Below, piece after piece: positions 1-64,000 of a stretch of 64,000 bases of DNA (positions within the stretch are counted from its first letter, which is position 1; every line of letters starts with the position of its first letter). The notes below the pieces were generated by a model. That model worked only from the letters and a program-made list of their open reading frames with translations. It made no database searches and had not been told where the DNA came from. Source of the DNA: Pyrinomonadaceae bacterium. GTDB lineage: Bacteria; Acidobacteriota; Blastocatellia; Pyrinomonadales; Pyrinomonadaceae. Where the stretch lies: positions 124,001-188,000 of the forward strand of contig DASUNM010000002.1 in assembly GCA_036277115.1 (NCBI GenBank), in the 5' to 3' direction. Made by a program: the position numbers and the translations under genes.

Positions 1-160
1 TTCCCGTAACCTTTTGTGGGCCGCTTCGTGGCTTTGCAAGTGTCAATGGCTTGGGTAGAGCAGTACATTTCGTCAAACTCCCCGAAGCACCAGGGTTCCC
101 AACTGGCAGGCTCACCATCGCCAGAATGAGAACACATAACCCAAACATTCGTTGTTTCAT
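1..160 (-). CDS. Exported protein, N-terminal fragment (runs off left edge)
   Basis: Reading the minus strand from an ATG at 158-160 gives an open frame to the window edge (53 codons). It begins MKQRMFGLCVLILAMVSLPV, a basic start followed by a hydrophobic stretch typical of a signal peptide, then a Ser/Thr/Lys-rich stretch with a Cys. A strong ribosome binding site (GGGAGGG, 167-173) stands 6 nt upstream, which is the main reason to believe the start. The C-terminal part lies outside the window, so no function can be assigned. It is 93 nt downstream of the M20 hydrolase gene on the same strand and could be its operon partner. Confidence 0.6.
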   Translation of the reverse strand, partial: MKQRMFGLCVLILAMVSLPVGNPGASGSLTKCTALPKPLTLAKPRSGPQKVTG

Positions 161-253
161 GACTTACCCTCCCAGCGGCGCGAGACCTTAATTGCCGTTG
201 ATTTTAATCCCAAAACAACTTACGCGCCAGAAATAGAAAAGCGGGAAACATGA

Positions 254-1576
254 TCAAAGCTTGTTCAGATCCAGTTTTTGCACAGTCTGCAGGAGTACAT
301 TCGCGCCATTCTCAATGTCCTTCGGGCGCGAGAATTCCTTCGGTGAGTGGCTAATCCCGCCCACACTGGGAATAAAAATCATGCCGACCGGCCCGAGGCG
401 CGCCATGTCCTGTGCGTCGTGACCGGCGCCACTCGGCATCACTTTCGTAGTCAATCCCAATTCCTTTGCCGATTGATCGATAAGGCGGCGAATCGTTGGG
501 TCGGTGGGCGCGGGAATGTTTGTGTTGATCTCTTTGAAGTCGAAAGTGACTTTGTTTGTCCTGGCGATCTGATCGGCTTCCGCGCGAATCTTTTGATAGA
601 GAGTCAGAATCTTCGCAGCGTCCAGGTCGCGCAGCTCAAGACTCAGAACAACCTTGCCGGGAATTACGTTAGGCGCGCCAGGCAAAGCCTGAATGCGACC
701 GACCGTACCGACCTGACGCCCGGGCACACCAGTCACCACGCGATTGACGGCCTCGATAAATTTCGCGGCAGCCAGCAGCGCGTCCTGGCGGTTGTTCATC
801 GGTGTCGTGCCCGCGTGATTCGCGAAGCCTTCAATCGTCACGTCCCACCAGTTGATACCGACGATGCCTTCGACGACGCCGATGTCGATCTTTTCCGCGT
901 CAAGGACGCCACCCTGTTCGATGTGCAACTCGAGGTAGGCGGCGATGCTCTGGGGCCGGCGACGAACTGAAGCAATCTTTGCGGGATCACCACCGATAAA
1001 TTTAATGCCTTCGCGAATCGTCTTGCCGCTGCGGCTTACGAGATCGAGTTCTTTTTCAGTCAACACTCCGCTGATCGCCCCGCTCCCGATCAAACCGCCC
1101 TCTTCATTTTGAAAAATGATCACTTCGAGCGGGCGGTTCGGTTTGATGTTGTTTTCCGCGAGGGTTTGAGCAACTTCAATCGCGCCCAATGAGCCGACGT
1201 CGCCGTCGTAATTGCCACCGTCCGGAACGCTGTCAATGTGCGAGCCCAAAACCAGCGGCGGCATCTTGGTTTCACCGCCCGCTGCATGGCGCCGGCCGAT
1301 GATATTTCCCGCGGCGTCGATCGATACATCGAGCTTTGCTGCGCGCATCAGCCCCATCACGTACTCGCGCCCCTGTCGATCCGCTTCGCTGTAAGCGAGA
1401 CGCGACACGCCGCCCTGCGGGTTCTTTCCGAACTCTGCGAGGGCCTGCAGGTTGGCGTTGAGACGCGTCCCATTAACGCGCACGGTGCCTGAACCTTGAG
1501 CGATCGCGCGCGACCGCCTCAACATGACGCCGCCGGTGGCCGTCGCCAGTCCTAAACCAAATTCACGTCGATTCAT
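254..1576 (-). CDS. M20-family Zn-dependent amidohydrolase (N-carbamoyl-L-amino-acid hydrolase / allantoate amidohydrolase type), Tat-exported
   Basis: 440 residues. The di-zinc amidase fold of family M20/M28 is recognisable: GSHIDSVPDGG (H113) and D124 in GNYDGDVG, the NEEGG pair E158/E159, LHIEQG (H218), the dimerisation-domain motif FANHAGTTP, and a late metal His in GGISHSP (about residue 410). Known members hydrolyse N-carbamoyl amino acids, allantoate or beta-ureidopropionate; the substrate cannot be read from sequence. The N-terminus NRREFGLGLATATGG, followed by ...AIAQG, looks like a twin-arginine signal, which is unusual because most relatives are cytoplasmic. Together with a second exported protein gene just downstream this suggests periplasmic scavenging of nitrogen compounds (inference). 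Confidence 0.85.
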   Translation of the reverse strand: MNRREFGLGLATATGGVMLRRSRAIAQGSGTVRVNGTRLNANLQALAEFGKNPQGGVSRLAYSEADRQGREYVMGLMRAAKLDVSIDAAGNIIGRRHAAGGETKMPPLVLGSHIDSVPDGGNYDGDVGSLGAIEVAQTLAENNIKPNRPLEVIIFQNEEGGLIGSGAISGVLTEKELDLVSRSGKTIREGIKFIGGDPAKIASVRRRPQSIAAYLELHIEQGGVLDAEKIDIGVVEGIVGINWWDVTIEGFANHAGTTPMNNRQDALLAAAKFIEAVNRVVTGVPGRQVGTVGRIQALPGAPNVIPGKVVLSLELRDLDAAKILTLYQKIRAEADQIARTNKVTFDFKEINTNIPAPTDPTIRRLIDQSAKELGLTTKVMPSGAGHDAQDMARLGPVGMIFIPSVGGISHSPKEFSRPKDIENGANVLLQTVQKLDLNKL

Positions 1577-1684
1577 GGCCGCTTCAATACTCGATCAAAC
1601 CGATCTTGGCAAGCCTGTTCCCGCCGAGTTTGTTATCATGCCCGCGAACTCATTGGGTCAAGTGTTCAAAGATTGATCGATAAC

Positions 1685-1711
1685 CCATCCGCTTATGCAG
1701 GTGGTACTGAC
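1685..1711 (+). repeat. Single REP-like palindrome in the tyrS leader
   Basis: An imperfect hairpin CCATCCGC-TTAT-GCAGGTGG is followed by the tail GGTACTGAC. The same hairpin plus tail occurs as an inverted pair at 20613-20703. Here a single copy lies 13 bp upstream of the tyrS start, so it would be transcribed in the tyrS leader. Confidence 0.6.
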
Positions 1712-1724
1712 CTGTTCTTCAAGT

Positions 1725-2999
1725 ATGAACCTCTACGACGAGTTTGAATGGCGCGGCATGCTGTACGAAGCGACGCCTGATCTGCGCGACGTGCTTGCAA
1801 AGGAAAAGGTCACGGCGTACATCGGCTTCGATCCGTCCGCGCCCAGCCTGCATGTCGGATCGCTTCTGCCGGTCATGGGCCTCGCGCGTCTGCAGCGATT
1901 CGGTCATACGCCGATTGCGATTGCGGGCGGCGGCACCGGACTGATTGGTGATCCGAGTGGAAAGACGAAAGAGCGCCAACTTCTGGATCACGGGCAAGTG
2001 GAAGCGAACCTCGTCGGAATCAAGGAGCAATTAAGCCGCTTTCTGGATTTTGAGGCGACGGGCAACCCCGCCCAAATTGTGAACAACGCGGATTGGCTCG
2101 GGCCGATCACGATGATGGAGTTTCTGCGCGACGTCGGAAAGTATTTCACGGTCAACAATCTGCTCGGCAAAGAAGCGATCAGCCGGCGCCTGGAATCGGA
2201 AGAAGGAATCTCGTTTACGGAATTCACTTACCCGCTGTTGCAGGCTTACGACTATCTGGTCCTTCACGATCGTCACAAATGCACTCTGCAGATGGGCGGC
2301 AGCGACCAGTGGGGCAACATTCTCGCGGGCATCGATCTGATTAGGCGTCTGCGCAGCGCGCGCACACACGGGCTGGTCTTTCCGCTCGTCACTGCGGCAA
2401 CTGGCGTGAAGTTCGGGAAGACCGAAGCCGGCGCCGTGTGGCTGGATGCGAAGCTGACATCGCCCTATCGCTTCTACCAGTTCTGGCTGAACACTGATGA
2501 TCGCGACGCGGTGATGTACCTCAAGTTTTTCACCTGGCTCTCGAAAGACGAAATCGAGGCGTTGGAACAGAGTGTTAAGGCCGAGCCGGAGAAACGCGAA
2601 GCGCAACGGCGACTGGCGCGGGAAGTGACAGCGCTGCTGCACGGCGAAACAGAATTAGAAAAAGCCGTGCGCGCGTCAGCGGTTTTGTTTGGCCAAGAGA
2701 TCAGTGGGTTGAGTGTTAGCGAGATTATCGACATCTTCGCCGATGTGCCTTCTACGGAGCTCGCGAAATCAAAGCTGGACGGTGACGGTTTTAGCTTGAG
2801 CGACGCATTAGTTGTTTCGGGACTAGCACCGTCGAAAGGCGAAGCAAAGCGTCTGGTGCAGGGCGGTGGTGTGGCTGTCAACAACGTGCGGGCCGATGAT
2901 GCGCGCAAATCGATCTCCGCGGCGGACTTTATCGATGGACAGGTGCTGGTGCTGCGTAAAGGAGCGAAGCACTATCACTTGATTCGGATCGTTGGTTGA
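1725..2999 (+). CDS. tyrS: Tyrosyl-tRNA synthetase
   Basis: Class I aminoacyl-tRNA synthetase charging tRNA-Tyr. The catalytic Rossmann domain carries the HIGH-like motif in PSLHVGSLLP, the Tyr-binding QAYDYLVL and MGGSDQWGN segments, and the KMSKS-equivalent KFGKT. The C-terminal S4-like RNA-binding domain is the last ~70 residues (ALVVSGLAPSKGEAKRL...). The open frame extends upstream to 1695, but those 10 codons are translated REP-repeat sequence, so ATG 1725 (MNLYDEFEW) is preferred, giving 424 residues, the usual length for the TyrS type. No clear Shine-Dalgarno is visible. It is monocistronic and followed by a very strong hairpin terminator. Confidence 0.95.
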   Translation: MNLYDEFEWRGMLYEATPDLRDVLAKEKVTAYIGFDPSAPSLHVGSLLPVMGLARLQRFGHTPIAIAGGGTGLIGDPSGKTKERQLLDHGQVEANLVGIKEQLSRFLDFEATGNPAQIVNNADWLGPITMMEFLRDVGKYFTVNNLLGKEAISRRLESEEGISFTEFTYPLLQAYDYLVLHDRHKCTLQMGGSDQWGNILAGIDLIRRLRSARTHGLVFPLVTAATGVKFGKTEAGAVWLDAKLTSPYRFYQFWLNTDDRDAVMYLKFFTWLSKDEIEALEQSVKAEPEKREAQRRLAREVTALLHGETELEKAVRASAVLFGQEISGLSVSEIIDIFADVPSTELAKSKLDGDGFSLSDALVVSGLAPSKGEAKRLVQGGGVAVNNVRADDARKSISAADFIDGQVLVLRKGAKHYHLIRIVG

Positions 3000-3022
3000 G
3001 TTCGCGTAGGAGACGCTTGAAA

Positions 3023-3169
3023 GTAGCCCAGCCCTTTAGGGCTGGGTAAGCATGACGAAACACTAAAAGCCCGCGAAGCGGGCGACAGAAATTGCATCGC
3101 TCTGTCGCCTGCTTCGCGGGCTTTTTATCTTCCACTCACTCGGCTCCCAGCGCTGAAGCGCTGGGCTAC
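3023..3169. repeat. Nested inverted repeat: REPIN-like outer pair around a 25-bp terminator hairpin
   Basis: The outer arms GTAGCCCAGC (3023-3032) and GCTGGGCTAC (3160-3169) are perfect inverses, and each is itself part of a small hairpin (CAGCCCTTTAGGGCTG and CAGCGCTGAAGCGCTG). Nested inside is a 25-bp stem with one mismatch, arms 3065-3089 and 3101-3125, loop 11 nt, beginning AAAA and ending TTTT. The inner stem is a plausible bidirectional intrinsic terminator for tyrS (+) and for the minus-strand SnoaL/glyQS side. The GTAG head of the outer units is reminiscent of proteobacterial REP sequences. Confidence 0.75.
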
Positions 3170-3176
3170 AAAAAAT

Positions 3177-3223
3177 CGTCCGCTAACGCAGACGCCCTCC
3201 CTTACGGTTGGGCTACTGCCCCG
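3177..3223. repeat. Dispersed palindromic repeat (second family), copy 1
   Basis: The hairpin CGTCCGCTAACGCAGACG (3177-3194) abuts GCCCTCCCTTACGGTTGG followed by GCTACTGCCCCG. The second half recurs at 3659-3690 (glyQS 3' end) and, more diverged, at 21973-22005 (next to lexA). Confidence 0.5.
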
Positions 3224-3244
3224 AACCCCGGGCCGCGACCAAAC

Positions 3245-3643
3245 TCAAAACATTCCGTTCTCGTTGGGCGAATCCTGCGGGGCTTCCATCGCTACGTCCC
3301 AAAGTTCGGTAATGCGATTCCGTTCATCAAATCGAAAGATGTGCACGACCGCGATTGTCTGTGTGTCCTGCGAATGTTGCACTCGTGAGTGAACGCCGAT
3401 CAGACCGTCGCCTTCAAGCACGCGCTGGACCTCCAGCGTCGTTTTCGGAAACTTCTTGTGAGCTTCCATCATGGCCGCTCTTAACGACTTCGCATCACCA
3501 GGAAAATGAGGGTTGTGGTGGCGAAAGTCTTGCCGCGAGACATACTTCTCAAAAGCTTCGCTGACTTTTCCCGAAGCGGCGAGCTTGAGAAACGATGTCG
3601 CGATGTCTTTCGGGTCTGCTTTCTTTCCTTCTGGTACTGGCAT
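3245..3643 (-). CDS. SnoaL-like / NTF2-fold protein
   Basis: 132 residues with the layout of the SnoaL-like cone-fold family: an N-terminal helix pair (DPKDIATSFLKLAASGKVSEAFEKYV), RHHNPHFPGD, AMMEAHKKFPKTTLEVQRVLEGDGLIGVHSRV and the closing strand pair AVVHIFRFDERNRITELWDVA. Many relatives are annotated as predicted SnoaL-like aldol-condensation enzymes or ester cyclases, but most have no demonstrated substrate. The start is secure: AGGAGGAGC lies directly upstream of ATG 3643. It is 36 nt downstream of glyQS on the same strand, with a palindromic repeat in between. Confidence 0.75.
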   Translation of the reverse strand: MPVPEGKKADPKDIATSFLKLAASGKVSEAFEKYVSRQDFRHHNPHFPGDAKSLRAAMMEAHKKFPKTTLEVQRVLEGDGLIGVHSRVQHSQDTQTIAVVHIFRFDERNRITELWDVAMEAPQDSPNENGMF

Positions 3644-3658
3644 GCTCCTCCTGAATCA

Positions 3659-3690
3659 CACGCCTTCGTGACGGTTGGGTTATTGCCCCG
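3659..3690. repeat. Dispersed palindromic repeat (second family), copy 2, overlapping the glyQS stop
   Basis: CACGCCTTCGTGACGGTTGG followed by GTTATTGCCCCG matches the copy at 3194-3223 closely. The last three codons and the stop of glyQS (minus strand) are inside the repeat, so the repeat supplies the extreme C-terminus of the protein. Confidence 0.55.
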
Positions 3691-5074
3691 ATTCTCCGGG
3701 CGTTGGGGCGAACTTCTGAAGCAGATACGTGGGCAGATCGGCAACTTTCACCCGCTCCTGTTCCCAGGTATCGCGATCACGTACGGTCACCGCTTCATCT
3801 TCCAGCGACTGGTGATCGACCGTGACGCAGAATGGCGTGCCGATCTCGTCCTGTCGGGCATACAGCTTGCCGATGCCGCCGGTGTCGTCGTAAACCGCGC
3901 GCATAACCGGCTGCAGAGAGCGTTTGATGGCTTTCGCCATGCCGACGATCTCGGGTTTGTTCTTGGCCAGCGGGAGGACTGCAACTTTGATTGGCGCCAT
4001 CGAGTGATGAAGCTTCAGAATGACGCGCATCTCGCCCTTATCATTGGTCCTTTCCGAATAGGCGTCCATTAAGAGCGCCAGCACTGTGCGATTGACGCCG
4101 GCGGCCGGTTCAATTACGTACGGATAGAAACGCTGCTTCGTCTGCTCGTCAAAGTACGAAAGGTCGTCCGTGGAATCCGGATTCAGCCGCTTGCCTTCTG
4201 CGTCTTCAGGTTTCTTTGAGTGCGTCTTCAGATCGAAATCGGTGCGATTCGCGATGCCCATCAGCTCATCCCATTGACGCTCGTCTTCTTCACGCTCAGG
4301 AAAGAAGCGGTACTGAATGTCCACCGTGCGCTTTGCGTAATGAGCTAACTCTTCTTTCGGTTGTTCATATAACCGCAGGTTCGCGCTGGAGATGCCAATG
4401 TTCTGGAACCATTGATTGCAGGCGTCGATCCACTCCTGATGAGAAGTTTCGTCTTCGCCGGGCTTAACGAAGTATTCCATTTCCATCTGTTCGAACTCGC
4501 GCGTGCGAAAGATGAAGTTGCCGGGCGTGACTTCGTTGCGAAACGATTTACCGATCTGCGCGACACCGAAAGGCAGTTTGCGCCGGCTGGTGTTCAGCAC
4601 GTTAAGAAAATTAATGAATATGCCCTGGGCGGTTTCGGGACGAAGATAGACGAGAGAAGCGGGATCGTCTTCCGACGTCGCACCGACGTGCGTGCGAAAC
4701 ATGAGGTTAAAAGGCCTGGGCTCGGTGAGATTCGTCGAGCCGCAGTTCGGACACTTCCCGCCTTCGAGTTTGTCCGCGCGCCAACGGCTATGACATTCCT
4801 TACAATCAACCAGCGGATCGCTAAACGTATCTTCGTGTCCGGAATATTTCCAGGCCAGCCGATTCAGGATGATCGACGAATCGAGGCCTTCGATGTCGTC
4901 GCGCTCGTAAACCATCCAGCGCCACCATGCCTGGCGCACATTGTTGGCCAGCTCAATACCCAGCGGCCCGTAGTCCCACGCACTGCCAAGGCCGCCGTAG
5001 ATTTCCGAAGATGGATAAACGAAGCCGCGACGCTTCGCCAGAGAAACGATGGTCTCGATGTTTGGAGCAGACAC
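3680..5074 (-). CDS. glyQS: Glycyl-tRNA synthetase (single-chain, dimeric alpha2 type)
   Basis: 464 residues; class II synthetase of the eukaryote/Thermus type rather than the alpha2beta2 GlyQ/GlyS type. Visible: the N-terminal catalytic start IVSLAKRRGFVYPSSEIYGG, motif 1 region GLGSAWDYGPLG, a Cys4 zinc-like insertion (CKECHSRW...CPNCGST), motif 2 SFRNEVTPGNFIFRTREFEQ, motif 3 EPAAGVNRTVLALLMDAY, and the C-terminal anticodon-binding domain (KVAVLPLAKNK...). The start codon is GTG at 5072-5074 with no obvious Shine-Dalgarno. The final residues (SGQ-stop) are encoded by a dispersed repeat. Two terminator-like hairpins lie upstream. Confidence 0.95.
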   Translation of the reverse strand: MSAPNIETIVSLAKRRGFVYPSSEIYGGLGSAWDYGPLGIELANNVRQAWWRWMVYERDDIEGLDSSIILNRLAWKYSGHEDTFSDPLVDCKECHSRWRADKLEGGKCPNCGSTNLTEPRPFNLMFRTHVGATSEDDPASLVYLRPETAQGIFINFLNVLNTSRRKLPFGVAQIGKSFRNEVTPGNFIFRTREFEQMEMEYFVKPGEDETSHQEWIDACNQWFQNIGISSANLRLYEQPKEELAHYAKRTVDIQYRFFPEREEDERQWDELMGIANRTDFDLKTHSKKPEDAEGKRLNPDSTDDLSYFDEQTKQRFYPYVIEPAAGVNRTVLALLMDAYSERTNDKGEMRVILKLHHSMAPIKVAVLPLAKNKPEIVGMAKAIKRSLQPVMRAVYDDTGGIGKLYARQDEIGTPFCVTVDHQSLEDEAVTVRDRDTWEQERVKVADLPTYLLQKFAPTPGESGQ

Positions 5075-5138
5075 AGGTTAGTGATTTCGTAAATTGTGAA
5101 CGTGAATAGTAGAACGGAACGTGAGTGTAGCAGGCAGC

Positions 5139-5161
5139 AAAAAGGCGGGCAACGCCCGCCT
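5139..5161 (-). terminator. Intrinsic terminator-like hairpin upstream of glyQS
   Basis: A perfect 8-bp stem AGGCGGGC/GCCCGCCT (5143-5150 and 5154-5161) with a 3-nt loop is followed on the minus strand by a run of five T. It points toward glyQS and lies 64 nt from its start codon. Confidence 0.6.
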
Positions 5162-5186
5162 AAACAAATCGTAGATGGTCGTCCCC

Positions 5187-5262
5187 AAAAAGGCTTAGGG
5201 CTGCTGATAATTCCTGCGAGGCTCCCCCTAGCCTCTGCAAGCCGTTTATCAGCAGCCCTGCC
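5187..5262 (-). terminator. Large structured hairpin with U-run (terminator or leader RNA)
   Basis: A perfect 14-bp stem, AGGGCTGCTGATAA (5197-5210) with TTATCAGCAGCCCT (5246-5259), is extended by GGC/GCC and contains an inner hairpin (TGCGAGGCT/AGCCTCTGCA). On the minus strand it is followed by five T (5187-5191). Most simply it ends transcripts coming from the asparaginase operon; its size and the second hairpin just downstream leave open a role in the glyQS leader. Confidence 0.6.
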
Positions 5263-5575
5263 TTTGTGCTCTGCGACTGTCCTGGCAACCCTGTTCCCCC
5301 GAAAGAGCCGCCATCACTTTTAAGATGTGAAGCGCCTCCCCCAAAGCGCCTCTCAACTTGTCTCAGAGCCTTGACCCGATTTAGCTTCTGTCCATCTTAG
5401 TCGAGACCAGCTTTAGCAACGGTTGTGCCAGCGCTTTCGCGTCGCACTCATTTTGATTTTTCTGAAGAAAAGGCAAGGTCGCGTTTTAGCGGATATCGAA
5501 CTATTGCGATCGCGTTGTAAGTGTTCGGTACAGACGACAATACTTTTGCACTAAAACCGCTCGCGGACTCGTGCG
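5263..5575. other. Gene-poor spacer between small unknown gene and glyQS
   Basis: No open frame here has a ribosome binding site or family resemblance. The minus-strand reading contains several short G-rich stem candidates, but no T-box antiterminator motif was found. Nothing else can be called. Confidence 0.4.
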
Positions 5576-6109
5576 TCAGAAGCTATTGGGATGGAAAGGG
5601 CGGTGGTAAAACTCTTGGTAGAGCCAGCCGAGCACGCGCAATTCGGCCGTGCATAGCGTCTCGACCCAGCAATTGAAGAGAAAGTCAGCGCGTTCCGACG
5701 CCGCAGGGATCTTGGCCGACTCTGACACGACGGAAGCTTGATTCATTTCCAGAGCGTAAGCCTGCGCGACGTTCTCAGTTGCTTTCGAAGCTGTATCGAG
5801 AGCGTTCAGCAGCTGGCCAATCCACCCGTGCAGGGCTTCCTCAGTCGGGTGGTGCGCGAGCGATTGAATGATACCAATCGCCAGACGATCCTCGGCGCGA
5901 CAGAAATTGAAGACTTCTTCACCGGCGTCACGACTTTGTTGCTGCTTCCACTGAAAGAGCTCTTCGATCTTCGGATGCTTGATGATGGCGACTCGTTCGT
6001 CAAAGTCGAGGAACCACTGAATGACGTCCGGAATTGAATCGTAGTCGATGCGGCCGCCGGCATCGCGCAAGAGAACAGGTTCGTTTGGCTGGGTGGTTGG
6101 GGTGCTCAT
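5576..6109 (-). CDS. Conserved-looking protein of unknown function
   Basis: 177 residues, largely helical, acidic, with no signal peptide or membrane segment. Not recognised. Segments such as DYDSIPDVIQWFLDFDERVA and LLNALDTASKATENVAQAYA suggest a cytoplasmic helical bundle. Its ATG overlaps the asparaginase stop codon (ATGA, 6106-6109), so the two are probably translationally coupled. That coupling is the best evidence that the gene is real and functionally tied to the asparaginase. Confidence 0.6.
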   Translation of the reverse strand: MSTPTTQPNEPVLLRDAGGRIDYDSIPDVIQWFLDFDERVAIIKHPKIEELFQWKQQQSRDAGEEVFNFCRAEDRLAIGIIQSLAHHPTEEALHGWIGQLLNALDTASKATENVAQAYALEMNQASVVSESAKIPAASERADFLFNCWVETLCTAELRVLGWLYQEFYHRPFHPNSF

Positions 6110-7161
6110 TTGTGACGGGTGACGTTGAGAGTGAACGCCGCACGCGCCTCGCCAACACGATCACCTCTTCTGTTTGTGATGGGCGTTGGCGCGTACGTCG
6201 CGAGCGCCGTGATCTCGTTATCACTGAGAACGGCCAGTTGGCGGAGGGCTTCAATCACGGCTGGCGGTCGCGCACGCCGGTCGTCGCCGTCCTCGACTTT
6301 TAGTGCAAAACCCAGCCCATCTGGCCAATCGGCACAGGGCAAAACGCCGACTGTGTACACGCCTTCTGCGCCGATTTTCGAAATAAGACGGCCACTTCCG
6401 GCGCGCATCATTTCGGTATCCAAGCGATCTTTAGTGCCCCCGACCATTTCCGGAAACTGGATCATGGCATTGACGATGCGGCGGCCAGCGTCTTGCACCG
6501 ACGGCTCGAAATCTGCCGAGGGATTCACCAGCCGGGCATACATCAACGCCATCGCGCGCACCGGCATGCCGAAAACTGGAGCGGCGCAGCCGTCCGTTCC
6601 AATCACAATGTGATTCGCAGGAATGGCCGAAAACTTCGAGACAGTCTGCAAAATCAACTGCTGAACCGGATGTGAAGGCTCGTCATAACTCTCGAACGGC
6701 GCGCCGAGGTGCTTCGCAACGGCAAGCATCCCTGCATGCTTACCCGAACAGTTGTTTTGCAGAACGCTGGGCGGTTGCTGCTTCCGGGTGAGTTCGCGCG
6801 CGACGTCGACACTAAACGGCTCATGCACGCCGCACTTAAGTGCGTCTTCACCTATGCCGATCTTCCTCAGCATCGATTGGACGGTTTCGACATGAAGGGA
6901 TTCCCCACTGTGAGATCCGCAGGCGATGGCAATCTCCCGGTCAGTAAAGCCAAAGCGATCGGCGGCGCCTGAAGTGATTAGCGGGATTGCCTGGAATGGT
7001 TTGCCTGAGGAGCGAAAGAAAGTGACCGTTTCCGGCGCACCGAGTTCTGCCACCGTTTTGCCGTGGCTATCGACGGCGACTAAGTGACCGCGGTGCAACG
7101 ATTCGATAAGCGATCCGCGCCACACTTCGACCAGAGGAGCTGCGCAATCTGTGTTGGTCAC
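6106..7161 (-). CDS. L-asparaginase, Rhizobium etli AnsA-like (asparaginase II, PF06089-type)
   Basis: 351 residues, matching the family length. Hallmarks of this Ser/Lys-type asparaginase family are present: EVWRGSLIESLHRG near the N-terminus, FFRSSGKPFQAIPLI (Ser51/Lys54 as the expected catalytic Ser-x-x-Lys), IACGSHSGE, QNNCSGKHAGMLA (Cys and Lys expected at the zinc/active site) and IGTDGCAAP. It hydrolyses L-Asn to Asp and ammonia. This family is unrelated to E. coli AnsA/AnsB, hence no symbol. It has no signal peptide, so it is cytoplasmic. It is the first gene of a two-gene operon with the unknown 177-residue protein. Confidence 0.85.
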   Translation of the reverse strand: MTNTDCAAPLVEVWRGSLIESLHRGHLVAVDSHGKTVAELGAPETVTFFRSSGKPFQAIPLITSGAADRFGFTDREIAIACGSHSGESLHVETVQSMLRKIGIGEDALKCGVHEPFSVDVARELTRKQQPPSVLQNNCSGKHAGMLAVAKHLGAPFESYDEPSHPVQQLILQTVSKFSAIPANHIVIGTDGCAAPVFGMPVRAMALMYARLVNPSADFEPSVQDAGRRIVNAMIQFPEMVGGTKDRLDTEMMRAGSGRLISKIGAEGVYTVGVLPCADWPDGLGFALKVEDGDDRRARPPAVIEALRQLAVLSDNEITALATYAPTPITNRRGDRVGEARAAFTLNVTRHK

Positions 7162-7189
7162 GATGCCAGCATCTTAATGTTGCCGCGAG

Positions 7190-7219
7190 AAAAAAGAAAA
7201 GCGGGATTGCTCCCGCTTT
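7190..7219 (-). terminator. Intrinsic terminator after the 3D-domain gene
   Basis: A perfect 9-bp stem AAAGCGGGA/TCCCGCTTT (7198-7206, 7211-7219) has a 4-nt loop. On the minus strand it is followed by a T-rich run (TCTTTTTT). It lies 50 nt beyond the stop of the 3D-domain gene. Confidence 0.8.
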
Positions 7220-7269
7220 CAATCGACACTGTTTTGTGAATTCGTTGAATGAACGCTGCGGTTTACTCG

Positions 7270-7842
7270 TTACTGCTTCGCAGTCGTTGCCTCTGCTGGT
7301 GGCGTCGTCACCACGCGCGCGCGCGTCGCTTTTGTCTTGGAGCGTTTGACCGGCAGCGCGAGGACCGTCAGCTTCACATTACGGCGACCGAACTGGAGGG
7401 CTTCCCGTGTTGATGGAGTCCAGATGTCGATTTTACGTCCCTTGATCGCGCCGCCGGTGTCGGCGACCAGGTACTCGCCACTCCACGGCCCGGCATCCAG
7501 TCGAACACGGGTGCCAAGCGGCAGATGTCTTGGGTCGGCCGCAATCAATCCGCGCGAAACGTACTGCCCGCTGGCCGTCCGGCCGCGCAGGCTGTAAGCG
7601 GTGGCCGAGTAGGTTTCCGTCGGCCTCTCGATAACGTCAATCAGCTTGGCTACCGGGGCAGGCTTCGGCGCCTCAACGGGCGCCGGTTCGTCCTCAGGGA
7701 TTTGACCCGCGACTTCCAGAACCAGCTCCTGCTTAACGGCCGGCTTCGGGTCTTGCGGCATGTACTTTTGGGCGTAGGAAATTACTGAAAAGACGAGAAG
7801 CACACCAAAAGCGCTTCCCAGAATGATGGATAACTTCTTCAA
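7270..7842 (-). CDS. 3D-domain (RlpA/MltA-like double-psi barrel) envelope protein
   Basis: 190 residues. The N-terminal hydrophobic segment (about 3-24, LSIILGSAFGVLLVFSVISYA) is a signal anchor. A Pro/Glu-rich linker (30-75) follows, then a 3D domain at about 80-165: YSATAYSLRGRTASG, AADPRHLPLGTRV, VADTGGAIKGRKIDIW, with the Asp residues that name the domain. Relatives include the catalytic domain of lytic transglycosylase MltA and of Sps/YuiC-type muralytic proteins, so a role in peptidoglycan turnover is likely. The start is TTG at 7840-7842 with AGGAG 8 nt upstream (7851-7855). A structured leader lies at 7875-7988. Confidence 0.8.
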   Translation of the reverse strand: MKKLSIILGSAFGVLLVFSVISYAQKYMPQDPKPAVKQELVLEVAGQIPEDEPAPVEAPKPAPVAKLIDVIERPTETYSATAYSLRGRTASGQYVSRGLIAADPRHLPLGTRVRLDAGPWSGEYLVADTGGAIKGRKIDIWTPSTREALQFGRRNVKLTVLALPVKRSKTKATRARVVTTPPAEATTAKQ

Positions 7843-7874
7843 GTCGGGTTCTCCTGTCCGATGTTTTGTGCCAA

Positions 7875-7988
7875 CTTTTCAGCAGCGGGCGCGCGAGTCT
7901 GGTTTCTGTGACTCGTCCTCCGGCTTGGAGACTGAAGCAGTGAAAGCCGAAGCTAGGGCTTAGTTCTCTGTAACGCTGCGCTGAAAAG
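7875..7988 (-). promoter_or_regulatory. Structured 5' leader RNA candidate upstream of the 3D-domain gene
   Basis: A long closing stem pairs 7875-7887 with 7974-7988 (CTTTTCAGC plus AGCG against CGCT plus GCTGAAAAG, with a 2-nt bulge). Inside are at least three hairpins, including GAGTC/GACTC (7895-7914), CTCC/GGAG and AAGCC/GGCTT. The element ends about 32 nt before the start codon of a cell-wall gene. Cell-wall hydrolase genes are classic targets of c-di-AMP (ydaO/yuaA) riboswitches, and a GGAGGA element is present, but the full consensus was not recognised. Confidence 0.45.
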
Positions 7989-8044
7989 ACCTGTCAGTCG
8001 CCCACGTCGGGCGGCGATGACTAAAGCTAGAAAAACTCTAAGAA

Positions 8045-8080
8045 TTCAAAAAGAAAGCGAACCCTTTTGTGAGAGTTCGC
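8045..8080 (-). terminator. Probable terminator after the UvrD-type helicase gene
   Basis: Stem GCGAAC/GTTCGC (8057-8062, 8075-8080) has a 12-nt loop. On the minus strand it is followed by TTTCTTTTT. It lies 150 nt past the helicase stop. Confidence 0.55.
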
Positions 8081-8230
8081 CTGTGAACCGGGGAAAAGGC
8101 TAGCACACCGATCTGGGCATGTCCACCGAACGGTGCCCTCAGCAGTGTACGATTTCATTGCAAAAACTTTGTGGGTGAGTTGTGATTCCGGCCGGTGAAT
8201 TTCCAAGTGTCGGAGTAACTAGTGGAATGG

Positions 8231-10594
8231 TTAAGCTTTTTCCAGCCCGGCGTACTTTTCAACCAATTTCTTCTGGCCGTAGCCGGGAAAACTGACGGTC
8301 AACTTGGTTTGGTCGCCGGAGCCTTCCCGACGCAGAACTAAGCCCCGTCCGTACTTCGCATGACGCACATACGACCCTGGCAGGGCGTCCGCGGCCGGGC
8401 TGCTTTGCGCGGTTTGTTCAGGCTTTCTTGGAGATCGGAAGTTCTCCGGCTGGCCCATGCGGGCCGCTCGGGTCTTGAAAAAATCCGCCACTGATTGCGC
8501 GCTGTCGTAGGTCTTTCCTTCGTACCGGGCCCGCGCTTTGTTCTCTCGATGAGCGGCCAATTGCCCGTCGCCCACCCCTGTCGAGCCCCGAGCAAAGGAA
8601 AGCCAGGACCGGCCGTGGGACAGATCTTCAATCAACTCGAGCGGCATTTCGTTGAGAAACTGCGAGGGCTCAGACGCGAGCTCTTCGCCGTACACCCTCC
8701 GCTTCACCGCGTGCGTTACGTATAGAAACCGTTCGGCTCGCGTCATCGCCACGTAGCAGAGCCGGCGCTCTTCTTCGATGTCCGACGAGTCGCTTAGCGA
8801 ACGCGAGTGCGGGAACAGACCGTCTTCCAAACCGACGATGAAAATGACAGGGAACTCGAGCCCCTTGGCCGAGTGCGCAGTCATCAGGGTGACAGGCACG
8901 TCAGCTTTGTATTGGTCCGTGTCGGCGACCAGGGCTGAGTGATCGATAAACTCACGAATGCCGTCCGGCCCCTGCTCGTCGTAATCCACCGCGGCGTTGA
9001 CGAGTTCCTGGAGGTTTTCCAGCCGGCCTTCGGATTCCTCGCTGTCTTCCGACTTCAAAGCATTCTCGTAGCCGGTCTCGATGATTGCCGCTTTCACCAG
9101 ATCTGAAACGGGTGAGGTTGATTCGATCTCAGACGCCCCCTCGGCCGTGGCACCGAAGTCTTTCGCTTTGGCGCCAAGCTCTCGAATGATGCGCTGGAAG
9201 TTCGTCAACGAAGTGATCGCGCGCGGTGAGAGCCGATCGCCCTCACTCAGTAGTTCCGAGATCGCATCCCAATAAGACTTACCGGCCTCGCGGGCGCGAA
9301 TCTCAATTTCATCGAGCGTTACTTTCCCGATGCCGCGCGGCGGAGTGTTTATGACCCGCTGCAAGGCGATCGAGTCATTCGGATTCAGTGCCAGCTTCAG
9401 ATACGCGATGATGTCGCGCACTTCCATTCGTTCGTAGAACGAAAAGCCGCCCACGATGTTGTATGGCAGACCGGCGCGCCGCATCGCCTCTTCAAACACA
9501 CGCGATTGAGAATTGGTGCGGTAGAGCACGGCGGTGCGCACATCGCGGTCTGCGCGCAGATGCTCTTGAATCTTCCCGGCGACAAAGCGCGCTTCCACGT
9601 CAGCATCGAGGGCCTGATAGTAGCGAATCTTTTCGCCGGCCGGATTCTGAGTCCAAAGCGCTTTTTCCTTGCGCTCGATGTTGTGTTTGATCACGCCGCT
9701 GGCGAGGGCGAGGATGTTCTGGGTTGAACGATAATTCTCTTCGAGGCGAATCACTTTCGCTGACGGAAAATGCTCTTCAAATTTGAGAATGTTTTTGATG
9801 TCCGCGCCACGCCAGCGATAAATTGATTGATCCGGATCTCCCACCACACAGATGTTCTGGTGATGCTCAGTGAGCAGCCGGATTAGCGCGAATTGAAGCT
9901 GGTTTGTGTCCTGATATTCGTCAACAAGTAAATACTCAAAGCGATCGTTGTAGCGTTCTCGCACCTGCTGCACATCGCGCAGCAAACGCACGGTCTTAAT
10001 CAATAGGTCGTCGAAATCCAAAGCATTGTTCTTGTGCAAACGCTCTTCGTAAAGCTGGAACACGCGCGCGATCGAGGCCCGGCGTTCGTCGACGTACTGC
10101 GCTTTGGCCGCAAACGCCTCAGCATCTTCGCCGCGATTCTTGGCGGCACTGATCGCGGCATGCACCGAACGAGGTGCAAGTTGCTTGTCATCGATGCCGA
10201 GGTCGCGAATGCAGTTTCGCGTCAGACGGACCGTGTCATCCTGATCGTAAATCGTGAACGAGCGCGTGTAGCCCGCATCCAGGGCCTCTATGTCTCTGCG
10301 CAGAATGCGCACGCACAGACTGTGAAAAGTCGAAATCAGCGGCGTACTGCCGATTTCCAAACCTTCAATCAGTTTACTCACGCGTTTGCGCATTTCCTCA
10401 GCGGCTTTGTTCGTGAAAGTGACCGCGAGAATGTTGCGCGGCCAGACACCGCGCTCCGCGATCAGATAAGCGATGCGGTTAGCGATCACGCGCGTCTTCC
10501 CTGATCCTGCGCCCGCCAGAATCAGGAGCGGCCCATCGCCGGTGGTCACCGCTTCGCGTTGCTGGGGATTGAGTTGCGAGAGAAAGTCAGTCAT
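8231..10594 (-). CDS. ATP-dependent DNA helicase, UvrD/PcrA/Rep family (SF1A)
   Basis: 787 residues from the preferred ATG at 10592-10594 (MTDFLSQLNPQQREAV); the frame continues 10 codons upstream without support. All SF1 motifs are visible: Walker A LAGAGSGKTRVI, motif Ia VTFTNKAAEEMRKR, Walker B LLVDEYQDTN, motif III VVGDPDQSIYRWRG, motif IV RLEENYRST, motif V TAHSAKGLEFPVIF and motif VI YVAMTRAERFLYV. The C-terminal tail (YVRHAKYGRGLVLRREGSGDQTKLTVSFPGYGQKKLV) is the PcrA-type Tudor-like domain that contacts RNA polymerase. It is expected to act in repair and replication-transcription conflict resolution as a 3'-5' translocase. Confidence 0.92.
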   Translation of the reverse strand: MTDFLSQLNPQQREAVTTGDGPLLILAGAGSGKTRVIANRIAYLIAERGVWPRNILAVTFTNKAAEEMRKRVSKLIEGLEIGSTPLISTFHSLCVRILRRDIEALDAGYTRSFTIYDQDDTVRLTRNCIRDLGIDDKQLAPRSVHAAISAAKNRGEDAEAFAAKAQYVDERRASIARVFQLYEERLHKNNALDFDDLLIKTVRLLRDVQQVRERYNDRFEYLLVDEYQDTNQLQFALIRLLTEHHQNICVVGDPDQSIYRWRGADIKNILKFEEHFPSAKVIRLEENYRSTQNILALASGVIKHNIERKEKALWTQNPAGEKIRYYQALDADVEARFVAGKIQEHLRADRDVRTAVLYRTNSQSRVFEEAMRRAGLPYNIVGGFSFYERMEVRDIIAYLKLALNPNDSIALQRVINTPPRGIGKVTLDEIEIRAREAGKSYWDAISELLSEGDRLSPRAITSLTNFQRIIRELGAKAKDFGATAEGASEIESTSPVSDLVKAAIIETGYENALKSEDSEESEGRLENLQELVNAAVDYDEQGPDGIREFIDHSALVADTDQYKADVPVTLMTAHSAKGLEFPVIFIVGLEDGLFPHSRSLSDSSDIEEERRLCYVAMTRAERFLYVTHAVKRRVYGEELASEPSQFLNEMPLELIEDLSHGRSWLSFARGSTGVGDGQLAAHRENKARARYEGKTYDSAQSVADFFKTRAARMGQPENFRSPRKPEQTAQSSPAADALPGSYVRHAKYGRGLVLRREGSGDQTKLTVSFPGYGQKKLVEKYAGLEKA

Positions 10595-10916
10595 TAAAAT
10601 GTGGTGCGTGACATTTAAGCACACGAGTTGGTGGAAACGGCAGTCCCGCTGAAGTCATTGCGCGGCGCGTTCGTGTTTCTTTGCATTTCTTTCGTGGCGC
10701 GCGTTCCGAGGTTGCGCCGCTTGTAGGTCTTCGCATCCTTTTCACACGAGTAAAGCTAACACTTTCCTGATTTCAGTTCGCCTGTAATAGTCCTTGCTAT
10801 TGACAGTGGTCTGAGTTAATTTCTCGCCGTTCTCAGCTCCGACCCAAGTTCGAATCAGCCGCGCGTAGCGGTTTCCGCAAGAATCCAGCATATGTGGTTT
10901 GGTTCAGGGAGTTAAC
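10595..10916. other. Divergent intergenic region (helicase / sigma-CHAT operon)
   Basis: It must contain outward promoters for the helicase (-) and the sigma-CHAT operon (+). No repeat, tRNA or convincing -35/-10 pair could be called. It is somewhat AT-richer near 10735-10830. Confidence 0.4.
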
Positions 10917-11540
10917 TTGGATTTCTCACAAGGGGATTTCGAAGAATTACTAAGCTGGTTAGATCCTAACGACCGCGATTCAGCGGGACGGAAATATCTG
11001 TCTATTCATGCTGGCCTGACGAGGATTTTTGTGAGAGAAGGGTTCGCGCGGGCCGAGGATTTTACAGACGAGGTGATCACCCGAGTAATCAGGCGCTTAC
11101 CAAAAATCAGGACAGATTATGTCGGGGAGCCGGCGCGTTATTTTTGGGGTGTTTTGAGGAATGTCCTGCGCGAGGGGTGGCGGCCGAAGGAAATCACGAT
11201 GGATGAGATCCCGGTCCCGTCAATCAGGATTACGAATAAAAGTGATGAGTATGAATGTCTGATGCGATGCTTACAGTTCTTAGACGCCGGGAAACGAGCC
11301 CTTATCCTTGACTACCACGTCTACGACGGTGGCGACAAGATTGCGGTTCACAGAAACATGGCTGAGGAACTCGGCATTACCAAAGGCGCCTTACGTGGCC
11401 GGGCTCATCGTATCAGGACTGATCTGGAGGAATGTGTGCGCAAATGCGTTCAAAGTTTAAGAAAAACAAAACCCCTCGCCCAAGACATAGTAAATAGCGA
11501 GGCCCTAACCCCAGACATCTACCATGGCCCGAGCAGATAA
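10917..11540 (+). CDS. ECF-like RNA polymerase sigma factor of the CHAT operon
   Basis: About 207 residues. The frame is open from TTG 10899, but AGGGAG (10907-10912) sits 4 nt before TTG 10917 (MDFSQGDFEELLSWLD), so that start is preferred. Region-2-like sequence is DFTDEVITRVIRRLPKIRTDYVGEPARYFWGVLRNVLRE, and region-4-like sequence is LQFLDAGKRALILDYHVYDGGDKIAVHRNMAEELGITKGALRGRAHRIRTDLEECV, with a helix-turn-helix. It overlaps the CHAT gene by 17 nt, implying coupled translation. Known ECF factors control their own neighbourhood, so it probably drives this operon (inference). Promoter specificity cannot be read. Confidence 0.75.
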   Translation: MDFSQGDFEELLSWLDPNDRDSAGRKYLSIHAGLTRIFVREGFARAEDFTDEVITRVIRRLPKIRTDYVGEPARYFWGVLRNVLREGWRPKEITMDEIPVPSIRITNKSDEYECLMRCLQFLDAGKRALILDYHVYDGGDKIAVHRNMAEELGITKGALRGRAHRIRTDLEECVRKCVQSLRKTKPLAQDIVNSEALTPDIYHGPSR

Positions 11541-14500
11541 AAATAGCATTACCGAGTATCTGCTCGGCCGACTGACCGAGGCAGAGGAGGAGCAGGTCGA
11601 ACTGCGTCTGCTCACCGATCCTGAGTTCGCTGAAGAATACGACACTGTCGTAAACGAAACAGTCGATGACTACGTGAGCGGCAAGTTTGAAGGCGAAGAG
11701 CTCAAGCAAGTCGAGGACTATTTCTTCAAATCGCCGGAGCGAAAGAACAAACTGAAATTTGCGCTGGCGCTGAAACTACGGAAGTCTGAACTGGTAAACG
11801 CCAAGCCACGCATTAAGAATTACACACGTTCCCTGGCCATCGCCGCGTCCATCCTAATAGTTATAGGCGCCGGTTTTGGCATTCACCGGATCTTCTTTTA
11901 TCAGTCCGACCTAAACAAAGGTCTAGTCGCGCTGCGAACAGCTTTCAAGGATGAAAGGCCCACCGAACCTCGCCTATCGGACTTCGACTATGCGCCGATC
12001 CCAAACCAACGCGGTGAGCCGGCGAAGGTTGACTATGTGCAACGCGACCTCGCCGCCAGTCTCCTGCTGAAGGAAGTAAACCAGCATCCCAGCGCAGCTT
12101 CTCATCACGCACTTGGTCAGTACTATCTCGCTAATCGAGAGTTTGACAAGGCAATTGACCAGCTTGATCAAGCAGTGGCGTTGGACGCAAACAATGTAAA
12201 GATCCTTAGCGATTTGGGAGCGGCGTGGTTAGAGAAGGGTAAACGGGATCTTGAAACCGCTCGGAGCGATCCGAGCAGCGCATCGGCAGGTCACGCGGTA
12301 ATGGAACTTGCCAAGAGCCTTGAGTATCTCAATCGGGCGGGGAGTCTTCCAGAAGCACTCTTCAATCGCGCGCTCTATCACCAGTACATGAGATCGAGTG
12401 TGGACGAAGAGGCGGATTGGCGTGAGTATCTCAAGAAAGATCCAAACTCTCAATGGGCTGCGGAAGCCAAGCAGCGGCTCAAATTCCTTGAGGAGCAACG
12501 AAAACAAATATCGGAAAGTAAAGAGCAAAAACTCGAGCGTTTTCGCGACGGTTTTCGGATCGGTGACGATGCCGGCGCCTGGGAGCTGTTGAGTAGTTAT
12601 CACAACAGGAGCGGCAATCTTATCGTCGAGCAGTTGCTGGACAGCTATCTGGCCGCCGAGGCCCGTGGCGCGCACGACGAGGCGAAAGCAGAACTTTCGG
12701 CGCTGATCTACAGCGGAAATTTGTCGCAGCAGAAGGTTGGTGACTCATTTTTCTCTGACCTCGTTCAATCTTATGTGCGAGCCCGTCCGAACCAGAAGAC
12801 TCAAGTCGCGCAAGCCCGGGCGTTGATGAAGGCTGGGCATGAAGGATGGGGAGAAGCCAAAGTTCAAGACTCGCTTGAAACATTCAAGCAGGCCAGGCAG
12901 TTGTTTGAGCAGGCCGGGGATGACTCTGAATCGATTGTCGCGGACTACTGGATTAGCTTTTGTTACTACCGTCTCAACAACCAGCCGGCGGGTCTCGCTA
13001 TTCTGGAACCGCTTGTTCTGCGCATCGAGAATAATCGTTATCTTTGGATGCTAAGTCGATTGTTCTATTTGAAGTCCTTGATTCATTTCAAGCTTAACGA
13101 GCATTCCCGCGCCATCGACTCGGCAAATCGGGCCGGTGACTTGGCTCGCCAAACGAATGATAAGGTTGGGTTGGTAAATGCTTTCGACTCACTCATGGAG
13201 TTTCATCGTTACCTGGGTGACTACCAAAGCGCCCTTCATTATGCCCAACAAAGTTTCGGTATTGTCGATTCCATTGCTTTGGATCCGGTCCAAGGCGCCA
13301 GGCATTACGGGTTGTTAGCCATAGCTTTTGCCTCGGCCGATCTGTTTGCCGCGTCTGCCGACTCTCAGCACCTAGCCCTGGAGTACGCTCTTCAAAGTGA
13401 CCGGAGCGCAGCTATTTCTGCCAATTATTCCTTTCTCGGACTCACACAATGGAAACTAGGTAATTATCGGGAGGCTCTTCGGAATTCTCAACGGGCTTAT
13501 GACACGGCGAAGGCTCACGCGGGTGGATCGGACGATCAAAATCTGATGGCTTACGCGAGCTTACAGATTGCTAATGCGGCGCGGCTGTCAGGTGAATTTG
13601 ATCTGGCGATCGGGAATTACACTCGAGCCATTGAGATTTATACCGCGTTGGCAATGCCGACACATCTTTACCAAGCGCACAAAGGGCGGCTCCTGTGCTA
13701 TCGCGCAGTCAAGAACGACGCGCTTGCGAAAGATGAAATATCGACGGCCATCAACCTGGTCGAGAAGTACCGAAACCAGGTGTTCGAAGAAAACACCAGA
13801 GAAAGATTCTTCGATACTGAACAAAGCATTTATGACACGGCGATCGAGTTCGAGCACTCACAAAAGAATAACGAGCAAGCTTTCCAGTACTCGGAGAATT
13901 CGCGCGGTCGCTCTCTTCTTGACCTGACTAATCGCGATACCCGCAACCTAAAAGTTGATCGCGGCCTGACTTTGGTGTTCGAGTCCTTAGCGAAGCCACT
14001 GAGCGTTAGTGAGATTCAATTGCGCTTGCCGCTCGAAGTGCAACTGGCCCAATACGCTGTGCTGGAAGACAAACTGCTCATCTGGGTTATTTCCCGAGAC
14101 CGAGGCTTGGAGTGTTTCAGCCAGGCGATCAGTGCGAATGAGTTGACGAAGAAAGTCCTCGGCTATCTGAATGTCATAAGCAAAAGGCCCGGCTTCGACG
14201 GGCAGTCCGATGAGACCGGCGCACGGGAATTGTTTGAAATCCTTATCGACCCAATAGCATCACGATTGGATCCTAGTCGCCAACTTCTCATCGTGCCCGA
14301 CAAGGTGCTGAACCTGTTGCAGTTCGCGGCACTCAAGTCGCCGGTAGGACGATATTTGATTCAGGACTACGTCCTCCAGATCTCGCCGAGTTCGACGATT
14401 TTCATATTGTGCTCTGAAATGGCACGCCTCAAAGAAACAGGATCGCGTGAGATCGTGCTGAGCGTCGGGAATCCCACATTTGATCGAGCTGAAAATCCCC

Positions 14501-15075
14501 AATTGCCAGATCTGCCCGCGGCAGCGCGAGAAGCCAATCAAGTTGCAAAGCTGTATGGTTCGCAGAACCCTTTGATCGAGGCTGGGGCGACAGCCACGGC
14601 CGCCAGCAGGGCGATGGGAAAATCCAATGTGATTCATCTGGCGCTTCACTCAGTGCTCGACGAGCGATTTCCTTTGCGGTCAAAACTACTGTTTGCCAAA
14701 GCAAAGCCGCCAGTACGCGAGGTCCTATCAGCATCTGACATTTATCTGATGGACCTTTCACGCTCGCGCTTGGTTGTGCTCTCGGCATGCCAGACTGGCG
14801 CCGAACGGTATTACAAGGGAGAGGGCATGATCAGTCTCGCGCGACCCTTTATCGCCGCGCGCGTTCCCCTGGTAGTCGCCACCATGTGGCCCGTCGATTC
14901 CGATTCCACTGCGGAGTTGATGATCAGCTTTCACCAGAATCGAGTGCAAACCATGTCGACCGCACAGGCTTTGGCGAAAGCGCAACGAGAGATGCTGCTG
15001 AGGCAGGACTCGCGCTACCGACACCCGTATTACTGGGCTTCTTTTACCGTCATAGGTGGTTTTGCGAAGTTCTGA
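11524..15075 (+). CDS. Membrane-anchored TPR-CHAT protease with anti-sigma-like N-terminus
   Basis: 1183 residues. Order: a charged helical region 1-90 (ITEYLLGRLTEAEEEQVELR, resembling the cytoplasmic part of anti-sigma factors but without zinc ligands); one transmembrane helix about 101-125 (SLAIAASILIVIGAGFGIHR) preceded by many Lys/Arg, so the N-terminus is predicted inside; TPR-type repeats about 160-260 and 440-760; and a C-terminal CHAT (caspase-like) domain about 870-1183. The catalytic dyad is likely His1042 (IHLALHS) and Cys1089 (VLSACQTG), followed by the typical GEGMISLARPFIAARVPLVVATMWPVDS. CHAT domains are clan CD Cys proteases. By topology the TPR-CHAT part would face the periplasm, with the N-terminus available to bind the overlapping sigma factor (inference). 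Confidence 0.88.
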   Translation: MARADKNSITEYLLGRLTEAEEEQVELRLLTDPEFAEEYDTVVNETVDDYVSGKFEGEELKQVEDYFFKSPERKNKLKFALALKLRKSELVNAKPRIKNYTRSLAIAASILIVIGAGFGIHRIFFYQSDLNKGLVALRTAFKDERPTEPRLSDFDYAPIPNQRGEPAKVDYVQRDLAASLLLKEVNQHPSAASHHALGQYYLANREFDKAIDQLDQAVALDANNVKILSDLGAAWLEKGKRDLETARSDPSSASAGHAVMELAKSLEYLNRAGSLPEALFNRALYHQYMRSSVDEEADWREYLKKDPNSQWAAEAKQRLKFLEEQRKQISESKEQKLERFRDGFRIGDDAGAWELLSSYHNRSGNLIVEQLLDSYLAAEARGAHDEAKAELSALIYSGNLSQQKVGDSFFSDLVQSYVRARPNQKTQVAQARALMKAGHEGWGEAKVQDSLETFKQARQLFEQAGDDSESIVADYWISFCYYRLNNQPAGLAILEPLVLRIENNRYLWMLSRLFYLKSLIHFKLNEHSRAIDSANRAGDLARQTNDKVGLVNAFDSLMEFHRYLGDYQSALHYAQQSFGIVDSIALDPVQGARHYGLLAIAFASADLFAASADSQHLALEYALQSDRSAAISANYSFLGLTQWKLGNYREALRNSQRAYDTAKAHAGGSDDQNLMAYASLQIANAARLSGEFDLAIGNYTRAIEIYTALAMPTHLYQAHKGRLLCYRAVKNDALAKDEISTAINLVEKYRNQVFEENTRERFFDTEQSIYDTAIEFEHSQKNNEQAFQYSENSRGRSLLDLTNRDTRNLKVDRGLTLVFESLAKPLSVSEIQLRLPLEVQLAQYAVLEDKLLIWVISRDRGLECFSQAISANELTKKVLGYLNVISKRPGFDGQSDETGARELFEILIDPIASRLDPSRQLLIVPDKVLNLLQFAALKSPVGRYLIQDYVLQISPSSTIFILCSEMARLKETGSREIVLSVGNPTFDRAENPQLPDLPAAAREANQVAKLYGSQNPLIEAGATATAASRAMGKSNVIHLALHSVLDERFPLRSKLLFAKAKPPVREVLSASDIYLMDLSRSRLVVLSACQTGAERYYKGEGMISLARPFIAARVPLVVATMWPVDSDSTAELMISFHQNRVQTMSTAQALAKAQREMLLRQDSRYRHPYYWASFTVIGGFAKF

Positions 15076-15175
15076 TTACAGGTTTGATGCTGGACTCGTT
15101 CAAGTGCAACAAACGTTTTGACCGCCTTGAGTCATACGTAATCGAGAGCTTTGTAAAAAAGAGAGGAGAATTCTC

Positions 15176-16033
15176 ATGTCAACGACAATAAAAATTGTGT
15201 TCAGGGGTCTGATGGTTTTGAACTACCAGCGGGATCAGGCCGCAAGCAGGAACTATATGGAGATGGGTTTTCTGGATGCGCTGCCCCACGCGAATGGTCA
15301 TGGACGCGGGGACCACACTAGCCATTCGATGGTGCACATCCCACGGATACTTACCATGAAAGGCGGAATCCTTACGTCGGTTATCGATCTTCGCCTTGAT
15401 CGGCCTGAACTGGGAACCGTTCGCAACTGGGAGCTGTCGGTTACAAATTCAGCCCAGAACAACACCACCCTCCGCAATAACAGTGTCGCTCAATTTGACA
15501 GGACGGTGGACCCTGCAACTGCGAACCAAGCTACCCGTGAAGACTTTCGTTGGATCATTGATTTCGAAGCGCGGGACATGCATGACCGCAGATTAACACC
15601 TGAGATCGGCACACGAAAACTTCTTCTGGTTTTGCTGGTCCGAAATGGCGATTTCTTTACAAAGTTTCACTCGCCAGAGTTAACACAGAGAAAGGGTACT
15701 GGCACGCCTACTCCATTTGGCTATGTTGCCGCCGCCACGGGTTGTGACATTTCGTTTAATGCCGGGGGCAATGTGAGACTAATGGCGGGATCAACGGAGG
15801 TCTTTGTCTTCAACGATCCTGACGCGATTTACGAGATTTCGAATGCGCCGCCCGATGTGCTTCCTGACGCACCAACTCCTCTTGGGCAGAGCCACTTCCA
15901 CATGTATTACGATGGTCTTTTTATTAAACCTCCGGCAGACCAGATTAGTTTTATCGCGGATGACCTAGCTCCCGGTCCAGATCCGGCTTTATGCGGGCTG
16001 ACCTCTCTCGGCCAACGAGAGGACCCGCTTTAG
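15176..16033 (+). CDS. Unknown protein between CHAT and subtilase genes
   Basis: 285 residues, not recognised. It starts MSTTIKIVFRGLMVLNYQRD; the start is secure (GAGAGGAG just upstream of ATG 15176). No signal peptide or transmembrane segment. The predicted content is mostly beta-strand (KLLLVLLVRNGDFFTKF, VRLMAGSTEVFVFND, DQISFIADDL) with several His (HANGHGRGDHTSHSMVHI). It is 15 nt from the downstream subtilase and 100 nt after the CHAT gene, on the same strand, so it is almost certainly co-transcribed. It could be a substrate, inhibitor, sensor or effector of one of the two proteases; the sequence alone does not say which. Confidence 0.75.
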   Translation: MSTTIKIVFRGLMVLNYQRDQAASRNYMEMGFLDALPHANGHGRGDHTSHSMVHIPRILTMKGGILTSVIDLRLDRPELGTVRNWELSVTNSAQNNTTLRNNSVAQFDRTVDPATANQATREDFRWIIDFEARDMHDRRLTPEIGTRKLLLVLLVRNGDFFTKFHSPELTQRKGTGTPTPFGYVAAATGCDISFNAGGNVRLMAGSTEVFVFNDPDAIYEISNAPPDVLPDAPTPLGQSHFHMYYDGLFIKPPADQISFIADDLAPGPDPALCGLTSLGQREDPL

Positions 16034-16048
16034 ATCGCAGGAGAGAGC

Positions 16049-17560
16049 ATGACTAAGCGGCAAACAGACCCCGGTAAAGAGGACGAGCCTACCATTTCAA
16101 ACTCCGTCGACAACGCCATCAAGCATCAGCGTGAGGAAGTTGACGACTTTGCGGATAGGTTCGACCCAAAGTCCCGCCACGGAGCGTGGTGGCAACCTGG
16201 ACTGATCGAATTGGTGTTCAAGGACCCAACTCAATCCGGCGTTCGCGGCTGGAATTTCAAAACGGAAAAGGAACGCTTTGAGTTTTCGGAAGAGTGGCCT
16301 GACGCGGTAAGGAACTTATTGCTTGCGCAGGGCCTCAAAAGCTGGAAACCCTCTTTCCCGCTTCGTTACTCGTGGACGAAAAAGTCCGATGATGACGCGT
16401 TCGATGATTATGCGCGTGCCGGTCACGACAGGTTCGTCACTCTTAGTTTTCGAAAAGATGCTGAGACTCCACAATTTGCCGATGAACTAAGAGAACTGCC
16501 GGAGATTGAGCAGGCCGTAGCGGTGCCTAAGATCGGTCCGCCCTCAGGGCCGTTGGACGAACCGCTTATGGGAGTCGATGACCATCCACAAAGCACCATT
16601 TGCGACGCCGGTGGCTGTCTGGAAAGCCAGTGGTACATCTTCCGGTGTAAGGTTAACCAAGCGTGGTTGAAAACAAATGAATCTGGCGAAGGTCTGTCAG
16701 GCAGAGGCGTGGTGATCGCCGATGTTGACTGGGGGTTCAATCCGTCGCACCGGGATTTGATAGCACAGATCCGAAAAACCCAGAATGTATTCCCCGAATC
16801 TAACAGCGCCAATGAAACCATCGTAACTAATGGGAGCCGATGTCATCACGGAACCGCCGCTCTTGGATTAGCCGGCGCGCAACTGAATGGTTTTGGGATC
16901 GTAGGTGTCGCTTTTGGCGCAACGCTTTGGGCAATTCAATCAGGTACCGACACGCGAGAGGATCACTCTTTGTGGGTAGCCGGCATAAGATTCGTGCGGG
17001 ATCAACAATCCGAGAGCCGGAAGGTAATAATTCTGGAAATTCAGACCAAGAGGAGGCGAAACATCGAAATGATTCCCACCATAGCAGATGAGATTAAGCA
17101 CGCGATCAGTGAAAATATAGTGGTTTGCGTTCCCGCCGGTAACGCTGGCCGAGATGCCAAGTTTGACGATAACGACACGGAGATACTGCAAACTGGATCA
17201 ATTTTGGTGGGAGCCACGCGATTTGACGCGACAAGAAAGGACTTTCGCGGTTTCAGCAATTACGGCGATCGAGTGACTGTTTATGCTCCCGGTGATCTGG
17301 ACTCTGATTTGACTTGTGGCCCTTCGGATCACGCGTATCGAAACGGATTCGGTGGAACCTCAAGCGCGGTTGCGAAAGTGGCAGGCGTGGTCGCGTTGAT
17401 GTTGGAAACAAACCCCGCGCTTACTCACGAGCGAGTACGTGACATCCTTGGCCGATCTCAGATACCTGTCTTTGACGATTCGTCCACTCAGATAGGTGTG
17501 CTCCTGGACGCAGAGCAAGCAGTGTGTGAAGCCAGCCAGCTTGCCGGGCGTCCATGCTGA
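16049..17560 (+). CDS. Subtilisin-like serine protease (S8 family), no signal peptide
   Basis: 503 residues. The N-terminal ~210 residues are unassigned (acidic start, then a possible propeptide or recognition domain). The S8 domain follows at about 215-495, with the full triad: Asp227 (ADVDWGFNPSH), His267 (CHHGTAAL) and Ser438 (GGTSSAVAKVAG). The oxyanion Asn is in VCVPAGNAG. No secretion signal is visible, so it probably works in the cytoplasm, whereas most S8 enzymes are secreted. It is the last gene of the sigma/CHAT/unknown/subtilase operon. Two different protease families in one operon suggests a proteolytic relay or regulated toxicity (inference). Confidence 0.88.
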   Translation: MTKRQTDPGKEDEPTISNSVDNAIKHQREEVDDFADRFDPKSRHGAWWQPGLIELVFKDPTQSGVRGWNFKTEKERFEFSEEWPDAVRNLLLAQGLKSWKPSFPLRYSWTKKSDDDAFDDYARAGHDRFVTLSFRKDAETPQFADELRELPEIEQAVAVPKIGPPSGPLDEPLMGVDDHPQSTICDAGGCLESQWYIFRCKVNQAWLKTNESGEGLSGRGVVIADVDWGFNPSHRDLIAQIRKTQNVFPESNSANETIVTNGSRCHHGTAALGLAGAQLNGFGIVGVAFGATLWAIQSGTDTREDHSLWVAGIRFVRDQQSESRKVIILEIQTKRRRNIEMIPTIADEIKHAISENIVVCVPAGNAGRDAKFDDNDTEILQTGSILVGATRFDATRKDFRGFSNYGDRVTVYAPGDLDSDLTCGPSDHAYRNGFGGTSSAVAKVAGVVALMLETNPALTHERVRDILGRSQIPVFDDSSTQIGVLLDAEQAVCEASQLAGRPC

Positions 17561-17608
17561 TCATCGCTGATCCTTTTCGCCGACATGCAATCTCGCCTTC
17601 TTCTCTTA

Positions 17609-17815
17609 GTTGTAATCAGCGGCCGCTTCACTTAATTCTCTAAACAGCTTCGCCAAATCCGGCAACTGATAATTCGCATTCAAGCCGCTGGGATTTGGAA
17701 GCACCCAAATCCGCGCGTCGTGAATTCTTTCCGGCTGTTCGCCGATTTGCGCTTTGGGTTCGCCAACGCGTTGCGGTATGCGCCGACGCCGAGGATTGCC
17801 ACGATGACCGACCGC
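17609..17815 (-). pseudogene. 3'-end fragment of mug (frameshifted duplicate)
   Basis: The minus-strand translation in two frames matches the C-terminal ~65 residues of the intact mug product encoded at 20008-20577: IVAILGVGAYR in one frame, then PKAQIGEQPERIHDARIWVL and NPSGLNANYQLPDLAKLFRE in the next. A 1-bp deletion around 17758-17766 separates the frames. The stop is retained near 17609. Homology ends abruptly at about 17815; the N-terminal two-thirds of mug is absent. Divergence from the intact copy is moderate, so the duplication is not recent. Confidence 0.8.
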
Positions 17816-18082
17816 TGCCAACGTCGAATTTCTCTTGGATCTAAAAAAAGTTGCGAGTAGTTCGCAAGGCTGGCCGCATTCGATTGCAAACCGGGTTAGG
17901 CGAGGTCCAGCTATTCGTCAAAGTCATTCACGTTAGAACGCAATCTCCCTGAATCGAAATCAAAGCCATCTCTGTTTGGCCGTTGCGTAACGTTTTCGGC
18001 CTCGCATTCCATATTGGTCATAGAGGCGCTCGAATCAAAACGATCGGCCATCAATTCTGCTTATAAAAGGAGTTGCTCCGCC

Positions 18083-18526
18083 ATGCCTGCAAAACTTACC
18101 GCGCAACAATCGCTGATGATCACGGGAGACTGCATACGGGCCGTAACTGGGAGCACCAGGCCCCTTAACCCAATAGAACCGCTCGTCATGTACGGTGTCA
18201 ATAGCGCGCAACAAGCCTCAGCGGTACGCCACAACGTGGTGGCTAATGGCAGCATCGGTGTCCCGCGTTTCAACTTCTCGCTGCACCCCGGCTTCCTGGC
18301 AACACTCAGTGGTTCCTGGACGATCCGCCAACTTGCGACCACGATCCGCGACAATTCCGTGCCAAATGAACCGGCAATGAATTTTGTTGCCCCACCGGCA
18401 AACTCAGCGGAAAAACTGATGGCGGCATCGGCAAAGTTCGCGGAAGCATCGGCGCTCTTCGCTGAAGCGGCAGCCCCGCCGACAAAGACAGCGAAGAAGA
18501 CTAAAAAGAAATCTGGCGTCAAATAA
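18083..18526 (+). CDS. Unknown protein with Lys-rich C-terminal tail
   Basis: 147 residues from ATG 18083 (MPAKLTAQQSLMITGDCIRA), chosen because AAGGAG (18066-18071) precedes it; the frame is open further upstream. Not recognised. The middle (NVVANGSIGVPRFNFSLHPG, WTIRQLATTIRDNS) may be a small folded domain. It is followed by an Ala-rich helix (KLMAASAKFAEASALFAEAA) and a basic tail (TKTAKKTKKKSGVK), the kind of tail seen in nucleic-acid-binding or polyanion-binding proteins. It lies 38 nt before the next gene and between the two mug copies. Confidence 0.55.
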   Translation: MPAKLTAQQSLMITGDCIRAVTGSTRPLNPIEPLVMYGVNSAQQASAVRHNVVANGSIGVPRFNFSLHPGFLATLSGSWTIRQLATTIRDNSVPNEPAMNFVAPPANSAEKLMAASAKFAEASALFAEAAAPPTKTAKKTKKKSGVK

Positions 18527-18564
18527 AAGAATTGTAATTCCTTCTGACGATCGGAGACTGAAAA

Positions 18565-19848
18565 ATGCTTAGAGTAAAAAAGAGGTTCTGGATTATTGCC
18601 GGCCTCGGGTTGGTAGTCGCAGGGTTATTGCGGCCGGCCGAGATCCAGGCCCAGGATTGCGCGATTGCACAACAGGCCGGCATTAATCAAGCAGTGGCAG
18701 ACCCGGCCACGCAGACAATTTCGTTGGCTTTCGACCTCCCGCTGACACCCAAAGACAAAGAAAAAATCCAGCAGGGCAACTCATGGATACTGAACAATCT
18801 GACGTCCCAAGCTAACCCGGCGTTGAGGATCGATACTGTGACGGTCGAATCCGCGGACAGTCTTTACCCGGATAATTTTCTCAGCGCAACCTTGCATTAC
18901 ACGGTCGCGCTGGTGGCGACTGACACTTATGTTCTCTCTGTTCCGCAATTGACATTCAGCGGCTGCAAGCCGGCGAAGCTTCCCTTCACAACCGTCAGCA
19001 TCGCAAAGGCTGTGCCAGCTGGTACGCAACCAAACAAGCCATCCCCATTCTCCGAAGCGAAATCTACTGGTCGTGCAGACTCAGACATATACATAGCCGG
19101 TCAACTCGAGGGGTCAAAAGGGGAGACTGCCGTCAAAACGGTTGACGCGAAGATTCAACTGCCTATAGGTATCAGTCTCTTCAGAGAGCAACAGGACCTG
19201 GTGCCCTTTTTTGAATTCAAGATGAGCAGCAACAAAAAGGCCGATGCTGACTCGCTTAAGCTAGGTGCGCTCATCCGTTCGCCTTTTGCCGTGAACAAGA
19301 GCAGTCTCAAATTCGTGGTTTGGGACACTGAGGGGCGTCTTGAAGGCAACAAAAACTTCAAACACCTGAATGGCATCTGGGGAAACACTTTGTACTTCCT
19401 CCCGCCGGTTATTGGTAGCGGGAAGGCGCAACTCTTCCTACAGCCCATGGTTGGTTTGGAACTTGGCCGCAATTTCCGCAACCCTGTCCCGTCGGCCGAG
19501 CACCGGAATATTGCACGGGCGGTCGGCGGCGCCAGCGCCTACCTGAACTTCTTCACCGGCAACAGCCTAGTTGATTCAATATCATTGCAGACTGACTACG
19601 TAAGGCGGTGGCCGCTCCGCGGCGAGATCAGCTTTACGGAGGACGATAAGAAAAACCTGATCCCACTCTTCATTGGAAGAAATCCGCGGGACTACGTACA
19701 AACCAAGATCCAGTTCGAGATGTCAAAGTACTTCGCTATCACGATTGGTCACGAATATGGGTCGCTGCCGCCGAACTTCAAGCTGGTGGACAATAAGTAC
19801 AGTGTGGGTTTTGTCTACAAGAAGAAACTGATCTTCAGGCCCAAGTAG
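18565..19848 (+). CDS. Exported protein, probable outer-membrane beta-barrel
   Basis: 427 residues. A signal peptide (MLRVKKRFWIIAGLGLVVAG...) with cleavage probably after IQAQ. Residues 30-150 look like a beta-sandwich domain with two Cys (DCAIAQ and SGCKPAK). From about 170 there are alternating-hydrophobicity strands (DIYIAGQLEG, AKIQLPIGISLF, LKLGALIRSPF, KAQLFLQPMVGLELG, TKIQFEMSKYFAITIGHEYG, KYSVGFVYKKKLIF) typical of an outer-membrane barrel. No family was recognised. GGAG precedes the start. It is probably co-transcribed with the upstream basic protein gene; both sit inside the mug duplication. Confidence 0.65.
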   Translation: MLRVKKRFWIIAGLGLVVAGLLRPAEIQAQDCAIAQQAGINQAVADPATQTISLAFDLPLTPKDKEKIQQGNSWILNNLTSQANPALRIDTVTVESADSLYPDNFLSATLHYTVALVATDTYVLSVPQLTFSGCKPAKLPFTTVSIAKAVPAGTQPNKPSPFSEAKSTGRADSDIYIAGQLEGSKGETAVKTVDAKIQLPIGISLFREQQDLVPFFEFKMSSNKKADADSLKLGALIRSPFAVNKSSLKFVVWDTEGRLEGNKNFKHLNGIWGNTLYFLPPVIGSGKAQLFLQPMVGLELGRNFRNPVPSAEHRNIARAVGGASAYLNFFTGNSLVDSISLQTDYVRRWPLRGEISFTEDDKKNLIPLFIGRNPRDYVQTKIQFEMSKYFAITIGHEYGSLPPNFKLVDNKYSVGFVYKKKLIFRPK

Positions 19849-20007
19849 CAGGTGAAAGCATTGGCCACGCCACTGTACATTGAGATGTAAGTTCGATTGT
19901 CAGGCGGTTCGTCAGATCATTTGCGTTCCCTCACTATTCATAGCACGCGCCCCGACGGCGCATCGCCCGGCGAAGCCGCCCGATTATTTGCCTGACTTAA
20001 TTTATTG

Positions 20008-20577
20008 CTAACCGGGTTGAATTGTAGCCGCTTCACGCAATTCTCTAAACAGCTTCACCAGTTCAGGCAACTGATAATTCGCATTCAAGCCACTCGGATT
20101 CGGCAGCACCCAGACACGCGCCTCGTGAATTCTCTCCGGCTGTTCGCCGATTTGCGCTTTGGGTTTAGCAAACGCGAGGCGGTATGCACCGACGCCGAGA
20201 ATCGCCACAATCCGAGGACGATATCGTTTTACTTTCGCCGCCAAAGCACGTCCGCCGGCAATGAAATCTTCCGTGGTTAGTTCTGCGGCTGTAGCTGTGG
20301 CATGCGGCACGACATTGCTAATTCCGATTCCGCTTTTGAGCAGTCCGCGCTCTTCAAACGGCGACACCAAACGATCTGTGAATCCGGACTTGAACAGCGC
20401 CGGCCAGAACCGGTTGCCGGGGCGCGCGAAGTGATGACCGACGGCCGCTGTGTAAAGCCCCGGATTGATCCCGCAAAACAGCACTTTTAGATTCGGCGCG
20501 ATCACGTCCGGCACTTTCTGGCCGGCCGCTTCGACGAGTTGCTGCTTGGTTGGCTTGAACGGTTTGGTGACCGCCAT
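20008..20577 (-). CDS. mug: G/U mismatch-specific uracil/thymine-DNA glycosylase (Mug/TDG type)
   Basis: 189 residues. Family 2 uracil-DNA glycosylase motifs: FCGINPGLYTAAVGHHF (residues 35-50; GINPG is the catalytic loop motif with Asn) and VLPNPSGLNANY (158-169). It removes U (and ethenocytosine or T) opposite G, initiating base-excision repair. The ORF is intact, close to E. coli Mug length. Its 3' third is duplicated at 17609-17815 on the same strand. It is divergent to the ligase, with a REPIN-like element between the two. Confidence 0.88.
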   Translation of the reverse strand: MAVTKPFKPTKQQLVEAAGQKVPDVIAPNLKVLFCGINPGLYTAAVGHHFARPGNRFWPALFKSGFTDRLVSPFEERGLLKSGIGISNVVPHATATAAELTTEDFIAGGRALAAKVKRYRPRIVAILGVGAYRLAFAKPKAQIGEQPERIHEARVWVLPNPSGLNANYQLPELVKLFRELREAATIQPG

Positions 20578-20612
20578 GGTTGGCTCTTAGACTAACACTG
20601 CGAAGTGATGAG

Positions 20613-20703
20613 GTCAGTACCCTTCGCGTCAGCGAATGGAACCAGGGGTTTTGCCGACCATGGGATCCTTCTTATTCCATCCGCTTACGCGGATGGTACT
20701 GAC
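20613..20703. repeat. REPIN-like inverted pair of REP sequences
   Basis: Outer arms GTCAGTACC (20613-20621) and GGTACTGAC (20695-20703) are perfect inverses. Each flanks a hairpin: CCTTCGC-GTCA-GCGAATGG on the left and the perfect 8-bp CCATCCGC-TTAC-GCGGATGG on the right (20677-20696). The right half equals the single REP in the tyrS leader. The unit lies between divergent mug and the ligase, 20 bp before the preferred ligase start. Confidence 0.75.
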
Positions 20704-20722
20704 TTCACGGCGCCGGTCCACG

Positions 20723-21778
20723 ATGGCTACCAACAAGCGCTTACCGAAGACTCGTGAGACAAAGACGGCTATCTGCTCGGCCGCGCGCAAGGCGCGTATG
20801 CCGGAAATCATTCATCCGATGCTGGCGACTCTGGTTGATGAGCCCTTCTCTGATCAGGATTGGATATTCGAAACGAAGTGGGATGGTTTTCGATCTGTCT
20901 GCTTCGTCAGCAAAGGAAAAGCGCGATTCGTTTCGCGCAATCAGATCGAGATGACCCCGCAGTATCCCGAGCTGGCAAACATACCGAAGCAGATCAACGC
21001 AAAAGAAGCGATTCTCGATGGCGAGATTGTCGCGCTCGACGAGCACGGCCGGCCACAGTTTCAATTGCTGCAGAATAAGCTGCGCATACGCAGTGGCAGT
21101 TATGCTAAAGCGCGGACCGCGCAGCTTGTCTATTTCGCGTTCGACTTGCTGTATCTCGATGGCTTCGACCTGATGGGTTGCCCAGTCGTTGAACGGAAAG
21201 CCAGGCTTGAGCAGATTCTGCGTCCGGCGAGCTTCATAAAATATTCCGACCACGTTGCAGGTGAAGGCGAGCTCTTCTTTCGCGAGATCGCAAAGTTTCG
21301 TCTGGAAGGGATGATCGCAAAACGCGCGGCGAGTAAGTACGCGCAAAAGCGTACCTCAGACTGGCTCAAAGTAAAGACAGTTCAGCGATCGGAAGTCGTG
21401 GTCGGCGGTTACACCCAACCGCGTGGCGCGCGTTCGTATTTCGGTTCGCTGGTAATGGGGCTGTATCGTGAGGGCAAGCTTCAATACGTGGCTCATGTCG
21501 GTGGCGGCTTCAATGAACAGAAGCTCCGCGCGATTAATAAACTGCTTCAGCCGCTTAAAAGCGATAAGTGTCCGTTCGCCGTCAAGCCCAAGACCAACGA
21601 ACCTGTGCAATGGGTGAAGCCGAAGCTGGTTGCGGAGGTGAAGTTTTCTGAGTGGACGGCGGACGAGCGAATGCGTCATCCGGTCTTCGTTGGGTTACGT
21701 GAAGACAAGAAGCCTCAGGATTGCAGGTTTGAATTCGAACGCGACACTGACGAGACGGTCAGGAAAAGCCGTCGGTAG
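20723..21778 (+). CDS. ATP-dependent DNA ligase, LigD/LigC ligase-domain type
   Basis: About 351 residues from ATG 20723; ATG 20798 (MPEIIHPMLATLV) is also possible and gives the minimal core. Nucleotidyltransferase domain: motif I ETKWDGFR with adenylated Lys52, motif III LDGEIVALDEHGRPQF, motif IV EGMIAKRAASKY, motif V SDWLKVKT. The C-terminal OB domain is VVGGYTQPRGARSYFGSLVMGLY...WVKPKLVAEVKFSEWT. It is a stand-alone ligase domain without the primase or nuclease domains of LigD. No Ku gene is in the window. Its likely role is in NHEJ-like or accessory repair. The upstream extension of the frame is translated REPIN sequence. Confidence 0.88.
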   Translation: MATNKRLPKTRETKTAICSAARKARMPEIIHPMLATLVDEPFSDQDWIFETKWDGFRSVCFVSKGKARFVSRNQIEMTPQYPELANIPKQINAKEAILDGEIVALDEHGRPQFQLLQNKLRIRSGSYAKARTAQLVYFAFDLLYLDGFDLMGCPVVERKARLEQILRPASFIKYSDHVAGEGELFFREIAKFRLEGMIAKRAASKYAQKRTSDWLKVKTVQRSEVVVGGYTQPRGARSYFGSLVMGLYREGKLQYVAHVGGGFNEQKLRAINKLLQPLKSDKCPFAVKPKTNEPVQWVKPKLVAEVKFSEWTADERMRHPVFVGLREDKKPQDCRFEFERDTDETVRKSRR

Positions 21779-21783
21779 GCAGG

Positions 21784-21912
21784 CTACTTCTTCCTTCGCC
21801 ATAACAAGCGGATCACGCCACAACTGAGAGCCATCCAACCGAGAGCAACCACGGCTTGGACGATCTGAGCGCTTTGTATTAGTCCTTCATGATGCAGCAG
21901 CGTGAGAATCAT
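21784..21912 (-). CDS. Possible small membrane protein (42 residues)
   Basis: Minus-strand frame from ATG 21910-21912 to TAG 21784-21786: a short amphipathic start (MILTLLHHEGLIQSAQ), one hydrophobic helix (IVQAVVALGWMALSCGVIRL) and a basic end (LWRRKK). The N-out/C-in membrane peptide look is suggestive, but there is no good Shine-Dalgarno and no known family. Confidence 0.3.
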   Translation of the reverse strand: MILTLLHHEGLIQSAQIVQAVVALGWMALSCGVIRLLWRRKK

Positions 21913-21972
21913 TTTTAAAGAAAGCCAGGGTGATGCAAAATCGCTGGTTTTTCGGGCTTTTCAGCTTTTTAA

Positions 21973-22005
21973 ACGCCCTTCCTCACGGTCGGACTAGTGC
22001 GCCGA
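21973..22005. repeat. Dispersed palindromic repeat (second family), copy 3
   Basis: ACGCCCTTCCTCACGGTCGG followed by ACTAGTGCGCCGA is a diverged relative of the copies at 3194-3223 and 3659-3690. It lies 27 bp beyond the lexA stop. Confidence 0.45.
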
Positions 22006-22031
22006 CCCACCCGCGCCAAACGGGGTTCGGC

Positions 22032-22655
22032 TTATGCGTTGGGACGGAGGAGGCTGCGGAAAATGCCCTGGATTTCGACTCGCGAGGCGTGCACGCGAAT
22101 CGGTTCCAAGGCCGCGTTTGAAGGTCGAAGTTCGACTTCCTGACCGCGACGGAACAAACGCTTTAATGTCGCCCGCGTTTGATCGATGAGCGCCACAACG
22201 ATCTCTCCGTCGCGCGCTTCGTTACGGCTTTCGATCAAAGCGATGTCGCCGTCGCAGATGTGCTCATCGATCATTGAATCGCCTTTGACGCGCAGCGCGT
22301 AAATTCTTTCGGGGCGCACGCGACCAAGCAGGAAGCGCGGAACGCAAATCATCTCAACATCCTGAATCGCATCGATGGGCAGTCCCGCGGCGATACGCCC
22401 GACCAGCGGCACCTCGCAAGTTGCGTCAGCCGCCGCTTCCTCAAACCTCACTGCGAGAGTGAAGTGACCCGGTTCGTGTTGCCGTTTTACGAGTCCACGT
22501 TTTTCGAGTGCGGCAATGTGCTTGGCGATCGTGGCTTTGGAACTGACACCGAAGTGGCGCGCGATTTGTGCGTACGAAGGTTCGTGCCCATGCTTCGCCA
22601 AAAAGCGAGTGATGTAATCCAGAACTTCTTTTTGACGTTGCGTTCGAGGTAGCAT
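22032..22655 (-). CDS. lexA: LexA repressor (SOS regulator)
   Basis: 207 residues from ATG 22653-22655 (MLPRTQRQKEVLDYI), the usual LexA beginning; the frame is open 16 codons further. An N-terminal winged helix (SYAQIARHFGVSSKATIAKHIAAL), then the S24 self-cleavage domain with cleavage site Ala90-Gly91 (GRIAAGLP), nucleophile Ser127 (VKGDSMIDEHI) and general base Lys165 (RATLKRLF). It represses DNA-damage genes until RecA filaments trigger autoproteolysis. Recognition-helix details differ from E. coli, so its operator is not predictable from this window. Confidence 0.92.
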   Translation of the reverse strand: MLPRTQRQKEVLDYITRFLAKHGHEPSYAQIARHFGVSSKATIAKHIAALEKRGLVKRQHEPGHFTLAVRFEEAAADATCEVPLVGRIAAGLPIDAIQDVEMICVPRFLLGRVRPERIYALRVKGDSMIDEHICDGDIALIESRNEARDGEIVVALIDQTRATLKRLFRRGQEVELRPSNAALEPIRVHASRVEIQGIFRSLLRPNA

Positions 22656-22974
22656 GGAAACCAATTCGTGAGTCGAGCCGATTCTAGTCTCGCTATGTCT
22701 CAATCGTCAAGCATTTCAGCGCGCGGCGTGCTTAACATGAATAAGACGCTTCGCTGAGGTCTTACCAGGCGAATCAACGTTGACTATCTGACGCTGATGC
22801 GATAAATGTCTGCCGCTTGAAGCTTGCTGTTCGCCGAATTGTAACCGAGGGGCCCGCCACTTTTCGGATCTGAGATCTTAGATCTCAGATCTCAGGTAAA
22901 GCGCATGCTCTTCGATGTGGCCGCTCGTTCTTTGTGGCTGCACTTTCTTTCACAACTGACGGAAAGGAATTTCT
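22656..22974. other. Divergent spacer between lexA and the BNR protein gene
   Basis: Apart from the heptad array at 22867-22894, no gene was identified. The BNR gene has a good ribosome binding site (GGAAAGGAAT) just before 22975. Promoters are expected but not confidently placed. Confidence 0.4.
22867..22894. repeat. Heptad tandem array (GATCTNA x4)
   Basis: Four exact 7-bp units GATCTGA GATCTTA GATCTCA GATCTCA. Because the unit is nearly self-complementary, the block also reads as an almost perfect 19-bp palindrome (CTGAGATCTTAGATCTCAG). Confidence 0.7.
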
Positions 22975-25900
22975 ATGAAAGACACGTGTCGTTCGACTCG
23001 CGATCTCCGTGGTCTGCTGCTCGCCATCGTTGGGTTCGCGTTAACCGCAGTCACGTTGGGCGCGTTGGCTGTAGGCGCACAGAATCCCGCCGGCTCTCAG
23101 TCGCCGCCGGCAACCCAAACGCCGGCGCCTACGCGCGCGGCTACGGCAACGCCAGCCGCGTCGCCTACGCCGACGCCCATCAACTGGTCGAACGATCCGC
23201 TGCTGCGCCGATATGTGTTTCGCGCTATCGGACCAGCGAGCATGGGCGGCCGCATTGACGACATCGCCTGCGTCGAAACGAATTCCTACATTTGCTACAT
23301 CGGGTTCGCGACCGGCGGCGTCTGGAAGACGACGAACAACGGCACGACTTTTCAGCCCATTTTCGACACTTATTCCTCGGCATCCATTGGCGATATCGCC
23401 ATCGCGCCGTCAAACGCGGACATTGTTTGGGTAGGCACCGGCGAGCCCAACAACCGTCAAAGTTCGAGCTTTGGCGATGGTATTTACAAATCAACCGATG
23501 CCGGGAAGACGTTTGCGAAGATGGGTCTGGAAGACTCGCAAACCATCGCGCGCATCGTGATCGATCCGAAGGACGCGAACACAGTTTATGTGGCGGTGCT
23601 CGGACATTTATTCGGACCGAACAAAGAGCGGGGCATCTATAAGACAACCGACGGCGGCCGGACCTGGAACAACGTAAAGTTCATCGACGAAGATACCGGC
23701 TTTACCGACATCGTGATGGACATGTCTGATCCGAAGACGTTGTACGCAGCGTCGTATCAAAGGCGAAGGACGTCATGGGGATTCAATGGCGGCGGTCCCG
23801 GCTCGGGGATCTGGAAGACCACGGACGCAGGAAGGACCTGGGCGAAGCTGCAAGGCAACGGATTGCCTGAAGGCCTACTCGGTCGCATCGGTTTGGATCT
23901 GGGAAGATCACATTCGAACGTGCTCTATGCGCAAATGGAAGTTGGGGCGACCACGGGTACCGGTGGCGAGGAACAAACTCCGGGAGCGGCTACTCCAACT
24001 CCGACACCCTCGCCCAGCGCGACACCGGTTGGCTCACCTACTCCGAATGCAAAGCGATCTGGTGTCTGGCGCTCAGACGACAAAGGCAAAAGCTGGCGCA
24101 TCGTGAGCAACGAAAACAACCGGCCGATGTACTACAGCCAGATTCGCGTCGATCCTTCCAACCCGGAAAATGTTTACGTTGGTGGTTTGAATTTTAGTAA
24201 GTCAACGGATGGCGGCAAAACCTTCGTTTCGATGCAGGCCAATGTCGGACACGTAGATAACCATGCCATCTGGATCGATCCGAAGAATGGCAACCACATT
24301 GTTCTTGGTAACGACGGCGGGTTGAACGTCACTTACGACCAGGGCACTCACTGGGACTTCATCAACACCATCGCGGCGGCGCAGTTCTATGCGATTGGCG
24401 TCGACATGCGTAAACCGTATTACGTCTATGGAGGTTTACAGGACAACGGTTCATGGGGTGGGCCGAGCCAGACGCGCAACCCCGCAGGGATTACGAACGC
24501 GGATTGGTATCGCGTCGCTGGTGGCGACGGATTCTACTCGATGGCCGATCCGAGTGACTACAACACTGTCTATGCCGAATCCCAGAACGGAAACATGAGC
24601 CGGATCGATCTGCGCACCGGTCGCAGCGTTAGTATCCGGCCTCGCGGGCGTCCGCGGGGCGGCGGTGGAGCAAGACCAACCGCATCGCCTTCACCCGGTG
24701 CTTCCCCGCAAGCCACGCCGCAGGATCCGCAAAGTGCTCTGGCTCAGTTCGCAGCACAGCAGGGTTTTGGCGGCGCCAATTTGCAGTCGAATGTCGTGCC
24801 GGCGCCTTCACCCGGAGAGCAGTTCCGCTTTTACTGGAACACGCCGATGGTTCTGTCTCCGCACAATCCGCGGATCATCTACGCCGGCGGCGATCGGTTC
24901 TTCCGTTCGCTTGATCGCGGGGACACCTGGACTGCCTCAGCCGATCTGACGAAGCGAATTAACCGCAACAACCTTTCCATCATGGGTGTGAAAGGCAGCG
25001 AGCCGATGGCTTCGAAGAACGATGGCTATAATGGCTACGGCTTTGTAGTGTCGATTGCTGAATCGCCGGCCATGCCGGGCATCATCTGGATCGGGACTGA
25101 TGATGGCACCGTACAACTTAGTCGCGACAGTGGCGCCACGTGGACGAACCTTTCAATGAAGGTCCCCGTGCTCGCCGAAAAGTCAGGCGAGCTGTATCAC
25201 ATAAGCAAGATTGAGCCTTCTCGTTACGATGCAGGCACAGCTTACCTCGCGGTTGATGGACACCGGCTGGACGACCTGAAGCCCTACCTGTATGTCACGC
25301 GTGATTACGGTGAGACATGGAGTTCGATCGTCAGCAATTTGCCGGTGAACGGCAACGTGAATGTGGTACGCGAAGATCCCAAAAACAAAGATCTTCTGTT
25401 TGTGGGAACTGAGTACGGCCTGTATGTTTCGATCGATGGCGGCCGCGAATGGCGACGATTCATGTCGGGTCTACCGACGGTGCGGGTTGACGATTTGCTG
25501 ATTCATCCGCGCGACAACGATTTGATCGTCGGCACGCACGGCCGTGGGATTTACATTCTTGACGACATCACGGCGCTGCAACAGCTCACGCGGAGTAAAG
25601 TGCTCGACACAGAATCATTTCTGTTCGATGTGCGGCCCGCGACGCAGTGGCTGAGCGACGTTCGTTTGAGTCGCTATAGCGGCGGGTCGAAGCTGTATCG
25701 CGCCGCGAACCCAGCGCCGGGAACCGCGATTAGCTATTACCTGAAGTCCGTGCCGTCCGGTGATGTGACGATCACCATCTCAGATTACACGGGCCGAGTG
25801 GTGCGGAACATCACTGGCACGAAGGAAGTCGGGCTCAATCGGGTGCAATGGAACATGCGGGGCAATCCGCCGCAGCGTCCAGCTAATTTGCCGCAGTTTG

Positions 25901-26052
25901 GCGGCGGAGGCGGAGGGGGCGGAGGCTTGGGCGCGTTCTTCGCGCAAGGGCCGTTGCTCGAACCGGGGACTTACAATGTGAAGCTGTCGGTTGGGGGAAA
26001 GGATTTCACGACAAGAGTTGTTGTGGAGCCTGATCCCGGAATGCAGCATTAA
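22975..26052 (+). CDS. Secreted BNR/VPS10-like beta-propeller protein
   Basis: 1025 residues. A signal peptide (LLLAIVGFALTAVTLGALAV...), a Pro/Thr-rich linker (about 38-65), then two sets of BNR/sortilin-like propeller repeats with repeated Asp-box motifs: STDAGKTF, TTDGGRTW, TTDAGRTW, SDDKGKSW, STDGGKTF, SLDRGDTW, SRDSGATW, TRDYGETW, SIDGGREW. Two further Pro/Ser/Thr-rich spacers interrupt the propeller (about 331-361 and 556-585). The C-terminus has a FlgD-like Ig segment (DVTITISDYTGRVVRNI...VQWNMRGN) and a poly-Gly tract. Such proteins are often annotated as glycosyl hydrolases, but no catalytic residues can be identified; extracellular binding or scaffolding is as likely. Its stop abuts the convergent methyltransferase stop. 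Confidence 0.85.
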   Translation: MKDTCRSTRDLRGLLLAIVGFALTAVTLGALAVGAQNPAGSQSPPATQTPAPTRAATATPAASPTPTPINWSNDPLLRRYVFRAIGPASMGGRIDDIACVETNSYICYIGFATGGVWKTTNNGTTFQPIFDTYSSASIGDIAIAPSNADIVWVGTGEPNNRQSSSFGDGIYKSTDAGKTFAKMGLEDSQTIARIVIDPKDANTVYVAVLGHLFGPNKERGIYKTTDGGRTWNNVKFIDEDTGFTDIVMDMSDPKTLYAASYQRRRTSWGFNGGGPGSGIWKTTDAGRTWAKLQGNGLPEGLLGRIGLDLGRSHSNVLYAQMEVGATTGTGGEEQTPGAATPTPTPSPSATPVGSPTPNAKRSGVWRSDDKGKSWRIVSNENNRPMYYSQIRVDPSNPENVYVGGLNFSKSTDGGKTFVSMQANVGHVDNHAIWIDPKNGNHIVLGNDGGLNVTYDQGTHWDFINTIAAAQFYAIGVDMRKPYYVYGGLQDNGSWGGPSQTRNPAGITNADWYRVAGGDGFYSMADPSDYNTVYAESQNGNMSRIDLRTGRSVSIRPRGRPRGGGGARPTASPSPGASPQATPQDPQSALAQFAAQQGFGGANLQSNVVPAPSPGEQFRFYWNTPMVLSPHNPRIIYAGGDRFFRSLDRGDTWTASADLTKRINRNNLSIMGVKGSEPMASKNDGYNGYGFVVSIAESPAMPGIIWIGTDDGTVQLSRDSGATWTNLSMKVPVLAEKSGELYHISKIEPSRYDAGTAYLAVDGHRLDDLKPYLYVTRDYGETWSSIVSNLPVNGNVNVVREDPKNKDLLFVGTEYGLYVSIDGGREWRRFMSGLPTVRVDDLLIHPRDNDLIVGTHGRGIYILDDITALQQLTRSKVLDTESFLFDVRPATQWLSDVRLSRYSGGSKLYRAANPAPGTAISYYLKSVPSGDVTITISDYTGRVVRNITGTKEVGLNRVQWNMRGNPPQRPANLPQFGGGGGGGGGLGAFFAQGPLLEPGTYNVKLSVGGKDFTTRVVVEPDPGMQH

Positions 26053-27225
26053 TTATTCGACCACGCGCGCGATCACGCATTTCAGGTAATGCGTCTCGGG
26101 CACGCCCATGAGCACGGGATGATCGCTTGATTGCCCGCGCACTTCGACAATCTGCAAGCGGCGGCGCGCATCCAGCGTCGCCGCTGCCACCACCTCCAGA
26201 AACAACTCCTCCGGCATGTGATAGGAACACGTGCACGTCACCAGCACGCCGCCCGGATTTAGGAGTTTCAATGCGCGGAGATTGATTTCCTTGTAGCCGC
26301 GCGCGGCAGACTTAACGCTGGCGCGATTTTTCGCAAATGCCGGCGGATCGAGGATGATCGTGTCAAACTTCTCGCCCGCGGCCTCGAATTCTCGCAACGC
26401 ATCGAAAACGTTGGCCGCGCGAAACTCAACATTCGAAGTTTCGTTAAGCTCGGCATTGCGACGCGCGCCGGCGATCGCGTCTTCGGAAATGTCGATGCCG
26501 AGCACGCTGTCGCATTTCCCCGCGATGTGCAGCGCGAACCCGCCGTTGAATGTGAAGCAGTCGAGGGCGCGACCATGGGCGACACGTTTGGCGGCGAGAT
26601 AATTCTCACGCTGATCGAGAAACGCTCCGGTTTTTTGCGAGCCGAGCGGCGAAACCAGAAAGCGGAGGCCGTGCTGATTGATCGTGACCGTCTCAGAACC
26701 CGCGGGCTCTGTCACGTGCAGAATGCCACTCGTTGATTCGAGTCCTTCCAACTGCCGCACACGCGCGTCATTGCGCTCAACGATCGCGGCTGGCTTGAAT
26801 TCTTCGACCAGCAGTTCGGCGATCGCCGCTTTTACCCGTTCGCTGCCTTGCGACAGAGTTTGAATGACTAAGACGTCGTCGTACTTGTCGATAATCAGAG
26901 ACGGCAACAGATCGCCTTCGGAGTAGACCAGCCGGTAGGCGTTTGTGTCCGCCGCGGTCCGTGAACGTCGCGCTGCACACGCGCGCAGACGCAAACGCCA
27001 CCATTCGCGATCGATCGTCTCTTCTTGCGTTGTCAAAAACCGAAGCGAAATCTCGGATGCGTCGCTGTAGAAGGCCTGACCTACAAAGTTGTGTGCCTGA
27101 TCGACAACACGCACGATGGTTCCGCCTTCGACACCTTCTGCGTTTGCCACGTCGCTGCGATAGACCCACAAATGACCGTGGCGGATTCGCTTCGCTCCGC
27201 GCGACGTGATGCTTACTTCCGCCAT
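26053..27225 (-). CDS. rlmI: RlmI-like 23S rRNA (cytosine-C5) methyltransferase
   Basis: 390 residues from ATG at 27225 (MAEVSITSRGAKRIRHGHLWV); the frame runs 6 codons further. An N-terminal PUA domain (GHLWVYRSDV...GTIVRVVDQAHNFVGQAFYS), then the RlmI-type Rossmann domain: FLDQRENYLAAKRVAHGRAL, CFTFNGGFALHIA, VLGIDISEDAI, motif IV TIILDPPAFAKNRA and CSYHMPEELFL. In E. coli RlmI methylates C1962 of 23S rRNA. SAM-binding motifs and overall length fit. The stop is immediately adjacent to the BNR gene stop (tail to tail, no gap), so the two transcripts must overlap. Confidence 0.85.
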   Translation of the reverse strand: MAEVSITSRGAKRIRHGHLWVYRSDVANAEGVEGGTIVRVVDQAHNFVGQAFYSDASEISLRFLTTQEETIDREWWRLRLRACAARRSRTAADTNAYRLVYSEGDLLPSLIIDKYDDVLVIQTLSQGSERVKAAIAELLVEEFKPAAIVERNDARVRQLEGLESTSGILHVTEPAGSETVTINQHGLRFLVSPLGSQKTGAFLDQRENYLAAKRVAHGRALDCFTFNGGFALHIAGKCDSVLGIDISEDAIAGARRNAELNETSNVEFRAANVFDALREFEAAGEKFDTIILDPPAFAKNRASVKSAARGYKEINLRALKLLNPGGVLVTCTCSYHMPEELFLEVVAAATLDARRRLQIVEVRGQSSDHPVLMGVPETHYLKCVIARVVE

Positions 27226-27328
27226 TGGCCTCGAACTTATCACAGGCCCATCTACTTGCAGAGCTTGGTGAGTCGATAACCGACAGATTGTTTACTTAAA
27301 AGATTTGGTGAAATGCCGGATCCAAGTT

Positions 27329-29259
27329 TTACGACTTTTTGGACTCTTCTCGGCTTTCTTCCAGGATTCTGAAGAGGGTCGCGGTCAGTTTCTTGGCGGC
27401 CTCGGATGTGCGCAAGAACGCATCGACGCCGGCGCGCCACGCTTCCTTTTCCACATCATCGTCGGAAAGCATGATGATTGGCAGGGTGCGACGATGGACC
27501 ATGCTGCGGACGCGCAGGACCAGCTCAAGCCCGCTCACTTCGGGCAAGTTGTGATTGACGATCAGCACATCATAGGGCACCTTCGTCTTGAGAATCTCCC
27601 ACGCTCTAAGTCCACCGGTACACAATTGCACCCCAAACCCGCTGCTCACCAGGAGCTCTTCAAATTGACGCCCAATCAGCTTGTGACCCTCAACGTGAAG
27701 GATTGAAACCTGATTTGGAACCGGCGTCGCCGGAGTTTTCTTTTCGCTTTGCTTCGGCTGCGAAAACAAATGCCGTCGCCGCTTTCGCACCGCCGTACGG
27801 TGCCCGATCAGATCTTTGTGCCGGTTGTTGAGCAGCGACACGAGACTCTGGTGATGCTTGAAGCCCAGCAATTGCGAAGCCTTTGTCACCGAACCAGACG
27901 CATCGCGAAGCGAGCGTTCGATCAGGTTTCTTTCGATTTTCTTGATTTCCCGGCGCAGGGAAAATCCCTCCCAAGAATCGGGCTTCGGCATAAAACCCCC
28001 GCCGGGTTTCTCCACCAGCAATGCGGCAATCACTTTTCGCGCGCAGGAAATCAGGCGCTTGTGCGTCGCCGGATCCTGAGAATGCTCGAGCAGTTCTACG
28101 GCCGACTGGTAGATCTCCACGAGCTGCCTGACACCCGTTTGACTGCCGAGTTCCTCGACAATCGTCAGGTGCGCGCGACCTGAACCTTCGCGGTCGCCAA
28201 CTGTTTCCGCGACAACAATCGCTCGTTGTAGCAGTAATGCAGCGCGCGCCTCATTGCCCGTGCGGGCCGCGATAATTCCCTGGGTCGTAAGCGCCTCAGC
28301 GAGGACCGCCTGTTGTCCGCCCTTCTCGAGAACTCTGACCGCGGCTTTGATCGTCCGCTCGGCGGCTTTAAGGTTACCTTCGGCGAGAAGCGTGCGCGCG
28401 CGCGTCTCATCAACCTGCGCCGCCGTACCAACATCTTTCAGTTGTAAGAAGAGATCGCGAGCACGATCCAAATGGTAGTGCGCGTCCTGATAACGCCCGA
28501 TGGTGAAGTAAAGAAAGCCGAGGTTGTTTTCAACGCGAGCGAGGTAACGAAAATTGCCGGCCTTCTCATGATAAAAACTGGCCGCAGCGTTTTCGATTAG
28601 TGCCTTATCAAGAAATTCGCTTCGACTTTCTGCTACAGCAAGTCTCCTAAATAAGAGTGCGAACTCCATGTGGAAAGAGCCTTTGAGAGCGTTATTTTCA
28701 CTCTGCTCCACCAAAGGGGCTGCGGTGTTATAGAGTCGCAAGGCTTCGTGCAGTCGGGATGACCACACTTCCACAATGCCAGCGCGAATGAGAAGAATTG
28801 CCTGTAGCTCAGGGTTTTCAACTGGCAGAATTTCGATTGCAGTTGCCAACTGAGCGCGCGCCTCATCGTATGAGCCTTCCCTCCAGTAACAAAGTGACAA
28901 ATCACCTCGTCCTTCGGCCACTCGACGAACCTCCCCCAGGCTTTCAAAGATCTCGATGGCTTTAGTGAGGAAATTCTTTGCGACCTCTTGGCTCCTTCAG
29001 TCTGATTAGCCGCACCAAACCAACCGGCTAGCGCACCAACCCGAAGCAGAACGTCGCCTTTTGTTAAGTCGTCCAGATTATCGAGCTTGGGAGCTTTGTC
29101 GCGCGCAGGCCAATAAAGACGGAGGGCTTCATACGCTGCTTCGTATTCGCCCACTTTCTCGAAGTGCTTGGCCAACTGGCAGGCAAGCTCAGCTCGTTCG
29201 TTAACTGGCAGGTCGCGACTTTCGTTTTGGAATTCGGTTAGTTGCGACGTTAAGTTCAT
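27329..29259 (-). pseudogene. TPR / Fis-HTH / pseudo-receiver regulator, interrupted by one frameshift
   Basis: Two frames join into one ~640-residue protein. The first runs from ATG 29257-29259 (MNLTSQLTEFQNESRDLPV...) to about 29000; the second continues QEVAKNFLTKAIEIFESLGE from there to the stop at 27329. A single missing base near 28988-29000 (after GAAGGAGC on the minus strand) separates them. Order: TPR repeats (~1-400), a Fis-type helix (ERNLIERSLRDASGSVTKAS and QLLGFKHHQSLVSLL), a basic linker, then a CheY-like domain (SILHVEGHKLIGRQFEELL). The receiver lacks the phospho-acceptor Asp (IVNHNLPE, codon 27554-27556) and the conserved Lys (AFLRTSE), so it is probably not phosphorylated. 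Either a true pseudogene or an assembly/sequencing error. It is divergent to a small exported peptide gene. Confidence 0.75.
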
Positions 29260-29367
29260 GTGAGGTTGGCCTTTCTACATCAGTGATAAAATCATTGCGC
29301 TGCGAGCATGTGTCCGACGGTTTCATGGATGAAAGTCGGTGAATCGGCTGAAACACGCTCCTTCTAG

Positions 29368-29379
29368 GTTTCTAGAAAC
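29368..29379. promoter_or_regulatory. Perfect 12-bp palindrome between TPR regulator and peptide gene
   Basis: GTTTCTAGAAAC is self-complementary and lies 30 bp upstream of the peptide start codon in the 150-bp divergent spacer. Candidate operator for the neighbouring HTH regulator. Confidence 0.35.
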
Positions 29380-29409
29380 TCGCAACACCCAATCACCAAG
29401 GAGAAAAAC

Positions 29410-29682
29410 GTGACGAAACTAAAAAGACTAGCTGTCTCTTTAACCTTGATGTGCGTACTCGCCACTGCCGGTTTCGCGGACTGTGAGCCCCCTATGCCGG
29501 GACAAATACCATCAGGGCAGTGTGTTTGCGTCCCTGGCGAAACAAGTGGTCCGCCGTGCGCCGCTCAGGCTATTAATAATGGGCCGGTGGTTCCCGGTCA
29601 AACATCAACCCCACCGGTCGTGCCTGTGGCTAGTGTAACCGACCTCGCCGAAACGGTGATGTGGGGGCTGTCGTTGTTCTAA
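29410..29682 (+). CDS. Small exported Cys/Pro-rich peptide (90 residues)
   Basis: The start is GTG 29410 with AAGGAG (29398-29403) upstream. Signal peptide 1-23 (KLKRLAVSLTLMCVLATAGFA), predicted mature start DCEPPMPG. The mature part has four Cys (25, 38, 40, 50), PG[Q/E]-type repeats (PGQIPSG, PGETSGPP, PGQTSTPP) and ends VTDLAETVMWGLSLF, an amphipathic hydrophobic tail. No known family. It is encoded divergently from a TPR-HTH regulator, an arrangement like peptide-pheromone/TPR-receptor pairs (RRNPP type) in Firmicutes; that comparison is an inference from architecture only. Alternatively a surface-associated structural peptide. Confidence 0.6.
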   Translation: MTKLKRLAVSLTLMCVLATAGFADCEPPMPGQIPSGQCVCVPGETSGPPCAAQAINNGPVVPGQTSTPPVVPVASVTDLAETVMWGLSLF

Positions 29683-29695
29683 CCGACGTCCGCCT

Positions 29696-29725
29696 CGTTA
29701 GCGTTTAACTGACGCAACGCTAACG
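29696..29725 (+). terminator. Hairpin after the exported peptide gene
   Basis: A perfect 10-bp stem CGTTAGCGTT/AACGCTAACG with a 10-nt loop lies 14 nt past the stop. No T-run follows, so it is either a weak or Rho-assisted terminator or an mRNA-stabilising hairpin. Confidence 0.45.
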
Positions 29726-30343
29726 GTTCGCATTCTCAAACCATCTCGTTTGCCACTGATACTCTCACTGGCAACACAGTTATTGTGTGTCCAGTTCACG
29801 CGATCAACTCAATCATCCGAACGGGATCAGTCGGGTCTAACTCCGTGCGATTTCGAGAGTGCTGGCGATCAGCGTAGGACATTGCAAAACGGTCTTCAGG
29901 GCGATGGCAAGATAATCCGAGTTTGGACTTTCGCGCAACTGAGTTCTTTCAACTTTTCTCGCCAAAGAGTTGATGGGTAGGATATTAGCGTTTGCTGCAA
30001 CCGGCATCGCAAGAGAGACGGCAGGGAGGCGCGAGCTGATGCTTACTTCCGCATTTGCATCGAACTTTTCCCAACGGGCGGCATTCGCGGGCCTCAGCCC
30101 ACGATGCCGCAGGGTCCTACTTTGCGTGGCCTTTGCGTCTTTGCGCCTTTGCGTGAACAGACTATTTGTCACAAGAGCCATTTCCCGCAAAGACGCAAAG
30201 TCGCAAAGGACCGCAAAGAAGAAATAGGACACCTCAACGGTTGCGAATACAGCACTTGACCGGGCTTCAGATTCCGCGTACAAAGCTTTGACAACCGACG
30301 ATTTGCGGATTTGAACCCCGACGCGTCCGGGTTGATCCGACTA
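29726..30343. other. Gene-free region before the histidine kinase
   Basis: Long frames here cross the octad repeat and have no family resemblance or ribosome binding site. Apart from the inverted octad arrays at 30121-30218, nothing could be supported. The kinase promoter should lie in 30219-30340. Confidence 0.4.
30121..30218. repeat. Inverted octad tandem arrays (TTTGCGTC / CGCAAAGA)
   Basis: The left arm has TTTGCG at 30121, 30132, 30140 and 30148 (8-bp spacing in the last three). The right arm has CGCAAAG at 30186, 30194, 30202 and 30212. The arms are reverse complements around a ~30-nt centre. It is the same design as the heptad elements elsewhere in the window. Confidence 0.75.
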
Positions 30344-31927
30344 ATGGCCGTAGCAATCGATGTAACTCACCGCGAGACCTCGCAACCGGAAAGCGCAACC
30401 ACGCTAGGCACCATCGTCGATTTAGTTCGGCGCATCACGCACGCGGACACCACGTCCGTCATAAGCTTCTCGCAAAACGACAACACGATTACCTGGGAAG
30501 CTGCCGCCGGCTTCATCACCCCTGCGGCTGAGCGACCGATTACGCAGCAACTCAACAACGTTCTGGCGGATCGCGTCCTCGCCGCCGACTCGGTCGTAAT
30601 TGTTCAGGGGATCGGCCGGCGCGACGGTTATCCGGCTGATGAGTTTCCCATACACGCGCTCGAAGGCATCTGCGATTTGGCGATCATACCGCTTAGATCG
30701 CGCGGCGTGCAGCTCGGCGCCCTCATCGCCGGTTATCGTTTGTCGCATGAGTTCACGGTTGAGGAGAAGGAGTCGCTACGCGGTCTGGCGGACATGGCCG
30801 GCCTGGCGCTGGACAACGCGCGGCTGGTAGAAACGCTCGCGACTGCGGAGAAAATCTGGGAGCAAACCTTCGAAGCGATTGGCGAAGGCATCCTCGCCTA
30901 CGATGAAAACGGGCGCATCCTGCGCTGCAATGCGCGCGCAGCTGAGATGCTCGACCTGAAAAACGAAGAGGTAACGGACCTCACTTTCGAAGAGGCTTTC
31001 GCGCGCATGTTTGGCGGGCCGGCAGCCGCGTACCACCTGGCCGATTCTCGCGACTTGTCTTCCGGATTCGAAGTCCAAACCGAAACAGGACGGCGCTACC
31101 TCACTTCGATTGCTTCGATACGTCAGCCGTCAGAAAACACTATCAAGGTCGCCACCTGGAAAGACGTGACTCAACTGTCCGAGGTGCAGGAGCAGCTTTC
31201 GCGTTCCCGTCGTTTGGGCAGCGTTGGCCAATTAGCCGCGGGCGTCGCGCACGAAATCAACAACCCGCTGGCCGCGATCTCGGCCTGTGCCGAAGCCGTG
31301 ATTCGTGATGTGCGCAAGAGCGACGACACGCAAAAGCTCGCCAGCGAACATCAATGGAACTACTACCTTGAAGAGATTGTGCGCCAGTCGCAGCGGTGTA
31401 AAGAGATTACGCGCGGGCTTTTGGATTTGACGCAGCAGCGTCAGGCGAAGCGCTCGATGACCGATCTAAACGGCGTAGCCAGAGATTGCCTCAAAGTCGC
31501 GGTGCACCGACCTGAGTCGGCACGAATCGAATTCAAAGTCGCACTTGATGAAGGCATCGGCCAAATCGCGACCGACCCGGCCCTGGTGTGTCAGATCCTG
31601 GATAACCTTCTGAGCAACGCGGCCGACGCGGTAGGTGAAAACGACGGACGTGTCACCGTGAGGACCGCTCGTGAAACTGACCGTGCCCTGATCGAAGTGG
31701 CTGACAACGGGCCGGGCATTCCCGCTGATCTACTTCCCAAGATTTTTGATCCATTTGTCAGCACCAAGCGGGCGGGCAAGGGGTACGGGCTGGGCTTAGC
31801 GATTTGCGCGGCGCTGGCGGAAGCACTCGGCGCGTCTTTGACCGTGGAGTCGAAGGAAGGGGAGGGAAGCCGTTTCCGGCTATGGATTCCTCGTCGCGCC
31901 GCGGACGTTGAGAATGTATCCGTCTAG
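30344..31927 (+). CDS. Soluble sensor histidine kinase (GAF-PAS-HisKA-HATPase)
   Basis: About 527 residues from ATG 30344; TTG 30311 is an alternative start. No transmembrane segment. A GAF domain (about 25-165; TIVDLVRRITHADTTSV...GALIAGYRLSHEFTVEEKE), a PAS domain (IWEQTFEAIGEGILAYDENG...), then HisKA with the phospho-His in GVAHEINNPLAAIS, and HATPase_c with the N box NLLSNAADAV, G1 EVADNGPGIP and G2 GKGYGLGLAI. This is NtrB/AtoS-like kinase architecture. The partner regulator gene follows 65 nt downstream. It should sense a cytoplasmic signal through GAF/PAS; the ligand is unknown. Confidence 0.88.
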   Translation: MAVAIDVTHRETSQPESATTLGTIVDLVRRITHADTTSVISFSQNDNTITWEAAAGFITPAAERPITQQLNNVLADRVLAADSVVIVQGIGRRDGYPADEFPIHALEGICDLAIIPLRSRGVQLGALIAGYRLSHEFTVEEKESLRGLADMAGLALDNARLVETLATAEKIWEQTFEAIGEGILAYDENGRILRCNARAAEMLDLKNEEVTDLTFEEAFARMFGGPAAAYHLADSRDLSSGFEVQTETGRRYLTSIASIRQPSENTIKVATWKDVTQLSEVQEQLSRSRRLGSVGQLAAGVAHEINNPLAAISACAEAVIRDVRKSDDTQKLASEHQWNYYLEEIVRQSQRCKEITRGLLDLTQQRQAKRSMTDLNGVARDCLKVAVHRPESARIEFKVALDEGIGQIATDPALVCQILDNLLSNAADAVGENDGRVTVRTARETDRALIEVADNGPGIPADLLPKIFDPFVSTKRAGKGYGLGLAICAALAEALGASLTVESKEGEGSRFRLWIPRRAADVENVSV

Positions 31928-31950
31928 CCGGGCGGACTGCCGTCGGTGTG

Positions 31951-31968
31951 CGCGGGACAAGTCCCGCG
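31951..31968. repeat. Palindromic hairpin between kinase and regulator genes
   Basis: CGCGGGAC-aa-GTCCCGCG, a perfect 8-bp stem in the 65-nt spacer. REP-like or an mRNA processing/stability element; no T-run. Confidence 0.5.
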
Positions 31969-31992
31969 TCTCAACGGAAGTTCTTTAAGTAA

Positions 31993-33378
31993 ATGAGTCG
32001 CAAGATCAACATCCTGGTCGTTGACGACGACAATCTGCTGCGGAAGCTGGTTACGGGTCAGCTTTCACAGGCGGGTTTTGGCGCGACGCCCGCCAGCAGC
32101 GGCGCCGAAGCGCTGGCCGCATTGCGCGACAGTGATTTCGATGTGGTGTTGCTGGACGTGATGATGCCGGATCTTTCCGGCCTCGAGGCCTTGAAAGAAA
32201 TCCGCCAGTTAGACGATCCGCCTGAGGTCATAATGCTGACGGCGGACACTTCCTTGCAGACGGGACTCGAAGCGATGCGTCACGGCGCGTACGATTACCT
32301 CACAAAACCGGCAACGCTCGATGAGATGGAAGCCGTCATTCGCAAGGCCGACGAGAAGCGGCGGCTGGTAAAGCAGAACGCATCACTTCGTTCAGTTGTC
32401 AGGCCGGCGACCCACGCGGACGATGCGGTGCCAATCATCCATGAAAATGCGTCGATGGCGTCAGTCCTGGCGCAGGCCGAGAATGCCGCGCGCACGGATT
32501 CGACGATGCTTTTGACGGGCGAATCGGGAACCGGGAAAGACGTCCTGGCGCGATTCATTCACTCAAAAAGCATGCGCGCAAACATGCCCATGATTACCGT
32601 CAATTGCGGCGCGTTGCCGGAAACTCTTTTCGAGTCAGAGTTCTTTGGCCACGAACGCGGAGCGTTTACCGGCGCGACTTCGCTGCGTCGAGGATTAGTC
32701 GAGGCGGCGGATGGTTCGACGTTGTTCCTCGATGAAATCGGTGACCTGGCGTTGGGGATGCAGGTAAAGTTTCTGCACTTTCTTGAGCAGGGAAGGTTCC
32801 GCCGCGTGGGATCCACGCGCGATCAAACGTCGGACGTGCGCGTTATTGCTGCGACGAACCGGAACCTGACGGTAGCGGTGGAACGTAAGGAGTTTCGCGC
32901 CGACCTCTTCTATCGTCTGAATGTCGTAGCGCTTCACGTACCGCCGCTCCGCGAACGCCGCGAGGACATTGCAAAATTGATCGAACACTTTCTGGGCGTC
33001 TATCGTGAGCGCTTCAACCGGCCGAAACTGAAGTTGACGGACGATGCGATCCACCGTTTGCTCGAATACCCCTGGCCGGGAAACGTGCGCGAGTTAAGAA
33101 ACTATATGGAACGCGCGGCCGCGATCTCTCCCACGGATACAATCGATGCGGACCAAATTCCGGAGCTCTCACCAGACAACGAAGTTGGCGAGACCGTGAC
33201 GCCCGAGCCCGTTCCTCGCCGGCTTGAAGACCTCGAGCGCGAACACATCCTGCATGTGCTGCGACAGAGTGAAGGCAACCGCGAGCGCGCGGCGACGATT
33301 CTCGGCATCTCGGCGCGGACGCTTTACCGAAAGCTTCGGGAGTACGAGCACGAGCGCGACATCGATTCTCAGGATTAG
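31993..33378 (+). CDS. NtrC-family sigma-54-dependent response regulator
   Basis: 461 residues. Receiver 6-118 with Asp55 (VVLLDVMMPD), Thr in MLTAD and Lys105 (LTKP). AAA+ domain 150-380 with Walker A TGESGTGKD (175-183), the sigma-54-contacting loop GAFTGA (223-228), FLDEIGDL and RLNVVALHVPPLRERREDI. C-terminal Fis-type HTH (NRERAATILGISARTLYRKLREY). All key residues are present, so it should be phosphorylated by the upstream kinase and activate sigma-54 promoters by ATP hydrolysis. A candidate sigma-54 site and an enhancer-like dyad lie between it and the downstream surface-protein genes. Confidence 0.92.
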   Translation: MSRKINILVVDDDNLLRKLVTGQLSQAGFGATPASSGAEALAALRDSDFDVVLLDVMMPDLSGLEALKEIRQLDDPPEVIMLTADTSLQTGLEAMRHGAYDYLTKPATLDEMEAVIRKADEKRRLVKQNASLRSVVRPATHADDAVPIIHENASMASVLAQAENAARTDSTMLLTGESGTGKDVLARFIHSKSMRANMPMITVNCGALPETLFESEFFGHERGAFTGATSLRRGLVEAADGSTLFLDEIGDLALGMQVKFLHFLEQGRFRRVGSTRDQTSDVRVIAATNRNLTVAVERKEFRADLFYRLNVVALHVPPLRERREDIAKLIEHFLGVYRERFNRPKLKLTDDAIHRLLEYPWPGNVRELRNYMERAAAISPTDTIDADQIPELSPDNEVGETVTPEPVPRRLEDLEREHILHVLRQSEGNRERAATILGISARTLYRKLREYEHERDIDSQD

Positions 33379-33438
33379 GTCCAACAAATCGGTCCCTTCC
33401 TAAACTCTTTCCCATAACATTCTTTGGCGTTTAGCAGC

Positions 33439-33461
33439 CTGACAGAATGTCAGTGCTGACA
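33439..33461. promoter_or_regulatory. Enhancer-like dyad CTGACA-N3-TGTCAG-N2-CTGACA
   Basis: Three half-sites in 23 bp: CTGACA (33439), TGTCAG (33448) and CTGACA (33456). Position about 125 bp upstream of a candidate sigma-54 promoter and just after the NtrC-type gene fits an upstream activating sequence. Confidence 0.45.
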
Positions 33462-33582
33462 AAAAATCGCAGTTTTGACCCGCCTTTGTGCCCACCTAAA
33501 AACCGCGAAAACATTAAGCAATCGGGCGATTAGCGGCAACCTGGTCCAATCGCACCCAGGCATCCGACGCCTTCGCAGACCG

Positions 33583-33598
33583 CGGCACGGCCCTTGTA
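33583..33598 (+). promoter_or_regulatory. Candidate sigma-54 promoter
   Basis: GCGGCACGGCCCTTGTAA compared with consensus TGGCACG-N4-TTGCA: the -24 GG (33584-33585) and the CACG are present, the -12 is GT (33596-33597) instead of GC, and the GG-to-GT spacing is correct. It lies about 140 bp upstream of the first DUF11 gene. Confidence 0.45.
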
Positions 33599-33737
33599 AT
33601 GGTCGGTGCTGGCTGATTGTCTTCCACAGTTAGTCATTCAATCACAAGGAAAGCACAAACTTCGATTGGGAGCGATTTGGGAAGTTCAAAGAGTAGTAAC
33701 TGCTTGCCCACCCTCACAATTCAAGGAGACAAACAAC

Positions 33738-34256
33738 ATGTTCAACTCAAAAAAGAGAATTGCCGTGCTCACGCTCGCGACGCTTTCGCTGCTCGCGGTT
33801 ACTGCGGTTGGTTTCGCTCAGCGACACCATCTGATTGCTGCCATTGCTCGCCCGGAGGTCAAGGTGCAGTTGTCAGCGGCGGTTGAGCGAGACTCAGAGC
33901 TTATCCCTTTGGAGAAAGCTTCAGCAGTCAAGCCCGGTGAAGTTCTGGACTGGACCATCGTGTCTGAGAACAGCGGCAACGCGGCCGCGCACGACTACAA
34001 AGCCGTAGCGCGCATTCCCCGTGGCACTGAGTTCATCGCGGGTAGCGCGAAGGCCGACGGTGCGAAGGCCGTTTACAGCATCGACAACGGCAAGTCGTTT
34101 TCCGACAAACCGACTGTCGAAGAGAAGCAAACGGACGGAACCGTGAAGCGCGTCGCTGCTCCGGTAGCGATGTACACGGACATCCGTTACGAATGGTCTG
34201 ATCCGCTCGCCCAGGGCGGCAAACTTTCTGCTTCCTACAAACTGCGCGTTAAGTAA
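33738..34256 (+). CDS. Exported single-domain DUF11-like protein
   Basis: 172 residues from ATG 33738 (MFNSKKRIAVLTLATLSLLA), with AAGGAG at 33723-33728; the open frame reaches further upstream without support. A signal peptide, then one DUF11/conserved-repeat domain (VKPGEVLDWTIVSENSGNAAAHDYKAVARIPRGTEFIAGS...DIRYEWSDPLAQGGKLSASYKLRV). These Ig-like beta-sandwich domains are found in cell-surface and biofilm proteins. First gene of a four-gene run of DUF11 proteins and the gene nearest the candidate sigma-54 promoter. Confidence 0.8.
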   Translation: MFNSKKRIAVLTLATLSLLAVTAVGFAQRHHLIAAIARPEVKVQLSAAVERDSELIPLEKASAVKPGEVLDWTIVSENSGNAAAHDYKAVARIPRGTEFIAGSAKADGAKAVYSIDNGKSFSDKPTVEEKQTDGTVKRVAAPVAMYTDIRYEWSDPLAQGGKLSASYKLRVK

Positions 34257-34304
34257 TGCGCGCCTCACGACCTGCCAATCTTTCCCAATCTGATGAGGAC
34301 TATC

Positions 34305-36341
34305 ATGACTAACCCACTTACAAATTCTACGGGCGCTAACATGAGCCGGCTGCTGGTTGCAGCGCTGATCGTGTTGGCTTTCTTCGGTCGCGCGGCCGCG
34401 CAAACTCCTGGCGGCACGACGATCTCGAACCAAGCGAGCGCCACCTATTCTGACGGCACGAACAGTTACTCGACGGTTTCAAACACCGTCACGGTAACTG
34501 TGTCGAACGTTTCCGGTCTGACGATTACGCCGGACGGCGGGAGCAACCCGACGGTGGTCGCTGGTCAAACTGGTGTGAAGTTTAGTTTCACAGTTACGAA
34601 CACCGGTAACTTCAGTGACCAGGTTCACTTCGTCCCCGGCAGCGCACACCTGAGCGGAAGTGCGCCAGCGAGCATCACGCAAGTGTTCATCGACGCGGAC
34701 AGCGACGGTTCGTTCAACGCCGGCGACACGGACCTTACCGGCGCCACCGCCGACTCTGCGGCAATCGCACAAAACGCTTCGATTACCGTGGTGGTCGAAG
34801 TCACGGTGGGTGCCGCGAGTGCGGGGCAGACTGTGCAAGTGCTGCTCGGCGACGCGGCCACAGGCAGTCCGTCATTCGACAATCAAGCCGCCAACACCTC
34901 GGCCAATGAAGTGCGCACCGTCTCGGCCACCTCCGTGAACGGTCTGCGCGAAGCCCGCGGCGACATCTCAGTGACCGTCGCAAACGACGCGTTGCTGCAA
35001 CTGACGCTGACGGCGCCCGCCGGCCCGGTGGCGCTTGGATCGGACATCACGTACGGGTGGCAAGTGTGCAACAACGGCGCACGCGACGCTTCGGGCGTGA
35101 CGTTGAATGCTTCAACGCAGGTTTACATCATCGCCCCCGTTCCGGCGCGCACAGTGTTGACGTCCGGCCAGACTTTCCCGGCCGGAACGCTCTACACGAC
35201 CAGCGCGCTTTCGACGGCTCCGCTGTCGGCGACCTGGAGTTCCTCGGCGCCGGTGCCGTTGTCGAACACAACGCGTCTGGCGTTTCCCGTGGGAGCAACC
35301 CTGGCCTCGGGTGGCGCGTGCAGTGCTTCCATTAACATGATCGTTACAGTTAACACCGGCATCGACGCCTCAATACCGATCGATGAAATCGGCGACGTGT
35401 TTGGCAGAAACACTGTCAACGCGACGATCACCGACCAGTCGGGCGATGCGACGCCGAACAACGGCGATGGCAACGCGAACTTCGACGAAGGCTATGTTGC
35501 CGGCGCCGGACACGGTGTCATTCAGCAGACCACGCTGTCGCAAATCGGCTCAGTTCTAATTGGACCGAGCGGAGCTCCGGGAGCGGTCGGCCCGAATGAC
35601 AACAACGACGATTACACGAACAGGAGCGTCAACACCGGTATCGCCGGCGTGGCTCCGGGCGGTGTAACGACCGCTTTGGGTCAGCTCGTGTACGTGAACA
35701 CCGTCCAGAACACGGGCAACACGTCCGATACGTTCACGCTTGACGCGCCGACAGTTCCGGCCGGCTTCACCGTCGAGATTTCAACCGCCGGCATCGGCGG
35801 TCCCTACACGACAGTCTCGGGCGGCGGTTCCGTTTCGCTAGCGATTGCGTTTGGCGCTTCGGCAAACATTCACGTCCGCATCACTGAGCCCGCCGGAAAC
35901 ACAGTACTTACCGGCTTCGACACAGTGATTCGCGCGACTTCAACGGCCACCCCGGCCGCAAACAACCGCACGATCGACCGCCTCTACACCGGCTTCGTTC
36001 GTCTGGTTAAGGCTTACACCGTCAGCAACTCCACTGGCGTTGGCGGCGCGACCGATGCGGTGCCAGGGGCAGTCATCACGTACAACATCACCTACGAGAA
36101 CATCTCGACCTCGAACGGCGATGCGAGCTGCGTGAAGCTGACGGCCCAGAACCTGGTCATCACAGAAGACGGTTTGGCGGCTCCAAACAATTGGGGCACG
36201 TTCACCACTCACACCGGCACACCCAGCGATACAGGCTCAGGCGTGGTCGTGATCGTCAATGCGACGACTTACACGGACACGGTTGCCTCTCTCGCACCGG
36301 GCGCGTCGGCGGTCTTCTCGTTCCAACGCTCTATTAATTAA
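34305..36341 (+). CDS. Large exported DUF11-type surface protein
   Basis: 678 residues; ATG 34305 chosen for GAGGA 5 nt upstream (another ATG at 34293 lacks one). A signal peptide (MSRLLVAALIVLAFFGRAAAQ), then the motif TISNQASATYSDGT shared with the next gene (VITNQARATYSDET), followed by several Ig-like/DUF11 modules (FTVTNTGNFSDQVHF, ITYGWQVCNNGARDASGVTL, LVYVNTVQNTGNTSDTFTL, ITYNITYENISTSNGDASCV). No membrane anchor or barrel is visible, so it is likely secreted or retained by partner proteins. Codon use and strand match the flanking DUF11 genes, 48 nt upstream and about 100 nt downstream. Confidence 0.82.
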   Translation: MTNPLTNSTGANMSRLLVAALIVLAFFGRAAAQTPGGTTISNQASATYSDGTNSYSTVSNTVTVTVSNVSGLTITPDGGSNPTVVAGQTGVKFSFTVTNTGNFSDQVHFVPGSAHLSGSAPASITQVFIDADSDGSFNAGDTDLTGATADSAAIAQNASITVVVEVTVGAASAGQTVQVLLGDAATGSPSFDNQAANTSANEVRTVSATSVNGLREARGDISVTVANDALLQLTLTAPAGPVALGSDITYGWQVCNNGARDASGVTLNASTQVYIIAPVPARTVLTSGQTFPAGTLYTTSALSTAPLSATWSSSAPVPLSNTTRLAFPVGATLASGGACSASINMIVTVNTGIDASIPIDEIGDVFGRNTVNATITDQSGDATPNNGDGNANFDEGYVAGAGHGVIQQTTLSQIGSVLIGPSGAPGAVGPNDNNDDYTNRSVNTGIAGVAPGGVTTALGQLVYVNTVQNTGNTSDTFTLDAPTVPAGFTVEISTAGIGGPYTTVSGGGSVSLAIAFGASANIHVRITEPAGNTVLTGFDTVIRATSTATPAANNRTIDRLYTGFVRLVKAYTVSNSTGVGGATDAVPGAVITYNITYENISTSNGDASCVKLTAQNLVITEDGLAAPNNWGTFTTHTGTPSDTGSGVVVIVNATTYTDTVASLAPGASAVFSFQRSIN

Positions 36342-36440
36342 CGGCGAGCAATCGCCCCTTGCCCTTTGCGAAGCGGCGCGCCGGTTACGAAGCCTGAAAT
36401 GGTGGGCGAACCGGCGGGCCGCTTCAAGCACATTAAAGAA

Positions 36441-39400
36441 GTGAAATTCTCACGAGCAAAAATCAAACTGATCGCCGCGGTTGTTGCGCTGGTGTTCGGA
36501 GCTGCGAGCAGTTCGTGGGCGCGAGTTTTCGAGGGCTCAACTCCCGGGGGCTCGGTAATCACGAACCAGGCGCGCGCGACCTACAGCGACGAGACGGGTG
36601 AAACATTCGAGACCGTTTCAGAGACCGTCACGCTGACGATCGTTGCCGTCGCGAGCATTACAGTCACGCCTGACGAGACGACGCCGTCTGAGACTGTCGG
36701 CCCGCGCGAGCAAGTCACGCGTGCTTTTCGCGTCTGCAACACCGGCAACACGCCCGATCGCGTCACGCTGACGCAGAGCAGCATCAGTCCGCCGGCAGTA
36801 ATCACTGCACTGTACTTCGACAACGATGGCAGCGGCACGGTGAGCACTGGAGACGAGCTGATTACGCTCAACCAATCCGTATCGCCACAGCTCGCGCCCA
36901 ACGGCTGCGTTAGCGTGCTGGCCGTCATCGAGACGAATGACGTCGCGGCGCAGAGCACGCTCTCGATTTCCATCACCGCGCGGTCTACTGCCAGCGGCGC
37001 GGTCAACGGCCGCAACGAAGACGCAGGCACGATCATCAACGCGGTCGGTTCTGGCGCTCGGGTGACTGATCCGGTCAACGCGAGCCTGCCCCCGAGCAAA
37101 GTCGTGAACGGCGGTCCGCAGGCTGTGGTAAGCCTGGGTACTCAGTTCACTTACACGATCGCGTTCCGCAACAGCGGCGATACAGCGGCGCGCAACGTGG
37201 TGATGAGCGACCAGTTGCCACCGACAATTGAATACGTCCCGAGTTCATTGAGACTCAACGACAACCTGGTATCGGACGCCATCGACGCTGACGAAGGATC
37301 AGTCGTAAATAATACGATTCAGATACGCCTCCCGAGAGTGAATCCCGCGGAAGCTTTTCGCATAACTTTCAATGCGCGCCTGGCCAACGGCGTCCCGGCC
37401 GGCGTCGGCGTGGTTAACAACGCGAGCTTCACTGCCGACAACGCAACGCCCGTGCAGACAGCCGATGCCGTGGTGGTAGCCGATCCTTTGGGGCTGGTGT
37501 TTGCGGCCCGGGGCGGCAGCTCAGCGCCGATCGCGGGAGCACGCATCGAGTTATTTGCCGACGCAGACGGCCTGAATCTGGTGACGTTGCCGCCAAACAG
37601 CGGCTTTGTGCCAAATGGTGCGAACGTCAATCCGTTTGCTACCGACGCCGCCGGACACTTCAGCTTCAAGTTGTCATCGGAAGCGATAGCCGGCGAAACA
37701 ATCTATTTCATGAAAATCTCCGCGCCCGGATTCCTGACGCGGATGATTAAGCTGACGTTGCGGCCGACGCACAACGGTTTGTTCGACCTGACTGCGCACG
37801 CCGTTGACGGACAGGAATTGGCGGACTCAGCGTTTGTCCTCGTCCGCAACGACATCACCATCGAAGACCTTGCCGCGCTCGTGATGAACATTCCGATGTT
37901 CGAAGCCAGAGGGCTGCAGGTGATCAAATCAGCCGATCGCGCGCGCGTGGAAATCGGCGACATCGTGACCTATCGAGTCGAAGTTCATAACCCGACCGCA
38001 GCCACACTCAGCAATGTTACCGTCGAAGATCGCCTGCCTGAGTCTTTCCATTACGCCGAAGGCTCGGCTCTGCTTTCGATGGGCGCGTCTCCCCAGCAAT
38101 CGATCGAACCGCAGGTGAATGGCTCGACGCTTTTATTTACGATTGGCGATTTGCCTTCAGGTTCAACGGCGAAGCTGCTGTACCGCGTGCGTATCGGCGC
38201 GAATGCCGGCGAAGGTGATCGCGAAAACGTGGCGGTAGCTTCGGGCTCGTTCCCGTCGGGTGAACGCACGACCAGTTCTCAGGCTCGCGCCACCGTCTTT
38301 GTGGCCGCCGGTGTCTTTTCCGCGCGTCAGGTGTTGCTCGGCCGCGTGTTTGTTGACACGAACCAGAACGGCCAGTTTGATGACGGTGATCGGCCATCGC
38401 CGGGCGTCCGCCTTTATCTCAATAACGGTCAATCAGTAATCACCGACTCGGAAGGCCTCTACAATTTCCCGGCGTTGAACGACGGCTCGATCGTCGTTTC
38501 ACTCGATCCTGTCAGCCTGCCTTCGCATTACGCACTCTCTGATGGTGGTCGCTATTCCGGAAAGAGCTGGACGCGGCTGCTGCGCACGCCGGTTGGCGGC
38601 GGTGGTTTGCTGCGACAGAACTTCGCCTTGATTGAGACTGGCCCACTTAAGTCAGAACCGCCTGCGTCAGCGGGTGGGTCAAGCACTCAAGCTTCAACAG
38701 AACCCGCGTCAGCACCCGGAGCGGTAGCGACGGGATCAAATGGGACCGGCAAGGATGCCGGCGCGCCAACAACCCCTGGCACCTACGAGTTCGCTTCGAC
38801 CGAAGACCTCGCGCCGGTGCCGGCGGGTACGGTCCGCGTTGTTTCGCCGAAGCCGAACAGCGTGGTCATGGCGCCGGCGCTCGAAGTCGAAGCCGAAGTC
38901 GAAATCAACTCGACCGTGAAGATCGAGATCAATGGCGAAGAAGTTTCGGACAAGAATATCGGCAAGCGTCGCGTGGATAATAAGAACAAGATCACAGGCT
39001 TCACTTTTGTCGGCCTCAACGTACGTCCCGGACCGAACAAGCTGATCGTTACTCCGATCGCGGCCGATGGTTCCGCCGGACAGCCGCAGGAAATCGTGGT
39101 GATGGGTCGCGGCCCGGCGCGTCGTCTGGAGATCGCGACTGAGAAAACTGAGATTCAGGCCGGCGGTTCAGATTCGACAATTGTGCGCATCAGCGCGCTG
39201 GATGAGTGGGGTAATCCCGCTTCCGATGGCGACGTCGGCGTGGAGACTTCACTTGGCGAACTGGTGCGAAACGTCGATGCTGCAACCGGCAAAGATGCAA
39301 CAGCGACGCTTGATAAGAACAAGACTCGCGCCCCAATGCTTATGAAATTCCAGGGCGGCGTTGCGACCGTTAAGCTCGTCAGTGCCGGCGCCCCGGGTGA

Positions 39401-41984
39401 TGCCAAGCTACGCGCAACCACCGGGCTGGCGGAAGCTGAAGGCCTGGTGCGCATCACCGCAGAAGTTCGTCCGCGAATGCTCGTTGGGATGGCCGAGATG
39501 AGTTTCGGCAAAGGCATCCCGGAAGTTGGCTTGCGGCGCGAAGAAGGAAACTTCCGCAGCCGTCTCAGCTTTTTCTTTAGCGGCAGACTTTTTGGCGACA
39601 ACATGCTGACGCTGTCGTACGATTCGCACCGTCCGATCAATCGCACTGCCGGACGTGATCGTTTGTTCCAGCTCGATCCGAATGACCGCGTGTATCCGCT
39701 GTTCGGCGATTCATCGACGCGCTTTGAGGCCGCGCAGACCAATTCTAAGCTTTACGCGCGCATCGATCGCAAGCGTTCGTACCTGATGTTCGGCGATTTC
39801 GAAGCCGACATGAACGCGCCCCTAATGGGTTACGGCCGGAAGCTGACCGGTGTGAAGCTTCATCTCGAAAACTCAGCCGGAGACGGCATAACTTTGACCG
39901 GCGCGCGCCCCGACACCGCGTTCGCGCGCGATGTATTCGCGGCGGGCAGCCTCGGCATCCTGCAACTCTCGAGTAGTGAGATTCTGCCGGGCTCCGAGAA
40001 TGTCATGTTCGAAACCCGCGATCGGCGCAATCCGGAAGTCGTTATCTCGCGCGAGACGCTGACGCGGGGAATTGATTACAATCTCGATCCGGTGACGGGT
40101 CAGATCTTCTTCCTGCGCTACATTTCGACGTTCGATCAACTGCTGAACCTGAAGCAGATCGTCGTCACTTACGAGCACCGCGCGAACTCGATGAACAGTG
40201 CTGTGTACACTGCGCGCGCGCATAAGAACTTCAAGTCGATCGGATTGAAGCTCGGTCTGTCGGCAGTCATGCAGACGCAGTCCAACGAGGGAAACTTCTT
40301 CCTCGCCGGATTTGACGCGGAAAAGAAACTGCCGGGCAAAGGTTTATTGCAGATGGCCTGGGCGATGAGCAACGGTGAAGTTGTCGGCACCGGAAACGTT
40401 TTTAATTCTGACGAATCGACGCACAACGGCAGTGCTTATCAAGTCGCTTTGCAGCAGCCGCTGCCGTTTGCCAGCGCGGTTGTGCGCGGCCGCTTCCTCA
40501 GCGCGTCGGCCGGATTCTTCAATCCGTTCGGCGGCACCGTCACTCCCGGCTCACGTCGCGGTGAAGTGAACCTGGAAATGAAGCCGCTGGCCAACTCGCT
40601 CTTAAAGCTTGGATTTACCAGCGAAGACAACAAGACTGAGAACGTGGACAACAGCCGCGTGACGTTTTCTGCGGCCTGGGAGCAAACGCTGCATGAACGC
40701 GTGCGTCTGCAATTCGGCTTTGACCATCGCTCGTTTTCCGACGATCTGAACAACCGCGAGGTAGACTCGAACCTGGTGACGGCGGGCGCGGAAGTGAAGG
40801 TAACTGACAAACTGCAGTTGACGGTGAAGCGCGAACAAAACCTCGGTGAAGCCGATCCCAGCTATCCGAACCAGACGACTCTCGGCGCGACCTATCAAAT
40901 GAGCTCGTTAACCAAGTTGTTCTTCACGCAGCGACTGGCTTCGGGAACCATCACGCCGATTGGCGACTACACGAACACAGGTTTCGCTTTCACCTCGGCC
41001 CGCCGCGAGACGGCGTTTGGAATCGAAACGCGGTTCGGCAAATACACCTCGATGGTCGGCCGGTATCAACTGGAGAATGGAATCAGCGGCACGGACAGTT
41101 TCGCGGTGATTGGATTGCAAAATCGGCTACCGCTGACGAAAGAGTTCTCGCTCGAGCTCGGTTTCGAGCGCGGCTTCCATCTGACTGGCCCGAACGAAAG
41201 CTTCAACAGCGCGACCCTCGGTTTTGGCTGGCAGCCGACCGAAGACTTCCGCGCCAACGCGCGTTACGAATTTCGAGATCGCAACGGCAACGGCCAATTG
41301 TTTGCCGCCGGCGCGGCCGGCCGGGTGCAGGAAGGCGTGACTGCGCTCGCGCGGATTCAGTGGTCACGGGGCGCGTTTGGCCAGAGCGACAACTCGGCTT
41401 TCGACGCGACGGCGGCCCTGGCGTTTCGTCCCATCGATTCGGATCGACGCGGATTGCTGTTTACCTACACACACCGATCGCTGAATCAGTTGTCGGTTAA
41501 TAATGGCGAGCCGACGCGCGATCGGATCGACTCGCTTTCGACCGACGCTTACGAGCAGCTGACTAAGCGGCTCGAACTCTACGGCCGGTTCTCGCTACGC
41601 TTCACCGGCAACGGCCAGCCCGAGCTTCCGTTCGTCTCGAACCTGTCGTACCTGACGCAGGCGCGCGCGCAGTATCTGCTTACGCAACGGATGGATCTGG
41701 CCTTTGAAACTCGCGCGCTGTTCCAACCGTCTTCTCATACGATGCGCTCGACCTACGCCACCGAAATGGGCTTCTGGGCCATGCCTGATCTGCGTTTGGG
41801 CGGCGGCTATAACTTTACCGCCGTCAGCGAACCTGAAGGCGCGCGCGTACTTCCCACGCGGCGTGGCTTCTACTTCACCATCAGCACGAAGCTCTTCAAC
41901 CTGTTCGATCTATTCGGCACGTCGAAAGCGGGTTTGGCGGGCAGTGACTCTTCGTCTCAGCCTCAGCCTCAGCCTAAGAAGTGA
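36441..41984 (+). CDS. Giant DUF11/SdrD-like protein with C-terminal outer-membrane barrel
   Basis: About 1847 residues. The frame is open from TTG 36366 and has an ATG at 36399; GTG 36441 is preferred because it begins a clean signal peptide (KFSRAKIKLIAAVVALVFGA). Residues 30-330 carry DUF11-type domains (VITNQARATYSDETGET). A carboxypeptidase-regulatory-like segment (FAARGGSSAPIAGARIELFA), a further DUF11 domain, an SdrD B-like module (LGRVFVDTNQNGQFDDGDRP) and a Ser/Thr/Pro linker follow. Then comes a bacterial Ig-like region (VRISALDEWGNPASDGDVGV), and the last ~800 residues are a beta-barrel rich in alternating strands (MLTLSYDSHRPIN, LYARIDRKRSYLMFGDFEAD). It probably presents the N-terminal stalk at the cell surface. 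Confidence 0.85.
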   Translation: MKFSRAKIKLIAAVVALVFGAASSSWARVFEGSTPGGSVITNQARATYSDETGETFETVSETVTLTIVAVASITVTPDETTPSETVGPREQVTRAFRVCNTGNTPDRVTLTQSSISPPAVITALYFDNDGSGTVSTGDELITLNQSVSPQLAPNGCVSVLAVIETNDVAAQSTLSISITARSTASGAVNGRNEDAGTIINAVGSGARVTDPVNASLPPSKVVNGGPQAVVSLGTQFTYTIAFRNSGDTAARNVVMSDQLPPTIEYVPSSLRLNDNLVSDAIDADEGSVVNNTIQIRLPRVNPAEAFRITFNARLANGVPAGVGVVNNASFTADNATPVQTADAVVVADPLGLVFAARGGSSAPIAGARIELFADADGLNLVTLPPNSGFVPNGANVNPFATDAAGHFSFKLSSEAIAGETIYFMKISAPGFLTRMIKLTLRPTHNGLFDLTAHAVDGQELADSAFVLVRNDITIEDLAALVMNIPMFEARGLQVIKSADRARVEIGDIVTYRVEVHNPTAATLSNVTVEDRLPESFHYAEGSALLSMGASPQQSIEPQVNGSTLLFTIGDLPSGSTAKLLYRVRIGANAGEGDRENVAVASGSFPSGERTTSSQARATVFVAAGVFSARQVLLGRVFVDTNQNGQFDDGDRPSPGVRLYLNNGQSVITDSEGLYNFPALNDGSIVVSLDPVSLPSHYALSDGGRYSGKSWTRLLRTPVGGGGLLRQNFALIETGPLKSEPPASAGGSSTQASTEPASAPGAVATGSNGTGKDAGAPTTPGTYEFASTEDLAPVPAGTVRVVSPKPNSVVMAPALEVEAEVEINSTVKIEINGEEVSDKNIGKRRVDNKNKITGFTFVGLNVRPGPNKLIVTPIAADGSAGQPQEIVVMGRGPARRLEIATEKTEIQAGGSDSTIVRISALDEWGNPASDGDVGVETSLGELVRNVDAATGKDATATLDKNKTRAPMLMKFQGGVATVKLVSAGAPGDAKLRATTGLAEAEGLVRITAEVRPRMLVGMAEMSFGKGIPEVGLRREEGNFRSRLSFFFSGRLFGDNMLTLSYDSHRPINRTAGRDRLFQLDPNDRVYPLFGDSSTRFEAAQTNSKLYARIDRKRSYLMFGDFEADMNAPLMGYGRKLTGVKLHLENSAGDGITLTGARPDTAFARDVFAAGSLGILQLSSSEILPGSENVMFETRDRRNPEVVISRETLTRGIDYNLDPVTGQIFFLRYISTFDQLLNLKQIVVTYEHRANSMNSAVYTARAHKNFKSIGLKLGLSAVMQTQSNEGNFFLAGFDAEKKLPGKGLLQMAWAMSNGEVVGTGNVFNSDESTHNGSAYQVALQQPLPFASAVVRGRFLSASAGFFNPFGGTVTPGSRRGEVNLEMKPLANSLLKLGFTSEDNKTENVDNSRVTFSAAWEQTLHERVRLQFGFDHRSFSDDLNNREVDSNLVTAGAEVKVTDKLQLTVKREQNLGEADPSYPNQTTLGATYQMSSLTKLFFTQRLASGTITPIGDYTNTGFAFTSARRETAFGIETRFGKYTSMVGRYQLENGISGTDSFAVIGLQNRLPLTKEFSLELGFERGFHLTGPNESFNSATLGFGWQPTEDFRANARYEFRDRNGNGQLFAAGAAGRVQEGVTALARIQWSRGAFGQSDNSAFDATAALAFRPIDSDRRGLLFTYTHRSLNQLSVNNGEPTRDRIDSLSTDAYEQLTKRLELYGRFSLRFTGNGQPELPFVSNLSYLTQARAQYLLTQRMDLAFETRALFQPSSHTMRSTYATEMGFWAMPDLRLGGGYNFTAVSEPEGARVLPTRRGFYFTISTKLFNLFDLFGTSKAGLAGSDSSSQPQPQPKK

Positions 41985-42003
41985 CCCTCACGATTACTCT
42001 CAA

Positions 42004-45000
42004 ATGAGAAAACAACCAGCGACCAGTTTCATAGCTAAGCGTCCCGGTAAGCTTGCTGTCCGGGCGTTGTTGCTGGTGTTGTTTTTTGGAGTCTGGTCTG
42101 TGAGCGCCGCCTACGCGGGGATCACCGTTCAACCAACGACATGGAACGTCATCGGTCTGGACAGCAACAACGTAAGCACCGGTCCGGCCGCGTACCCCGT
42201 GGGGGTGCGCGTTTGCAACACCGGGAGCGCACCCGTGACCAACGTTACCGGCAACTTTGTTTGGGACAGTTCCGATATCTATATCAATCTAAGCGGACCG
42301 AGCACCATTAACGTGCAAACCCTGGCGGCGGGCGCGTGTACCGATATCTATTTCACGGTGGCGGTCACGCGGAGCAGCGCTGCGTATGACAATTTTCGCA
42401 GGTACCACATAACGGTTACCGGCGACGGAGTGTCTTCCGTGACCACGCCGACGCCCCGGGAAATCTATGTGGAAAAGATCATTTCGCAGAATCGAAATTC
42501 CGTGAACTCGATCACCGGACCGACCACCGTCTATGTCGGTCAGACTTACCAGTACACAGTCAACGCCAGCACGGCCACCGGCGGATACGAGCAACTTCAG
42601 GCCTTTCTCGAGCTCCCGAATATAATCTTCCAGGTCCTATCAATTGCCACGACCTACACGGCGCCGAGCGGAGGTACTAATAACAAGTTTTATGCTGATG
42701 CTTGTGGTTGGGAAAATAATCCCCTCAGTGCCAACTATCGTGATTGTGTGGGCCCGGACCAGTACCCGGGCGGAAAAGCAGGCGGCAATGTAGTGACCAC
42801 TTACACGGTCAAAGTCCTGTCGACGGGCACGACCACGGCGGGCACTGCAATTGTCGATTTCTCAGGCAGCAGTTATCACTACAACAGCGATTACGGAACC
42901 ACGGTCATTTCCATCACGGCGCTTCCTCCACCGCTTACGTTGACCAAGATTGCGAATCCAACGAACCCGACCGCGGGAGCGACAGTTACTTACACGCTGC
43001 GGGTCACGAATAGCGGGTCGGCTAGTTACACGCTCACCGATTTTGTTGACACTCCGCCCACCAGCCCGGCGACGCCGACTTATGTTTCGGGCTCTTCAAC
43101 TTTCAATGGCGCGTCGATTTCTAATCCGGTGGCGGCAGGTTCAACCCGGACATGGACCGGCAGTTTTGTAGTGCCGGGGGGGACCACCCGGGACCTTACC
43201 TATCAGATGGTGATGCCCAATACGCCGGGCACTTACGCCAATTCAGCGATCGCTCATGTAAACGAATTTCAGATCGATACCACCCAAAGCACCGCGGACA
43301 ACGCTCCGGCGACCGCTTCGGTAACCATTGCCCCGCCGGACATGACAATTGCGAAGACCCACATCGGCAACTTCACGCAGGGACAAACCGGGGCGACTTA
43401 CTCGATCACCGCGACCAATTCCGGATCTGCGCCGACCAGCGCGGCGGTTTCAGTGACTGATACCTTGCCGGCCGGTCTGACGGCTACTGCGATCAGCGGC
43501 ACGGGCTGGACTTGCGTGTTGGGCACGTTGACGTGCACGCGCAGTGATGCGCTTGCTGCTGGAGCCAGCTATCCGGTGATCACGCTGACGGTCAACGTGG
43601 CCAACAATGCCGCTTCGAGTGTGACCAATTCGGTGGCAGTTTCAGGCGGAGGAGAAACCAACACCTCGAACAATACGGCTACGGATGCCACCACGATCAC
43701 GCAGTTGCCTGACATGACGATTGCGAAGAGTCACAGCGGCAATTTCACCCAAGGCCAAACCGGCGCGACCTACACCCTTACCGCCACAAACTCAGGCTTC
43801 GCGGCCACCAGCGGAACTGTAACCGTGACTGACACTTTGCCTGCTGGCCTTACTGCAACAGCGATCAGCGGGACCGGTTGGACATGCGTGCTGGCCACGC
43901 TGACCTGTACCCGCGCCAACGCGCTGGCTGCCGGTGCAAGCTATCCAGTGATCACGGTAACGGTGAACGTGGCCAACAATGCTGCGGCCAGCGTCACCAA
44001 CTCAGTGAGTGTTTCCGGGGGTGGACAAACGAATACGACTAATGACTCAGCAACTGATCCGACGACAATTAACCAGTTGCCTGACCTGACGATCGCCAAG
44101 AGTCACACGGGCAACTTTACCCAGGGACAGACCGGCGCGACCTACACCCTCACCGCGACTAACTCAGGTTTCGCAGCGACCAGCGGAACAGTAACCGTGA
44201 CTGACACTTTGCCTACTGGCCTGACGGCGACTGCGATGAGCGGCACCGGTTGGACATGCGTGTTGGCCACCCTCACCTGCACCCGCAGTAACGCGCTGGC
44301 TGCAGGCGCAAGCTATCCGGTTATCACGTTGACGGTAAACGTGGCCAATAATGCGCCCGCGAGCGTGATTAACTCAGTCTCAGTGTCCGGCGGCGGCGAG
44401 AGTAATACGGCAAATAACACTGCGACCGACGCCACTACAATCAATCAACTTCCCGACTTAACCGTCGCCAAGAGCCACACCGGTAACTTCACTCAGGGCC
44501 AGACCGGCGCTACTTATTCCCTCACCGTTACTAATTCAGGTTCAGCCGCGACTACGGCGTTAGTTTCAGTCACGGACACGCTCCCAGCCGGATTGACGGC
44601 GACGGCGATCAGCGGCACCGGCTGGAGCTGCGTGCTGGGAACCTTAACTTGTACGCGCAATACCGTGCTTGCGGCCGGTGCGAGCTATCCAGTGATCACG
44701 GTAACGGTGAATGTGGCCAACAATGCTCCTGCAAGTGTTACCAACTCAGTGAGTGTTTCCGGGGGTGGGCAAACTAACACCAGCAATGACTCGGCGACTG
44801 ATCCGACGACAATTAACCAGCTGCCCGACATGACGATTGCGAAGTCGCACACAGGAAACTTTACGCAGGGCCAGACCGGCGCGACCTACACCCTTACCGC
44901 CACTAACTCAGGCTTCGCGGCCACCAGCGGAACTGTAACCGTGACTGACACTTTGCCTGCTGGCCTTACTGCAACAGCGATCAGCGGCACCGGTTGGACA

Positions 45001-45981
45001 TGCGTGTTGGCCACGCTCACCTGCACCCGCAGTAACGCACTGGCCGCAGGCGCAAGCTATCCGGCGATTACCCTGACCGTGAATGTCGCACTCAACGCCC
45101 CGTCAAGTGTAACCAACGCGGTTTCAGTGTCCGGTGGTGGCCAAACAAATACGACCAACGACACGGCGAGTGATCCGACGACCATCAATCAGGTTGCGGA
45201 TTTAACGATCGTCAAATCGCACACTGGTAATTTCAGCCAGGGTCAGACGGGCGCGACCTACTCAATTACCGTGACGAATTCCGGCGCCGGGGCCACCAGC
45301 GGCGTTGTCACCGTTACTGATACTTTGCCGGCAGGCTTAACCGCGACCGCCATGGCGGGTACGGGCTGGAGCTGCGTGTTAGGTACTCTGACATGCACGC
45401 GCAGCGAAGCGTTGGCCGCCGGATCGAGTTATCCGGTAATCACTCTGACAGTAAACGTGGCCGCGAACGCACCCGCGAGCGTTACCAACACCGCGAGCGT
45501 TTCCGGTGGCGGTGAGGTCAACGCGTCGAACAACAGCGCCAGTGACCCGACCACCATCAACGCCAGCCCGCCAAACATCAGTCTGGTGAAGAGTGTCAGT
45601 CCGAGTGGCGTTCAAGTCCCCGGGACGGATCTCGCTTACACAGTTACTTATACAAACAGCGGGGGAATGGCAGCGCAAAGCTTCATCATCATCGATCCGA
45701 ATCCCGCGAACGTGGATCCGCTCGAGCGAGTATTTAACAACGTCGATTTCAAAGTCGGTTCGATGACCAGCGCTCCCGGCACCAGCGGCCTCGTCGCCAC
45801 TTTCTCGTATTCAAATGACGGAGGCACGACGTGGACCTACACGCCGGTGAGTGGCGGAGGCGGCGCGCCCGCAGGTTACGATCGAAACGTTACGAATATT
45901 CGCTGGAGCTTCGCCGGCAATCTCAGCCAGACATCACCCAACAACATCGGCAGTGTCGGTTTCACCGCGCGGATTCGCTAG
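42004..45981 (+). CDS. Exported tandem-repeat DUF11 adhesin-like protein
   Basis: 1325 residues from ATG 42004 (MRKQPATSFIAKRPGKLAVR), which follows the previous stop by 19 nt; the frame is open further upstream inside the neighbour but that part is a shadow. Signal peptide, two unique beta-rich domains (to ~300), one DUF11 domain (LTLTKIANPTNPTAGATVTY), six nearly identical 124-residue DUF11 repeats (43339-45570), and a diverged last domain (ISLVKSVSPSGVQVPGTDLA). No anchor is visible. Each repeat has a TGWTCVL...LTCTR pair of Cys, probably a disulfide within each Ig-like domain. Confidence 0.85.
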   Translation: MRKQPATSFIAKRPGKLAVRALLLVLFFGVWSVSAAYAGITVQPTTWNVIGLDSNNVSTGPAAYPVGVRVCNTGSAPVTNVTGNFVWDSSDIYINLSGPSTINVQTLAAGACTDIYFTVAVTRSSAAYDNFRRYHITVTGDGVSSVTTPTPREIYVEKIISQNRNSVNSITGPTTVYVGQTYQYTVNASTATGGYEQLQAFLELPNIIFQVLSIATTYTAPSGGTNNKFYADACGWENNPLSANYRDCVGPDQYPGGKAGGNVVTTYTVKVLSTGTTTAGTAIVDFSGSSYHYNSDYGTTVISITALPPPLTLTKIANPTNPTAGATVTYTLRVTNSGSASYTLTDFVDTPPTSPATPTYVSGSSTFNGASISNPVAAGSTRTWTGSFVVPGGTTRDLTYQMVMPNTPGTYANSAIAHVNEFQIDTTQSTADNAPATASVTIAPPDMTIAKTHIGNFTQGQTGATYSITATNSGSAPTSAAVSVTDTLPAGLTATAISGTGWTCVLGTLTCTRSDALAAGASYPVITLTVNVANNAASSVTNSVAVSGGGETNTSNNTATDATTITQLPDMTIAKSHSGNFTQGQTGATYTLTATNSGFAATSGTVTVTDTLPAGLTATAISGTGWTCVLATLTCTRANALAAGASYPVITVTVNVANNAAASVTNSVSVSGGGQTNTTNDSATDPTTINQLPDLTIAKSHTGNFTQGQTGATYTLTATNSGFAATSGTVTVTDTLPTGLTATAMSGTGWTCVLATLTCTRSNALAAGASYPVITLTVNVANNAPASVINSVSVSGGGESNTANNTATDATTINQLPDLTVAKSHTGNFTQGQTGATYSLTVTNSGSAATTALVSVTDTLPAGLTATAISGTGWSCVLGTLTCTRNTVLAAGASYPVITVTVNVANNAPASVTNSVSVSGGGQTNTSNDSATDPTTINQLPDMTIAKSHTGNFTQGQTGATYTLTATNSGFAATSGTVTVTDTLPAGLTATAISGTGWTCVLATLTCTRSNALAAGASYPAITLTVNVALNAPSSVTNAVSVSGGGQTNTTNDTASDPTTINQVADLTIVKSHTGNFSQGQTGATYSITVTNSGAGATSGVVTVTDTLPAGLTATAMAGTGWSCVLGTLTCTRSEALAAGSSYPVITLTVNVAANAPASVTNTASVSGGGEVNASNNSASDPTTINASPPNISLVKSVSPSGVQVPGTDLAYTVTYTNSGGMAAQSFIIIDPNPANVDPLERVFNNVDFKVGSMTSAPGTSGLVATFSYSNDGGTTWTYTPVSGGGGAPAGYDRNVTNIRWSFAGNLSQTSPNNIGSVGFTARIR
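43339..45570 (+). repeat. Six in-frame 372-bp tandem repeats
   Basis: Units begin at 43339, 43711, 44083, 44455, 44827 and 45199, each exactly 372 bp (124 codons), starting at the Asp of DMTIAKSH-type motifs and ending before the next. Units 2 and 5 share long near-identical blocks, pointing to recombination or gene conversion within the array. Confidence 0.9.
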
Positions 45982-46204
45982 CGTTAGCAAATCGCAGCCG
46001 ATTCGTGGGAGTAATCGCGCGCCGGTACTTTGCCGGCCGTTACGACCGCAATGCGAATCCCCGCTATACTCAATTCAAGAAAAGTCGTGTAAAAATTGAC
46101 ATCCTTGGCAGGGAAGAGTCCTGGAGTCGATTAGACAGCCCCCGGAATTGCGAACTTGAAATCGCACTTGCCTGCCCGATTCTGACGTCATGCGGTTTTG
46201 ATTT

Positions 46205-46618
46205 ATGGGACGAGAACCTTGGGACCCGTCGTTAGCAGGTGAGGGCGGGTTTTGTGAAGATGTTTGGGCGCTGATCGGCAAACAGCTGCGTGACATCGGT
46301 GCGGTCCGAATTAGGGAAACGCGCGCGGGGAGCGGATTTGATGACACCGAGGTCTGCTTCTTCTCAGTGTCCGACAAGATCATCGCCATACCGTATTCTC
46401 CCCGAGACGGGTCGACTTGTTTCATTCGCGACGCGGAATCGGCAGATTTGTCGCAGTACGAGACATGGGACACCTTATGGCACGTCCTCGGGATGGACAG
46501 GCATCCGGATACGTTCGAAGGGCTGAATGAATACCTTGCGCAGTTTCCTACGGGTTTTCAGGAAATTATTGAGTTCACGGGAACTTGCCTGGTGAAATAC
46601 TTTGCCAGCGTAAGGTGA
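46205..46618 (+). CDS. Unknown small protein (137 residues)
   Basis: Not recognised. It starts MGREPWDPSLAGEGGFCEDV; a cytoplasmic, acidic protein with the look of a small alpha/beta fold (VSDKIIAIPYSPRDGSTCFI, WHVLGMDRHPDTFEGLNEYL). A competing minus-strand frame overlaps it, but the plus frame has the more protein-like composition. It is the only gene candidate between the DUF11 run and the Kelch-type protein. No clear ribosome binding site. Confidence 0.45.
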   Translation: MGREPWDPSLAGEGGFCEDVWALIGKQLRDIGAVRIRETRAGSGFDDTEVCFFSVSDKIIAIPYSPRDGSTCFIRDAESADLSQYETWDTLWHVLGMDRHPDTFEGLNEYLAQFPTGFQEIIEFTGTCLVKYFASVR

Positions 46619-46641
46619 GCAAATCACACTGCACACTTTTC

Positions 46642-47649
46642 ATGAAACACTTCAAAGTAACTCATCTCCTTCTGAGCGTCTTATTGCTGAGTGCTCCGTC
46701 GACGTCGGCCTGTACCCGCGAAACCGGCGAACCCGGTTCCTCAGTACAGAATTATCAATGGCGACGTGTAATTGAGTCGGGCAAGGGTTGTTTTCAGGAG
46801 AGCGGTTGCGCGCCAGGCCAATGGGCCATGGCGCTTGTTCCCCTCGCCGCTTTCGACAAGCTGTTCATCATCGGTTGGAAAGAGGTTTGGTCTTCGGCGG
46901 ACGGGATCAACTGGACCTCCCAGCCGAAGACTGATTGGGGCGAGCGACATGGGATGGTCCACGTCTTCTTCGACAACAAGATGTGGATGACGGGCGGGAT
47001 GCAATCCTGGGACAAGTTCAAGAACGACGTGTGGTATTCGACCGACGGACGCGATTGGAAACTGGCAATGCCGCATGCGCCGTGGGCGCCGAGACGCAAT
47101 CATCAGCTTCTGGTTTTTGATAACAAGATGTGGCTGATCGGCGGAGCCATGAGCTCAGGTCGATTGGATCAGACCCCGACGCAGTTTTTCAATGACGTAT
47201 GGTCATCGACCGACGGAGTCAACTGGACGCAGGTGACGGCCCGCGCCGCTTGGGATGCGCGAGACGGACTCTTAGCATTTAGCTTCGGAAACAGGATATG
47301 GGTGATAGGCGGCGAAGGCCGGCGTGACGTCTGGTCTTCTGCGGACGGGAAAACATGGACGCAGGCCACAGCCGCCGCCGCTTGGACAGCGCGTCGGGGC
47401 AACGGCGGTTTGGTTTTCGACGGAAAGATGTGGATCTTCGGCGGCCTTGAGCGCAATGACGTGTGGTATTCGACCGACGGCCAAACATGGCAGACGGCTT
47501 TTGCTCACGCTCCCTGGACGACACGCAGCGCCGAGCATAGCGTGGTCTTCAACGGTAAGCTCTGGATTTATGGAGGCAAGACAGGCCGTCCTGATAGTTG
47601 GAAAGAATCAGGCGACGTTTGGATAATGTCGGCACCGCCCGCCCGCTAG
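46642..47649 (+). CDS. Exported Kelch-like beta-propeller protein
   Basis: 335 residues from ATG 46642 (MKHFKVTHLLLSVLLLSAPS). The signal peptide ends near STSAC, a poor lipobox, so lipoprotein status is uncertain. Five to six Kelch-type blades are obvious, each with a V[F/V]xNKMWxxGG core and a DVWSS[T/A]DGxxW strand (DNKMWMTGGMQSW, DNKMWLIGGAMSS, GNRIWVIGGEGRRDVWSS, DGKMWIFGGLERNDVWYS, NGKLWIYGGKTG). Kelch propellers are binding scaffolds; no catalytic activity is implied. The frame opens upstream inside the preceding gene, but the signal peptide fixes the start. Confidence 0.8.
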   Translation: MKHFKVTHLLLSVLLLSAPSTSACTRETGEPGSSVQNYQWRRVIESGKGCFQESGCAPGQWAMALVPLAAFDKLFIIGWKEVWSSADGINWTSQPKTDWGERHGMVHVFFDNKMWMTGGMQSWDKFKNDVWYSTDGRDWKLAMPHAPWAPRRNHQLLVFDNKMWLIGGAMSSGRLDQTPTQFFNDVWSSTDGVNWTQVTARAAWDARDGLLAFSFGNRIWVIGGEGRRDVWSSADGKTWTQATAAAAWTARRGNGGLVFDGKMWIFGGLERNDVWYSTDGQTWQTAFAHAPWTTRSAEHSVVFNGKLWIYGGKTGRPDSWKESGDVWIMSAPPAR

Positions 47650-47809
47650 CATGCCTTCCGCTGGATTAAACATAGTCGTCGCAGGCTGCGTCTACTTCAT
47701 CGTTGGTGTGGTAGTCGGCGAATTAGCGAATTAATGCCGCGCAATCCGCAACGACGTTGTGCGGCCGACGCGCCAATTGCGGAAGCTCGAATGAGAGGAA
47801 CCATAAGCC

Positions 47810-49000
47810 ATGTTTCAAGGTGCTGAAGACTCCGCTACTAAGATTACCGTTGGTTGGATTGCTGTGATTGGCGCGATCGGCGCGGCACTAATCTCATTAA
47901 TTGGAGCCGTCGTAAATGTCATTATCACCCGCAGGAGTCAAAAAGAGTCCGTAAGACTCCAACGCGAGATGAAGGCAGTCGATGCATTGCTCGCCGAGAA
48001 GAAGCAGGAATTCGACGTACAGATTGAGGTTAAGAGGCAATCTTTTCAGAAAGAACTTGAAGCAATTAGATCAGGCTTTGAGGATGAGAATGCTGAGAAA
48101 AGAGCGCGTAGGGACTACGAATATGAAGCGCGCCAACGCCTTTACAAAGAGATTGAGCCACTATTGTTCCAGTTAACTGAAAAAGGCGAAGATACGCTTT
48201 ACCGTATATCCGGCCTCGCCGGCGAGTCTAAAAACGGAAATCTTACTTCGTCTGGAGGATGGCTTTCCGTCCCGGACCATTATTACACGATCTCAAATAT
48301 GTATAAGTTCATTGCGCCGCTTACCTTTATTAAGCTCATGCAGCGAAAACTGACCGCGGTTGATCTCAGTCTAGTTCCGCAAATCAACGCGCTATACACA
48401 ATTGCAAGATACCTATCGTGGTCTTTTACGGATGACTTTGTCGTAAGGAACCTCGCGAATTTGCCGTACGAGCCTAATCAGCCCGGGTGGAATAAATTTC
48501 GCGAAACAAATCCGAGTGTCTATTGGCGGCAAGGTATTCCGACCGGCAGGCTTGATAAAGTAGTTAGTCTTCTTATTAATGATACGACCGGACAATGTAT
48601 GAGCTTCGGGGAATTTGAGGATCAGTGGAGAAGGATAGGCTCACCAATAAATGAAACATTTGAAATTGTCTTTGACTTATTCTGTGACTTTCACCCGAAG
48701 ACCCGGCCAATCCTGTGGCGCATCCTGATCATCCAAGCGCATCTCTACTATGCTTTGATCCGCTACCGCGATCAAAAGCCTGTCATCGAAGAATCAACCA
48801 AACTAGTCATTCCGCTGAGGGCATCACAGGACCTAATCCGGAAAAACTTTGATTGGCGGCAAGCTAACGACCAGACAACCCCAGACCACGAAATATTTGT
48901 TCAGCCATTTGAAACGGCGGAAATATACCTGGCTGAGCGCCTTAAAGAGCTGTTCGACGGAGGTTCTCCTTCAGCTCGGGCAACCGGCCTCACACGATAG
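47810..49000 (+). CDS. Membrane-anchored coiled-coil protein of unknown function
   Basis: 396 residues; the start is supported by AGAGGA upstream. One N-terminal transmembrane helix (about 12-38, ITVGWIAVIGAIGAALISLI), then a long coiled coil (about 42-110, rich in Lys/Glu/Gln/Arg) and a helical cytoplasmic domain of ~270 residues (LYTIARYLSWSFTDDFVVRN, FEIVFDLFCDFHPKTRPILW). Not recognised. The coding sequence is visibly AT-richer and uses more A/T-ending codons than its neighbours, suggesting horizontal acquisition. TM plus coiled coil plus unknown domain is common among orphan proteins in accessory or defence regions, but no catalytic motif is visible. Confidence 0.7.
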   Translation: MFQGAEDSATKITVGWIAVIGAIGAALISLIGAVVNVIITRRSQKESVRLQREMKAVDALLAEKKQEFDVQIEVKRQSFQKELEAIRSGFEDENAEKRARRDYEYEARQRLYKEIEPLLFQLTEKGEDTLYRISGLAGESKNGNLTSSGGWLSVPDHYYTISNMYKFIAPLTFIKLMQRKLTAVDLSLVPQINALYTIARYLSWSFTDDFVVRNLANLPYEPNQPGWNKFRETNPSVYWRQGIPTGRLDKVVSLLINDTTGQCMSFGEFEDQWRRIGSPINETFEIVFDLFCDFHPKTRPILWRILIIQAHLYYALIRYRDQKPVIEESTKLVIPLRASQDLIRKNFDWRQANDQTTPDHEIFVQPFETAEIYLAERLKELFDGGSPSARATGLTR

Positions 49001-49052
49001 CTGCACCATCGCCGCCGCCTAACAATCGCCGGACCTGATTCCTCAATCGGAC

Positions 49053-49820
49053 TTACTGAATTACAAACACATCATCGTTTAGCGGCTGGTTGATTTTCAC
49101 TTCCTTAGCTTTGTATTCGGCAAAGTACGTGCCCTGGGTCGATTCTATACGCTGCGAAAAGCTCATAGCCACCAGCACGCCTTCGAATTCTTTGAACTTC
49201 GAGTGTTCGATGCCGAAGGTGTAACTGCCATACGGAATCAAGTACTGCGTAACGCGAGCCGTCGTGGGATCGATATAGAAGTCGGTGGTGTTGCCGGCGG
49301 AATCGACGATGCGAAATCCGCGCAGCTTCTTTTTGTCGGGCAAGCCAGAGACGGTAAAGCCGGGCTGATCATATTTAGCCAGGACGGGCATACCGAATCT
49401 ATCTGCGGGCGGCATTTCCACACCGGGCATCGAACTGAACGATTGCTGCCCGTCGTAGATTTGCTTGAACTGGAAAACCGGCTCCGCATTTACGTCGAGC
49501 CGCATCTTTGGGCCCGCAGTTACCAGCGAAAACTTCCCGGGAAGCGCCCGCGCACTGTTCGGGGCGTAAAGATCAACGCTCCCGACCAGCCAAATATTCT
49601 TCACGTTCTTGAATTTGTCTCCACCCTGCGCGGCGAGGGCAGCGCGCGCCAGTTCGACTGGAGTGCTGTTGGCGTTAATTGCGGGGGGCGCCGGAATCGC
49701 CGCACTCGCATTAGAAGCTGAATTGCCGTTGCCTGCAGGCATGCTGCCGGCGCCCGCCTGCGCGAAGGCTACCGCAGTAGAAAAGAGAAGTAGGAACAGG
49801 CTTAACGTGAGTTTTTTCAT
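49053..49820 (-). CDS. Exported LolA-fold-like protein
   Basis: 255 residues from ATG 49818-49820 (MKKLTLSLFLLLFSTAVAFA), with GGAG 9 nt upstream; the longer frame crosses the terminator of the TonB gene and is rejected. After a signal peptide and a low-complexity Ala/Asn/Ser linker (to ~50), the body (ELARAALAAQGGDKFKNVKN, LPGKFSLVTAGPKMRLDVNA, FRIVDSAGNTTDFYIDPTTA, EFEGVLVAMSFSQRIESTQG) resembles the outer-membrane lipoprotein-sorting (LolA/LolB-like) half-barrel fold. No lipobox. It lies downstream of, and on the same strand as, the TonB receptor, but separated by a strong terminator. Confidence 0.65.
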   Translation of the reverse strand: MKKLTLSLFLLLFSTAVAFAQAGAGSMPAGNGNSASNASAAIPAPPAINANSTPVELARAALAAQGGDKFKNVKNIWLVGSVDLYAPNSARALPGKFSLVTAGPKMRLDVNAEPVFQFKQIYDGQQSFSSMPGVEMPPADRFGMPVLAKYDQPGFTVSGLPDKKKLRGFRIVDSAGNTTDFYIDPTTARVTQYLIPYGSYTFGIEHSKFKEFEGVLVAMSFSQRIESTQGTYFAEYKAKEVKINQPLNDDVFVIQ

Positions 49821-49875
49821 TGTGACTCTCCTGAGAATGGCGAGATGGCTCTCGTCAGAACATTTGGCCTCGGGC

Positions 49876-49922
49876 AAAAAAGAATCCCGAAGCCTTTGAT
49901 GAAACTTAAGGCTCCGGGATTT
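49876..49922 (-). terminator. Intrinsic terminator after the TonB-dependent receptor gene
   Basis: Stem AATCCCG plus AGCCTT pairing with AAGGCT plus CGGGATT (49883-49922, one internal mismatch) is followed on the minus strand by TTCTTTTTT. Confidence 0.85.
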
Positions 49923-49979
49923 ATTACGCCCACGCCAGGCGTAAGTTCAGAAATAAGTTGATCGGATTCGCCGCGGTCC

Positions 49980-52900
49980 CTAGAAATTGAATCTGAGATT
50001 GAGGGTGACCCTTCTGTTCCCGGCACCTGAACCGCCACCGCCAAATCCGCCAAATCCGCCAAAGAATGATAAGCCGAGCGACTGGCCAAAGTTGGGCGAT
50101 GATATGTTTCCTTCGGGTTGTCGCAGATTCACATGATTGAACAGGTTCTGAATGCTTACCGATACGTTCAGCGAGTAGCGTCCGGGCGCACCGCCGCCAC
50201 CGGGGCCACCCACCATCATGCCGCCGCCCGGAGGGCCACCGCCGCCGGGACCACGTTGGCCACCGCCGCCGGGCATTGACGGGCCGCTGCGACCGCCGCC
50301 ACCACGTTGGCCGCCACCACCACCCGCCGAACCGCGGGGCGCAGATTCTCCGCCGAAGGTAAACGTGCGGCTCACATTAAGGTTGACCACGACCGAACCT
50401 GGACTCTGTCCATAGTTCCGGGGAATGAACACATTGTCTGTTCTTGTGTAGTCAAAAGCCGTGCAACGACTCGCGTTCTCGGTGCAAAACGCGTTCAGTT
50501 GCGCGAACGTGGGCCGCTCGTTAAAGGCCCGGTCCAGATTGAGATCCTGGCCGGTAGTAATGTTGAACGGCGGACCTGTGTTAGCAATGATGAACGGATT
50601 GAAGACGATTCCCCACCACCCTGGAGTAATCGTTCCGATCAGGGTGAAGCGATGCCGCACGTCTCCTGATGTGCGGCCGAACTCAGTCGAAAGATCGTAC
50701 GAGTTCATCGGCAAACCCGTGGCGCCAAATCCATCCATGTCACCCTGCGCTTTGCTCAGGTTGTATGAGCCGTTCAGCGAGAGTCTCGGGTTCAAGCGGC
50801 TGTTAAAGCCAATGAACATCTGGCTCATGCGGAACTTGCCGCTTCCTTCGTACTGATAGATATCGCCGACGCCCGGTGTCGGCCGCGTCGTAAAGTTCGG
50901 CGGCAGCGGCGCGTTGATATCGCGCAGGCGAATGCCATGAGTCATGCGCATCGTGTACGCGCCGAGAAACATCGTCATGTTTCTGGGCAACTGACGTTCG
51001 ACCTGGAGACCCATCAGATAAAGATTCGGCGTCTGAAGGTTCGGGTCCACCCGGTAGATGGTCTGCTGGGTGGCCGGAACTATCGCGAGCTGCGCGGTCG
51101 TGGGTACCACCGGGAAGTTGTTGAGTAAGCCAAATGCGGGATTTGCGGCCTGCTCCGCAGCTGTGGGTGGTCGCCCGGAGCCGTCGGGATTCCGGAAGAT
51201 AAATTCAGGAACCGCATATTGAATTTGATTCGTGCCGTTGAAGCGATTTGCAAAAAGCGTCTGGCCTTCACTGAAGCGGTTGTAAAAAACGCCGATGCCG
51301 CCGCGGATGACCATTTGCGGCGGGCGGGTCGATTGAGCGCCGCCGCCGGGTGACCAGGCAAAGCCAAGGCGCGGCGCAAAATTGAACCTGCTGTCGGCGT
51401 TGGTCTGATACTCGTAACGTAGTCCGTAGCTGAGCGTAAAGTTGGGCCTGATCCGCCAATCATCCTGCACATAAACGGCCAGGTCAGTCTGTGAAACCGA
51501 TGCCAACGGATTCCCCGTATTGATGCCGAACTGGGAAGCGCCCCCACCCAGGATGCGGATACACTGAGCCGCCGTCGCAGCGCCGCAATACGCCTGCTGC
51601 TGCGCAGTCAAACCCTGCGCAGAAATCAGCGCCGTCCGGCGATAACGTTCAATGCTGGTCAGGAAAGTGTTCGTGCCCGCTAATGGATTATTCGCCGCGT
51701 CAAACTCCGGGCCAAAGCCGCCGGTGAATGACCAACTGCCGCCGAAATTATTCGGACTGATATCGTCGATGTTTACATTGCGCACGCGCCCACCGAACTT
51801 AACGGTGTGCAAGCCCCTCTGCATCTGCGTAAAGTTGTTCAGTTCCCAACTGGTTCTCTCGTTCGATGCGAGGCCGATCTGCGAGCAGCTGGCGTCGGGA
51901 ATGGCGCAACCGCCAAATGCCGAACTGACGGTGAGCACGGGAATGGTGTTATTGCCGAACGACTGGTTCCGGCTTCGCGAGAACTGAAAACGCGTCTCGT
52001 TAATCGTCGTCGCGTTCAGCACGGCAGTTTCCGTCAACTGTACGTTGTGATTAGTGTTCTCGCCATCGTAAGCGCGCACCGGCAGCGAGAAACCATTGCC
52101 TAAGCCAAGATTTTCACTGACGCTCCGATTAAAGTTGTAGCGCCCGATAAGAGTGTTCCGCTCGTTGATTGCGTATTCGAGGCGGATGCCTAAGTTGGTG
52201 CGGTCACGAGGCGACAGAATGGCAATACCAAATTCTGTCGGCGCGAAATTTGGATCGCTCACATTGAGGACCGTGGCGCGGATAAGATCGTTGTCTTCCT
52301 CTTCGTTCCGGTTGATGTCGAAAAAGAACGACATCTTGTTCTTAATAATTGGTCCGCTAACGTTGCCGCCGTACCGGCGGATCTGATATGGCGCCCGCTT
52401 GCTAGAGCTAACCGCGAACGGATTGCGCGAGTTCAAGCTTTCATCGGTAAAGCTGAAATTGGCGCCGCCGCGGAACTTGTCAGTGCCGGGACGGGTCAGA
52501 ATATCGACACGACCTGAAGGCTGATCGTTTTCCGCCGCGAATGGATTCTGGTTAATACGAATCTCGCGAATGGATTCCTTCGGCGGCATGTTCGCGCCGG
52601 AAAAACCGTCGATGAAAATCTGGCCGCCGCCCGGACCGATCGAAGGGCCGGCCAGCGCCTGCAAGGCGGCCGCGAGCTCGTCCGGATCGTCCGGCAGCGC
52701 TTCCAGGTCCTTGCCGCTGATTACTTGTTGATTGGCGTTGTTGGCAGCGTCGGTATTAATCGGCGTGTCAGCCGCGACACTCACTTCGCTTTCAATCTCG
52801 GCGACTTTCAATGTGAGGGTGAGCGGATCGCGACGAGCAGTCGTGACTTCGACCTCAACCGGCTCAGACGCTGAGAAGCCGGCCGCTTCAGCGTGAATCA

Positions 52901-53141
52901 TGTATTTGCCCGGCGTGAGGCCGTTGAATACATAACCGCCATCGGCGCCCGACTGGGCCGTTTTCGGCGCGCCGCCCGAAGCATCAGTAAGCGTTACCGT
53001 GGCGCCAACAATGACGGCGCCAACTTCGTCGTTGACCGAACCGCGCAAAGTTGCTCGCGTTTGCGCACTGGCAGTTGCGCAAATCGCCACTGTCAGAAGA
53101 CATGCAGATATTAAAGTTAATAGTTTTCTAGTCATCATCAA
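49980..53141 (-). CDS. TonB-dependent receptor with carboxypeptidase-regulatory-like N-domain (Oar type)
   Basis: 1053 residues. Signal peptide (to ~26), CarboxypepD_reg-like beta-sandwich (28-110, ATLRGSVNDEVGAVIVGATV), plug (about 125-215, VISGKDLEALPDDPDELAAA, GGGQIFIDGFSGANMPPKES), then a 22-stranded-type barrel ending in Phe (LNLRFNF), the outer-membrane insertion signal. A Gly/Pro-rich tract (about 930-990) interrupts the barrel near its end, an unusual low-complexity loop. No TonB box was recognised. Oar-like receptors are abundant in Acidobacteriota; the ligand is unknown. The next gene upstream (DUF5666-like) carries a similar Gly/Pro-rich tract. Confidence 0.88.
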   Translation of the reverse strand: MMMTRKLLTLISACLLTVAICATASAQTRATLRGSVNDEVGAVIVGATVTLTDASGGAPKTAQSGADGGYVFNGLTPGKYMIHAEAAGFSASEPVEVEVTTARRDPLTLTLKVAEIESEVSVAADTPINTDAANNANQQVISGKDLEALPDDPDELAAALQALAGPSIGPGGGQIFIDGFSGANMPPKESIREIRINQNPFAAENDQPSGRVDILTRPGTDKFRGGANFSFTDESLNSRNPFAVSSSKRAPYQIRRYGGNVSGPIIKNKMSFFFDINRNEEEDNDLIRATVLNVSDPNFAPTEFGIAILSPRDRTNLGIRLEYAINERNTLIGRYNFNRSVSENLGLGNGFSLPVRAYDGENTNHNVQLTETAVLNATTINETRFQFSRSRNQSFGNNTIPVLTVSSAFGGCAIPDASCSQIGLASNERTSWELNNFTQMQRGLHTVKFGGRVRNVNIDDISPNNFGGSWSFTGGFGPEFDAANNPLAGTNTFLTSIERYRRTALISAQGLTAQQQAYCGAATAAQCIRILGGGASQFGINTGNPLASVSQTDLAVYVQDDWRIRPNFTLSYGLRYEYQTNADSRFNFAPRLGFAWSPGGGAQSTRPPQMVIRGGIGVFYNRFSEGQTLFANRFNGTNQIQYAVPEFIFRNPDGSGRPPTAAEQAANPAFGLLNNFPVVPTTAQLAIVPATQQTIYRVDPNLQTPNLYLMGLQVERQLPRNMTMFLGAYTMRMTHGIRLRDINAPLPPNFTTRPTPGVGDIYQYEGSGKFRMSQMFIGFNSRLNPRLSLNGSYNLSKAQGDMDGFGATGLPMNSYDLSTEFGRTSGDVRHRFTLIGTITPGWWGIVFNPFIIANTGPPFNITTGQDLNLDRAFNERPTFAQLNAFCTENASRCTAFDYTRTDNVFIPRNYGQSPGSVVVNLNVSRTFTFGGESAPRGSAGGGGGQRGGGGRSGPSMPGGGGQRGPGGGGPPGGGMMVGGPGGGGAPGRYSLNVSVSIQNLFNHVNLRQPEGNISSPNFGQSLGLSFFGGFGGFGGGGSGAGNRRVTLNLRFNF

Positions 53142-53224
53142 TTCTCTTTCAAAACTGCGAGCGCAGCGTAATCAAATGCGAGGGGGGCGCTCATTTCGTT
53201 CGCGTTGAGTTACTCGAAAAAACC

Positions 53225-54475
53225 TCACGGACCACCGCCGCCGAACATGCCGCCAAAGTTTCCTTGCAGATCAACGTTCGAGGGTCGAGGCTGCCCGCCG
53301 CCGCCGGCTGCCTGGCGTTGCGCCAGCATCGTCAGCAGCGGCTCAACACCGGTGACCATTGACACTGCCGTCAGGCGGGTTTGATCCGCGCCCGGCAGAG
53401 TGGACATGATGATCATGTCGCCAACTTTGATCTCGGTGATGGCAATCGTTGGGAGGCGCTCGATCATATCGGCCATGCTCGGTCCTCCGCCTCCGGCGGG
53501 CGGACCGCCCGGGCCTGCCGGGCCTCCACCACCAGGACGTTGTCCCGCGCCGGGCCCTTGAGGCTGTCCCTGCGGAGGCGCGGTGCCTCCGGCCGGTGGC
53601 GCGCCGCCTCCTGCCGGTGGACCTCCAGGACCTCCGGGGCCGCCACCCATCATTCCGGTGAAGCGACGCACGACAGTGTCAGGCTTGAGCACGATCGTCA
53701 TCGGTTTCTTCGTTTGCAGATCGTTAATCGTAATCGTGTTCGTCGCCGGATCGACTGCGGTAACTGTTCCGCCGGCGATCTTGAATGTTCCGAACACCAC
53801 TTCTTCCGGCGTCAAACGCAAACCGTCGGCGCTTTTGTCGCCGAGAGCGCGTAATTGATCGCCGACTTTCACCTCTTCAAAACTGCTCCGCTTCGCGTCG
53901 CTGTATTTAGGGATCGAATCAGGCGGGTAACGCAGAACTTTTGTCTTGTCGCTGATCGGAATGACAACCGACTGTGGTCCGCCCATCAACGCCCGGCTGG
54001 TGATCGTGACTTCTTTCGTCGTCGGGTTCGTGGAAGCGACAATGCCGCTGACGCCACGACGACGCCACTCCATCCGTTCCTTTTCCTGCTTCTGCGCGAT
54101 ATCGGATTGACTGACGACAACAATCTGTTGCGCCGGAACTGATTTGCGATCAGCTGCGACAAAACCGCGCGCGTAAATGCCGTCGCCAACCGTAATCTCA
54201 GTCAGCGAAGTCTTAATGGCTTTCGTGCGATCGGTTACGCCCGGGGGCATGCGGTCGAACGTCGTCTTTTCGCTGGTGTTAACCAACACCACCGAACCCG
54301 CGTCGGTCTTGATGGTCAATGTGCCTGCGGCCGCGTTCTTCTCGGTGACCTTGCCCCTCACACTCGTGGTTGTAATGGCCGGGTCGCCGGGTTGCTGGGG
54401 TGATATTGAAATGGCTTGCGCGGTCGCAAACGCGAAGACAACAAAAAGCCCAATGAATGAAAGTGTTCTTTTCAC
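53225..54475 (-). CDS. Exported DUF5666-like multi-domain protein
   Basis: 416 residues. Signal peptide (MKRTLSFIGLFVVFAFATAQ), then three repeats of a small OB/beta-barrel-like module of the DUF5666 kind, each with a VxGxV...TITI...V.VGD..RARG pattern: VRGKVTEKNAAAGTLTIKTD, VSGIVASTNPTTKEVTITSR and AGGTVTAVDPATNTITINDL. A long Gly/Pro-rich tract (about 275-335) and a final module (ITEIKVGDMIIMSTLPGADQ) follow. Function unknown; periplasmic or secreted. It is 83 nt upstream of the TonB receptor on the same strand, so co-transcription is likely. Confidence 0.75.
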   Translation of the reverse strand: MKRTLSFIGLFVVFAFATAQAISISPQQPGDPAITTTSVRGKVTEKNAAAGTLTIKTDAGSVVLVNTSEKTTFDRMPPGVTDRTKAIKTSLTEITVGDGIYARGFVAADRKSVPAQQIVVVSQSDIAQKQEKERMEWRRRGVSGIVASTNPTTKEVTITSRALMGGPQSVVIPISDKTKVLRYPPDSIPKYSDAKRSSFEEVKVGDQLRALGDKSADGLRLTPEEVVFGTFKIAGGTVTAVDPATNTITINDLQTKKPMTIVLKPDTVVRRFTGMMGGGPGGPGGPPAGGGAPPAGGTAPPQGQPQGPGAGQRPGGGGPAGPGGPPAGGGGPSMADMIERLPTIAITEIKVGDMIIMSTLPGADQTRLTAVSMVTGVEPLLTMLAQRQAAGGGGQPRPSNVDLQGNFGGMFGGGGP

Positions 54476-54621
54476 AATGTTCAGATTGCCCCCTGTGGAA
54501 GTAATCTCATCTACGCCCTAAACGTGTCGTTAGTTGCACAAATATCGAGGGAATAAGTCATTTGCCAGCCTCTGAAAAGACGCTCACCGGGCCGGGTTCA
54601 TTAACATTCCATCGACTGTTC

Positions 54622-55020
54622 TTACCGTTTCTCTTCCGCCTTGTGCTCGGCGTCCTGCTGAGCCACAAGCGCGTCAAACTTTTTCTGCTGTTCTGTGTTC
54701 AGCAATGCGCGAATCTTTGCGCGGGCATTCAACCGCGGCGTTTCGAAACGCGGCCGCAGCTCCTCGCGCAGCGCGCGATAATCGTTGCGCGTCTGATCCA
54801 AAATCGTGCGCACGTCGGTGGCCTGCTGATCGGTGAGATTCAGCTCCTGCCGCATCTTCTCGAACCGTTGTTCATGCTTGCCGCGATCGCGCCCGTTGCG
54901 CCCCGCGCTCGCGCGCGAACGATACAGGCCGGTCAGCGCCGCGCCCGTGACTGAACCGAGCAGGAACACCGCCACCAGCACCAACCAAATCTTCAATGTC
55001 GTTCGACCTGTTAACGTCAT
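54622..55020 (-). CDS. Membrane-anchored LTXXQ (Spy/CpxP/CnrX-like) periplasmic protein
   Basis: 132 residues. One N-terminal transmembrane helix (about 9-31, LKIWLVLVAVFLLGSVTGAAL), then an all-helical periplasmic part with the LTXXQ motif (ELNLTDQQATDVRTILDQTR) and the second hairpin (ARAKIRALLNTEQQKKFDAL). The Spy/CpxP family contains chaperones and the metal sensors CnrX/ZraP. Its start overlaps the stop of the upstream membrane protein by 4 nt, and a sigma-factor gene precedes both. The trio therefore resembles sigma/anti-sigma/periplasmic-sensor modules such as CnrYXH (inference). Confidence 0.75.
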   Translation of the reverse strand: MTLTGRTTLKIWLVLVAVFLLGSVTGAALTGLYRSRASAGRNGRDRGKHEQRFEKMRQELNLTDQQATDVRTILDQTRNDYRALREELRPRFETPRLNARAKIRALLNTEQQKKFDALVAQQDAEHKAEEKR

Positions 55021-55439
55021 TTTTTGTTCTCCCGATTGCTACGTTCCACCACAATGGTGAGCACGTCATCGCGCGACAAAATATTTTGGTTGAGGACTGC
55101 CTGCTCGATCCCGGGGTTAGTCGTATCGGAGAGCGCCTCTTCGAAAATGCCAAAGCCGACCGGCGTCGTGTTTGATTCCGCCGTCCAAATCGTCAGGCCG
55201 CCCGCCAGCATCGCAATCAAAGCCATCGCGGGGATCGCCCGCCAGGCGATTAGCGGCAACGATTGCCATCCGGTTGAAGGTTCGCGCCGCCCTTCGTCGA
55301 TCCGGGCGCGAATGCGTGTGAACAGAAACGGGGCAGTCGAAGCTGCTTCAATTTCCTGCTCGTCAGCAGCCGCGGCGCGCAAAACCAGCTTGCCGAAGCG
55401 GTCAAGTTGCTCGTCGTTTTGGGGGTTCTTTCCAAACAT
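55017..55439 (-). CDS. Single-pass membrane protein, probable anti-sigma factor
   Basis: 140 residues. A cytoplasmic N-terminal ~70 residues (DEQLDRFGKLVLRAAAADEQ...RIRARIDEGRREP), a transmembrane helix (about 72-90, AIPAMALIAMLAGGLTIW) and a short periplasmic tail. No zinc motif. Position between an ECF sigma gene and an LTXXQ periplasmic protein, with an ATGA-type overlap to the latter, is the main argument for anti-sigma function; sequence resemblance alone would not suffice. Confidence 0.6.
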   Translation of the reverse strand: MFGKNPQNDEQLDRFGKLVLRAAAADEQEIEAASTAPFLFTRIRARIDEGRREPSTGWQSLPLIAWRAIPAMALIAMLAGGLTIWTAESNTTPVGFGIFEEALSDTTNPGIEQAVLNQNILSRDDVLTIVVERSNRENKK

Positions 55440-55547
55440 GGTGCCTAATCTCCGCTTTTCCGTGCGTTTAGCTCCACAAACCAGAGACGACCAAGCCGCC
55501 CACGGGGTTACACGCAGTTATTGTTCTGGCCGCTAAAGGCGGCAAAC

Positions 55548-56126
55548 CTACACAAACTTCTTCATGATCCGGCGCAAGTGCGCCCGGGCGCGATGCGCGC
55601 GCACCTTCACTTTCGAGATCGACCAGTTGGTCATCTCGGAAATTTCCGCCACCGAAAAACCCTCGACATCGAGCAGGGTGAGCACCAAACGGTCTTCCGC
55701 GCTCAAACGCGTGAGCAGCTTCAAAGCCAGATCGCGCGAAACGAGTGCGCCTTCAATGTCGCTGCGGGCGGAGCGAAGCTGGGTGGAAAAATCGTGCGTC
55801 TCGGTTTCCGTGAGATCGCCCAGCGACTGTTCTGAGCGGCGCCGCTGGCGGCGCAACTGGTCGTAACAGGCATTGACGGTGATCTGTGCGAGCCAAGCTT
55901 TGAATGATGCTTCGTGAGTTCCGTGATAAGTGTGCAGTGCGAGGTAAAGTTTCGTGAAGGTGTCCTGAATTATCTCTTCGATCTGTTCACGCTGCGCAAA
56001 GAAGCGTCCAGCGATGCGCCCCACCTGGCGACGATGACGATTGAAGAGCGTTTCGAACGCGGCCTCGTCACCGGTTCCCGCAGCAGCGACCAGCGCGTCA
56101 TCTGTCGGTTGTTCGGCAGGATGCAC
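55548..56126 (-). CDS. ECF RNA polymerase sigma factor
   Basis: 192 residues. Region 2 (AFETLFNRHRRQVGRIAGRF, IEEIIQDTFTKLYLALHTYH, FKAWLAQITVNACYDQLRRQ) and region 4 (RLSAEDRLVLTLLDVEGFSV, AEISEMTNWSISKVKVRAHR) are complete. It belongs to the extracytoplasmic-function group. The downstream gene, 108 nt away, encodes a membrane protein and then an LTXXQ sensor, probably forming its regulatory module. Confidence 0.9.
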   Translation of the reverse strand: MHPAEQPTDDALVAAAGTGDEAAFETLFNRHRRQVGRIAGRFFAQREQIEEIIQDTFTKLYLALHTYHGTHEASFKAWLAQITVNACYDQLRRQRRRSEQSLGDLTETETHDFSTQLRSARSDIEGALVSRDLALKLLTRLSAEDRLVLTLLDVEGFSVAEISEMTNWSISKVKVRAHRARAHLRRIMKKFV

Positions 56127-56156
56127 AATCGTTTCTTCGCACGCGGTCGGTCGCGA

Positions 56157-57101
56157 TCAAACCTTTGCCGACTCAGACTTCTTCCAACTGAGACGATAAC
56201 GGGCCGTCAAGGCCAGGCCCAGACTAGTGACGAGCAAACCGCCGACGACAATCGGCCACACATACGGCAGAGAGGTCATGATCACCCAAAACGTGACGCC
56301 GATCAGCAACGTGACGGACTCAGATTTAAGTTTAGGAAAAAATCGGCGTTGTAACCAACGACCGGTGGCGGCCGAAATAACCGCGCGGCCGAAGAGCGTG
56401 GCCACGACCACCAGCAGAAACGCCAGCAGCGCCACGATCGCGCCAACTATTGAAGGCAGAATCAGTAAACAGAGAAACACACCCACGGTTATTGCAATCG
56501 AGCCCACCAGCCCGATGATGGCGACCCGCAAACTGGTCAGCTGCAGACGCGCGACCGCGCGACTGACGGTGTTCGGCATCGCGGCGGTGAGCGCCAAGGC
56601 AATGACGAACCAAAAGAGAATTGCCAGCAGCCGCATCCCGAAAAAGACTGCTGAGAACTGTGGCTGCAATAAGCTAAACGGCTCGCGCATCAGTCGCTTC
56701 AGCTGCTCTTCATAGCCGGCGTACATGATCGTCACGGATTTCGGGTCGCGGCCCTGCTCAGATTTGTCGTGATGATAAACGCCGCCGATGACAATCACGT
56801 CGCCGCCGATGCGCGAGCCCGTTCGCTGCACGACTGAGCCGCCGATCGACGCAACGTCGCCTTCGACTGTGCCCTCGACGATGACATCGCCGCCGAACGC
56901 GATGGCGCCTTCTTTCACCGTGCCGGTAATGCGAATCGATTGTCCCATGCCGAAGACGGTGCCCTTGTTGACGCCTTCAATGACGCGCGCATTGGGATCC
57001 GCGGGAGGGGGAAGTGCGGCGGTCTGAGCCTTGGCGAAGGTGAAGATTAACAATATGGCCGCGATGACAAAGGGGATCAGGCACGCGGGCCGGGCGTTAA
57101 T

Positions 57102-57122
<21 letters not shown>
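56157..57122 (-). CDS. Polytopic membrane protein with beta-helix-like N-domain
   Basis: At least 321 residues from ATG 57120-57122 (MTSGRWQINARPACLIPFVI); the frame opens at 57236, but those extra codons are translated heptad repeat. Even the preferred start codon lies inside the repeat. A signal/TM segment is followed by a short parallel-beta repeat region (VFGMGQSIRITGTVKEGAIA, FGGDVIVEGTVEGDVASIGG, SRIGGDVIVIGGVYHH), like polymer-forming bactofilin-type domains, and then four or more transmembrane helices in the C-terminal half. Function unknown; the architecture suggests an envelope scaffold. It is co-oriented with the upstream sigma/anti-sigma pair. Confidence 0.7.
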
Positions 57123-57223
<101 letters not shown>

Positions 57224-57256
57224 GAGGCGAAGTCATCGAATGGACGTGGCGGTCTC

Positions 57257-57841
57257 CTATTCGATGATTTGGGTGCGGTGATAACTGGCGATTAACCGAG
57301 GCAGCAGGAAAACTGAGCCAATGAAAACGAAAGCGATCAGAGCGCCAATGCCGTACGGGCTGGCCACGGCGGCCTGGCCAATCATGCGACCAATGATCGC
57401 GAAGCCCTCCGCGGCTTCCAGGACGGCTTGGGACAGAACTTCAAGTAAGCGGGCGACAATCCGCAAAGAATTGCGCGCCGGTTGCAGCACTAATGCTCCG
57501 GATGCGGCGCCCAGCAGTGCGAAAGCGGTGACCGCAAGCATCGCGCATAATTGCAGCGCCCGCCGTCGCTCGGATTTTTCACGCAGCCCGCGCAGGTTGT
57601 GTTCAGCATGCGTGGCCACCACGCGCGTGAAGTTTTCCGGAAGCTTAATACGTAACGAACTGCTGAACGCTGCATCGAGGGTGCATAGAAGTTGGCGCTG
57701 ACTGCGCAGTTCTCCGGCGCAGTCCGAACACTCGTTTAGGTGTGCTTCGAAAGTTTCGAGCGCAACCCCACTCAACTCACCGTCAAGATAGGCGGCGATT
57801 TCTTCGCGCGGGCAAATGTCTTTGTCAGCCGTTAACGTCAT
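57257..57841 (-). CDS. Zinc-finger anti-sigma factor (ZAS type), membrane-bound
   Basis: 194 residues. An N-terminal zinc-binding anti-sigma domain with Cys10, His34, Cys38 and Cys41 (HLNECSDC; H-x3-C-x2-C), then two transmembrane helices (about 90-115, ALQLCAMLAVTAFALLGAAS, and about 165-186, IGALIAFVFIGSVFLLPRLI). It begins 14 nt after the sigma-factor stop. It should hold that sigma factor inactive at the membrane; the helices imply an envelope signal, although there is almost no periplasmic domain to sense it. Confidence 0.85.
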   Translation of the reverse strand: MTLTADKDICPREEIAAYLDGELSGVALETFEAHLNECSDCAGELRSQRQLLCTLDAAFSSSLRIKLPENFTRVVATHAEHNLRGLREKSERRRALQLCAMLAVTAFALLGAASGALVLQPARNSLRIVARLLEVLSQAVLEAAEGFAIIGRMIGQAAVASPYGIGALIAFVFIGSVFLLPRLIASYHRTQIIE

Positions 57842-57855
57842 CGAAACAGTTCCGG

Positions 57856-58461
57856 TTAGGCGGTCGTGATGCCCCTCTGTACCAGCAGATCACGCATCGC
57901 TTCCCGGGCCCGAAACAGCCGGTTCTTCACCGTGCCCAATGGCAGACCGGTAACTTCGGCAATCTCGTCATAGCTCAGATCATTTGAATGGCGCAGCACG
58001 ATTAATTCGCGGTACGCCGTGGGCAGCATATGGACGACCGTTTCAATTTCCGAGCAGCGTTCGTTACGTTCGCTCTCTTGTTCCGGCGTCAGTCGCCGGC
58101 TGTCGATTGTGATTGCCGGCCGCTCGTCTTCGTTTGAACCAATGGTTGTCTCGCGCGCGGCGCCGCGCCGCAGATGATCGATCGCGGCGTTGTGGGCAAT
58201 CTTGTAAATCCAGGTCGAAAACTTGAACTCCGAACGATAGCGGGACAACGAACCGTAAACTTTAATGAAGACTTCCTGCGTTAGATCGAGCGCCGCGTCG
58301 TAATCGCCGACCATGCGATAGACGTAGGCCGCAATCGGCCGCTGATAGCGGCGCACCAGTTCTTCAAACCCGGACTCGCGGCCGGCGAGCGCACTCAGCA
58401 CAAGCTCGCTATCGGCCAACGCGTTCCAGTTCGCCACTGCCGTCGAAGTTCTCATTTGCAA
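57856..58461 (-). CDS. ECF RNA polymerase sigma factor (RpoE-like)
   Basis: 201 residues with complete region 2 (GFEELVRRYQRPIAAYVYRM, DAALDLTQEVFIKVYGSLSR, KFSTWIYKIAHNAAIDHLRR) and region 4 (MLPTAYRELIVLRHSNDLSY, DEIAEVTGLPLGTVKNRLFR). Very typical of RpoE-type factors. It is paired with the zinc anti-sigma gene just downstream. It lies 120 nt downstream of the pilM-like gene, from which it is separated by a 9-bp tandem array, so it may be transcribed separately. Confidence 0.93.
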   Translation of the reverse strand: MQMRTSTAVANWNALADSELVLSALAGRESGFEELVRRYQRPIAAYVYRMVGDYDAALDLTQEVFIKVYGSLSRYRSEFKFSTWIYKIAHNAAIDHLRRGAARETTIGSNEDERPAITIDSRRLTPEQESERNERCSEIETVVHMLPTAYRELIVLRHSNDLSYDEIAEVTGLPLGTVKNRLFRAREAMRDLLVQRGITTA

Positions 58462-58514
58462 TTGCTTCGGGTTTACGTCTCGAGGAAAGCCAAAGTTTCA
58501 ACGATGGGTCTCAT

Positions 58515-58565
58515 TTGTCCCATAGGTCACATAGGACACATGGGACACATGGGACACATGGGACA
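58515..58565. repeat. Nine-bp tandem array (CATGGGACA) with inverted half-unit
   Basis: Five 9-bp units 58521-58565 (CATAGGTCA CATAGGACA then CATGGGACA x3), preceded by the inverted half-unit TGTCCCAT (58516-58523). It lies in the 120-nt gap between the pilM-like and sigma-factor genes. Confidence 0.75.
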
Positions 58566-58581
58566 TGCGATTATCGGGACC

Positions 58582-59502
58582 TTACCACGCCATGCGCGCT
58601 AAGCCCGCCGGCCCGGCAACCAGATCGAAAGGCAAATCGCCGGGCACTGTCAGTCCGACGTCCGCCGCGCCCAGGGGCTGAAGTCTCACGCCTAACGTCT
58701 CTTCGGCAATTTCCGCAACGCGTTTTTTGTCGAGACGGTCGCCCATCACCAGCAATCGGCCTACTGTTCCGTCCCCGTTGGATCCCGACCGGTCGCGATA
58801 GAAAAGGAGGATGCGATGTAATTCGTCGTCACATTCCGCTGTTTCGCAGAAAACGCTACGCAGGGTCAGCGGCCGGTTGTTCCGCATGAGCACGGCCGTG
58901 AAGCCTTCGTCATGCGCGCTGAGCAGCAGTCCGTCTCCAGCGGCGCCGCCTCGTAGCCACTGCTCTTCGCCCACATGACGCGGCAGTACAAGTCCCATCT
59001 GCCACCCGAGCGCGGCAAACACAGATTCGTATTCCGCCAACACCGACAGCCGGACTCCCGTGACCAGATAGCGCGCCTGCTTTTGTTGATTGCCAGGTAG
59101 TTCCTCGCGGCCCAAACGCAGTTCAGAAAGCGGGGCGCCAAAGGCGCGCTCGATTTTCCATTCCAGAACCTCTTCAATTTCGCGGCGAGATCCGCCGGCC
59201 GCTTCAATCGTCAGAATTGCGGAGCGCGTCGTAGCTTCGGGCAGGGTGACTGACCATTTTCGCTGGCGCAACAATCCGGCGCTGGTCACCAGGTCCGACA
59301 AAGATTCGATCAGCGCCTCCGGCTCGGCAATATTGCTTTCATCAAAGCTGGCTTTGATCAGGTTCGCCGGAAGGTTCACCGTGGCGGCGCGCTTGAGTAC
59401 AAATGAGCCGCGCGCGCGGTCAAGCTGCACTACTGATGCCGCACTGCTTTCAATGCCGACGGCCGCCGAGGGAAATCGTGGTTGGAGGAGTTTGTCCAGC
59501 AT
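58582..59502 (-). CDS. pilM: PilM-like actin-fold type IV pilus/T2SS assembly protein
   Basis: 306 residues, slightly shorter than typical PilM (about 350). N-terminal AAVGIESSAASVVQLDRARG is a phosphate-1-like strand-turn of the actin/FtsA fold; WSVTLPEATTRSAILTIEAA, REIEEVLEWKIERAFGAPLS and YLVTGVRLSVLAEYESVFAA follow the PilM pattern. It should sit on the inner face of the membrane in the pilus/secretion platform. PilN/PilO homologues are not visible downstream. The ATG at 59500-59502 directly abuts a heptad array; no Shine-Dalgarno is visible because the array occupies that position. Confidence 0.7.
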   Translation of the reverse strand: MLDKLLQPRFPSAAVGIESSAASVVQLDRARGSFVLKRAATVNLPANLIKASFDESNIAEPEALIESLSDLVTSAGLLRQRKWSVTLPEATTRSAILTIEAAGGSRREIEEVLEWKIERAFGAPLSELRLGREELPGNQQKQARYLVTGVRLSVLAEYESVFAALGWQMGLVLPRHVGEEQWLRGGAAGDGLLLSAHDEGFTAVLMRNNRPLTLRSVFCETAECDDELHRILLFYRDRSGSNGDGTVGRLLVMGDRLDKKRVAEIAEETLGVRLQPLGAADVGLTVPGDLPFDLVAGPAGLARMAW

Positions 59503-59586
59503 TTGTCAGTTGTCGGTTGTCATTTGTCAGTAGCTACTTCAGTCGTACGCATTCACGACTGACAACGGACGACTGACAACTGACGT
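59503..59586. repeat. Inverted heptad arrays (TTGTCAG / CTGACAA) upstream of pilM
   Basis: The left arm, 59503-59530, is TTGTCAG TTGTCGG then TTGTCAT TTGTCAG. The right arm, 59559-59586, is CTGACAA CGGACGA then CTGACAA CTGACGT. Period 7 throughout, arms reverse complementary, centre 28 nt. It fills the whole gap between the pseudopilin stop and the pilM start. Confidence 0.8.
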
Positions 59587-59588
59587 TT

Positions 59589-60071
59589 TTACCATTGACT
59601 GTACGGCGTACCCTCGGTCGAAACCTCGGGAGACGTGCTGTGGATGTCGCGGATACCGCTGCCGCCTTCGCTGGAATAAGGGTCTTCGCCGACCTCGATA
59701 TTCCAGTCTTTCTGTTCGGTGATCGGGTCGGTGGGAACTTCACGCATGTAGCCGGCACTGACGAGGTCGTCCAGCGACTGCGGCAGCTTTCCCTTGTCGG
59801 CCCCGTATTGATCGATGAGCGAGCGCATCCGGTAAAGATCGTCGCGCAGGACGGTTTCGCGCGCGTGCATGATCGTCTTGTGATATTGGGGCAGGGCCAC
59901 CGCCGCCAGGATGATGATGATCGAAATTACGATCATCAGTTCCAGGAGGGTGAATCCGCGCTGCCGCGCGGCGGCAAAGAGCCAAGGGCGAAGGGCAAAG
60001 CGCTTCTCTCTACCCTTTCCCCTTTGCCCTTTGCCCTCTGCTCGCTTACCAGTCACGATACTTTGTTCCAT
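59589..60071 (-). CDS. gspG: Type II secretion major-pseudopilin-like protein (GspG type)
   Basis: 160 residues. The prepilin peptidase site is in ARQRG/FTLLELMIVISIIIIL (cleavage after Gly39), followed by the hydrophobic N-helix and a GspG-like globular part (ARETVLRDDLYRMRSLIDQY, KLPQSLDDLVSAGYMREVPT, DPITEQKDWNI). The 39-residue leader is much longer than the usual 6-15; much of it (KRAEGKGQRGKGREKRFALR) is translated heptad repeat. ATG 60071 overlaps the upstream pseudopilin gene by 26 nt; no later in-frame ATG exists before the cleavage site. Confidence 0.85.
   Translation of the reverse strand: MEQSIVTGKRAEGKGQRGKGREKRFALRPWLFAAARQRGFTLLELMIVISIIIILAAVALPQYHKTIMHARETVLRDDLYRMRSLIDQYGADKGKLPQSLDDLVSAGYMREVPTDPITEQKDWNIEVGEDPYSSEGGSGIRDIHSTSPEVSTEGTPYSQW
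59976..60041. repeat. Inverted heptad arrays inside the gspG leader-peptide codons
   Basis: The left arm, 59976-60003, is CAAAGAG CCAAGGG then CGAAGGG CAAAGCG. The right arm, 60014-60041, is CCCTTTC CCCTTTG then CCCTTTG CCCTCTG. The centre is 10 nt. The element lies within the coding sequence for the cleaved pseudopilin leader. Confidence 0.8.
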
Positions 60072-60753
60072 TCAGCGCCGTGCCCTCAGATCTTGAACGA
60101 ACATCGAAAACGTTCTCGCCTCCCCAACCATCACACGAGGTGTCGGCAGTATCGTAGGACGACCTAAGGCACCAGTCGGCCTTACCCGTCATTGGATCGA
60201 CGGGGATGCGGCGCAGATAAATCTTGATCTTCGGAATCACTGAGTCCGGGCTGGCCGCATCGGTCGCGGAGACGCCCATTTGTCCCCGACGCCCCAGACC
60301 ACCTGCCGTGATCGGCAATACATCGACGCCGTTGACCAGCGTTTCCAGATCGGGCGGATATCGATCCGGGTTATCGACGCCAAAGATTGTCTGGTCGCTA
60401 ATGAAAACCCGGACGCGCGGGTCTCCGAAAATACTCGCCTGGTTTTGTGCTTGCGGCGGCCGCGGCGCTTGCTCCTGTTGGGCCGTACTGCCAGGTTGCA
60501 TCGTTTGCATCTGAGCCCCGACTACACCTTCGCGGTGAAACTGGTCGAAGGCCTCGCGCATTTCGCGCAAATATGCGCGCAGTTCCTCCTCTTTCTGACG
60601 TTTGGCGGAAACCTGAACCAGAGGAATCACGCCGAGCGTCAGAATCGCCAACACGAAAACCGTGATCACCAACTCGATGAGGGTGAACCCGCGTTGCGGG
60701 AGTCGCGCGGCGCGCGTTGCCGGTCGAATGGAATGCCTGGTGCTGACCTTCAT
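60046..60753 (-). CDS. Type II secretion pseudopilin (GspG-like, larger)
   Basis: 235 residues. The leader ends PQRG/FTLIELVITVFVLAIL with Glu5 conserved, then a globular part with EELRAYLREMREAFDQFHRE, a Gln/Pro-rich loop (~80-105), and the GspG-like end PDRYPPDLETLVNGVDVLPI and RIPVDPMTGKADWCLRS. Two Cys (WCLRSS, TSCDGW) may form a disulfide. Its stop is 25 nt inside the next pseudopilin gene, and its start is 3 nt after the secretin stop, so the three genes are tightly coupled. Confidence 0.85.
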   Translation of the reverse strand: MKVSTRHSIRPATRAARLPQRGFTLIELVITVFVLAILTLGVIPLVQVSAKRQKEEELRAYLREMREAFDQFHREGVVGAQMQTMQPGSTAQQEQAPRPPQAQNQASIFGDPRVRVFISDQTIFGVDNPDRYPPDLETLVNGVDVLPITAGGLGRRGQMGVSATDAASPDSVIPKIKIYLRRIPVDPMTGKADWCLRSSYDTADTSCDGWGGENVFDVRSRSEGTALNGTKYRDW

Positions 60754-60756
60754 ACG

Positions 60757-63534
60757 TTACGGCTTCACGGCTGCCGCCGCCGCCTTCACTGTCACTGTTG
60801 CCGGTGAAGCCACCTGCACTACCGAAGCGCTGCCGTCGGCAGTGACGATGTGGACACTCGCCAGATCGAAGGCGAGCGAGCTGTTGCCACCGGCGAGACC
60901 CTCAACTTCAAGATTGAGGAGCGCGCCTGCGCCCGAGATCGTGGCGCCGGCCGCCGGCGCAATCGACACGAGCAAGACGCCGCCCTCATTCTTCATGACG
61001 GAAATAGTCGCCCCGGTTTTCGCGTCGGTCAGAATCTTTCCAGCCGTGACGTTTGTGATTTTCAAAATGTTCGGATCAAACCGAAGCATCACGACCGCGA
61101 CGCCCAGCGGCGCCGGCGAATTCAAATCAAGCGAGAGTTGACGCTTCTCGCCCACCGTGACCTCCGCTGTCTCAGAGGGGAATCCCAATTCGATGACGGC
61201 GGGCAGTGGGGCTGACTTCGCTGTCGCCTCAGTCACCGCCGGTTTCGGCGCGAGGTCTTCGACGGGCGCCGTCACATTTGCTTCGGTCTTTGCACTGGCC
61301 GACGTCGCAGTGACTTCAGTATTCGGCGTGACGACACTTTTGATTGCGGACGCCACGTCAAGTTTGTTTGTCTCAGTAGCCGGAGTTTGCGGCGCGAACG
61401 AAGCCGCTGCTTTCGGTTGCGGCATCGTCGAATCGTTTGCGGCCGGCGAATTTGTGCCGTTCACGACCGTCGCTTGATTTGTTGTCACTGCCGGCTCTGT
61501 CTTCGCGGCGCTGCCGTTATTCTGGGCAACGTTCGTTGTTTGGGTCGGCGTTGTTTGGGTGGGCGTTGTTTGTGTCGGCGTTGTTTGTGTCGCCGCCCCA
61601 TTGTTGGCCGCTGCTTGCGTCTGTGTTTCAGCCCCGGCCGCCGGAACATACGCCGGCGCGTCAGGCAACTGAACATTCACTTCTTTTGGTATGCGGCGCG
61701 CCGCGAGTATCTGTTCTTCGCGATAGTTCTCGCGCAGCATTGCTTCAAGCGACCCGGTCGTCGGCGATTGCAGAGTACCGCTCGGTCGCATTTCTTCGTC
61801 ACGCGGAGTCAGCGCCGGTGCACGCAGCACGCGTGGCGTGACCGCGATCACGATATCAACCCGACGATTGTTCCGCGTCGGCGAGGTGAACAGTCGTCCC
61901 ACGATCGGGAGGCCGCCGAGGACAGGCAGTCCCGAACGCCCCTTTGTCTCAACGTCCTGCGAGACACTCGCCAGCAGCATGGTCCGATTGTTCTGCACGC
62001 GCGCAGTTCCGGTAATTGTCCGTTCAGTGAATGTCGGCGTCAGGGTGCTCGCACCGAGCACGTCCTTTGACTCGATGTTCATCTTCACTTGCACGTCCAG
62101 ATTCGGAAACACCTGCGGCGTGAAGGTAAGCGTCAGTCCCGTCGGTTCATAGTTGATGACGGGAAAACCGCCTGACGGAAAGCCTCCCGTGCCGGGCTGA
62201 GGCGTGCCGGTCTGGACGCCGAACGGATAAGCCTGCGCCGTTTGCACGGGCACGCGTTGTCCGATGCGCGCCTTTGATTCTTCGCCGTTGAAGGCATGCA
62301 CCTGCGTCGATGCAATTAGTTTCGTGTTGTCTTTCGATTGAAATGCGTGGAAGACAGACGACGGAATGACCAACGCCGCCGCCAGCGCGGTCGGTACTTG
62401 TCCGACAATGCTGCTGAGATTTACGCCTGGTTGAGAACTGTTTACCGCACCGGAACTACTGAGGACGCTGAGGCCGGGTGACCCGCCAAGGTTGAAGAGC
62501 CCGGGTCCGCCGATCTGATTGCCGAACTGCAGCAAATCGGACTGTGAGACTTCATAGATGTCCACGTCCATGACAACTTCCGCGCGATCTTTGTCGATAC
62601 TCTGAATGAGTTCGCCGATTAGCCTCACGTTCTCAGCCGTATCGCGGACGGTCAAACTGTTCGTGTCCTTGTCGGCGACGACAATCATCGAAGGGCGTCC
62701 CACCGACGCCGGTAACGCCTGCCCGATGAGCGTCTTCACCTTTTCCGGATCGGCGTTCGAGATAAAGAACGTGCGCACAACTAACTGCTGATACTGCGGC
62801 CGACGCGCCTGGTCGGCGACGAGGATCGTGTGTCGATCCAGCTTTTGGAAGAACAAGCTCTCCTGCAAGAAGATGTAGTCCAGTGCTTTGGCAGTCGTGA
62901 CGGGATGGTTCAGCACCATCTCAAGCGTCCGCGGTTGCGCGAAAGACTGTTTGTCGAAAACAACGTTCAGGCCCAACTGTTCGGCGAGCGTGCGAATGTA
63001 ATGCTTCAGATCGCCGTTGAAGTTTCCCTGACGGATTTGTCCCGGCAGCGCAGACGGCGGCAATGGCTCTTCACCCGGCTTTGAGGCCCCGGCCGGCGTG
63101 CCACCGGTACCCTCCGTCGCGGTTCCGTTACTCTTGACCGCGCCGCCTTCTTTAACCTCCTGAAGACGCAGCATGCGCTCCATCTCAGACACAGCTAATT
63201 GATTTACCGGGTCGTAACCAAACGCCTGGCGAAACGCGTTGTAAGCTCCGATGTAGTCCCGCTGCTCTGCCAGTGCGCGTCCCTGCTGCATGAACATCTG
63301 CGACGCATTGAAGATCGCGCGCCGGTAATGAAGCTGAAACTCCGCGTTCGACGGATCAGACGCCAGCGCGAGCGTGTATTCCTGCGCCGCTTTGTCCCAT
63401 TGCTGCGCTTGCTCGTGCTTCAGGCCGCGTTTGAAATGGTCCCGGCCCTTCTTGGCAAAGGCCGTCAACGGCACAACCAGCAGGCACAGGACGACAACAA
63501 GGGAAACAATCGGATTACGGGTCTGCGTTTTCAT
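60757..63534 (-). CDS. gspD: GspD/PilQ-like secretin with C-terminal cohesin domain
   Basis: 925 residues. Signal peptide (to ~28), TPR-like helices (30-115, DHFKRGLKHEQAQQWDKAAQ), a secretin N-domain (about 175-250), an N1/N2 KH-like domain (VVRTFFISNADPEKVKTLIG...), and the secretin barrel (about 390-610; VPVQTAQAYPFG, GLTLTFTPQVFPNLDVQVKM, SGLPVLGGLPIVGRLFTSP). A Thr/Gln/Ala-rich linker with TQTTP repeats (about 640-700) follows, then a cohesin-type beta-sandwich (about 776-922; VIELGFPSETAEVTVGEKRQ, VVMLRFDPNILKITNVTAGK). Outer-membrane channel of a T2SS/T4P-like machine. The cohesin extension would project at the channel, a fusion seen in Acidobacteriota-type secretins. Confidence 0.9.
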   Translation of the reverse strand: MKTQTRNPIVSLVVVLCLLVVPLTAFAKKGRDHFKRGLKHEQAQQWDKAAQEYTLALASDPSNAEFQLHYRRAIFNASQMFMQQGRALAEQRDYIGAYNAFRQAFGYDPVNQLAVSEMERMLRLQEVKEGGAVKSNGTATEGTGGTPAGASKPGEEPLPPSALPGQIRQGNFNGDLKHYIRTLAEQLGLNVVFDKQSFAQPRTLEMVLNHPVTTAKALDYIFLQESLFFQKLDRHTILVADQARRPQYQQLVVRTFFISNADPEKVKTLIGQALPASVGRPSMIVVADKDTNSLTVRDTAENVRLIGELIQSIDKDRAEVVMDVDIYEVSQSDLLQFGNQIGGPGLFNLGGSPGLSVLSSSGAVNSSQPGVNLSSIVGQVPTALAAALVIPSSVFHAFQSKDNTKLIASTQVHAFNGEESKARIGQRVPVQTAQAYPFGVQTGTPQPGTGGFPSGGFPVINYEPTGLTLTFTPQVFPNLDVQVKMNIESKDVLGASTLTPTFTERTITGTARVQNNRTMLLASVSQDVETKGRSGLPVLGGLPIVGRLFTSPTRNNRRVDIVIAVTPRVLRAPALTPRDEEMRPSGTLQSPTTGSLEAMLRENYREEQILAARRIPKEVNVQLPDAPAYVPAAGAETQTQAAANNGAATQTTPTQTTPTQTTPTQTTNVAQNNGSAAKTEPAVTTNQATVVNGTNSPAANDSTMPQPKAAASFAPQTPATETNKLDVASAIKSVVTPNTEVTATSASAKTEANVTAPVEDLAPKPAVTEATAKSAPLPAVIELGFPSETAEVTVGEKRQLSLDLNSPAPLGVAVVMLRFDPNILKITNVTAGKILTDAKTGATISVMKNEGGVLLVSIAPAAGATISGAGALLNLEVEGLAGGNSSLAFDLASVHIVTADGSASVVQVASPATVTVKAAAAAVKP

Positions 63535-63664
63535 AAGTATTACCTTTCGGAGGTTTGGCTACCTTTGATGCCGGTTAGCCCCGGTTCACTGCTCGTTACA
63601 CGCGAGCGGCACACACTCGGTTCCTCAATGACCGAAAAACTAGCGCAGTTTAACAGAAACTCGG
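63535..63664 (-). promoter_or_regulatory. Structured leader candidate upstream of gspD
   Basis: The minus strand between gspE and gspD can fold into several consecutive hairpins: TCGGT/ACCGA, GCTCG/CGAGC, a GGGGCTAACCGGCATC segment, and ACCT/AGGT, which covers the AAAGG Shine-Dalgarno just before ATG 63534. The G-rich/AACC/AAACCTCCG pieces are reminiscent of GEMM (c-di-GMP-class) riboswitches but do not match the full consensus. Confidence 0.3.
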
Positions 63665-63727
63665 AAGCTTTTTAAGAGATGGAAAGTGGAACAAGTTCTA
63701 TTTTGGCGATTATTACGGGGAAAGGCT

Positions 63728-64000
63728 CTATCGCTGAGTGTTCAAATTCACCTCTTCGACGAATGTCACGCGATTGATTTCATGGAGAGTGGAAACACCG
63801 GTAAAGATCTTTTTCAGAGCCGATTCACGCAGGCTGGTGAGGCCTTCAGCCTCTGCCGCGCGCCGAACTTCCGAGCCGGGACGACGTTCCACGATCATCT
63901 CGCGGATGTTGTCACTCAAATCCAGCAGCTCGTGAATCGCGGTGCGGCCCCGATAGCCGGTGTGATTGCAGCTCTCGCATCCGGTATTCATATAGAACAC
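63728..64000 (-). CDS. GspE/PilB-type secretion ATPase, C-terminal fragment
   Basis: The last 90 residues of a T2SS/T4P ATPase; the N-terminal part lies beyond the right edge, so the apparent start at 64000 is not a real start. CESCNHTGYRGR is the second CxxC pair of the family's zinc-binding subdomain, followed by RTAIHELLDLSDNIREMI, the Arg-rich segment and DELxxxTxxGxTSxxEI-like end (ALKKIFTGVSTLHEINRVTF). It powers pseudopilus or pilus assembly. First visible gene of the gspE-gspD-pseudopilin-pilM operon, 193 nt upstream of gspD. Confidence 0.9.
   Translation of the reverse strand: MFYMNTGCESCNHTGYRGRTAIHELLDLSDNIREMIVERRPGSEVRRAAEAEGLTSLRESALKKIFTGVSTLHEINRVTFVEEVNLNTQR

Follow-up and report, generated by a model that had tools for sequence, protein, structure and literature searches.

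Introduction

Do two divergent genes in a bacterium of the family Pyrinomonadaceae (phylum Acidobacteriota) encode a peptide signal and its receptor? The genes lie in the window, by which we mean the whole 64,000-nucleotide stretch of DNA that was analysed. An original prediction, made from the sequence of the window, proposed that a TPR regulator and a small exported peptide form a signalling pair there. TPR-receptor peptide signalling has been described as a speciality of the Firmicutes, mainly of the Bacilli (PMC9765709, PMC10075063). In RRNPP systems the propeptide is 10-100 aa long and secreted by Sec, the receptor measures 250-500 aa and carries peptide-binding TPRs, and the two genes are direct neighbours (PMC10075063). 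RRNPPA receptors have an N-terminal helix-turn-helix (HTH) or a three-helix bundle followed by C-terminal TPRs, and are found in Firmicutes, nearly all of them Bacilli (PMC9765709). Some propeptides of Rap-Phr systems, e.g. Phr3T and Phr105, contain tandem pheromones (PMC11343458). The literature searched contained no description of peptide signalling in Acidobacteriota or in Pyrinomonas, although the coverage was incomplete and an earlier description is possible.

In this work we describe the locus, its relatives across the phylum and the selection acting on the peptide. We conclude that the pair is probably a two-gene peptide-signalling cassette of the Pyrinomonadaceae, of which the window copy is probably decaying.

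Results and discussion

The window locus

A gene encoding a TPR–Fis-HTH–receiver protein (27329–29259, minus strand) faces the peptide gene (29410–29682, plus strand) across a divergent intergenic region of 150 bp (29260..29409). The original prediction had read the former as one protein of ~640 residues. It is not intact in the window, where a one-base deletion splits it over two ORFs of 208 and 530 aa. The 208-aa ORF is the 5' part of the gene (28633..29259, minus strand), and its first ~88 codons are in the true frame, as judged from the ORF list, frame comparison and alignment to an intact paralogue. The 530-aa ORF is the 3' part (27329..28921, minus strand) and contains TPRs, a Fis-type HTH and a degenerate receiver (TPR_12, E 4.9e-12; Response_reg, E 3.3e-11). 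The deletion maps to 28990..28998, near 28994 (minus strand), as a single gap relative to the intact paralogue, named C23 below.

The N-terminal TPRs were expected from the original prediction and are strong in Pfam. The Fis-type HTH it proposed (HTH_8) scores above the Pfam cut-off in homologues but is weak in the window copy itself (27863..27943, minus strand, residues 327-353, E 0.0096). That description lacked the C-terminal receiver (REC) domain (PF00072, 27380..27703, minus strand, Pfam E 3e-11). The phospho-acceptor position of this domain is occupied by Asn (IVNHNLP versus IVDNNLP in the C23 paralogue), whereas the Asp is retained in nearly all other REC-bearing homologues. Unless the missing base is an artefact of sequencing, the frameshift and this Asn make the window copy of the regulator look degenerate, and the window pair may be non-functional.

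The DNA identity between the window regulator and the C23 paralogue is uneven. The N-terminal TPRs are ~50–70% identical and the receivers ~50–78%, but identity reaches 86–99% at window positions 27750-28540, which correspond to the C-terminal TPRs and the HTH. This suggests a gene conversion restricted to the DNA-binding half, with divergence of both the N-terminal TPRs and the repeats of the peptide.

On the other side of the intergenic region, the proposed 90-residue product with a signal peptide was recovered as an ORF with a GTG start, preceded by the Shine-Dalgarno sequence AAGGAG (29398..29403, plus strand), opening with a Sec-type leader, MTKLKRLAVSLTLMCVLATAGFA, and ending in ...VTDLAETVMWGLSLF. 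The sequence and the family alignment predict that the signal peptide spans 29410..29478 (plus strand), with cleavage between AGFA and DCEPP. The putative mature part contains an internal repeat, VPGETS/VPGQTS (p 0.02 versus shuffles), that had previously escaped notice. By comparison with the family unit, G-[DE]-[IMT]-x-[TS]-[PG], three candidate units can be placed on the plus strand: GQIPSG (29500..29517), which is weak in the window copy, GETSGPPC (29536..29559) and GQTSTPP (29596..29616). The latter two carry the VPGETS/VPGQTS repeat and are also seen in the family alignment. The precursor then ends in a conserved hydrophobic C-terminus, SVTDLAETVMWGLSLF (29632..29679, plus strand), whose LSLF end is common to the family.

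The surroundings of the peptide gene show two other features. Downstream, the gap that follows it contains an inverted repeat, 'tttgcgtctttgcgcctttgcg / cgcaaagacgcaaagtcgcaaagg' (30110-30215). Further on (30311-33378), ORFs for a GAF/PAS histidine kinase and for a sigma-54 type response regulator are recognisable from the sequence. They are probably unrelated to the pair, since no such neighbour recurs at other loci.

Related pairs in the same genome

A search of the window's own genome yielded one further peptide (C23, 52% identity) and several regulators. The C23 peptide, which ends in DITDLTEAVMWALSLF, is divergent from the intact 650-aa TPR–Fis–receiver paralogue. On C27 lies a third pair, in which a TPR–Fis regulator of 454 aa accompanies a 63-aa peptide with predicted export. 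No recognisable divergent peptide was found at three of the six regulator homologues of this genome (L005, L006 and L007). The last of these (C27:938710) encodes a 682-aa protein with the same TPR sensor region and an N-terminus that looks, from its sequence, like a winged helix of the CadC/OmpR type.

Distribution and pairing

The regulator is present in 29 of 60 related genomes, all from the window's own family, and a phylum-wide sample of 396 genomes likewise gave matches within that family only. Scanning named genomes with the regulator alignment retrieved 75 loci, all of them from Blastocatellia, Pyrinomonadaceae or Acidobacteria MAGs, apart from that of a cultured strain, Pyrinomonas methylaliphatogenes K22. 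In K22 the regulator lies at ~187214-189544 and the peptide gene at ~186838-187068 of NZ_CBXV010000007.1. Single genomes contain up to ~15 homologue matches.

An ORF of ~50–95 aa with a signal peptide, called by a simple hydrophobicity rule, is divergent from the regulator at 67 of 72 loci, usually at a distance of 80-180 bp; two of the five remaining loci had less than 250 bp of upstream sequence. When strict rules were applied, a divergent peptide was assigned to 62 of 70 regulators; of the 334 other genes at these loci, which served as controls, only 3 had one. The pairing of regulator and peptide is far beyond chance. The peptide ORFs of the family measure 50-108 aa (median 78), and an n/h/c-region followed by an AxA site is visible in the sequences and their alignment, consistent with export.

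The reverse search gave the same picture. A single peptide used as query in the contig scan found no matches, because the peptide diverges too fast, and the peptide family has no match in Pfam or NCBIfam. A peptide profile searched against 60 genomes produced 80 matches at E up to 1e-5, of which 78 divergently adjoin a TPR regulator. Peptide homologues lacking such a neighbour, named in the original prediction as counter-evidence, thus came to only two, one of them an unrelated Lys/Pro-rich protein.

Weaker profile matches (E above 1e-5) were considered as orphan members and rejected, as they mostly represent another secreted family, KNDNRPPKENPKV...KPPPS...KP. This separate Lys/Pro/Asn-rich family of ~60-80 aa (L186, L188, L190-L193 and L198-L200) occurs in the same bacterial family and has no TPR regulators.

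Two variations of the locus were also noted. A repeat-peptide gene with GDIASPG...GDISSPG (L182, G020:C9, 2609-2818, plus strand) has no adjoining TPR regulator, and a receiver-domain frame lies ~1.9 kb from it. At L046, L066, L072, L078, L079 and L187, one TPR regulator is preceded by two or three peptide genes in tandem, whose repeats differ slightly, an arrangement that resembles tandemly duplicated pheromone genes.

A constant TPR sensor with variable outputs

The regulators, which range from 450 to 780 aa, have their N-terminal TPR region in common and vary in their outputs. Fis-only proteins (~450-530 aa), Fis proteins with a receiver (650 aa for the intact window type) and AAA+–Fis proteins (~760 aa) all occur with a peptide. 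In the AAA+ sub-class (PF00158, E 1e-58 in L035), the loop, where readable, is mostly GSFTDA or GSFKDA instead of GAFTGA. Regulators of the Fis and Fis-REC types, that of the window among them, lack this loop altogether. A sigma-54 promoter of the -24/-12 type was sought in the intergenic regions and found not to be convincing, in the AAA+ group as elsewhere. Given the altered GAFTGA and the lack of a clear sigma-54 promoter, the AAA+ members probably do not use sigma-54.

AlphaFold2 predicts a confident TPR superhelix (mean pLDDT 88). When this model was compared with the PDB by Foldseek, peptide-bound TPR domains (LGN complexes) ranked first, and the first bacterial TPR match was Rap of phage Phi3T with its pheromone. 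The predicted fold is thus compatible with peptide binding, although the match to Rap and LGN lends this only a little weight because TPR folds bind many partners.

Selection on the hexapeptide repeats

Over 90 precursors, the consensus of the first hexamer of the putative mature part is G-[DE]-[IM]-x-[TS]-[PG], and the unit is usually repeated, with one to four copies per precursor. An internal repeat was detected at p up to 0.05 versus shuffles in 54 of 95 mature peptides, the other 41 being above p 0.05. In 78 precursors a second unit could be picked by the family profile alone. It shares 2.74 of 5 residues with the first copy of its own precursor and 1.10 of 5 after second copies were swapped between precursors (z 16, 0/5000 permutations), and this likeness is also significant inside each clade tested. 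Exact repeats include GETQSP/GETQSP, GIIWTG/GIIWTG and GIIHTE/GIIHTE, as well as GEMGTG, present three times in K22.

The repeats cannot be explained by recent duplication alone, since about half of the degenerate codons differ between copies. The 34 precursors with exact repeats offer 240 degenerate positions, and the codons of the copies differ at 117 of them, where independence would give 160. The same residues are thus written with different codons, from which it follows that the copies are old in the DNA and have been kept identical in the protein by selection. This pattern speaks for translation of the ORFs and for selection both on the unit itself and on the likeness of the copies.

These data bear directly on which segment would be the signal. 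The original prediction favoured the C-terminal tail (WGLSLF) and asked whether the C-terminus is conserved. It is: a hydrophobic end of the [LV]LSLF type is common to the family alignment, and the prediction thus withstood both of the tests it had named. The variable signal is nevertheless probably not this tail, which hardly distinguishes paralogues although each of them should need a signal of its own. The mature N-terminal hexapeptide occurs in repeated copies, which are alike inside each precursor and different from one paralogue to another, and we think that the repeat is the likelier signal. The C-terminus could be a common element for processing, membrane interaction or chaperoning. 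A Mantel comparison of the peptide segments with TPR distance did not separate a ligand segment, as all segments correlate.

That regulator and peptide distances correlate is also what joint inheritance predicts. The peptide might then be a small surface or adhesive protein of low complexity, its pairing with the regulator reflecting no more than vertical inheritance of linked genes; its Gly/Pro/Ser-rich composition would fit, and repeats can expand neutrally. We regard this explanation as very improbable. The synonymous differences (117/240) show that the repeats are not recent expansions, the pair persists across unrelated neighbourhoods, and the lengths stay within 50-108 aa.

The shared intergenic region and the gene context

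A palindrome, TTGCAAG-N3–5-CTTGCAA with up to 2 mismatches, occurs in 13 of 60 intergenic regions, versus 0.25 in shuffles. It mostly lies ~23 bp before the regulator start, where members of the family carry the N4 form. The genus of the window has TGATAAAATCATTGC-like elements at this place instead. The window copy, TGATAAAATCATTGC (29284..29298), lies ~23 bp before the regulator start, is conserved across the genus by eye and may serve as an operator. In several regions a TATNAT-like -10 can be seen by eye after the palindrome, in the direction of the peptide gene, so that the site would overlap the -35 of this gene. This arrangement points to a regulator that controls both genes through the shared region.

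The cassette is found in unrelated neighbourhoods and is still paired. No third gene recurs with it, and except between syntenic orthologues no exporter, protease or immunity gene accompanies it. Oligopeptide-binding proteins (PF00496) are encoded in all four genomes tested; therefore, an import route exists in principle.

Operator-like sites in a shared promoter would equally be expected if the peptide were exported to act on the envelope or as an antimicrobial, with the hydrophobic C-terminus as its active part, and the TPR protein were the local regulator of this effector and sensed something else. The hydrophobic or amphipathic C-terminus is conserved throughout, and regulators with REC or AAA+ modules could take other inputs. 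We nevertheless consider an effector unlikely, if worth keeping in mind. Neither an immunity gene nor a transporter comes with the pair, the strongest paralogue-specific selection falls on a short Gly/Pro-rich repeat and not on a membrane-active helix, and the TPR sensor stays constant while the regulator outputs change.

A model for the cassette

The signalling cassette is argued for by several sequence features, namely the pairing, the signal peptide, the repeats and the selection on them, the modular output and the operator-like palindrome. Of the signalling module as originally proposed, the joint conservation of the pairing, the predicted leader and the TPR sensor is upheld, but neither an intact regulator in the window nor the C-terminal tail as variable signal. 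From these features we infer export, cleavage, release, re-import, TPR binding and the direction of control, as follows. The small gene would encode a precursor exported by Sec and cut by signal peptidase before the first unit. This precursor would comprise one to four hexapeptide copies, G-[DE]-[IM]-x-[TS]-[PG], followed by the common hydrophobic C-terminal segment. Fragments of hexapeptide size would be released and would return to the cytoplasm, the likely route being a generic oligopeptide ABC importer, where the N-terminal TPR superhelix of their own regulator may bind them. Binding would switch the Fis-type DNA-binding output, coupled in some members to a receiver or an AAA+ module, and the regulator would act on the shared intergenic region to control the peptide gene and itself jointly. 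In a two-membrane cell the peptide could signal between cells, or it could be self-sensed and timed by export.

Signalling in a Gram-negative organism needs a step across the outer membrane, which counts against this model, as do the three regulator homologues of the window genome at which no peptide was recognised and the precursors in which no repeat was detected. The lack of an obvious outer-membrane route, together with a self-contained two-gene layout without a dedicated importer, would suit a feedback sensor: inside the cell, the precursor would be bound by the TPR protein while nascent or before export, for instance at the C-terminus common to all paralogues, and the TPR protein would report on Sec or envelope status. 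This sensor is distinctly unlikely in our view: it leaves unexplained why repeats are duplicated, alike within a precursor and different between paralogues, and why the family has expanded to as many as ~15 homologue matches in a genome. Each of the three alternatives considered here explains the repeat evidence less well than the signalling cassette does.

Relation to known systems

The cassette shares several traits with RRNPP systems (Rap-Phr, PlcR-PapR, NprR-NprX, AimR-AimP). The gene of a TPR receptor adjoins that of a small propeptide, here predicted to be exported, there are many paralogous pairs per genome, and the predicted TPR superhelix resembles peptide-bound Rap in Foldseek. The size of the propeptide (90 aa in the window) and the adjacency of the two genes (67/72 and 78/80, divergent in all) also agree. 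In contrast to RRNPPA receptors, the Pyrinomonadaceae regulators have N-terminal TPRs and a C-terminal Fis-type HTH, with an optional REC or AAA+ module. The genes are divergent, whereas the RRNPP peptide is encoded downstream; the intact window-type regulator (650 aa) and the AAA+ types (~760 aa) exceed the 250-500 aa of RRNPP receptors; and the host phylum is Acidobacteriota instead of Firmicutes. Given all these differences, the cassette is not a member of RRNPP, although it most likely works in a similar way.

As in Phr3T and Phr105, several near-identical short units are found in one propeptide with predicted export, but here they start at the mature N-terminus, ahead of a long hydrophobic C-terminus that is conserved, and they differ in sequence and phylum. 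One regulator sub-class combines an AAA+ module with a Fis HTH, as do sigma-54 enhancer-binding proteins of the NtrC/NifA class. It differs from these by its TPR sensor and by GSFTDA mostly replacing GAFTGA; most members of the family have no AAA+ module, and the use of sigma-54 is doubtful. Unlike phosphorylatable response regulators, the window protein has a receiver with Asn in place of the phospho-acceptor Asp. Control of a transcription factor by a short peptide in a two-membrane bacterium, as proposed here, has a precedent in PatS/HetR of cyanobacteria. HetR is not known to have a TPR superhelix, however, nor PatS to be a repeated Sec-exported precursor.

With regard to origin, we see an about even chance that these TPR receptors evolved independently of RRNPP, when a TPR sensor was fused to outputs with a Fis HTH of the kind seen in enhancer-binding proteins, and that the Pyrinomonadaceae thus possess a large, diversified set of pheromones released from multi-copy hexapeptide precursors.

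Conclusions

Acidobacteriota are an abundant soil phylum, and the cassette makes peptide signalling in it directly testable. There are ~100 homologous pairs, each with a predicted short ligand, plus a predicted operator, and Pyrinomonas methylaliphatogenes K22 is a cultured type strain with a single pair. If the model is true, the cassette would represent a second, separate origin of TPR-peptide control or quorum sensing, in a two-membrane phylum, and would show in what way signalling by short peptides might operate where an outer membrane surrounds the cell.
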